From positions 1 through 30,881 of IMG/VR virus record IMGVR_UViG_3300043015_001368: 30,881 nt of DNA, one strand, 5' to 3'. This DNA comes from a virus. Position numbers and translations under genes: made by a program. This document shows positions 1-30,881 of this stretch, piece by piece; within the stretch, counting starts at the first letter, position 1, and each line of letters opens with the position of its first letter. The notes below the pieces were generated by a model. That model made no database searches and was not told the DNA's origin. It saw nothing but the letters and a program-made list of their open reading frames with translations.

Positions 1-400
1 TAAGACTATTTTCAGCTGCAACTCTTAATCTAAAACATTCTTCTGCAGGATACATAAGCATGCCTGGATACTTGTGTTTATAGACTAAATGCATATGATA
101 CTCAGAGATCACAAGCTTGTAGCTCTTGCCTTCAAATTCATAATCTAGTTCTAAGACATCTGCATTAGCTGCGCAATGTTCTTTGAAATAACGTTGGACA
201 TACTTTGGTGTAGGTGAAACGTGCTTACTGTAACTATAAGTTATCTCGCCTTTTGTGATGTCAAGCTTTTGACTTTGAAAGGAACCTCCTTTGAATGAAG
301 TATTAATGTGAATTACGTTCTCATTATTATTTACTGTCTCTTGGTACACACAAAGATTACTAACATAACCCTTATATGCTCTTAATTCTGCTATTTTCAT
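1..400 (-). CDS. Hypothetical protein, C-terminus cut by window edge
   Basis: An open frame runs on the minus strand from an ATG at 398-400 to the left edge with no stop, so about 133 residues are visible and the C-terminus lies outside the window. It begins MKIAELRAYKGYVSNLC and is a mixed alpha/beta, Lys/Tyr-rich soluble sequence without signal peptide or membrane segment. I do not recognise a family. It lies in the leftward arm of small genes and has the leader motif AACCAATC on the minus strand at 417-410, 9 bases before its start, as does the gene starting at 1492. The reading frame is clear; the function is unknown. Confidence 0.75.
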   Translation of the reverse strand, partial: MKIAELRAYKGYVSNLCVYQETVNNNENVIHINTSFKGGSFQSQKLDITKGEITYSYSKHVSPTPKYVQRYFKEHCAANADVLELDYEFEGKSYKLVISEYHMHLVYKHKYPGMLMYPAEECFRLRVAAENSL

Positions 401-418
401 ATTACTGTGGATTGGTTA

Positions 419-493
419 TTATACATGGTACTGCACTAATGCTGATTCTAGATCAGACATGAGCCCCACATGCTTGTCATGGATTCTCACCAT
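419..493 (-). CDS. Possible very small ORF (24 aa, or 45 aa from a TTG)
   Basis: Between the HTH gene (stop at 546) and the gene starting at 400, a minus-strand frame ends with TAA at 421-419. From the ATG at 493-491 it encodes 24 residues beginning MVRIHDKHVG. The same frame is open upstream through a stretch rich in Trp, Tyr and Phe (VWSAHYYFRLLAADHF) to a TTG near 553, which would overlap the end of the HTH gene by about 8 bases. The composition looks protein-like, but the length is too short to be sure. It could be a translationally coupled microprotein or chance. Confidence 0.25.
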   Translation of the reverse strand: MVRIHDKHVGLMSDLESALVQYHV

Positions 494-545
494 AAAGTGG
501 TCAGCTGCGAGCAGTCTAAAGTAATAATGCGCTGACCAGACATTA

Positions 546-893
546 TTACTCAACAATGATAACTCCGTTTTCTGTACGCATCTTTTCAAATGCAGTCTTA
601 GTAAATCGGATTTCTTGGTTACCTACGAATACACTGTAGTATTCGACATGAGAGTATGATAAACCATTGATACTCTTCTGTAAGCGAGCTGCTGTCTTGT
701 CCATGTTAAATGAGCTGTTGACTGTACCCGTCTTCTTTCTGTTCACATAGTGAAGCAATTGACCTACGGTAGATGGTTTAATGGAAGCGAGCTTTGAGAT
801 TCTCTTCAATGACCATCCTTCGACTTCGTGTAAGTATTGAACTAATTCATACTTAAATTTAAACTGTTTGTCTTTGTAACTATACTTATGCAT
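546..893 (-). CDS. Small helix-turn-helix DNA-binding protein
   Basis: This 115-residue protein has a basic N-terminus and a likely helix-turn-helix at residues about 26-50 (GWSLKRISKLASIKPSTVGQ, then LLHYV), with the usual pattern of a first helix, a turn and a recognition helix. The C-terminal half is a beta-rich stretch (VEYYSVFVGNQEIRFTK) that may dimerise or bind a ligand. No enzyme motif is visible. It sits in the leftward arm, and its upstream region carries a repeated TACTAAT element that could be its own operator. A transcriptional regulator is the natural reading, but only the HTH-like pattern supports it. Confidence 0.65.
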   Translation of the reverse strand: MHKYSYKDKQFKFKYELVQYLHEVEGWSLKRISKLASIKPSTVGQLLHYVNRKKTGTVNSSFNMDKTAARLQKSINGLSYSHVEYYSVFVGNQEIRFTKTAFEKMRTENGVIIVE

Positions 894-906
894 AACGATT
901 GTTGTT

Positions 907-935
907 TAATTACTAATGAGTAAATACTAATTACT
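907..935 (-). promoter_or_regulatory. Repeat pair upstream of the HTH gene, possible operator
   Basis: The plus strand reads TAATTACTAAT (907-917), then seven bases, then TACTAATTACT (925-935). The unit TACTAAT occurs twice, 14 bases apart, and TAATTA occurs at both outer flanks. The pair lies 15-45 bases ahead of the HTH gene's start, where an autoregulatory operator would be expected. There is no binding evidence, and the region is AT-rich, so chance is possible. Confidence 0.3.
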
Positions 936-968
936 TCCTGTCAAGCAGGTTTAGGGTGCGACCCTTGG

Positions 969-1022
969 TTTCTAACCCCGTACTCTTGCAACGCGTTTAC
1001 TGAGGTTCTTCTTTCTAACCCC
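969..1022. repeat. Two copies of an 11-bp direct repeat
   Basis: TTTCTAACCCC occurs at 969-979 and again at 1012-1022, 43 bases apart, in the 207-bp stretch (894-1100) that has no recognisable gene. The C-rich core is unusual for this AT-rich arm. A binding site for a regulator or replication protein is possible. Nothing else in the stretch is recognisable apart from the TACTAAT pair and a short CCTG/CAGG hairpin near 937-949. Confidence 0.45.
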
Positions 1023-1100
1023 ACGGAAATAATTAGTACTAGTAACTACAGATTGTTCCAATAACGATCTCTCTTGACCAGTTGGCAGTTACTATGTTTG

Positions 1101-1304
1101 TTAATATGATTTGCGATCTAAATAGTACGCGTGAAGTATTGCTGCTACGATATGAGCAATAATAGCAAAGATCAGTCTTCCATCTAGTGACCAACTATAA
1201 TAGTTGAATGGTGCAGTAAATGTAAGAGCGATAATGTAGAGTGACACGAAACTCATTAATACCATAATGAAGTGACGCACAATAGCTTTTAATATACTCT
1301 CCAT
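1101..1304 (-). CDS. Small membrane protein, two predicted helices
   Basis: This 67-residue protein is very hydrophobic. A first membrane segment covers residues about 10-32 (FIMVLMSFVSLYIIALTF) and a second about 43-60 (LIFAIIAHIVAAILHAYY), with a short polar loop between and a basic tail (LDRKSY). It follows the gene ending at 1307 by two bases, so the two are probably co-transcribed leftward. Small phage membrane proteins of this kind can be holins or superinfection-exclusion proteins. The sequence does not decide between these, and the gene is far from the endolysin. Confidence 0.65.
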   Translation of the reverse strand: MESILKAIVRHFIMVLMSFVSLYIIALTFTAPFNYYSWSLDGRLIFAIIAHIVAAILHAYYLDRKSY

Positions 1305-1306
1305 AA

Positions 1307-1492
1307 CTAGAACATTTGGATTCCGTTAACACTAATGAAGTTGTCTTTGATCAAAGTTCGGGTGCTATTCACTTTGCGGTGAGAAGAACCTTTCATAAAG
1401 GTAAAAGACTCATTACCTACAGAGAGAGTAATAGATTTGTTAGAAGCAAGCTTACTATTAAGCTCATACTTCTTAATAAGATGATAATTCAT
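1307..1492 (-). CDS. Hypothetical small protein
   Basis: This 61-residue basic protein is followed after two bases by the small membrane-protein gene on the same strand. It is Ser/Lys/Asn-rich with a short beta-type core (SITLSVGNESFTFMKG). A plus-strand frame overlaps it (1316-1510), but I prefer the minus strand because every neighbour within 3 kb is leftward and the two genes abut. The minus-strand leader motif AACCAATC (1506-1499) lies 6 bases before the start, as in front of the gene at 400. Function unknown. Confidence 0.55.
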   Translation of the reverse strand: MNYHLIKKYELNSKLASNKSITLSVGNESFTFMKGSSHRKVNSTRTLIKDNFISVNGIQMF

Positions 1493-1753
1493 ACGATTGA
1501 TTGGTTGTAGCTATATTAGTTAATACTATATAACTGGTTAAACAAGTGGTTGTTGAAATGTGAAGAAAAGTGGTGTTATGTGTGACACACTGAGAATCAC
1601 ACACATACACGTGCAAAAAAGACATCAATCATTCAGGTTTTAACGCATAACCTTATTCCCCTGTTACTTTGCTCACTAAACCAGTTCTTATTGTATGGTA
1701 TCTGCTCTTGTTTTACAAGTGAGTTTATTACTGATGCGGATTAATAAAAAAAC

Positions 1754-1812
1754 ATATACAGTTCCTGGTAACTTACAACGCCCGCCAGGTAGTTTATGCG
1801 TAAACTGTATAT
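1754..1812. ncRNA. Candidate three-way-junction structured RNA
   Basis: Three stems can be drawn together. The outer stem pairs ATATACA (1754-1760) with TGTATAT (1806-1812). A second pairs CCTGG (1764-1768) with CCAGG (1785-1789). A third pairs GTTTA (1792-1796) with TAAAC (1801-1805) around a TGCG loop, which in the plus-strand RNA is a UNCG-type tetraloop. An alternative outer stem of 10 bp (1754-1763 with 1803-1812) would use part of the third stem. I recognise no known riboswitch or ribozyme consensus, including the hammerhead core. The strand is unproven. Confidence 0.35.
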
Positions 1813-1817
1813 AGTAA

Positions 1818-1853
1818 CTGTAGTAACTCCACTAATCTGTGAAGCTACTACAG
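1818..1853. repeat. Inverted repeat, 8-bp arms
   Basis: CTGTAGTA (1818-1825) is perfectly complementary to TACTACAG (1846-1853), with a 20-base loop that can itself form a small CAC/GTG stem. It lies six bases after the three-way-junction candidate and just before the terminator hairpin at 1862-1878, so four dyads follow one another within 125 bases. Confidence 0.5.
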
Positions 1854-1856
1854 GAA

Positions 1857-1878
1857 GAAAAAGCTCCTTATAGGAGCT
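1857..1878 (-). terminator. Rho-independent terminator overlapping the stop codon
   Basis: The minus strand reads AGCTCCT, a 3-base loop, then AGGAGCT (1878-1862), a perfect 7-bp stem followed by TTTT (1861-1858). The TAA of the gene ending at 1868 falls inside the hairpin, so translation and termination signals are superimposed. No T-run follows on the plus strand, so it should act on leftward transcripts only. Confidence 0.65.
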
Positions 1879-2161
1879 CGTTACCAGTGCTACCGGTTCC
1901 GTGAACGAATAGGTGCTGAGCACCGTCTTCGTGAGTTACCATGCTAATGCGTACATCATCAGCAGTTGCAGTCTTTGCAATCTCCTTGATTGACTGGCTT
2001 AAAGGAATCCACACTGATTCATCACCTACGCTGAAGACAGCACCGATGTTTTCCACACCTTCTTTGTTAGTGTAAGGTTGTAGTTTGAAAGATTTGATTC
2101 CTCTCTCCTGTGCAAATGCACGTACACTCATTGTGTTTTCGAACTTGATAATTTTGTTCAT
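1868..2161 (-). CDS. Hypothetical small acidic/neutral protein
   Basis: This 97-residue protein begins MNKIIKFENTMSVRAFAQER. A second in-frame Met at residue 11 is an alternative start. The middle is beta-rich (GAVFSVGDESVWIPLS), followed by a helix with Ala/Thr/Asp (IKEIAKTATADDVRIS) and a further strand, which suggests a small compact alpha/beta domain. I do not recognise a family. Its stop lies within a terminator hairpin, so it is probably the last gene of a leftward unit, and it has a 127-bp leader (2162-2288) with G/C-rich dyads that could regulate it. Confidence 0.75.
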   Translation of the reverse strand: MNKIIKFENTMSVRAFAQERGIKSFKLQPYTNKEGVENIGAVFSVGDESVWIPLSQSIKEIAKTATADDVRISMVTHEDGAQHLFVHGTGSTGNELL

Positions 2162-2288
2162 GATCTTTAAAAATTACGTTTTACATATATTACTATGGGG
2201 TGCGTAGCGCCCAAGCTTAGGTGGGGGAGCTGTTGCTGGAGACCCCATCACATCACCACACATACAAGTGTACCAGTACCGAAAAAAA
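2162..2288 (-). other. Leader with two G/C-rich dyads
   Basis: This gene-free stretch lies ahead of the gene starting at 2161. The plus strand contains GGGTGC-GTA-GCGCCC (near 2197-2211, one G:T pair) and TGGGG...CCCCA with an internal AGC-TGTT-GCT, both much richer in G+C than the flanks. On the minus strand, TTGGGC with TAATAT 16 bases downstream resembles a sigma-70-type promoter, but its -35 box falls inside the first dyad. It could be a regulated leader; no known riboswitch is recognised. Confidence 0.35.
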
Positions 2289-2474
2289 TTATTTGAACTT
2301 AGAAATTAATTGTTCCAGGTAGTAGAGAAAGTATTCTACTAGAATAATAACTAGTGCTACAGGCCAGAGTGCTGCATCCTTTATAGTTTTCTTTACTTCC
2401 CTATTAGGATAGTATCTACGTTCTAGGAGTATGAAGAGTCCCCCGACTATTATGTAGATACTTACCCAGATCAT
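2289..2474 (-). CDS. Small membrane protein, possible holin
   Basis: This 61-residue protein has two hydrophobic segments, residues about 2-18 (IWVSIYIIVGGLFILLE) and 34-52 (ALWPVALVIILVEYFLYYL), joined by a basic loop (RRYYPNREVKKTIKD). Its start overlaps the stop of the preceding gene by one base, so the two are translationally coupled. Two-helix proteins of this size include class II holins, and the endolysin begins only about 1.5 kb away on the other strand. A holin role is a guess from size and topology. Another membrane function in host takeover is equally possible. Confidence 0.7.
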   Translation of the reverse strand: MIWVSIYIIVGGLFILLERRYYPNREVKKTIKDAALWPVALVIILVEYFLYYLEQLISKFK

Positions 2475-2797
2475 TATTTTGTGTATCTAGCTAGTTGTTC
2501 AGATATCCGAACCTTTAGAACTATGTCGTCCACATGTTCGTAAGCTTCCTGCAGTAGATCTTTAATATCCTCTATACTCTTACGCTTAGAGTGCATACGG
2601 TTAGTAGTCTCTACTTGAAAGAGGTGGTATGCAATCTCATCTGTATTTTTCAGCTTTCTGTAGTACTTGTCTAACCTTGCGTCTAGTTTACGTTTACGTT
2701 CTAGGTTACTTACTGTAGGGATAGCTTTATGCAGCTCATCGATTCTTCCCTTTAGATACTGAATTTCTAGTAGCTTGTGAATTTCTTGTTCTGTCAT
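2474..2797 (-). CDS. Helical charged protein, unknown function
   Basis: This 107-residue protein is almost entirely charged and helical. Long amphipathic stretches (EIQYLKGRIDELHKAI, LERKRKLDARLDKYYRKLK, IEDIKDLLQEAYEHVDDI) suggest a helical hairpin or coiled coil. It has no signal peptide and should be cytoplasmic. It overlaps the secreted beta-rich gene upstream by four bases and the two-helix membrane gene downstream by one base, so the three form one translationally coupled set with the thioesterase. A spanin-like role is unlikely because it has no membrane anchor. Function unknown. Confidence 0.75.
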   Translation of the reverse strand: MTEQEIHKLLEIQYLKGRIDELHKAIPTVSNLERKRKLDARLDKYYRKLKNTDEIAYHLFQVETTNRMHSKRKSIEDIKDLLQEAYEHVDDIVLKVRISEQLARYTK

Positions 2798-3222
2798 AAG
2801 TATAGTTTTAAGCCAAGATAAGCATAATTAAGATTTGAGTTGATTTGTATTATAGACCCTGTTACCCCAAAACCCCTGTAGAGATTTAAATCCACACCAA
2901 ATCTACCTACACAAAGGGAGGGGGTATTGTTTATTCGGTAAAGAGGACCGGCGTATATTCTGAGGTAGTCCGTTATAGGATAGTTGTACTCAAGGAAAGT
3001 GTAAGCACTATTGTGGTGCCCCTTATCTACTAGTTGAGTTCCTATCATATAGTTTTTATATCCTACCTGTGCAATTACTGCTCCGGCATGAATGCAACGA
3101 GCATACCCCAAAGCATACACAATATCAGAGTCTAGAGTGTAAGAGGTAGGTTTGTGATAGGGAGAGCACTCCTGTCCTTGAACAGAGAACGAAAGAAGGA
3201 GTAGGAGTGCTAGTATTTTCAC
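2794..3222 (-). CDS. Secreted beta-rich protein, outer-membrane-like
   Basis: This 142-residue protein starts with a clear Sec signal peptide (MKILALLLLLSFSVQGQ, cleavage probably near residue 16-17). A Cys follows, but the preceding Gly-Gln-Glu does not fit a lipobox. The mature part consists of alternating aromatic and polar strands (SDIVYALGYARCIHAGAVIA, NYMIGTQLV, YLRIYAGPLYRI, YRGFGVTGSIIQI) and ends YAYLGLKLYL, the pattern of a small outer-membrane beta-barrel. Four Cys residues are present. Phage-encoded outer-membrane proteins are known to alter receptors or block superinfection; that role here is inference. Start and stop overlap both neighbours by four bases. Confidence 0.75.
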   Translation of the reverse strand: MKILALLLLLSFSVQGQECSPYHKPTSYTLDSDIVYALGYARCIHAGAVIAQVGYKNYMIGTQLVDKGHHNSAYTFLEYNYPITDYLRIYAGPLYRINNTPSLCVGRFGVDLNLYRGFGVTGSIIQINSNLNYAYLGLKLYL

Positions 3223-3602
3223 TGATGTTGCTTTTTAACCTTTTCTGATATAGGAACAGGATCCCCATTTTCGTCTATCCTTACAAACTTGATGTTCGTG
3301 GAAAGAATTATGTTTTGACCACCAGAGTATACATTGTGTGCCCTAGCTTCTAGGTATAGAGTTATTGATGTATTACCGACACTCACCACGTCACCATAGA
3401 TCTTTATAAGCTGACCCTCCTTAGCAGCTCGTTTAAAGATACACTTATCTATCATTACAGTAACCATTCTAGGAGTATCACATAACTCCATAGCGTATCC
3501 TGCAGCGGCGGCATCTAACCAGGCCAGCAACTTACCTCCAAATAGGTTAGCATGGAATCCTAGATCAGACTTTTTAATTGGGTGAGTTGTAATCAGTTGC
3601 AT
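3219..3602 (-). CDS. Hotdog-fold acyl-CoA thioesterase (YciA-like)
   Basis: This 127-residue protein matches the small acyl-CoA thioesterase pattern of the YciA/BACH type, which hydrolyses acyl-CoA to free acid and CoA in the cytoplasm. Residues 19-23 read NLFGG, followed by a helix with the expected catalytic Asp (D30, LLAWLDAAAAGYA), then VTVMIDKCIFKRA (47-59), a Gly-Asn-Thr-Ser strand (77-80) and the closing FVRIDENGDPVPI (106-118). I chose the ATG at 3602: a longer frame begins at 3665, but its first 21 residues are AT-rich promoter sequence and the family's N-terminus aligns with MQLITTHPIKK. A metabolic gene of this type is unusual in a phage and may be an acquired host gene that remodels lipids or acyl-CoA pools. 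Confidence 0.85.
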   Translation of the reverse strand: MQLITTHPIKKSDLGFHANLFGGKLLAWLDAAAAGYAMELCDTPRMVTVMIDKCIFKRAAKEGQLIKIYGDVVSVGNTSITLYLEARAHNVYSGGQNIILSTNIKFVRIDENGDPVPISEKVKKQHQ

Positions 3603-3621
3603 ATTCAAATATAATAATAAA

Positions 3622-3653
3622 TTTGTAATGTTTAAACTTTTTATGTATATTTG
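3622..3653 (+). promoter_or_regulatory. Bacteroidota-type promoter of the rightward late operon
   Basis: TTTG at 3622-3625 and TATATTTG at 3646-3653 are separated by 20 bases. This matches the TTG/TTTG and TAnnTTTG boxes described for Bacteroides and Flavobacterium housekeeping promoters. The expected start of transcription, about 7 bases downstream, is near 3660, so the mRNA would begin at or in the sequence TAAACCAAC (3658-3666) and have a leader of about 17 bases before the ATG at 3677. Confidence 0.7.
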
Positions 3654-3657
3654 ATTA

Positions 3658-3666
3658 TAAACCAAC
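3658..3666 (+). promoter_or_regulatory. AAACCAAC leader motif, copy 1
   Basis: TAAACCAAC lies at the predicted mRNA 5' end, 10 bases before the start at 3677. The same octamer AAACCAAC precedes the starts at 12644, 15671 and 19862. Confidence 0.45.
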
Positions 3667-3676
3667 TTTAAATATT

Positions 3677-3934
3677 ATGGCAAAAAAGCAAAACCCTGCT
3701 GTTGAGGAAGAAATGAATGAAAAGGATTTCGCTCAACAAAAACAAGAGCTCATTGAATTCTACAATGACGCCGTTCCACAATTAGAAGCACAATTGCAAT
3801 ATGAAGATCTTGCTGCCGATGTAGAAGAAGCTAGACTTCGTAGATTGATGGCACAGATGAGAATTGCACAGTTAATGGCACCACCTCAAGAAGAAGAAGG
3901 TGAACTAGCTCCAAGAACCTTAAAGAGAAAGTAG
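3677..3934 (+). CDS. Small coiled-coil protein, first gene of late operon
   Basis: This 85-residue acidic protein has a basic start (MAKKQNP), a long heptad-like helix at residues about 17-70 (FAQQKQELIEFYNDAVPQLE, then EEARLRRLMAQMRIAQLM) and a basic tail (RTLKRK). It has no membrane segment. It is the first gene after the promoter at 3622-3653, and the endolysin gene starts one base after its stop. Small coiled-coil proteins at this position could be virion or assembly components; the function is unknown. It ends in TAG, which shows that TAG is a normal stop in this phage. Confidence 0.85.
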   Translation: MAKKQNPAVEEEMNEKDFAQQKQELIEFYNDAVPQLEAQLQYEDLAADVEEARLRRLMAQMRIAQLMAPPQEEEGELAPRTLKRK

Positions 3935-3935
3935 T

Positions 3936-4853
3936 ATGATCTATAAAGAAGGACAACAAGGAGAGCAAATTCGCCAGATTCAACAAGCATTAGGTATTGA
4001 TGCTGATGGGATCTTCGGTCCAGGTACTAAAAAAGCAGTTATTGCATTTCAGAAAGAAAACAATTTAGCTGCTGACGGTCTTGTAGGGGAAGAAACTATG
4101 AATGCACTAATGTCTGCTACCACAGATAATGGTGAATCAGTTCTAATAGAGCAGATTACACCTTATCGTAAGAAGACAAAGGTGGTAGATAATTCATTAA
4201 GGGTTACTGAATTCTTTTTAGAGCCTGATGAATATAAGCGCGGACCCATTAATGCAGAGTATATTTTCTTGCATCACACTGCAGGATGGCACAATCCATA
4301 CAGTTGCATCAGTCAATGGGGTAGAGATAGCAGAGGGGCGGTAGCTACAGAGTTTGTTATGGGAGGTCAGTCTGTAAAAGACGGTAATTCCGAACATGAT
4401 GGGGTAGTAGTTCAAGCTTTCCCAGAAGGAAACTGGGGATATCACTTAGGTAAGAACGGATCATCATACATGCATAAGAACTCAATTGGTATCGAAGTGT
4501 GTAACTTTGGTTGGATCAAGGATGGTAAAACTTACGCAAATGTTGTAGCTGCTGATAATCAGATAGTTACGCTTGATCAGCCGTTTAGAGGTCATACAAC
4601 ATGGCATAGATACTCGGATGCACAAATTGAAAACTTGCGTTTATGGTTAATCTGGATTGGGAAAAGAAATAGAATTGATATTACCCAAGGTTTACCAGCT
4701 TTAGTTAAGCAGCACGGTGCAAAAGCATTTGAGTTTAATGAAGATGCTTACTATGGTAGAGTAAAAGGAGTTTGGACACACACCAATACTCGTAAGGATA
4801 AAGTAGATATGTTCCCACAACAAGAGTTGTTGGACATGTTAGAAAGCTTATAA
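3936..4853 (+). CDS. Endolysin: N-acetylmuramoyl-L-alanine amidase with peptidoglycan-binding domain
   Basis: This 305-residue lysis enzyme should cut the amide bond between muramic acid and L-Ala of the stem peptide. Residues 1-60 form a PG_binding_1 domain (GEQIRQIQQALG, DADGIFGPGTKKAV). Residues about 105-295 form an Amidase_2/PGRP-like domain: HHTAGW with zinc-type His113 and His114, H170 in WGYHLGK, SIGIEVCN with E187, and a last zinc ligand cluster near HTNTRKDKVD (H282 and D291). No signal peptide is present, so release would need a holin or another export route. It is tightly packed between the coiled-coil gene (one-base gap) and the winged-helix gene (7-base gap). Confidence 0.93.
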   Translation: MIYKEGQQGEQIRQIQQALGIDADGIFGPGTKKAVIAFQKENNLAADGLVGEETMNALMSATTDNGESVLIEQITPYRKKTKVVDNSLRVTEFFLEPDEYKRGPINAEYIFLHHTAGWHNPYSCISQWGRDSRGAVATEFVMGGQSVKDGNSEHDGVVVQAFPEGNWGYHLGKNGSSYMHKNSIGIEVCNFGWIKDGKTYANVVAADNQIVTLDQPFRGHTTWHRYSDAQIENLRLWLIWIGKRNRIDITQGLPALVKQHGAKAFEFNEDAYYGRVKGVWTHTNTRKDKVDMFPQQELLDMLESL

Positions 4854-4860
4854 ATAAATA

Positions 4861-5235
4861 ATGATGGCTCTAGTAAAACGAATCGAGAAGAAAGCAAGGT
4901 TGTCTAATGAAACTCTGATTAAATATCAGATTTTGACTTACTGCTTTTTGAATAATATTCAAGTAAGTGAGGCGGACTTAACCAGCCTTGCTCTTCTTGC
5001 TCGTACCGGTGAACCTGAGCTTACGGAGTTTTGTCTTACGGTCAGTGATCAGAACATCTTTAAAAGTCCGCAATCAGCAAGAAATGCTATTACTAAAGCG
5101 GAAAAGAAAAAGCTTGTAGTGAAAAACGGTAAGAATAAGAAAACAATAATGCTTAATCCTGAGATTGAAGTTTATTGTGATGGTACAATATTTTTAGAAT
5201 ATAAATTCCTAGGAGTTGAACCCAAAGAAAGCTAA
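4861..5235 (+). CDS. Putative winged-helix DNA-binding protein
   Basis: This 124-residue protein opens with two adjacent Met codons (4861, 4864). The central part reads like a winged helix: helical N-terminus (LSNETLIKYQILTYCFL), then the likely recognition helix with wing (SPQSARNAITKAEKKKLVVK, followed by NGKNKKTIMLNPEIEV) and a final strand (GTIFLEYKFLG). Such Lys-rich wing sequences occur in small phage regulators and replication-associated proteins of Bacteroidota phages. It overlaps the HU/IHF-like gene by 20 bases, so the two DNA-binding proteins are probably made together. A role in DNA packaging or late regulation is inferred from context. Confidence 0.65.
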   Translation: MMALVKRIEKKARLSNETLIKYQILTYCFLNNIQVSEADLTSLALLARTGEPELTEFCLTVSDQNIFKSPQSARNAITKAEKKKLVVKNGKNKKTIMLNPEIEVYCDGTIFLEYKFLGVEPKES

Positions 5236-5602
5236 AGACTTTGTAAGCGATGTTGCAAATGAACTTAACCTTCAAGACGATCTTGTAAAAGAAGTTGTGT
5301 CCTTTTTTTGGGCAAAGGTTAGAAGTGGTTTAGGTGATTTAAAGCACCACACTATTACTGTTCCTAATTTAGGAACGTTTAAGGTAAGGCGTAATAAGAT
5401 GAACGAAATGGTAAAAAAGAGTGAAGAGATTATGCAACACTCTGATCCTAAAGAGTTTAAACAATACGCCGCTTATACTCATGCCTCAGACAGATTGCAA
5501 AAGATTAAAAACCTTCAAGAAATGTTAGAGGAAGAGTACAGTAGAAAGATGGATATTAAAAACAATAGAAATGAAAAGTCTACTGGAGATTTGGAAAAAT
5601 AA
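5216..5602 (+). CDS. HU/IHF-like DNA-bending protein
   Basis: This 128-residue protein begins at a TTG: TAG at 5210-5212 closes the frame upstream, and no ATG lies before the conserved region. AGGAG (5211-5215) abuts the start codon, too close for a standard ribosome-binding site, so coupling with the overlapping upstream gene is likely. The N-terminal helical part (FVSDVANELNLQDDLVKEVV) and the strand VPNLGTFKVRRNK match HU/IHF helices and the GxFxVR core. The DNA-intercalating beta-arm with its Asn-Pro motif is replaced by a charged helical C-terminus. IHF-like proteins next to virion genes are characteristic of crAss-like phages. It may bend or condense phage DNA. Confidence 0.75.
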   Translation: MNPKKAKDFVSDVANELNLQDDLVKEVVSFFWAKVRSGLGDLKHHTITVPNLGTFKVRRNKMNEMVKKSEEIMQHSDPKEFKQYAAYTHASDRLQKIKNLQEMLEEEYSRKMDIKNNRNEKSTGDLEK

Positions 5603-5879
5603 AGGACAGATACTAGAAGGTATTCTTAATTCTGTTTTTAAAAAAGAAGATGTAGAAGCTATAGCTGATTCGCGATTCGCGATTTGCAAATCATGCACAG
5701 ACTTAGACACAGAAGGTAAAGACTGTTTAGCACCAGGCACTCAACCTTGCTGTTCTTTATGTGGTTGCAGTCTGGCATTTAAAACTAGATCTATGTCTTC
5801 CGAGTGTCCCGCAGGTAAGTGGAAAGCACTAATGAGCGAGCAGGAAGAAGATATGTTAAACGAAAAACTAGATTTATAA
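5571..5879 (+). CDS. Cys-rich putative zinc-binding protein
   Basis: This 102-residue protein has eight cysteines, in CKSCTDLDTEGKDC (residues about 39-52), CCSLCGC (about 60-66) and a later SECPAGKW. The CxxC pairs and the Gly-Cys turn suggest one or two zinc knuckles. The N-terminus (LLEIWKNKGQILEGILNSVF) is a helix. It overlaps the HU-like gene by 32 bases, and its stop overlaps the nuclease start by one base (TAATG). Similar small Cys-rich proteins occur upstream of packaging genes in Bacteroidota phages. Function unknown; nucleic-acid or protein binding is the likeliest role. Confidence 0.75.
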   Translation: MKSLLEIWKNKGQILEGILNSVFKKEDVEAIADSRFAICKSCTDLDTEGKDCLAPGTQPCCSLCGCSLAFKTRSMSSECPAGKWKALMSEQEEDMLNEKLDL

Positions 5880-6694
5880 TGTCAGTTGCATTTAAAGAAG
5901 AAGATCATAGTTACAGTAGTCTCGGAGAAGAAGCTGTAAACTGGACATCTGTAACTTCTTTCATAGGGAAGTTTAAGAAACCATTTAATGCTAATGAAAT
6001 AGCCGGTAAGGTTATCAAAAGCAAAAGATCTAAATGGTATGGTATGACTAAGCAACAAGTACTAGATGCTTGGTCTAATGAAGGTAAACGTGCTGTAGAT
6101 TTAGGAAATTGGTATCATAATCAAAGAGAAGCTGATATACTTTCTTTAGAAACATTCGGAAGGACGGGTAAAGAGTTGCCCGTCTTTTCACCAATTATTA
6201 GAGAAGACGGTGTAAAAATTGCACCAAATCAAAAGCTTACAGAGGGTATCTATCCTGAACACTTTGTGTATCTAAAGTCCGCAGGTTTATGTGGACAGGC
6301 GGATCTTGTAGAAGTAGTAGATGGTACGATAAATATTGTAGACTACAAGACTAACAAAGAAATTAAAATGGAGTCCTACAAAAACTATGAGGGGATTTCA
6401 GAAAAGATGTTTGGTCCGCTATCTCACTTAGATGACTGTAACTATAGTCATTACAATATTCAGATGTCTATATACATGTACATCATGCTTAGACATAATC
6501 CTAAGCTTAAACCGGGTACACTGCAATTACAACACGTTAAGTTTGAACAAGTTGGTGAAGATGAGAATGGATACCCGATTAATGCTTTTGTAAACGGAGA
6601 ACCCGTTGTAGAAGATGTTATAGTCTATAATATGCCGTATCTTAAAGATGAGGTAGTTTCTCTAATTCATTACATAAAAGATAACACACTATGA
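5879..6694 (+). CDS. PD-(D/E)XK nuclease, RecB/Cas4-like
   Basis: This 271-residue protein has the full RecB-family nuclease motif series. GNWYHNQRE near residues 76-84 is the first motif. E127 lies in YPEHFV, D142 in GQADLVEVV, and D155 with K157 in IVDYKTNK form the catalytic core. Q195 in YNIQMSIYMYIM is the usual final Q motif. The start at 5879 was preferred over an upstream in-frame ATG (5819) because it overlaps the previous stop as TAATG and removes 20 residues that merely re-read the upstream gene. Such nucleases occur in crAss-like phages near virion genes, and roles in DNA processing during recombination, repair or packaging are plausible. It overlaps the next gene by four bases. 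Confidence 0.88.
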   Translation: MSVAFKEEDHSYSSLGEEAVNWTSVTSFIGKFKKPFNANEIAGKVIKSKRSKWYGMTKQQVLDAWSNEGKRAVDLGNWYHNQREADILSLETFGRTGKELPVFSPIIREDGVKIAPNQKLTEGIYPEHFVYLKSAGLCGQADLVEVVDGTINIVDYKTNKEIKMESYKNYEGISEKMFGPLSHLDDCNYSHYNIQMSIYMYIMLRHNPKLKPGTLQLQHVKFEQVGEDENGYPINAFVNGEPVVEDVIVYNMPYLKDEVVSLIHYIKDNTL

Positions 6695-6942
6695 CACCAG
6701 TAACACTAAAGAAGATTTACTCATACGTTAAACAGGATAAAAACGATCCGACTATTGTAACGAATAAGTATCATTATGTTGATTGCACTATTGACACAGC
6801 AAGTGTAGAATCTATTATTCAGTATATGGACCCTCAGACCGGAGCATTTGACTCAAACATTACAGAGCTGCATATGAAGTCAGGTGAGATTATTTATGTT
6901 CAGGGTGGTTACACTACTGTTAAAAATATTATAACTGTATGA
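6691..6942 (+). CDS. Hypothetical small protein
   Basis: This 83-residue protein is linked to both neighbours by ATGA-type four-base overlaps, so it is certainly in the operon. It is beta-rich (KYHYVDCTIDTASVESIIQY, SGEIIYVQGGYTTVKNIITV) and has one Cys. The C-terminal half looks like a small beta-barrel or Sm-like fold, but I recognise no family. It lies between the nuclease and the gene before TerL, so a role in DNA processing or packaging is possible by context only. Confidence 0.8.
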   Translation: MTPVTLKKIYSYVKQDKNDPTIVTNKYHYVDCTIDTASVESIIQYMDPQTGAFDSNITELHMKSGEIIYVQGGYTTVKNIITV

Positions 6943-7457
6943 TAATCAGACTCTTTGATGTTCAAAATGGAAAAATAATTCCATCAGAGCACTGCTACAC
7001 AATAACTACACTTAATAAAATTATAGAAGAGTATCCGGAAGATCATCTTTCAATCTTTACGTATTTGTTCTATATGACGTGTCCTAATCCAGATCTAAAT
7101 CCTTTCTTTAATATTCCTGAGACGGAAAAAGAAACGATGATACTGGATGAAATAAACTGCGAGTTTTCTTTAGAAGATGACTTAGTTATAGCGGGATTAA
7201 ACCTATGTAAGAAATTATATGAAACACCAACCTATCGAGCGTATAAAGGTATATCCAGTATGTTGGATAGATTGGCAAAATACATGGAAACTACTCCTAT
7301 TGAACACGGTAGAGATGGTAACATTAACTCTATTGTAAATGCTGCTGCTAAGTTTGAACAAATAAGAAGCTCATTTAAAGGTGCTTACAGTGATCTTGTT
7401 GATGAACAAAAGAGTTCAGTTAGAGGAGGTCAAGGATTAGCTTACGATCAAATGTAA
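6939..7457 (+). CDS. Unknown protein upstream of TerL, candidate small terminase
   Basis: This 172-residue protein has an acidic N-terminal half and a helical, more polar C-terminal half (SSMLDRLAKYMETTPIEHGR, NSIVNAAAKFEQIRSSFKGA) ending in a Gly-rich tail (SSVRGGQGLAYDQM). It overlaps the TerL gene by one base (TAATG). No helix-turn-helix typical of small terminases is obvious, but its position directly before TerL and its helical C-terminus make a packaging accessory or small terminase subunit the most reasonable guess. The call rests on context. Confidence 0.6.
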   Translation: MIIRLFDVQNGKIIPSEHCYTITTLNKIIEEYPEDHLSIFTYLFYMTCPNPDLNPFFNIPETEKETMILDEINCEFSLEDDLVIAGLNLCKKLYETPTYRAYKGISSMLDRLAKYMETTPIEHGRDGNINSIVNAAAKFEQIRSSFKGAYSDLVDEQKSSVRGGQGLAYDQM

Positions 7458-9649
7458 TGGCAGAGCATAAGATTCCTACATATAAAGACGGTGACTGGTC
7501 GTACACAGAATTTGAAACCAGAAAAGACCTAGTAGATTTTTTAACTAAAATCTTTATGGAGCCTGGTGTATATGATCTAGATGAAACTTCTTTGTTGTTT
7601 AATGAGCAAGCTAGGAATTTTGATAAAAATGGTTTTTACTGTGCTGCACCAATTCGTACTAAAGACTTTATGACGTACTGGGAGTACGAAAAAGAAAAGT
7701 GCAGAAACGGTGTAATCTTTCACAGTAACAACAAGATCTTTTATTTAAGTAGAGATTATTACATGTGGTTAAACTTCTTGCCGATCTTTGATAAAGAAGA
7801 AAGGAAGTATGGTTTTGCTAAAGTTAGAGATGCTCAGTATCATATGGCGTTATATGAAACGCTTGCTGAACTAAACTACAAGCATGTAGCAATCTTAAAG
7901 AAACGTCAGATAGCATCTTCTTATTTTCACATGGCAAAGGTTCTTAATCTTTTCTGGTTTGAAGAAGGTTCTATTGCTAAAATTGGTGCATCACTTAAAG
8001 ACTACATAAATGATAAAGGATCTTGGAAATTTCTTGATGAATATCGGAACTTCCTTAACGAACACACTGCTTGGTACAGACCTTGTTCTCCTGATAAAGT
8101 ACTTATTTGGGAACAAAAGATTGAAGTAAGATTAAACAATAGAAAAACTACTAGAGGTCTGAACTCTAAGATACAAGGGATGTCTTTTGAAAAAGATGCT
8201 ACTACTGGTGTAGGTGGTCCTTGTACTATATTTTTTCACGAGGAAGCAGGTATTGCTCCTAAGATGGATAAGACATACGAGTACATCAGACCTGCGATGT
8301 CTTCAGGTATGATGACTACTGGTGTATTTATAGCAGCAGGATCTGTTGGTGATCTTGATCAATGTGGTCCACTTAAACAAATGATGCTTTATCCTGAGAT
8401 TAATGACATCTATGAAGTAGAAACAAACTTATTAGATGCAGATGGTACCTGGGGTAAATCTGGTTTGTTTATTCCTGAGCAGTGGAGTATGCCTCCTTTT
8501 ATTGATGAATGGGGGAACTCTAAGGTTGAGGAAGCTCTTGAAGCTATTAAAGAAGAAAGACTAAAGTGGAAAAAAGATTTAAGTCCTGAACAGTATCAGC
8601 TTCGTATTTCTCAGAAGCCTACTAATATTGCTGAAGCATTTGCTTATAGAAAGGAATCTGTATTTCCTATTAATCTGGTAGCTGCTCAGGCAAAAAAGAT
8701 TGAGGATAAAGAATACTATACAGAGTACATAGATCTTGAAAGAGATGAGACAGATACGGTAATTGCAAAAAGAAGTAATCGTATACCTATTTCAGAATTT
8801 CCTATTAGCAAGAAGACTGAAGATAAAGGAGGAGTGTTGTGTGTTTGGGAAAGACCGGTTCACAACAAACCAGAGTTTGGTTTATACTACGCATCTATTG
8901 ACCCCGTATCAGAAGGTAAAACAACCACCTCAGACTCGCTCTGTAGCATTTTTGTATACAAGAACCCAGTGGAGGTTACCAGAGAGACAGAAAACGGCAT
9001 AGAGAGCTTTATAGAAGGTGATAAGATTGTAGCAGCCTGGTGTGGTAGATATGACAATATTAAGACCACACATGAAATGCTGGAGAATATTATCGAATGG
9101 TATAATGCATGGACCCTTGTAGAAAATAACATTTCGCTTTTTATTCAATACATGATTTCTAAAAGAAAGCAACGATTCCTGGTTCCTAAAAACCAGATCT
9201 TGTTTTTAAAAGATATAGGTAGTAACAAAAGTGTTTACCAAGAATACGGTTGGAAAAACACAGGAACCTTATTTAAAAGTCACCTCATATCATATGCTAT
9301 TGAATTCCTAAGAGAAGAAATAGATGTAGAAAATGAAGTAGATGGTACTGTAATTAAAGCGAAGTACGGAGTAGAAAGAATACCTGATCCGATGCTGCTT
9401 AAAGAGATGTTAGCATATCATCCGGGTGTAAACGTTGACCGTTTAGTTGCGTTTTCAGCTCTTGTAGCTTTTGCTAAAGTTCAACAATCTAATAGAGGTT
9501 ATGCAAAAAGGCAAGAGAAGACCACTGAATCTTTGGAGAAATCAGATAATTTGTATAAATTAAAGATGAGCCCCTTTAGGCACATGGGAGGTAAAACTTC
9601 TCAGCTTTTAGGTGGTTCAAAGAAAAGCGCGTTTAAAAATCTGAAATGA
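7457..9649 (+). CDS. terL: Terminase large subunit (TerL)
   Basis: This 730-residue packaging motor drives ATP-dependent DNA translocation into the prohead and cuts the DNA. The N-terminal ATPase has a degenerate Walker A (LKKRQIASSYFHMAK, residues about 147-161, lacking the classical GxxxxGKS) and Walker B IFFHEEAG (258-265) with its Glu pair. A coupling region reads TGVFIAAGS. The C-terminal RNase H-like nuclease shows the first Asp in YYASIDPVSEG (D482), an acidic residue in TLVENN (E556) and a late Asp in GVNVDRLVAFSALVAF (D661). A basic tail follows. The length fits crAss-like and related phages. The stop overlaps the 38-residue gene. Confidence 0.92.
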   Translation: MAEHKIPTYKDGDWSYTEFETRKDLVDFLTKIFMEPGVYDLDETSLLFNEQARNFDKNGFYCAAPIRTKDFMTYWEYEKEKCRNGVIFHSNNKIFYLSRDYYMWLNFLPIFDKEERKYGFAKVRDAQYHMALYETLAELNYKHVAILKKRQIASSYFHMAKVLNLFWFEEGSIAKIGASLKDYINDKGSWKFLDEYRNFLNEHTAWYRPCSPDKVLIWEQKIEVRLNNRKTTRGLNSKIQGMSFEKDATTGVGGPCTIFFHEEAGIAPKMDKTYEYIRPAMSSGMMTTGVFIAAGSVGDLDQCGPLKQMMLYPEINDIYEVETNLLDADGTWGKSGLFIPEQWSMPPFIDEWGNSKVEEALEAIKEERLKWKKDLSPEQYQLRISQKPTNIAEAFAYRKESVFPINLVAAQAKKIEDKEYYTEYIDLERDETDTVIAKRSNRIPISEFPISKKTEDKGGVLCVWERPVHNKPEFGLYYASIDPVSEGKTTTSDSLCSIFVYKNPVEVTRETENGIESFIEGDKIVAAWCGRYDNIKTTHEMLENIIEWYNAWTLVENNISLFIQYMISKRKQRFLVPKNQILFLKDIGSNKSVYQEYGWKNTGTLFKSHLISYAIEFLREEIDVENEVDGTVIKAKYGVERIPDPMLLKEMLAYHPGVNVDRLVAFSALVAFAKVQQSNRGYAKRQEKTTESLEKSDNLYKLKMSPFRHMGGKTSQLLGGSKKSAFKNLK

Positions 9650-9762
9650 TGTTTGTGTATCAGAACAATACTGGAGGTATTCAGGTATCCTATGATTACC
9701 TGGAAGCTGCGCCTGGAATAATTTTAGCATACTCTGGTATGTCAACTTCAATAAGCTATTGA
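9646..9762 (+). CDS. 38-residue microprotein between TerL and portal
   Basis: An ATG-ATG start overlaps the TerL stop (ATGA), and the frame runs to TGA at 9760-9762, one base before the portal ATG at 9764. The product begins MMFVYQNNTGGIQVSYDYLE and has a hydrophobic end (PGIILAYSG). It fills the TerL-portal gap exactly, with coupling geometry on both sides, which argues for a real gene despite the length. It is too short for a confident fold and its function is unknown. A head-assembly helper or packaging accessory is a guess from position. Confidence 0.6.
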   Translation: MMFVYQNNTGGIQVSYDYLEAAPGIILAYSGMSTSISY

Positions 9763-9763
9763 T

Positions 9764-12511
9764 ATGCAGGTATTTAATGCAATGCAACTAAAGAACGGTG
9801 CGAAAGCAGAGTTCAAAAAGATGGGTAACCTTACCCAACCTATACAGTTTTTACCTAAGAAAGATAAAGACGAAGAGTGGGCAGCATGGAATATTGACTG
9901 GATTGAAACTCAAGGTTTGCGCCAGCTAAGAAGAAACTCTAGAAGACTTCTTAAAAACTATAAACTTGCAAAAGGTATTATCGATAAGACTGACTATATA
10001 GTCGAAGAAGATAATGAATACATGGATTTGGTAGACATCTTAACTCAAGAAGATGAATCCGCATTAGAGATTAAATTCTACCCTATCATTCCTAACGTAA
10101 TTAATGTACTAACTGCTGAATTTGCTAAGCGTTCTAATCGTGTACAGTTCAGAGCAGTAGATGATATATCATATTTGGAAATGCTTGAGCAAAAAAGAGA
10201 GATGATCGAGAAGACACTCCTTGCTGAAGCAGAGATGAAAATGGCAAATAAACTTGCTAATCTTGGTATTGATGTAGAAAGTGAAGAGTATCAGAACGCG
10301 CTTAATCCTGAAAATCTTAAAACTCTTCCTGAAATTGAGGACTTCTTCCGCAAAGACTACAGATCTCTCATTGAAGAGTGGGCAATGCACCAGCTAAAAG
10401 TAGATGAGGAAAGATTTAAACTCCAAGAATTAGAAGAGAGAGCTTTCCGTGATATGCTTATTACAGATAGAGAGTTCTGGCATTTCCGTATGGGTGAAGA
10501 TGATTATGAATTAGAATTGTGGAATCCTGTTCTAACTTTCTACCATAAGTCTCCCGATGTACGATACATTTCTGATAGCAATTATGTAGGTAAGTCAGAT
10601 ATGATGACAGTCGCTGATGTGATTGATAAGTTTGGTTATTTGATGACTGAAGAGCAATTACGTGAGCTAGAGTCTATTTACCCGATTAAGTCAGCTGCAT
10701 ACGCTATTGGTGGTCAACAAAATGATGGTAGTTACTATGATGCTACTCAGTCCCATAAATGGAATACTGAGATGCCATCATTAGGGTACCGTCAATTTAT
10801 GGCAACCAGAGATGCTAATAGTGGACATAACGGAGATGTAGTTAACTGGATTCTCGGAGAGTCTGAAGACTTATTTGAATTTGGTACTACAAACTTAATT
10901 AGAGTTACTACGGTATACTGGAAATCCCAGCGTAAAGTAGGACACCTCTACCGTGTTGATGAGAATGGAAATGTTTACCAGGATATTGTTGATGAATCAT
11001 ACAAGGTGGTAGATAAACCATTGTACAACAATACTTTGATCAAACAAAAAACTAAAGAAACATTAGTATTCGGTGATCATATTGATTGGATCTGGATTAA
11101 TGAAACTTGGGGTGGTATTAAAATCGGACCTAATTATCCTTCTCACTGGGGAATGCCTAGAGAAAAAGATAGCATGAGTCCGATGTACATTGGTATTAAT
11201 GAAAACAAACCAGGTAGACTAAGATTCCAATTTAAAGGTGAAGACAGTCTTTATGGTTGTAAGTTACCGGTTGAAGGTTCTGTTTTCTCAGATAGAAATA
11301 CTAGATCTACATCACTTGTAGATTTGATGAAGCCTTATCAGATTGGATACAACATTGTAAACAATCAGATTGCAGACATTCTTGTAGATGAATTAGGTAC
11401 AATCATTCTCCTAGATCAAAACTCATTACCTCGTCACTCGCTAGGAGAAGACTGGGGTAAGAATAACTTAGCAAAAGCATATGTAGCAATGAAGAATTTC
11501 CAGATGTTACCTCTGGATACTTCTATTACTAACACTGAAAACGCTTTAAACTTCCAGCACTATCAGACACTTAATCTTGAACAAACAAATAGATTGATGT
11601 CTAGAACTCAGCTTGCAAACTACTTCAAGCAGCAAGCAATGGAAACCATTGGTATTACACCTCAGCGTTTAGGGGAAGCAGTTGAACAACCGACCGCTAC
11701 AGGATTACGTATGGCTATCGCTAACTCTTATGCACAGACAGAACAATACTTTATTCAGCATTCAGATTACTTGATGCCGAGAGTACATAAGATGCGTACA
11801 GATATCGCACAATACTACCATAGCACAAATCCTTCTATTCGTCTTCAGTACATGACAACTGTTGATGAAAAGATTAACTTCCAAATGAACGGTACGGATT
11901 TGATGCTAAGAGATATAAATATTTTCTGTACAACTAAGACTAATCAAAGACAGATCTTAGAGCAGCTCAAACAACTTGCAATGACTAACAATACTACAGG
12001 AGCATCTATTTATGATCTGGGTAATATTGTTAAGGCCGATAATATAGCAGAGGTTACCAACATTCTTAAGGATGCTGAAGCTAAGCAAGAAGCATTTAAG
12101 CAGCAAGAAATGCAGCAAATGCAGCAGATGAAAGAGCAAGAGATTCAAGCTAAGCAGCAAGAAGCGCAGATGAAGCTACAGTTCGAACAAGAAGAAAACG
12201 AAAAAGAACGTCAGAAAGACATTACAGTAGCAGAAATCAGAGCAGCTGGTTATGGATCTATGCAGGACATTAATCAGAATCAGCAGTCAGACTTCCAAGA
12301 TTATATGGTAAAGCTTCGTCAGGAAGATAGAATCCAGGAACAACTCAACCTAAAAAAGGAGGACGCTATCAATAAGCGAGCTATGACTAAGGAGCAAATG
12401 CAGATTGAAAGAGAAAAGCTAGCTACTCAAAGAGATGTTGCAAGTAAGAAGCTTGAAATTGCAAAAGAGAACAAGAATAGATATGATAATCCACCTAAGA
12501 AAGATTCTTAA
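9764..12511 (+). CDS. Portal protein
   Basis: At 915 residues this is a large portal, which should form the dodecameric ring at the capsid vertex through which TerL moves DNA. The N-terminal region (FYPIIPNVINVLTAEFAKRS, residues about 105-125) and the PTATGLRMAIANSYAQTEQYF stretch (about 644-665) are typical of phage portals. From about residue 765 the chain becomes a long Gln/Glu/Lys-rich coiled coil (QQEMQQMQQMKEQEIQAKQQ) to near the end, as in the portals of crAss-like phages. It follows TerL and the microprotein. The stop is followed by a 132-bp gap that probably contains a control region. Confidence 0.85.
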   Translation: MQVFNAMQLKNGAKAEFKKMGNLTQPIQFLPKKDKDEEWAAWNIDWIETQGLRQLRRNSRRLLKNYKLAKGIIDKTDYIVEEDNEYMDLVDILTQEDESALEIKFYPIIPNVINVLTAEFAKRSNRVQFRAVDDISYLEMLEQKREMIEKTLLAEAEMKMANKLANLGIDVESEEYQNALNPENLKTLPEIEDFFRKDYRSLIEEWAMHQLKVDEERFKLQELEERAFRDMLITDREFWHFRMGEDDYELELWNPVLTFYHKSPDVRYISDSNYVGKSDMMTVADVIDKFGYLMTEEQLRELESIYPIKSAAYAIGGQQNDGSYYDATQSHKWNTEMPSLGYRQFMATRDANSGHNGDVVNWILGESEDLFEFGTTNLIRVTTVYWKSQRKVGHLYRVDENGNVYQDIVDESYKVVDKPLYNNTLIKQKTKETLVFGDHIDWIWINETWGGIKIGPNYPSHWGMPREKDSMSPMYIGINENKPGRLRFQFKGEDSLYGCKLPVEGSVFSDRNTRSTSLVDLMKPYQIGYNIVNNQIADILVDELGTIILLDQNSLPRHSLGEDWGKNNLAKAYVAMKNFQMLPLDTSITNTENALNFQHYQTLNLEQTNRLMSRTQLANYFKQQAMETIGITPQRLGEAVEQPTATGLRMAIANSYAQTEQYFIQHSDYLMPRVHKMRTDIAQYYHSTNPSIRLQYMTTVDEKINFQMNGTDLMLRDINIFCTTKTNQRQILEQLKQLAMTNNTTGASIYDLGNIVKADNIAEVTNILKDAEAKQEAFKQQEMQQMQQMKEQEIQAKQQEAQMKLQFEQEENEKERQKDITVAEIRAAGYGSMQDINQNQQSDFQDYMVKLRQEDRIQEQLNLKKEDAINKRAMTKEQMQIEREKLATQRDVASKKLEIAKENKNRYDNPPKKDS

Positions 12512-12643
12512 TTACAGAGAGGATTTTATTATAGCTATATACTCCTAAAAACTTTTTTAAAACTAACCAAATAAACAAATTTCTAAAGTTTATTTAGAAA
12601 AGCATTTGTATATTATTAATGAGAAAGACATAAACCAACAGTT
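12512..12643 (+). promoter_or_regulatory. Gap before scaffold/capsid genes, with inverted repeat
   Basis: This AT-rich gap separates the portal from the scaffold and capsid pair. It contains the perfect inverted repeat TTTCTAAA-GTTTA-TTTAGAAA (12580-12600, 8-bp arms), and TAAACCAAC at 12631-12639 just before the ATG at 12644. I expected a strong promoter because the capsid gene looks highly expressed, but found no good TTTG/TAnnTTTG pair. The hairpin is not followed by a T-run, so it is not a clear terminator. Confidence 0.4.
12631..12639 (+). promoter_or_regulatory. AAACCAAC leader motif, copy 2
   Basis: TAAACCAAC lies 4 bases before the scaffold start at 12644. It is the same octamer as at 3659-3666, 15660-15667 and 19851-19858. 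Confidence 0.45.
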
Positions 12644-13879
12644 ATGAGCGAATTAAACCAACAAACAACAGTTAGTGAAGTAGAAGTTGATGATCTTGAT
12701 GCCTTATTTGATGGGGCTCCTGGTGCAGACAGCGTTACTTTACCAACTGAAGAAACTAAAAAACCTAACGTTCTTTCAAATGCGGGCGCAGTAGATATGA
12801 GTTTCCTAGAAGGTGACTCGGAAGAAGCTGCTGAAGAAGAGACAGAAAACTCTACTGAAGATGTTGCTGAAACTAAAGAAGATCCTAATGAGATTCTTGC
12901 AGAGTTAGATGCAACAGATGAAGAAGAGGTAGTTGAAAAGAAGAAAACGGGGAGAGCTAAAAAAGGTGATCCTATTAGCATTTTTAACAAGCTTTTTGAG
13001 GATGAAGTTATCATTCCTTTTGATGATGATAAAGGTCTTGAAGAGTACTCTGTAAATGACTGGAAAGAGCTAATTGAAGCTAACTACGCAGAACGCGAAA
13101 AAAAGCTTCAAGAAGAAGTACCACGTCAGTTCTTTGAAGCGCTTCCTGAAGAACTTCAGTATGCTGCTAAATATGTGATGGACGGTGGTCAAGATCTTAA
13201 AGGTTTGTTCCGTGCATTGTCTTCTGTTGAAGAACAGAGACAACTGGATGTATCAAACGAAAATGATCAAGAAAGAATTGTACGTCAATATTTACAAGCT
13301 ACAGGTTTTGGTAATGATGCAGAAATTGCAGATGAAATCGAAACATGGAAAGATCTAGGTAGACTTGAGCAACAAGCTAAGAAGTGGAAACCTAAGTTGG
13401 ATGCTATGCAAGAAGAAGTGATTGCACAGAGACTTGCAGAACAAGAACAAATGAAGGCACAACAAGAAAAAGCTTCTCAAGATTACATGGACAATGTATA
13501 TACTGCACTGAAAGAAGGCGAGCTTAACGGTGTTAAGTTGGATAAAAAAACACAATCTGCTTTATACGCAGGTTTGGTTCAACCTAACTATAATTCAGTT
13601 CGTGGAGGACAAACTAATCTCCTCGGTCACCTTTTAGAAAAATATCAGTTTGTAGAACCTAACTACACTTTGATTTCTGAAGCGTTGTGGCTGCTATCTG
13701 ATCCGGAAGGTTACCGCGGTAAGATTGCAGAGATTGGTAAAAAAGAAGCAGTTGAGAAAACAGTAAGACAGCTTAAGACAGAGCAGTCTAAACGTTTGAG
13801 CTCTACTGCTCCTGAAGAAAAGGAAACCAAAAAAGGAAGATCGATTCCTAGACAGAATAATATTTTTAAAAGATTTTAA
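12644..13879 (+). CDS. Probable head scaffolding protein
   Basis: This 411-residue protein lies directly before the major capsid gene. The first 110 residues are extremely acidic and low in complexity (GDSEEAAEEETENSTEDVAE). The middle is helical and charged, with a coiled coil near residues 240-285 (RLAEQEQMKAQQEKASQDYM). The C-terminus is short and basic (KKGRSIPRQNNIFKRF). An acidic helical body with a basic capsid-binding tail next to the capsid gene is the usual layout of phage scaffolds. No protease motif is visible in it or its neighbours. The role is inferred from position and composition. Confidence 0.65.
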   Translation: MSELNQQTTVSEVEVDDLDALFDGAPGADSVTLPTEETKKPNVLSNAGAVDMSFLEGDSEEAAEEETENSTEDVAETKEDPNEILAELDATDEEEVVEKKKTGRAKKGDPISIFNKLFEDEVIIPFDDDKGLEEYSVNDWKELIEANYAEREKKLQEEVPRQFFEALPEELQYAAKYVMDGGQDLKGLFRALSSVEEQRQLDVSNENDQERIVRQYLQATGFGNDAEIADEIETWKDLGRLEQQAKKWKPKLDAMQEEVIAQRLAEQEQMKAQQEKASQDYMDNVYTALKEGELNGVKLDKKTQSALYAGLVQPNYNSVRGGQTNLLGHLLEKYQFVEPNYTLISEALWLLSDPEGYRGKIAEIGKKEAVEKTVRQLKTEQSKRLSSTAPEEKETKKGRSIPRQNNIFKRF

Positions 13880-13910
13880 CAACAACTATTAATTTTTAAT
13901 CTCTAAAACA

Positions 13911-15524
13911 ATGGCAACACCTGTTTTAAACAATGGGATTTTCTTGAGAGACACTAGCTACAAAGCTAGCTCTCACGTTGATTCCTATCACCTAGCTAAC
14001 ATGCTTGGTGGAACAGAACCTACTGATATGGGTCCTGTTGATCTTTGGGCAATGGCTCAGAAAGTTGAAATGCCACTATACCAGATGGCATCTTTTGGTG
14101 GTAAAAACACTATCAACGTTGATAACGCTCGTGGTGAGTACAAGTGGCAGGTTCCTGTAGCTCAGGATCTTCCTTACATCTTGGAATCACAAACTGGTTC
14201 TCTCGGTGCTGATGGCGTACCTTTCACCATTAAATTGAACAAGCGTTCTTTTGGTCACGGTGATATCATCACTTATGACAAGTACAACGGTATGGAAATG
14301 TACATCACTTCTGATGACATTCTTCCTGTAACCGATGGTTTTGTTTACACTGTACAGTTGGTTAACAACGACAACAGTGCTCCTATCGATGCTGACACTT
14401 ACTTGAAGGCTGGTACTAAATTGTTCCGTAAAGGTTCTGCTCGTGGTGAATACGGTGAGCGTTTCTCTGACATCGGTGAATTCGGTACTGGATTCCGTGA
14501 GTTCTACAACTTCGTAGGTGGTGCTGAAGCTCACGTACACTACTCTGTTTCTTCTCGTGCAGACATGATGATCAAAGGTGGTATGCGTGCAGATGGTACT
14601 GTACCTGTAACTGAGATCTGGAGAAACTTCGATCAGAACATGGATCCATCTATCACTAGCTTGGAAGACATGGTATCTAGAATGGGTAAAGATGCTGTTA
14701 AGCGTGCATTCGATAACGGTACTCTTTCTCGTACTTTCTTGACATCTATGGAAGCTGCTCACTTGAGCAAAATTGCTAGCGATATCGAAACTTACTTGAT
14801 GTGGGGACAAGGTGGTCGCGTTAAGCAAGACGGACCAGATGATGTACGTCTATCTGTAGGTTTGTGGAAGCAATTGGATAACTCATTCAAGCGCATCTAC
14901 AACAAGTCTGGTTTCTCTCTAGACATGTTCAAAGCAGAATTGTACAACTTCTACCAAGGTCGTGTAGAGTTACAAGGACCAGATCCAAATCGTCAGATTA
15001 TCGTTCAAACTGGTTTGGGTGGTATGAAGATGGTGAACGAAGCTATCAAAGCTGAAGCTAACGCATCAGGTTTGTTGGTTCGCGCTACTGATATTGGTGC
15101 AGTTTCAGGTACTAACATGGACTTGAACTTTGGTTTCGCTTACACTTCTTACGTTATTCCATTCTTGGCAAACGTTAAGTTCGTGTTGAACCCTGCATTT
15201 GATAACTTGCACACTAACGATATTGAGAACCCTCTTATCGATGGTCACCCATTGAGCTCTTACAGCTTTGTAGTATTTGATGTTACTGAAAACGGTAACG
15301 ACAACATCTACTTGTTGAAGTTGAACTGGGATAACCAATTGAAGTGGTTCTACCAAAATGGTACTATGGATTACATGGGACGTACTCAAGGATTCCAGTC
15401 TTCTGGAAACTTTAATGGTTACCGTGTATTCATGTCTCAAACGATGCCAGCTATCTGGGTTAAAGACGCTACTAAAGTGTTGAAGATCGTAATGAGAAAC
15501 CCAATCACTGGTGGATCATTCTAA
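13911..15524 (+). CDS. Major capsid protein
   Basis: This 537-residue protein follows the scaffold and is closed by a strong terminator. Codon use differs plainly from its neighbours: TTG, AAC, TTC, GAC and CGT dominate, whereas TerL and portal use AAT, TTT and AGA, as expected for a very abundant protein. The sequence starts with an extended arm (TPVLNNGIFLRDTSYKASS) and continues through a globular core with many Gly/Asp turns, consistent with an HK97-type shell protein. I see no diagnostic motif. The call rests on order, length and codon bias. Confidence 0.85.
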   Translation: MATPVLNNGIFLRDTSYKASSHVDSYHLANMLGGTEPTDMGPVDLWAMAQKVEMPLYQMASFGGKNTINVDNARGEYKWQVPVAQDLPYILESQTGSLGADGVPFTIKLNKRSFGHGDIITYDKYNGMEMYITSDDILPVTDGFVYTVQLVNNDNSAPIDADTYLKAGTKLFRKGSARGEYGERFSDIGEFGTGFREFYNFVGGAEAHVHYSVSSRADMMIKGGMRADGTVPVTEIWRNFDQNMDPSITSLEDMVSRMGKDAVKRAFDNGTLSRTFLTSMEAAHLSKIASDIETYLMWGQGGRVKQDGPDDVRLSVGLWKQLDNSFKRIYNKSGFSLDMFKAELYNFYQGRVELQGPDPNRQIIVQTGLGGMKMVNEAIKAEANASGLLVRATDIGAVSGTNMDLNFGFAYTSYVIPFLANVKFVLNPAFDNLHTNDIENPLIDGHPLSSYSFVVFDVTENGNDNIYLLKLNWDNQLKWFYQNGTMDYMGRTQGFQSSGNFNGYRVFMSQTMPAIWVKDATKVLKIVMRNPITGGSF

Positions 15525-15536
15525 TACATGAAGTAG

Positions 15537-15566
15537 ATCGGGGGGAGTAAAATCCCTCCGATTTTT
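15537..15566 (+). terminator. Strong terminator after the capsid gene
   Basis: ATCGGGGGGA (15537-15546) pairs with TCCCTCCGAT (15553-15562) as a 10-bp G/C-rich stem with one G:T pair and a 6-base loop (GTAAAA), followed by TTTTT (15562-15566). It lies 13 bases after the capsid stop. Confidence 0.92.
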
Positions 15567-15670
15567 ACTTCCAGCTGTTACACGCCTGTGCTGAAAGACC
15601 GTATGCTTTTGGTAGAGCTGGCAACTCTGACAGCTACTAAGTTTACCATAACTTAAATTAAACCAACATT
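15567..15670 (+). promoter_or_regulatory. Leader region with competing dyads before 15671
   Basis: CCAGCT (15571-15576) is complementary to AGCTGG (15616-15621), and AGCTG at 15616-15620 can alternatively pair with CAGCT at 15631-15635, so two hairpins compete. TAAGTTTA (15638-15645) resembles a TAnnTTTG box with one mismatch, and TAAACCAAC (15659-15667) lies just before the ATG at 15671. A new transcription unit starts here after the terminator, but the promoter is not clear, since the only upstream TTTG is 26 bases away. Confidence 0.4.
15659..15667 (+). promoter_or_regulatory. AAACCAAC leader motif, copy 3
   Basis: TAAACCAAC lies 3 bases before the start at 15671, followed by ATT-ATG exactly as in the copy at 19851. 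Confidence 0.45.
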
Positions 15671-16681
15671 ATGACAACAATTATTGAAAAGTATCAAGCA
15701 AACAAGAAAAAGCAGATTGCTATTCGACCTATGTTCAACCCAGGAAGAGACAATATGGGTCTAGAAAAATATAATCTGACCTTGTTTGATAATGTTTATC
15801 ATGAAGAGCAACTAGCTTGTCTAGAGGCTAATGGTGTTAAACGTTATGTAACTGGACTTAATGAATTTGCACCAGAGATTAAGCTTCTACCTCCTTCTGA
15901 GAGAGATGCAAAATCTAAGCAAATCAGAGAGCTCGTATCTGAGCTTGAAAAAGAATTAGCAGCTAATATTGTAAACCCAGATGATGCAGAGTTTTGGAAT
16001 AAGATTAAACTTCTTCGTCCGGATAATGATGAGTTTTGGGGTAGAATCAGTCTTCGCTGCGGTAATGAACCAGTTTATCTAGATCCTGCTAAAGATCCTT
16101 ATGATCTTATTAAGCTTTGTGCAATTGAAGCAGGTGGTTTTTCAATGGTTGGTAAAAGCTTAGAAGCTGCAAGCAAAATGGCTAAAGCACCTAAGTTTTA
16201 TTTAGACAAAGTAGAAACTACGGTTTCACATAGAACTGAAATTACCAAGCTTCGTAATAAAGCTCTATCGGAGCTTCAAAAACTTTACGATAAGAATGCT
16301 AATAAGTTATTCTTGATTGCTAAGGTAATCGATGTAGATAGTGTTCAGTATACCAAGAGTACACCTAATGACGTACTATATGAAAATATGGATGCGTTTA
16401 TTAATGGTTTATCTGTAGAAAAAGATAAAAAGAAAACAGCACAGCAGTTCCTTTCAGTTGTAGATGAGGATATGGAAACATTGAAACTACGTGCAATTGT
16501 GAAGGATTCAGCTAGATATAAGGTTATTACTAATAAATCAGATGGTATGATTTACCATACCTTCAGTGGTGCACAAATGGGACGCACACCTAGTGATGTT
16601 ATCGAGTTCCTAAAAAATCCACTAAACGAAGAAATTCTGATGCAGGTAATGACCGATGTAGAAAGTTATTGGAACAACTAA
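15671..16681 (+). CDS. Conserved-looking virion-module protein, unknown function
   Basis: This 336-residue protein is the first gene after the capsid terminator. It is soluble and mixed alpha/beta. An N-terminal part carries the motif FNPGRDNMGLEKYNLTLFDN. A Lys/Glu-rich helical stretch covers residues about 75-100. A middle segment (EPVYLDPAKDPYDLIKLCAI) is followed by a long helical region (THRTEITKLRNKALSELQKL-type) and a C-terminal domain with IYHTFSGAQMGRTPSDVIEF. No catalytic motif is recognised. Position after the capsid gene suggests a head-completion, minor capsid or internal protein. Confidence 0.75.
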   Translation: MTTIIEKYQANKKKQIAIRPMFNPGRDNMGLEKYNLTLFDNVYHEEQLACLEANGVKRYVTGLNEFAPEIKLLPPSERDAKSKQIRELVSELEKELAANIVNPDDAEFWNKIKLLRPDNDEFWGRISLRCGNEPVYLDPAKDPYDLIKLCAIEAGGFSMVGKSLEAASKMAKAPKFYLDKVETTVSHRTEITKLRNKALSELQKLYDKNANKLFLIAKVIDVDSVQYTKSTPNDVLYENMDAFINGLSVEKDKKKTAQQFLSVVDEDMETLKLRAIVKDSARYKVITNKSDGMIYHTFSGAQMGRTPSDVIEFLKNPLNEEILMQVMTDVESYWNN

Positions 16682-16692
16682 ACAACTATAAA

Positions 16693-16854
16693 ATGGCTAA
16701 TAAAGATATTCAGGATTTTGAACTAGAAAAAGAAGATGACTTTCAGGATATGATGGAAAGTGATTTTGCTGATTGGGTTAGTGAGCTAGAAGAAGCTGAG
16801 CAACCTAAAGCTTGTAGTATTGATGACCCCGAATGTGAAGCCTGTGGTTCTTAA
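16693..16854 (+). CDS. Small acidic protein with Cys-rich tail
   Basis: From the ATG at 16693 this encodes 53 residues. A TTG-started longer version (16669) would overlap the upstream gene and is less likely. The body is strongly acidic (FELEKEDDFQDMMESDFADW), and the tail reads KACSIDDPECEACGS with three cysteines, a possible metal or disulfide site. It lies 11 bases after the preceding stop and 10 before the connector gene. Very acidic small proteins in virion modules can mimic DNA or act as assembly chaperones, but nothing here proves such a role. Confidence 0.6.
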   Translation: MANKDIQDFELEKEDDFQDMMESDFADWVSELEEAEQPKACSIDDPECEACGS

Positions 16855-16864
16855 CTAATACATC

Positions 16865-17566
16865 ATGAACAACGCAACTCTACAACTCAAAATTAAACAA
16901 AGGCTGAATAAGCTTGCTAGCAACGATTATGATAATATCGAGTGCTGGCAAATTGTTGAAGCTTTTAATAAAGCGCAGCTAGAATGGGTGCGTAGACAGT
17001 TGCATGCTAGTAACATCTTCAAAGAAGGTGACGAGCAATCAAAGAGAAGAATAGACGACCTGCAAATTTTAATGCAACAAACCAACTTAAATGTGCAGGA
17101 CCGTGTTTTATTTTATGAGTCAAGCGAGCTACCCTCAGATTACCTAGAGTATAAGAGGGTAGCTACACTTGCAAAAGACGAGTGTTGTCCTCCTAGAGGC
17201 ATGACAGTTTACTTAGCAGAAGAAGCTAATGTAGATCAATTACTTAGAGACGTAAACAAAAAACCTAGTTGGGAGTGGGGAGAAATGTTTGCTACCCTTA
17301 TTGGTAACCGAGTACGTCTATATACAAATGATGAGTTTGATTTAGTAAGACCGTCTTTGTATTACTATAGAAAACCAATCAACATTCAAATCGCAGGATG
17401 TAAAGATCCCTATACACAAGCTTTATCAGCTGCAGATGTAGAATGCGAATTTAAAGATGATATTGTTGAATTGTTGATTGATGAAACAGTAAGTATTCTA
17501 GCTGGTGATATTGAGTCTATTATTCAGTATCAGCGCGGTTCTCAATCTGCAGAAAAGAATAACTAA
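16865..17566 (+). CDS. Putative head-tail connector/adaptor protein
   Basis: This 233-residue protein has a helical N-terminal part (TLQLKIKQRLNKLASNDYDN, then WQIVEAFNKAQLEWVRRQL), a middle beta region (SSELPSDYLEYKRVATLAKD, with an adjacent Cys-Cys), and a C-terminal strand-plus-helix part (RPSLYYYRKPINIQIAGCKD, followed by DDIVELLIDETVSILAGDIE). The tyrosine-rich YYRKP strand followed by a helix with 'ELLIDE' is seen in phage head-tail adaptors, which sit under the portal as a ring. It overlaps the Dps-like gene by one base (TAATG). Identification is by pattern and position. Confidence 0.6.
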   Translation: MNNATLQLKIKQRLNKLASNDYDNIECWQIVEAFNKAQLEWVRRQLHASNIFKEGDEQSKRRIDDLQILMQQTNLNVQDRVLFYESSELPSDYLEYKRVATLAKDECCPPRGMTVYLAEEANVDQLLRDVNKKPSWEWGEMFATLIGNRVRLYTNDEFDLVRPSLYYYRKPINIQIAGCKDPYTQALSAADVECEFKDDIVELLIDETVSILAGDIESIIQYQRGSQSAEKNN

Positions 17567-17991
17567 TGGCACTACAAAGATTATCTAGACCAAAGGGTGG
17601 TGAAAAAGCAGATGAACTAGTTGGAATTCTAGTAGCAGAGCTTTTAAATGCTTCTGTTTTAACGCACAAATTGCACCTAAAAGTTTCAGGTACAGGTTCT
17701 TATGCTCAGCATATTGCGCTAAACGAGTTTTATGATGCAATTAAAGATGGAGCAGACTCACTTGCTGAACAATATCAAGGACACAAAATGATAATTCTAG
17801 ATACAGACAAAGCACTTATGGACAGTTATATTTTAACATCCGTAGATGATTGTTTGGATTATTTAGAAAAATTGTATAATTTAATTAGTGAGGTACAGTC
17901 GATGATGACGTGTTCGTCTATTATAAACGAAATGGATACACTGAAGTCAACGATTAATACCGCTAAGTATAAGTTGAACTTTTTGAACTAA
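17566..17991 (+). CDS. Dps/ferritin-like four-helix protein in the virion module
   Basis: This 141-residue, all-helical protein reads as a ferritin-like bundle with a Dps-type centre. In helix A and its sequel, LLNASVLTHKLHLKVSGTGS contains H37. H49 (AQHIALNEFYD) lies 12 residues later, D64 (GADSLAEQY) 15 after that, and E68 four later. These are the spacings of the Dps ferroxidase residues (H51, H63, D78 and E82 in E. coli Dps). The equivalent of D67 is Asn53, so one supporting ligand is absent. Dps proteins oxidise and store iron and protect DNA in a dodecamer. Here the gene is coupled to the connector gene and followed by the abundant structural protein, so a virion or assembly role is as likely as iron chemistry. 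Confidence 0.7.
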   Translation: MALQRLSRPKGGEKADELVGILVAELLNASVLTHKLHLKVSGTGSYAQHIALNEFYDAIKDGADSLAEQYQGHKMIILDTDKALMDSYILTSVDDCLDYLEKLYNLISEVQSMMTCSSIINEMDTLKSTINTAKYKLNFLN

Positions 17992-18019
17992 TTTTTTTTA
18001 ACCTTAATTTTTTTTAATC

Positions 18020-19168
18020 ATGGCTTACTTTCCACATGCCTATCAAAAACTCCTAGTAGCTAAGGCTCTTGCAGGTGCAGGAAAAGCTTCTAGCTCTCTA
18101 GGAATCGGTGAAGTAGCTCTTTTGAATGCAAAAGACTACATCTCTCTTGCTGCTCCTGCAGCAGGTATCAATCAATACATTCTTGCTCAAGGTAGCTTGC
18201 ATGATGTTGATAAACTTGGACCATTTCACGGTGGTTACAAAGAATCTGTAAAATCTAAAGGAATCAATCCTCGTTATGTTTCTGACATCTGGGTTTCTCG
18301 TGCTTCTGATGAAGTAACTTCTCAGTTAACTGTAGAAGCAGAAGGTGATTGTTTTGCTTGTGGTGTAGAGCGCTACTTGCGTTTGGACGTTAAAGGTTCT
18401 CCTGCTCTTCGTTTCTTAGGTCGTAACGCTTACTTTGTAGCTGATTGGACTGAGAAGTGTTGTGTAGGCGATCAAACTTCTGTTGATCCTTTCGTTGTTC
18501 TTTCTGCTTGGGCTGATCAAGTTAATGGTGATCCTTTGGTTTCTCCATTTGTTACAGCAGATGTAGAGATGTGGGATGCTGAAGCTAACGAAGGAGCTGG
18601 TGCTTGGGTATCTGCTGTTGGGCACACTGCAACTACTTCTGGTCACGGTAAATTCCGTATCGTTATTAATGCTAAACCTACTTCAGCCGTATCTACTCAC
18701 TTCGGTGATGCAGGATTCCGTCCTACTGATCACTATGAGTTGGAGCCTTCTCAGTTGTATGCTTCTGAAGTTGATGAAACTGGTGACGCTTGTAGCGTAA
18801 TTTGTACTAGTATTGCACGTACTGTTGGTGTTCAATCTCGTGGTTCTGGTGAATCTGTTATTCGTCAGTTGATTTTAAGTAACCGTTACGCTCAAGATCC
18901 TTTCCAACAAGATAGCAGAATGCGTGAAATTTTGGATGAAACTGCATTCAAAGTAGATCGTACTGCTAAATACGATATGTTCTATCTACTTCACAGTGTT
19001 CCTCGTAAGAGCAACCCTAGTGGTACTATGGATAACGATCAATACTTGATCTCTATCGCTGTTGATGTTGCTCACGGTTGGACTAACCAACTAGAAGCAA
19101 TGCTTCTTGAACTAGGTAAACTAGCTGAAATTTATGACGCTGGTGCAGCTGCATTGAAAGAACTCTAA
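18020..19168 (+). CDS. Abundant structural protein, probable major tail protein
   Basis: This 382-residue protein has a codon bias like the capsid gene (CGT, GCT, TCT, GTT) and its own strong terminator 22 bases after the stop, both signs of a very abundant virion protein. It starts MAYFPHAYQKLLVAKALAGA, has a Gly/Ser-rich linker (GKASSSLGIGEVALLNAKDY), several Cys (GDCFACG, EKCC) and a beta-rich body (VKGSPALRFLGRNAYFVADW). The motif DPLVSPFVTADVEMW resembles segments of tail sheath or tube proteins. If the phage is short-tailed, a head-decoration or fibre protein is the alternative. Confidence 0.6.
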   Translation: MAYFPHAYQKLLVAKALAGAGKASSSLGIGEVALLNAKDYISLAAPAAGINQYILAQGSLHDVDKLGPFHGGYKESVKSKGINPRYVSDIWVSRASDEVTSQLTVEAEGDCFACGVERYLRLDVKGSPALRFLGRNAYFVADWTEKCCVGDQTSVDPFVVLSAWADQVNGDPLVSPFVTADVEMWDAEANEGAGAWVSAVGHTATTSGHGKFRIVINAKPTSAVSTHFGDAGFRPTDHYELEPSQLYASEVDETGDACSVICTSIARTVGVQSRGSGESVIRQLILSNRYAQDPFQQDSRMREILDETAFKVDRTAKYDMFYLLHSVPRKSNPSGTMDNDQYLISIAVDVAHGWTNQLEAMLLELGKLAEIYDAGAAALKEL

Positions 19169-19190
19169 GAGTACTTTAAATACAATAACG

Positions 19191-19222
19191 AAAGGGGGTG
19201 ATTTTCTTCACCCCCTTTTTTT
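19191..19222 (+). terminator. Strong terminator after the major tail-like gene
   Basis: AAAGGGGGTGA (19191-19201) pairs perfectly with TCACCCCCTTT (19208-19218), an 11-bp stem with a 6-base loop, followed by a T-run to 19222. Together with the capsid terminator, these are the only two strong G/C hairpins with T-runs in the late region. Confidence 0.95.
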
Positions 19223-19294
19223 GTTATGCTGCCTAATATTTCGTAAATTATGTATGAATAGTGGGTGAACTATACCTTGTTATCTAATATAATC

Positions 19295-19843
19295 ATGGCA
19301 TCAAAACATATCTTAACGTTAGAGGTTCCTGAGACTGCAAATGACAGGCTTCTTAGAGTAGTTGATACAAGCAGCTACCTGAGCAATTTACCTGTTGAGT
19401 GCGGTACTCTACAAATTACCTCTCCGGGGTTTAATGCTCCCAGAAACATTGAAGCTATTCCTGGCTTTAATTTAGTTCTAAATGCATGTACATTAGGCAT
19501 CCAAGTTACAGGGTGTGATAGTGATAATGAACCATTACCTGATGGTGTATACGTAATCAGGTACAGTGTTTCCCCTAATGACAAGGTATGGGTGGAATAC
19601 AATCATTTAAGAACTACACAGACTCTAAACGCCTACTACAAAAAATTGTGTGAGATTGATGTCGCTGCATGTGAACCTTCGGCAGAAGTAAAGCAAGCTA
19701 TGTATGAAATGAAATACATTAGAACGTTGATCGATGCAGCTAAAGCAAAAGTTGAATATTGTGGTAATCCTAGTGAAGGATTAGAACTTCTTCAATATGC
19801 AATTAAGAGACTTAAGAATCTTGATTGTAATAGTCTTTGTTAA
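19295..19843 (+). CDS. Putative tail-associated structural protein
   Basis: From the ATG at 19295 this encodes 182 residues. A longer frame opens at a GTG (19265), but MASKHILTLEVPETAN is the natural N-terminus, because other fibre genes here also start with MA/MS plus Lys. The first about 115 residues are beta-rich (GTLQITSPGFNAPRNIEAIP, GVYVIRYSVSPNDKVWVEYN), like an Ig-type or adaptor domain. The C-terminal third is a helical hairpin rich in Cys (KLCEIDVAACEPSAEVKQAM, ending NLDCNSLC). It is the first gene of the tail-fibre unit and probably links fibres to the tail. Confidence 0.65.
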   Translation: MASKHILTLEVPETANDRLLRVVDTSSYLSNLPVECGTLQITSPGFNAPRNIEAIPGFNLVLNACTLGIQVTGCDSDNEPLPDGVYVIRYSVSPNDKVWVEYNHLRTTQTLNAYYKKLCEIDVAACEPSAEVKQAMYEMKYIRTLIDAAKAKVEYCGNPSEGLELLQYAIKRLKNLDCNSLC

Positions 19844-19850
19844 ACACTTA

Positions 19851-19858
19851 AAACCAAC
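19851..19858 (+). promoter_or_regulatory. AAACCAAC leader motif, copy 4
   Basis: AAACCAAC is followed by ATT-ATG before the zinc-ribbon gene at 19862. A TTTG at 19837-19840, within TAGTCTTTG, lies shortly upstream and resembles a loosely spaced TAnnTTTG box. Confidence 0.45.
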
Positions 19859-19861
19859 ATT

Positions 19862-20002
19862 ATGAATTGTCCAAATTGTAAATCGAAACTTACCTGCGGA
19901 TGTCAGAAGCGAATTGCCAGTGATGGTAAACAAGTTTGTAGTAGTTGTATTAATAACTATGAAACTAATCTGAAAGCGGTAACAGTCACAATTAAGAAAT
20001 GA
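19862..20002 (+). CDS. 46-residue zinc-ribbon microprotein
   Basis: The frame from ATG 19862 to TGA 20002 encodes 46 residues with C3xxC6, C12xC14 and C26xxC29 (MNCPNCKSKLTCGCQKRIAS, then QVCSSC), a compact zinc-ribbon pattern. The tail is basic and beta-like (AVTVTIKK). It has the AAACCAAC leader motif (19851-19858) three bases before the start and overlaps the next gene by four bases, so it is part of the fibre operon. Similar Cys-rich microproteins occur in Bacteroidota phage tail regions. Function unknown; a folding or assembly role is possible. Confidence 0.8.
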   Translation: MNCPNCKSKLTCGCQKRIASDGKQVCSSCINNYETNLKAVTVTIKK

Positions 20003-20583
20003 GTTACTTAGATCGTCAAATATCAATCTTTAAAAACTTTGCTGACGCTGTTTACAAGCGTTTCAGACAAGATCGCTTTGGTATTACAATAAAGTTCACA
20101 AAAGACTATGAGAAGCTTGCAAATAAGCTTGATATATGTAATTGGGAAAAGCTTGCAAAAGAGAATGATATTGATGATGCAACAGTAAGAACTATTTCTA
20201 ATACTGCCATTTACTATAATCCTTTAGTAAGAACCGGTAGCAGAACCACAGCACCTAAAATTAACGCACCCATTGACACCAATGTTACATATAACTATGG
20301 TAGTGATGGTCAGCAAAACATTATTGAAATTAACGCTGGTGGTGCTATTACTAGAATTAACGTTAACCCGCTAATTAATATTAATAGAAACAATGAATAC
20401 ACTCATGAGCAGCTTACTCCTGCTACTGAATGGTTGGTTGTACACAACTTTGGATTTATTCCAAACGTATATACTACTGATCTTCAAGGAAACGAGTTTG
20501 AGGGTATTGTGGTTCCTGTTGATGATAGCACTATTAAAATTGTATTTACAGAACCTGTTAGTGGTTATGCATACCTAAGCTAA
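19999..20583 (+). CDS. Short tail-fibre-type protein with C-terminal beta domain
   Basis: This 194-residue protein has a helical N-terminus (YLDRQISIFKNFADAVYKRF), a Lys/Asp-rich middle and a C-terminal beta domain of about 60 residues (HEQLTPATEWLVVHNFGFIP, then PVSGYAYLS). The same domain closes the next gene, and a diverged version closes the 716-residue gene. It overlaps the zinc-ribbon gene by four bases and is followed by the next fibre gene with a one-base gap. A base or linker of the fibre complex is a reasonable inference. No enzyme motif. Confidence 0.65.
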   Translation: MSYLDRQISIFKNFADAVYKRFRQDRFGITIKFTKDYEKLANKLDICNWEKLAKENDIDDATVRTISNTAIYYNPLVRTGSRTTAPKINAPIDTNVTYNYGSDGQQNIIEINAGGAITRINVNPLININRNNEYTHEQLTPATEWLVVHNFGFIPNVYTTDLQGNEFEGIVVPVDDSTIKIVFTEPVSGYAYLS

Positions 20584-20584
20584 A

Positions 20585-21106
20585 ATGGCAAATACGAAAA
20601 CGTTTTACAGCAATATAAGTCTAGCTAAAAATGAACTGCTAGATGCCCGCATAGAAAATAAATCTACTGAGGATAGACAAGCTATGTCTTTAGGTATGCC
20701 TCATATAGGTCTTGCAGTATGGGATACGGACTTAAACAGTTTGTTTATTTGGGGAGGTCAGACCTGGGATAGATCAGGTGCTAGCTATGACGAAATAAAC
20801 GCATGGAATACAGCATACGATGACTCTGTAGTTGATTTCATCATTAATCAAGGTGAGGATACTACTTTCACCATTCAGCGTAGGAATAGTGCTTCTATTA
20901 CTAAAACATACAAAAGCAGTCACACTCATAATCAGAACACACCTTCTGATACTTGGGTTATTACACATTCATTAAATAAAAATCCTTCAATAACTGTTGT
21001 TGATTCTGCCGGAAATATGGTAGAAGGAGCAGTTACAATTAACTCTTTAAATCAAGTAACAATAACGTTTTGTGGTGCGTTTTCCGGAAAGGCGCATCTC
21101 AATTAA
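20585..21106 (+). CDS. Short tail-fibre-type protein, paralogue of neighbours
   Basis: This 173-residue protein starts MANTKTFYSNISLAKNELLD, resembling the N-terminus of the 716-residue gene (KKFLTSIDLSKCELQNASI). A short middle part with Trp (LAVWDTDLNSLFIWGGQTWD) recalls virion-docking segments of phage fibres. The last about 60 residues (HNQNTPSDTWVITHSLNKNP, then FSGKAHLN) are the same beta domain as in the preceding gene. It appears to be a compact fibre made of docking part plus terminal domain, with the repeat region missing. Confidence 0.65.
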   Translation: MANTKTFYSNISLAKNELLDARIENKSTEDRQAMSLGMPHIGLAVWDTDLNSLFIWGGQTWDRSGASYDEINAWNTAYDDSVVDFIINQGEDTTFTIQRRNSASITKTYKSSHTHNQNTPSDTWVITHSLNKNPSITVVDSAGNMVEGAVTINSLNQVTITFCGAFSGKAHLN

Positions 21107-21123
21107 ATTTAACTAATTAAGTC

Positions 21124-23274
21124 ATGGCTAAAAAGTTTTTAACCTCTATTGACCTCAGCAAATGTGAATTGCAGAATGCGTCAATACACAATCTGGCAGC
21201 AGCTCCCAGTTCACCTGGAAGTGGTCAGATTTACTTTAACACGGCAGATGGACAAATGTACTTCTACAATGGTACAGATTGGGCATCTATGTCAGGAGAC
21301 ATTACCAGCGTAGAAATTGTAGCTGCTGGTGGTCTTACTGGAGATTCTTCTACTACTAATGGTGCATTTAGCGCTACACTTGCTGTAGGTGCTGGTACCG
21401 GTATTACTGTAAATGCAGATGATGTTGCAATTACAGGTGCAGATAATTTAACTACTAACGTTCTATCTAAGTGGGATGGTAGTATGTTTATTGACTCTAG
21501 CATTAGTGATGATGGTTCAGCTATTACTGCTGAGGTTACTCTTAACCTTGCTTCAGTAGTAAACGAAGACGAGGTAACTAGTAAGATCCTTACTTTAGAT
21601 TCTTCTGGTAATGTTGATTACAGAACACCAGCAGAAATTTTGAGTGATATTGGTGGTGCTGCGGGTACTGTAGATCTACAAGCGGTTACTGACAATGGGT
21701 CTACTACTACAAATGGCATTGAAGTAGCATCTCTTATATCAAATGGTCAAATTGATACAGCCGGTCTTTATACTACCGGCCCTGTAACTATTGCAGAAAC
21801 GTATTTTATTCAAACAGGTGCTGATCAGTTTAATCAGATTGAAGGTAACTTGAATCTCTTCGGAGGTTTAAGAATGGGGGATGTTAATAATCCTACAAAT
21901 AGCATTATTAGAGCTCAAGCGGGAATGCTGCTTATTAGTTCAGCTGTCGCTAGAGTATTTATTTCTTCTGATGAAAGTGATGTACAAGTTGAGAATACAA
22001 TTTTTGATGGTGATGATGTAACCATTATTGGTGACGTTACAGCAGGAGGTACTCTTAATATTGCTAACGCTGTAAATGAAGATGCTGCAGCAAGTAAGAT
22101 TCTTACTCTTGACAGTTCAGGTAACGTAGACTTTAGAACTCCTGCTCAGATTCTTTCTGATATCGGTGGTGCTGGTGAAGGATTTACTTTGCAAGACGTA
22201 ACTGATAATGGTAATATTACTACTCAGGGTATTACCGTAAGCAGTCTTACAACAAGTACAGACGTATCTATCGGTACTTCTCTTGATGTAGGTTCAACCG
22301 CAACCTTTGGTAGCGATGTAACTATTAATGGTAATCTTAGTGTTGTTGGTACAGCTACTAACGTGACCTTTGAGTCTACTACAGTACAGCTTGGTGATGC
22401 TTATCTTACTCTTAACCAAGGACACGATAGAGGGCTTCCTGCAGCAACCGATGCTGGTTGGGTAGTTGTACGTTCTGAAGAAGAAGGTAACATTTCTGTA
22501 TTGTGGTCTGAAGAAAACGATAAGTTTGTATTTGCTAATGTTGGTGCTGAAGATGGTACTATTGCTCCTGCTAATGTTGCTTGGACAAGCACCGTAGATC
22601 TTCTTGCTAGAGATATTGAGGCTGAAGGCACTCTTACAGCAAATATTGGTGACATCACTACAACATTAGATGTAGGTACGACTCTTTCTGTTTCAGGTGC
22701 CTCAACATTATCAGGTGAAGTAACCCTTGGTAGTGTAACAGGAGATGATACTGCAACAATTATTGGTATTGATTCTAACGGTGTAGTTAAGAGTGTTAGT
22801 ACTTCTGCTATCGTTTCTTCAGGTATCACCTTTAAGTATTCTGATGACGGTGGTACAGCAACTTCATTGGGTGCTACGTCAGAGCTTACTATTAATTCTG
22901 GAGAAGGTCTTACAGCAACCGGTTCAGGTTCAGTTATTACAATTGCAGCTGAAGATGCTACATATACTAATAAAGGTATTGTAGAATTAGCTACAGGTAG
23001 TGAGACTAATGTAATGACAGATACTGCTCGTGCGGTAACTCCAGCAGGTCTTTCTAGACTACGTTTTACAGCTCCAGTACCAGGTGGTGAAACTACTATT
23101 GCTATAGAACATTTATTAGAATCTCAGTTCTGTATTGTACAAGTAATGGAACTATCAACAGGTGCTACAGTTGAATGTGATGTACGTAGAGTAGATCCTA
23201 ACAATGTAGAGCTTGATTTCTGCGTTGCTCCTGAAGAAGGTGCATTGCAAGTAATGATTATGAAGGTAGGCTAA
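21124..23274 (+). CDS. Modular tail fibre with internal duplicated module
   Basis: This 716-residue protein has a docking-type N-terminus (MAKKFLTSIDLSKCELQNAS, with NTADGQMYFYNGTDW), a long Thr/Gly/Asp-rich beta-solenoid-like body and the family's C-terminal beta domain in diverged form (ETTIAIEHLLESQFCIVQVM). Residues about 140-205 and 310-375 repeat one another (KILTLDSSGNVDYRTPAEIL versus KILTLDSSGNVDFRTPAQIL, each then SDIGGA and a DNGxxTT segment). It is likely a trimeric fibre or adhesin that contacts the host surface. Confidence 0.75.
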   Translation: MAKKFLTSIDLSKCELQNASIHNLAAAPSSPGSGQIYFNTADGQMYFYNGTDWASMSGDITSVEIVAAGGLTGDSSTTNGAFSATLAVGAGTGITVNADDVAITGADNLTTNVLSKWDGSMFIDSSISDDGSAITAEVTLNLASVVNEDEVTSKILTLDSSGNVDYRTPAEILSDIGGAAGTVDLQAVTDNGSTTTNGIEVASLISNGQIDTAGLYTTGPVTIAETYFIQTGADQFNQIEGNLNLFGGLRMGDVNNPTNSIIRAQAGMLLISSAVARVFISSDESDVQVENTIFDGDDVTIIGDVTAGGTLNIANAVNEDAAASKILTLDSSGNVDFRTPAQILSDIGGAGEGFTLQDVTDNGNITTQGITVSSLTTSTDVSIGTSLDVGSTATFGSDVTINGNLSVVGTATNVTFESTTVQLGDAYLTLNQGHDRGLPAATDAGWVVVRSEEEGNISVLWSEENDKFVFANVGAEDGTIAPANVAWTSTVDLLARDIEAEGTLTANIGDITTTLDVGTTLSVSGASTLSGEVTLGSVTGDDTATIIGIDSNGVVKSVSTSAIVSSGITFKYSDDGGTATSLGATSELTINSGEGLTATGSGSVITIAAEDATYTNKGIVELATGSETNVMTDTARAVTPAGLSRLRFTAPVPGGETTIAIEHLLESQFCIVQVMELSTGATVECDVRRVDPNNVELDFCVAPEEGALQVMIMKVG

Positions 23275-23313
23275 TAAAAAATTTAAATTAGTCTATAATA
23301 TAAAGTTGTTGCA

Positions 23314-26300
23314 ATGAGTAAGAAGTTTTTAAGTGATGTTTTAATAGAATGCGGTTTGCAAGTAAGCGGTACCACTACATTAGGTACTGCTACTGCAAGC
23401 ACCGTTGCTACGTCTGATAATTCAACGAATATTGCAACAACTGCCTGGGTAAAGTCTTTAGGGTATAGTACCACTGATAGTTTCATTTCTGATGTAACCT
23501 TCAATGGTACTTCCCTTAGCTTTACAGGTATTAATAGTGCGTTTACAGGATCTTTAGATTTATCCGCACTACAAACACGGCTTACGGATATTGAAACAGT
23601 ATATGCTACCGTAAGAAACGTAAGCGGAGCACCGATACTAAAAGGTACACCTCTTGCTGTTGTTATTGGACAAACATCAGGTAATCTTTCTGATGTTATT
23701 CCTGCTGATGCTTCTGATCCTGCTCTTATGCCTGCTTTATTTGTTGCAGATGAAGATATAGCAGAAGAAGCAGAAGGTCGTGCTGTAGCATATGGTGAAA
23801 TAACGGGAATAGATACATCTTTATATCCTTCAGGAACTACAGTATATGTAGCACCTGGCGGTGGTTGGACTGATACTAAACCCACCGGAACAGACTTAAT
23901 CCAAAACTTAGGTGTCATTACTAAACAGCATGACAGTAATGGAGGAGGTATTGTAACAGGTGTAGGTAGATCTAATGATGTTCCTAATATTCCTACAGGA
24001 TATGCTTGGGTGGGTAACGCTAATGGAGTTGCTACTCCTACATTACTCGGATCACTAGCATTTAGCTCTGCAACTTATGACAACTATGTTTCTTGGAACC
24101 TAAAAACTAATAATGTTCAAAGAACTACTGTAGCTTCAGGAGGTACACTTGATATTGTTGCAGGTTCTAATGTATCTGTAGCTTACAGTGCAGGAGGTGT
24201 CGTAACTATTTCATCTTCCGAATCTGATACTCTTGATACTGTTACAAGCAGAGATGGAGTAACAACAAACACGATTGGTGTAGGTACAATTAATGTAATT
24301 GGTACTACAGCTGGTCAAGAACTTTTAACGGTAGACGGTACTAATGGTAGACTATTTACTGTAACAGATGATCTCTCAGACTCTTTATTTAGTGTAAACA
24401 CTATTGCTGGTTTACCTGTCATTGAAGTCTTTGCAGATAATACCATTAAGTTAGGGAACTTTGCTAATCCTGTAGAGATTGATAGTTCTGCTAATATTGT
24501 TATTCCCGGTACTATTACAGCCAGTGGATATAATGATAGTAATTGGAATACTGCTTATAATGATAGAATTACATCTGCAGCGGTATCGGGTACAACTACA
24601 AAAACACTAACACTTACGCAAGGAGATGGTGGTACTGTTACTACTTCTTGGACAGATCTAGATAGAGATGAAACACTAACAGAACTTTCTGTTGGAGGTA
24701 ACATCCTTTCATATCGTGATGAAAACGGTGAAGTAACTGAAATTGATTTATCACTATATATAGATGATACTAATCTTGCAAGACTTATAAGCGGATCATT
24801 AGATGCTGAAACGGGTATTGCAACTTTTACCAGAGATGACTCTACCACATTTACAGTTGATTTTAGTTCACTTAGTGGTACGTCTACAGATACTTTAGCA
24901 GACGTAACTGCTCGTGGAGCTACAACATCTACTTTAACAACATTCTCAGGTAATGTTAATTTAGAAAAGTCTTCAGGGAATAATATACTACATATAACAA
25001 GTGCTGCTGGCGGTACTCCTGTTTTGTATATGACTGGTCCGTCTCGCGGATGGGGTCAGTTTGTAAACGGAACAGATCTTTGGTTTAAAGATGAGACTGG
25101 TAATGTTGTTACCATGGTGCTTGAGGCAGGAGGAAATGTTGGTATAGGCACTACTGCTCCCACTTCTAAACTTGATGTTAACGGAGTTATAAAGTATGGG
25201 AACAATGGAGCTTCAGTAGGTGCATTAAGTTATGACACAAGTGGTCTTGTAACGCTTGAAGCAAGCAGTGCAAATACAAGTATTGCAATTATGCCATCAG
25301 GAACTGGCAGCGTAGGAATTGGCACTTTGAGTCCTAGCACTAAGTTATATGTAGACGGAGGAGAGTCAACATTCAACAGAGGTAACTCTGACGGTGCTAT
25401 TGCTAGGTTTAGAGGTAAGAACAATGAAAAAGCTGTAATAGGTACTCTTGATTCTTGGTTTAGTAGTAATGTTGGTATTGGGACTACTAGTCCTGAAGCT
25501 AAGTTAGATGTTGTAGGGAATACAAGGCTTGGAAGTGGTACTATGCACGTATCTACAGACCAAACATTTGGAACGTCTTTTACGTATTCATTTAGAGATG
25601 CTGTAGGTATTCTTAATCCAAATGGAAGTTCAGCAGCAGCAGCCACTAGCGTTATGTCTATTGGTGCGATGAGTAATAGTACATCGTTAATTACTACGGG
25701 AATTGTTGGTATAGGAACTGACAGTCCAGATAGAGGTCTTACCATATCAGGAAGTAATGGATATGCTGCTCTTAATATTTACAAGGCTAATACAACAAAT
25801 CAAATTGTTTTTTTAGGTACTGGCTCTGGTGGACCAGATGATGATGCTATCCTGCAATTATTTGACGAAGAAACAGAAAAGGTAAGAGTATTTAGCGCAG
25901 GAAATTCTTGGTTCAATGGCGGCAACATAGGTATTGGGAATGCTAGTCCTAATGCTAAACTTGATATTATTTCAACAGCATCTGGAAGTGAAGGACTTAG
26001 AGTAGATGGTGAATCGGGGGGATTTGCTTTTGTAGTTAAAGCAGGTAGCGATTACACTTCCCACATAAGAGCAGGTGCTACTATAGGTGCTAATTACTTT
26101 ATAGCACCTCCGTCAAATGGATTAATAGTTGAAGGCAACGTAGGTATTGGTACCACTGCTCCTGGTGCTAAGTTAGATGTCCAAGGTAATGGTAGATTCT
26201 ACTCTGCAATTGGTGCTAATGACGATGTAAGAACAGGTATTGCTCATTACGATACAACAGCTCAAGCTGCTAACGTAGGGGGTCAATTAGTATTGGGGTA

Positions 26301-27402
26301 CATTTACCACGACAACGGATCAGAGACAGAAGGTGCAATTATCAAGATGTACAAGTTAAACAGTACATCAGGTGATTACAGCTCAGGACTTAAATTCCAA
26401 GTAAGAGAATCAGGTGTAGCTCTGAGTACTAAGATGACTCTAAACCCATCTGGTAATTTAGGTATTGGGACAACTAGTCCTAATTCTAAGCTACATGTAT
26501 CTAATGGATTTATTAGAGTTGATGCTTCAGCTAATGCTCAAGGTGTTGAAATTTACGGACGTTCTTCTGATAATATTGGTGAGTTAAACTTTAGAACTAA
26601 CTCTGGAGTATTCTTAGGTAGAGTAGACGGGCGCAATGATGGATTAGGAGTATGGTCTTCATCAGGATTACCAATCAACTTTAAACCTGGTAATACAGGA
26701 ACTAAAGTTACTTTTCAAAATAATGGTAATGTCGGTATTGGCACTACCAGTCCTTCTACCAAATTACATGTATTTGGAAATGATGCTAATCTCAGATTAA
26801 CTGAAAGCGATTGGAAAAATGGTTCTGGTCAACAAGGAGGACCTTATTTAGAATTTGCATTAGGTGGTAATACCAGTGAACAATCATTTGTACATGCAAG
26901 AATTAGATCAATAGATAGGTACACTGCTGGAGGTGCATTTCATGGTGCATTATCTTTTTTGACATCAAGTGCGGGATCGTTAGGTGAGCGAATGCGCATT
27001 GAATATAACGGTAATATTGGGGTAGGTACTACTACTCCTTCAGCTAAGCTTGATGTAGTAGGTGACGTAAAAATTACAGGATCACATACTGTAACAACTA
27101 CTGCAAATTCATTTGCCGGAGATCCTACAGGAGTGCGAATAGAAGTAATAAATGTTGAAGATAATTTTGGCGCCTTCTTAGATTATGTAATTCATGATGG
27201 AGGAAGAGATAGTCAAAGAGCTGGAACATTAACAGTTACTTGGAATTTAGCAGAGATAAGATTTAACGAAACTGCAACGATGGATATTGGTGATACTAGT
27301 GGTGCAACATTAACGGCTGTTCATACAGGCGCTAATGCTGAAATTTATTTTGCATCACCAGATCCAACATGGGAAATTAAATATACACTGAGAAAACTAT
27401 AA
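23314..27402 (+). CDS. Large tail fibre/adhesin with GIGT repeats
   Basis: This 1362-residue protein is very Thr/Ser/Gly-rich. The N-terminus (MSKKFLSDVLIECGLQVSG) resembles that of the upstream fibre. Next is a folded domain (VRNVSGAPILKGTPLAVVIG to GVITKQHDSNGGG), then a module shared with the last gene (DGTNGRLFTVTDDLSDSLFS). From about residue 608 there are nine units with the signature NVGIGTTSPxxKLDV, at 25135, 25312, 25468, 25702, 25924, 26139, 26455, 26727 and 27009. These units occur upstream of S74 chaperone domains in many fibres, but this gene ends in another beta domain (TWEIKYTLRKL), with no S74 Ser-Lys dyad visible. Confidence 0.78.
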   Translation: MSKKFLSDVLIECGLQVSGTTTLGTATASTVATSDNSTNIATTAWVKSLGYSTTDSFISDVTFNGTSLSFTGINSAFTGSLDLSALQTRLTDIETVYATVRNVSGAPILKGTPLAVVIGQTSGNLSDVIPADASDPALMPALFVADEDIAEEAEGRAVAYGEITGIDTSLYPSGTTVYVAPGGGWTDTKPTGTDLIQNLGVITKQHDSNGGGIVTGVGRSNDVPNIPTGYAWVGNANGVATPTLLGSLAFSSATYDNYVSWNLKTNNVQRTTVASGGTLDIVAGSNVSVAYSAGGVVTISSSESDTLDTVTSRDGVTTNTIGVGTINVIGTTAGQELLTVDGTNGRLFTVTDDLSDSLFSVNTIAGLPVIEVFADNTIKLGNFANPVEIDSSANIVIPGTITASGYNDSNWNTAYNDRITSAAVSGTTTKTLTLTQGDGGTVTTSWTDLDRDETLTELSVGGNILSYRDENGEVTEIDLSLYIDDTNLARLISGSLDAETGIATFTRDDSTTFTVDFSSLSGTSTDTLADVTARGATTSTLTTFSGNVNLEKSSGNNILHITSAAGGTPVLYMTGPSRGWGQFVNGTDLWFKDETGNVVTMVLEAGGNVGIGTTAPTSKLDVNGVIKYGNNGASVGALSYDTSGLVTLEASSANTSIAIMPSGTGSVGIGTLSPSTKLYVDGGESTFNRGNSDGAIARFRGKNNEKAVIGTLDSWFSSNVGIGTTSPEAKLDVVGNTRLGSGTMHVSTDQTFGTSFTYSFRDAVGILNPNGSSAAAATSVMSIGAMSNSTSLITTGIVGIGTDSPDRGLTISGSNGYAALNIYKANTTNQIVFLGTGSGGPDDDAILQLFDEETEKVRVFSAGNSWFNGGNIGIGNASPNAKLDIISTASGSEGLRVDGESGGFAFVVKAGSDYTSHIRAGATIGANYFIAPPSNGLIVEGNVGIGTTAPGAKLDVQGNGRFYSAIGANDDVRTGIAHYDTTAQAANVGGQLVLGYIYHDNGSETEGAIIKMYKLNSTSGDYSSGLKFQVRESGVALSTKMTLNPSGNLGIGTTSPNSKLHVSNGFIRVDASANAQGVEIYGRSSDNIGELNFRTNSGVFLGRVDGRNDGLGVWSSSGLPINFKPGNTGTKVTFQNNGNVGIGTTSPSTKLHVFGNDANLRLTESDWKNGSGQQGGPYLEFALGGNTSEQSFVHARIRSIDRYTAGGAFHGALSFLTSSAGSLGERMRIEYNGNIGVGTTTPSAKLDVVGDVKITGSHTVTTTANSFAGDPTGVRIEVINVEDNFGAFLDYVIHDGGRDSQRAGTLTVTWNLAEIRFNETATMDIGDTSGATLTAVHTGANAEIYFASPDPTWEIKYTLRKL

Positions 27403-27446
27403 CATAAATGCTAACCATCTCTTTGGATAGGGAAAAAGAGTAAACA

Positions 27447-30400
27447 ATGGCAAACGAATTTAAAATAAAACATGGGTTTATATCTGGAGGTAACGCGGAT
27501 ATACAAGGTGATGTATCAATTTCTGGATCAGCAACTGCTGATAATGGTCAGCGAATTGCTACAAGAGACTGGTCAGTACAGTACCTAACAGATAATAATT
27601 ACGCAACAACAGCAGATATTAGTTCTGCTATTAGCGATTTAACAGATAGCGCCCCTGCTTTATTAAATACTCTTAATGAGTTAGCAGCTGCATTAGGTGA
27701 CGATCCTAATTTTGCTACTACTGTAACAAATAGTATTGCTACAAAACTTCCTTTAGCTGGAGGTGTACTAAGCGGTGCAATAAATGTATTATATACCGAT
27801 AGTCCAACAGGTGCAGGATGGGATAAAAACTTATTTATTGGAACTTCAGATGATTTAGGTCTTGCAGGAGCATTTCCAACTTATGTTCCTTCTGGTTCTT
27901 TAGGATTTTTTAGCCACGCAAATAGTGATGGCGTGTTTATTGGCTCTGTTCCAACTGCTGCCGGAAGCAGTAACTACTATGCAACAATCGCTTGGGGTGA
28001 TGATGCAACAGAATACTTTCAATTTTTATACAAAGGAACTCAAGTAGCGAGAATTGACACTGTAGGAAGGGTTTACGCATATCAAGGAAATTCAGATAAT
28101 TGGAACACAGCCTATGGTTGGGGTGACCACGCAGGTCTTTACGATACTGTTGGTAGTGCTGCATCTGAAGCTGGAGCAGTACAAGACAACTTAGACAGTC
28201 TTGCTGGCTCTTTAGGAACCCTTGCGTACTCAAGTGCAACGATACCTACAAATAACAATCAGCTAACTAACGGAGCTGGATATATTACAGGTGTAAACTG
28301 GACAGACGTAGGAGCAGGAACAAGAACTAACTACGACTTAAAGTTCAAACCTGCTACAACAGGTGGGTACGCAGGGTTTGAGTTTACAAAGTATGATGGA
28401 AACTACGCTGGTTATCTACTTGTAAAAGGAACAACCGATAACGATGTATATACAGCAAATGGTATCACTCTTGTTGCTGACGGTGGATGGTTGACACTTG
28501 CACAAAGAACAAGTTCAGCAGGTGTTCGTATAATGACAGGCACTACATCTAAAGAAAGACTTCTTGTAAAGAATGATGGTAAGGTAGCTATAAACCCTAC
28601 AGATTCTGGAGGTTTTGATGCTGTTTTAACTGTAGGTAGCGGTGGTGATGGACGCATACAAACAAGGCATATCTGGGGTAAAAGCTCTCAAAACGACAGC
28701 GCAGACAACCTTTACGTAAACTATCAAAATACAGGAAAGCACGTTCAGATAGGTGATGTCAACGGAGGAAACAACCTATATGTATCTGGAAGTATTTATG
28801 CAAATGGTTTCTTAACAGGAAACAAAGTAGCGACAGAGTCTTATGCAGATGGTGCTGCCGCAGTAGTAAACACTCGTATTGAAGAAGAAGTTTTACCTTC
28901 TATTGATGCTAAGCTTGATAAGAGTGGAGGAGTTCTTAGCGGTGGATTAACTCTTTCTGCAACTGCACCTCTTTTAGACTTTGTAGATACAAACAGTTTT
29001 TCAGATGTAAATGATAGATTTAGAGTAAGAGCTGGTGGTAATGAAGGTTTGATTCAGTGGTATGATAATTCATCAAGTAGTTTATTAAGTATAATGACAT
29101 TCCAACCAAACGGGAATGTTATAGTACCTAATGGTAATCTAGGTATTGGAACTACTAGTCCAGGATATAAGTTGGAGGTAAATAGCGGTGGTACAGGTGC
29201 TGCAGCAAGATTTACCGGCACTGCAAACTTTAGTGAAATTTACTTAGGAAGTGACGGAGTACAGTCTCAGTACACTAATATAGTATGGTATACAAATAAT
29301 GGTAATGCTCAGATCTGGAAAGCAGGTACAGGATATACAGCAGCAGGCGGAGCTGGAGCTTTAAACATATACAACAGCAATGGTGATATATCATTTCACC
29401 CTGCTGGGCAGTTTAATGCTATGACCATTGATAGTAATACAAACGTAGGTATTGGTACTGCTAGTCCAGGATATAAACTATCTGTTAATGGTGATATACA
29501 TATACCCCAAAATGAATACATCTACTTTGATAATACAGCTCACTACATTAGAAGAGGCGCAAGTAGTGTAGAGCTTCAAGGCTATAATGGCTTAGATTTA
29601 AGGACAGCAGGTAGCAGCAGAGTTTTTATTAACCAAGCAGGCAACGTAGGTATTGGTACTACTAGTCCAAATGCTAAATTACACATACAAGATAGTGTAG
29701 CGGGCTCTGAAGTATTTGCAGTAGATGGTACAAACGGTAGATTATTTACAGTTACAGACTCTTTAGATGATAGTCTATTTTCTGTAAATACTATTGCGGG
29801 ACTTCCAGTAATAGAAGCGTTTGCTGATAACACGGTTAAGCTAGGACCGTTTACTAATCCTGTTATTATTGATTCAAGTGGATCACTAAGCATTGGTGGT
29901 GCAACTGCAGCTACACAATCTTATGTAGATACATCTATTAGTAATCTTATTGGTGGTGCTCCAGGTGCACTAAACACTCTAAATGAATTAGCTGCAGCAC
30001 TTGGAGATGATTCAAGTTTTGCAACTACTATAACGAACACCATTTCTACTAAGTTAACAATTGGTCAATTAGTTCCATCTCAATCAGTTTGGTCAAGTGC
30101 TACAAGATTTACATCTGAAGGAGATATCGGGTTCAGTGGAGCAGGTAATCATTCTTTGCAAGTTTTTTCTGAGAACGGAAATGATGCATTTATGGCGTTC
30201 CACATTAGTAGTGATCACGCTGTTTACTTTGGTTTAGAAAATGGAACTAACAGATTATATACAGGAGGTTGGTCATTAGGATCCGCTAAACATCAAATAT
30301 GGGATACAAGAGACTTTACATCAACTAATGTAAGCAATTGGAATACCGCATACGGTTGGGGCAATCACGCAGGTTTATATCTTGGAGCTACCGCAAAAGC

Positions 30401-30881
30401 AGCAGATTCTAATCTACTTGATGGAATAAACAGCACTCAGTTTGTAAGAAGTGACCAAAACGCTGTTACAATAGGTAGACACTTAGACGCTAATACTACT
30501 TGGACTAATTCAGCATTAACATTGTTCTTGGGTTGGTACGGAGGTAAAGTAGTTATAGGAAACGACAACGATGGGGGACACGATTATGGGTCTGCTCTTG
30601 GAGGTAATACTATTCCTATTCTTAACAAATCTTACTTCTTTAAGACGGCTAAGTTTGAAGAAGATATTCAAATAGATGGCAATGTTAACTTCTTAGCAGG
30701 GGTAGGTACTTGGATTGCCTCTGATGCAATGACGGATTCAATAGGTTGGAACGGTAATCACGGAGTTTATATAGGGAGTACAGCAAGAGGAAGCAGTTCA
30801 TATGTTTATGGTGACGGTACTTACTACATAAATGGAAACAACTACGATTTATGGCACGAGGGTAATTTTAACCCTGCGACA
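27447..30881 (+). CDS. Large tail fibre, C-terminus cut by window edge
   Basis: An open frame starts at ATG 27447 (MANEFKIKHGFISGGNADIQ) and runs to the window end without a stop, 1145 codons so far. The frame is consistent at every landmark checked. Modules in order: LLNTLNELAAALGDD (about residue 70), YGWGDHAG (about 222), three GIGT units (29135, 29447, 29648), the DGTNGRLFTVTDSLDDSLFS module shared with the previous gene, a second LNTLNELAAALGDD (about 840), a second YGWGNHAG (about 968) and the fibre motif LWHEGNFNPA at the edge. It may end in an S74 auto-chaperone domain beyond the window. Confidence 0.75.
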   Translation, partial: MANEFKIKHGFISGGNADIQGDVSISGSATADNGQRIATRDWSVQYLTDNNYATTADISSAISDLTDSAPALLNTLNELAAALGDDPNFATTVTNSIATKLPLAGGVLSGAINVLYTDSPTGAGWDKNLFIGTSDDLGLAGAFPTYVPSGSLGFFSHANSDGVFIGSVPTAAGSSNYYATIAWGDDATEYFQFLYKGTQVARIDTVGRVYAYQGNSDNWNTAYGWGDHAGLYDTVGSAASEAGAVQDNLDSLAGSLGTLAYSSATIPTNNNQLTNGAGYITGVNWTDVGAGTRTNYDLKFKPATTGGYAGFEFTKYDGNYAGYLLVKGTTDNDVYTANGITLVADGGWLTLAQRTSSAGVRIMTGTTSKERLLVKNDGKVAINPTDSGGFDAVLTVGSGGDGRIQTRHIWGKSSQNDSADNLYVNYQNTGKHVQIGDVNGGNNLYVSGSIYANGFLTGNKVATESYADGAAAVVNTRIEEEVLPSIDAKLDKSGGVLSGGLTLSATAPLLDFVDTNSFSDVNDRFRVRAGGNEGLIQWYDNSSSSLLSIMTFQPNGNVIVPNGNLGIGTTSPGYKLEVNSGGTGAAARFTGTANFSEIYLGSDGVQSQYTNIVWYTNNGNAQIWKAGTGYTAAGGAGALNIYNSNGDISFHPAGQFNAMTIDSNTNVGIGTASPGYKLSVNGDIHIPQNEYIYFDNTAHYIRRGASSVELQGYNGLDLRTAGSSRVFINQAGNVGIGTTSPNAKLHIQDSVAGSEVFAVDGTNGRLFTVTDSLDDSLFSVNTIAGLPVIEAFADNTVKLGPFTNPVIIDSSGSLSIGGATAATQSYVDTSISNLIGGAPGALNTLNELAAALGDDSSFATTITNTISTKLTIGQLVPSQSVWSSATRFTSEGDIGFSGAGNHSLQVFSENGNDAFMAFHISSDHAVYFGLENGTNRLYTGGWSLGSAKHQIWDTRDFTSTNVSNWNTAYGWGNHAGLYLGATAKAADSNLLDGINSTQFVRSDQNAVTIGRHLDANTTWTNSALTLFLGWYGGKVVIGNDNDGGHDYGSALGGNTIPILNKSYFFKTAKFEEDIQIDGNVNFLAGVGTWIASDAMTDSIGWNGNHGVYIGSTARGSSSYVYGDGTYYINGNNYDLWHEGNFNPAT

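Follow-up and report, generated by a model that had tools for sequence, protein, structure and literature searches.

A Dps-like mini-ferritin gene and FtnA-type ferritins exchanged at one slot in the structural module of an environmental crAss-like phage clade

Dps mini-ferritins, such as HpNAP, L. innocua Dps and E. coli Dps, share a common four-helix bundle with equivalents of H51, H63, D78 and E82 of the E. coli protein. They are characterized by assembly into dodecamers with ferroxidase sites across the two-fold interface, by peroxide-driven iron oxidation and by mineral storage. Phages are already known to carry such genes, including Gratiaviridae and 36 other gut phages, for which a role in oxidative stress has been proposed (Benler et al. 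2021, PMC8008677), and Lactobacillus phages, in which DPS genes sit near replication genes (PMC6669764). Phage-borne Dps has so far been read as an auxiliary stress gene, and the consulted sections of Benler et al. describe no fixed slot, ferritin exchange or tag. A parallel by analogy is offered by family 1 encapsulins, shells of the HK97-fold lineage that load ferritin-like cargo via short terminal targeting peptides (PMC8346489). For crAss-like phages, neither a genome survey (PMC7886860) nor a review of Crassvirales (PMC10136315) mentions "ferritin" or "Dps", and the ring, cargo and mass-spectrometry sections of the crAss001 virion atlas (PMC10172136) name no ferritin. A search of largely open-access literature returned no paper pairing Crassvirales with ferritin. 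Phage Dps genes themselves are already known, but we came across no earlier description of the fixed slot and the tag presented here.

The Dps-like gene, its predicted fold and its metal site

The window analyzed here, a 30.9-kb virus record taken whole, is from a crAss-like phage belonging to an environmental crAss-like clade. The slot-bearing phages described below, of which none is known to us in culture, probably infect Bacteroidota, judging from gene content. On the plus strand, as are the g411, ring, Dps-like and g382 features below, it encodes in crAss order a terminase large subunit (7457-9649; phrog_6681, E 1.6e-62), a portal protein (9764-12511; phrog_6547, E 1.1e-92) and a major capsid protein of the Crass_capsid family (13911-15524; PF23898, E 4.9e-28; phrog_11589). 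The window DNA had no similarity match among annotated phages, and when one clade member was searched against genomes of bacteria and archaea, no relative could be confirmed, and hence no prophage or host copy. An HU/IHF-like DNA-binding gene (PF00216; 5216-5602) lies upstream of the terminase gene. A 336-aa structural-module gene (15671-16681, plus strand) is conserved beside a 233-aa ring or head-tail adaptor-like gene (16865-17566; phrog_29507, E 1.7e-10), the product of which aligns with the "ring protein" of csAssE-Sib, an epsilon phage (hhalign probability 99.5%), and also resembles structural proteins from the Cellulophaga phages phi17:2 and phi4:1. The start codon of the Dps-like gene (17566-17991; 141 aa) shares one base with the stop codon of this ring-like gene (TAATG), bearing out the coupling to a connector-like gene that an earlier note on this DNA had described. 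The 382-aa gene g382 (18020-19168), whose product starts MAYFPHAYQK, comes next; it had no match among PHROG, Pfam and PDB profiles and no relatives in phage records, and PDB profile searches with the ring, g382 and 336-aa proteins returned no credible match.

Alignment of the 141-aa protein to E. coli Dps (phmmer, 1dps_A) pairs residues 16-84 with 30-98 of the chain, at an offset of 14 at both ends, and places H37, H49, D64 and E68 (spacings of 12, 15 and 4) on H51, H63, D78 and E82, exactly as the earlier note had read them. The corresponding codons lie at 17665-17676 (H34 to H37, an HxxH ending helix A, as in HpNAP), 17710-17712 (H49) and 17755-17769 (D64 to E68). The spacing was reproduced by 51 of 200,000 shuffles of the protein; homology is independent of this statistic, because it is carried by profile matches to PHROG_858 (E 1.8e-19) and Pfam DUF5856 (49.0 bits, gathering cut-off 34.6). 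The same profile family includes T4 rI.-1 and portal-adjacent podovirus genes, with all ligands retained.

The AlphaFold2 model, built from an alignment of 47 relatives (pLDDT 88, pTM 0.82), has four helices (residues 12-39, 45-74, 93-111 and 117-139) preceded by a predicted disordered N-tail (residues 1-10, pLDDT 59). Among solved structures, the best Foldseek matches were Dps proteins (TM 0.78), a VIA structure comparison with MsDps2 gave Z 16.9 and an rmsd of 1.9 over 129 residues, and a PDB search with the clade profile reached HpNAP at E 1.1e-5. Structure prediction and fold search, as the earlier note had proposed, confirm the protein as a Dps-like mini-ferritin with a predicted four-helix ferritin-like bundle, which would presumably assemble into a Dps-like oligomer. 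Compared with described Dps mini-ferritins, however, the model lacks the BC-loop helix, a coil being predicted between helices 45-74 and 93-111, and the protein has no counterpart of D67 and no Trp following the first His. It also bears a conserved tag at its N-terminus and is encoded by a phage virion-module gene.

All five of H34, H37, H49, D64 and E68 are unchanged throughout 66 unique relatives, a larger set of 108 rows, 54 of 54 unique podovirus relatives and 59 of 59 members of a broader set, although this invariance is partly circular where relatives were gathered by patterns containing His or Asp/Glu motifs. The sample of 44 rows anchored on the neighboring ring gene, gathered without use of the Dps-like protein and free of this circularity, shows the same five residues in 44 of 44. 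They are also retained in T4 rI.-1 and in jumbo-phage and podovirus members. H34, which the earlier note did not mention, is as invariant as the four Dps-equivalent ligands. These alignments point to strong selection on the metal site, and the Dps-like protein is probably an active ferroxidase. The earlier note was right that Asn53 (17722-17724) replaces a supporting ligand, the equivalent of E. coli Dps D67; its doubt about activity on that account carries less weight, as the position varies throughout the family, relatives having N, G, A, Q, R, D or E there, and Asn53 is therefore not decisive. With a Dps-type predicted fold and ligands that never vary in the sets tested, neither of the refuting outcomes named in the earlier note was seen, and its proposal of a mini-ferritin inside a virion module is supported.

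The slot and its exchangeable occupants

The order of ring gene, Dps-like gene and g382 holds in 154 of 154 informative loci, with the ring gene as the left and g382 as the right border of the slot. Where loci were sampled by the ring gene, the next gene was Dps-like in 46 loci and a different protein in 5, with none in about 26. Since about one third of these loci are without the Dps-like gene, it is dispensable; the slot is empty in the related phages phi17:2, Lbo-JY46 and csAssE-Sib.

The alternative occupant is a full-length bacterial ferritin of the FtnA type (FTN; PF00210, E 1e-24), with ferritin 3qz3 as its best PDB match (E 2e-22). An FTN-based search yielded 34 loci, or 41 when pooled with earlier loci, and the gene directly follows the ring gene in 40 of the 41. 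It is followed in these 40 by g382 (31 loci), by a Dps-like gene and g382 (6 loci, in which the two ferritin-type genes are adjacent) or by a contig edge (3 loci). All six FtnA ferroxidase ligands, at positions that we take from E. coli FtnA and with which the PDB alignment agrees, are retained in 28 of 28 unique slot FTN sequences. In this, and in belonging to PF00210, slot FTN resembles bacterial FtnA, whereas its tagged N-terminus and variable linker set it apart; it is absent from the window. In a tree of 133 ring proteins, slot content needs at least 23 changes (minimum possible 3; mean of shuffles 40), and for the ferritin label alone, 9 changes are forced by well-supported branches. As judged from gene content and this tree, the slot holds a Dps-like gene, an FtnA-type ferritin, both or nothing, with repeated exchange.

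Several slot FTN genes have LKRP N-termini (L199:1465-1995, L201:4702-5232, L204:4705-5238, L220:4717-5310 and L341-L372), and that of L201 falls in PHROG_16594, labelled "unknown function". Two gaps between the ring gene and g382 hold other short reading frames and no ferritin, namely a 57-aa holin-like ORF (L213) and a 35-aa Lys-rich peptide (L242).

Ferritin-type genes occur in head/tail modules of at least three phage groups. DSL-LC05-type podoviruses have a Dps-like gene directly beside the portal gene, at all 78 loci away from contig edges. A second crAss-like lineage, whose capsid protein matches phrog_11589 (E 3e-120), has Dps and/or ferritin genes between the portal gene and the scaffold-like and capsid genes, and the gut Steigviridae phage cr108_1 has such a gene inside its structural module. 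T4 rI.-1 lies outside the structural module. This gene (L171:1320-1706; T4 58819-59205), of the same Dps-like family, adjoins the lysis-inhibition gene rI. In the second crAss-like lineage, the Dps-like and ferritin genes are found in either order (L352:5534-6498; L374-L389). Dps-like domains were also seen inside annotated prohead proteases of uncultured phages (BFVD A0A6J7WPK9, A0A6J7XDU5 and A0A6J7WIS1).

The N-terminal tag and the tail of g411

Both slot occupants begin with [I/L]-x-R(-P), followed by a Ser/Ala/Pro/Gly-rich linker of variable length. In the window, this tag is R5-L6-S7-R8-P9 (17578-17592) within MALQRLSRP; other examples are MEKPRMLKRD in Dps relatives and MEKSRMLKRP and MADLLKRP in ferritins. 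The pattern [IL][KSPQNT]R occurs in 116 of 129 Dps N-tails (residue shuffles, at most 19) and 21 of 25 FTN N-tails (shuffles, at most 8), as against 35 of 1719 N-termini of neighboring proteins. None was found in the T4 and podovirus DUF5856 members compared, the gene neighborhoods of which also differ from those of this clade. Tag codons vary synonymously (Leu TTA, CTT, CTA and TTG; Arg AGA, CGT and CGC), with AT-rich codons dominating; a purely RNA-level constraint is unlikely, since several synonymous codons are used. A terminal peptide of targeting type common to unrelated Dps and FTN proteins is an encapsulin-like trait, its targeting role being putative. In contrast to encapsulins, the setting here is a phage with portal and tail, the tag sequence is unrelated and docking on the shell is hypothetical.

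A motif resembling the tag ends the product of g411, a 411-aa scaffold-like gene (12644-13879) between the portal and major capsid genes. We infer its role as a scaffold, which would fit the predicted helical structure with disordered ends and a positional counterpart in phi17:2 that is absent from the annotated structural proteins. Its C-terminal tail, GRSIPRQNNIFKRF (13835-13876), follows the clade motif [KT][IL]xR[PQ]..N[IM]FKR, which was found at the g411 C-terminus in 125 of 129 cases, empty-slot phages included. The motif is clade-specific, being absent in phi17:2, csAssE-Sib, Lbo-JY46, cr127_1 and cr108_1. Among the Dps tails, 5 of 129 extend the match into the NIF part (KISRTNIF or similar). 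Common docking of the tag and the g411 tail, linked by this short motif, is offered as a working hypothesis, since the two showed no sign of co-variation at the core residue. Elsewhere in the window, an 85-aa gene before the amidase gene (3677-3934) has a C-terminus, ...APRTLKRK, that resembles the tag.

Possible roles of the slot ferritins

Because two unrelated ferritins exchange in the slot with their ligands intact, iron oxidation would be the function kept by selection, and because both carry the tag, they would act at a common site, the simplest candidate being the particle as it assembles. Our preferred reading, with a probability of roughly 0.5, is that a tagged ferroxidase joins the virion during assembly, by recruitment or packaging, in the manner of encapsulin cargo. 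The Dps-like protein would be expressed together with the late genes, its gene being coupled to that of the tail ring. The flexible [I/L]-x-R-P tag of the protein would probably dock it on the particle under assembly, where the tail of the scaffold-like g411 may use the same site. It may then oxidize and sequester Fe(II), whether inside the virion or at the procapsid and the DNA just packaged, and removal of Fe(II) would lessen Fenton damage. Within this reading, the docking partner, presence in the virion and protection of DNA are what we infer. A more tentative extension is that virions are natural ferritin carriers, in which a scaffold-tail-like tag would load exchangeable Dps or FtnA proteins into the capsid, or attach them to the particle, so that the virion acts in the way of an encapsulin and the next host receives a ferroxidase and perhaps iron.

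Alternatively, the protein may be a late auxiliary enzyme confined to the infected cell, where it would take up iron and reduce the peroxide stress acting on both host and replicating phage DNA; its late-operon position would then serve expression timing only, and the N-tail may aid stability or bind DNA. This is a serious, if less probable, alternative: the presence/absence pattern is typical of an accessory gene, T4 rI.-1 lies outside the structural module, and phage DPS genes elsewhere have been so interpreted (PMC8008677, PMC6669764). It leaves unexplained, however, the same tag on Dps and an unrelated ferritin in one slot and the entry of such genes into several head/tail modules, and we rank virion recruitment somewhat ahead of a purely cellular role. 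Of the uses that the earlier note had proposed, iron loading of the virion and shielding of DNA from Fenton chemistry both stand, and the shared tag tilts the choice towards particle association.

Improbable, by comparison, is a DNA-condensing nucleoid protein in the style of Dps, whose basic N-tail and cage would help to compact DNA, or to protect it, as it is packaged; a parallel would be the IHF genes in structural blocks of crAss-like phages. N-tail net charge is mostly +2 to +3 (+2 in the window protein), the window has an HU-like gene, and IHF has been proposed to compact DNA in crAss-like phages (PMC7886860). On the other hand, whole-protein pI is about 5 to 6 (5.1 in the window protein) and the metal ligands are invariantly retained. 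FtnA-type ferritins, moreover, are as a rule not DNA-binding.

The earlier note's third use, a structural plug or ring made from the four-helix bundle, here taken to sit in the portal-tail channel, is very unlikely and was rejected. Direct coupling to the ring gene and the portal-adjacent position in podoviruses would suit it, but the gene is missing in many close relatives, a different ferritin substitutes for it, and every metal ligand is invariant in both unrelated types, which argues against a plug. Chance likeness of a helical protein to Dps, to which the weakness of single-sequence hits on Dps chains in the PDB (E no better than 0.01) might point, was dismissed as negligible given the PHROG_858/DUF5856 and HpNAP profile matches, the Foldseek fold match and residue invariance.

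Two unrelated ferritins with one tag and intact ligands in a fixed slot suggest that selection favors iron oxidation in connection with the particle itself. This would provide a testable link between phage capsids and encapsulins, and is relevant to the question of iron carriage by phage particles in water and sediment. It may also give a functional reading to the uncharacterized Pfam family DUF5856, T4 rI.-1 included.
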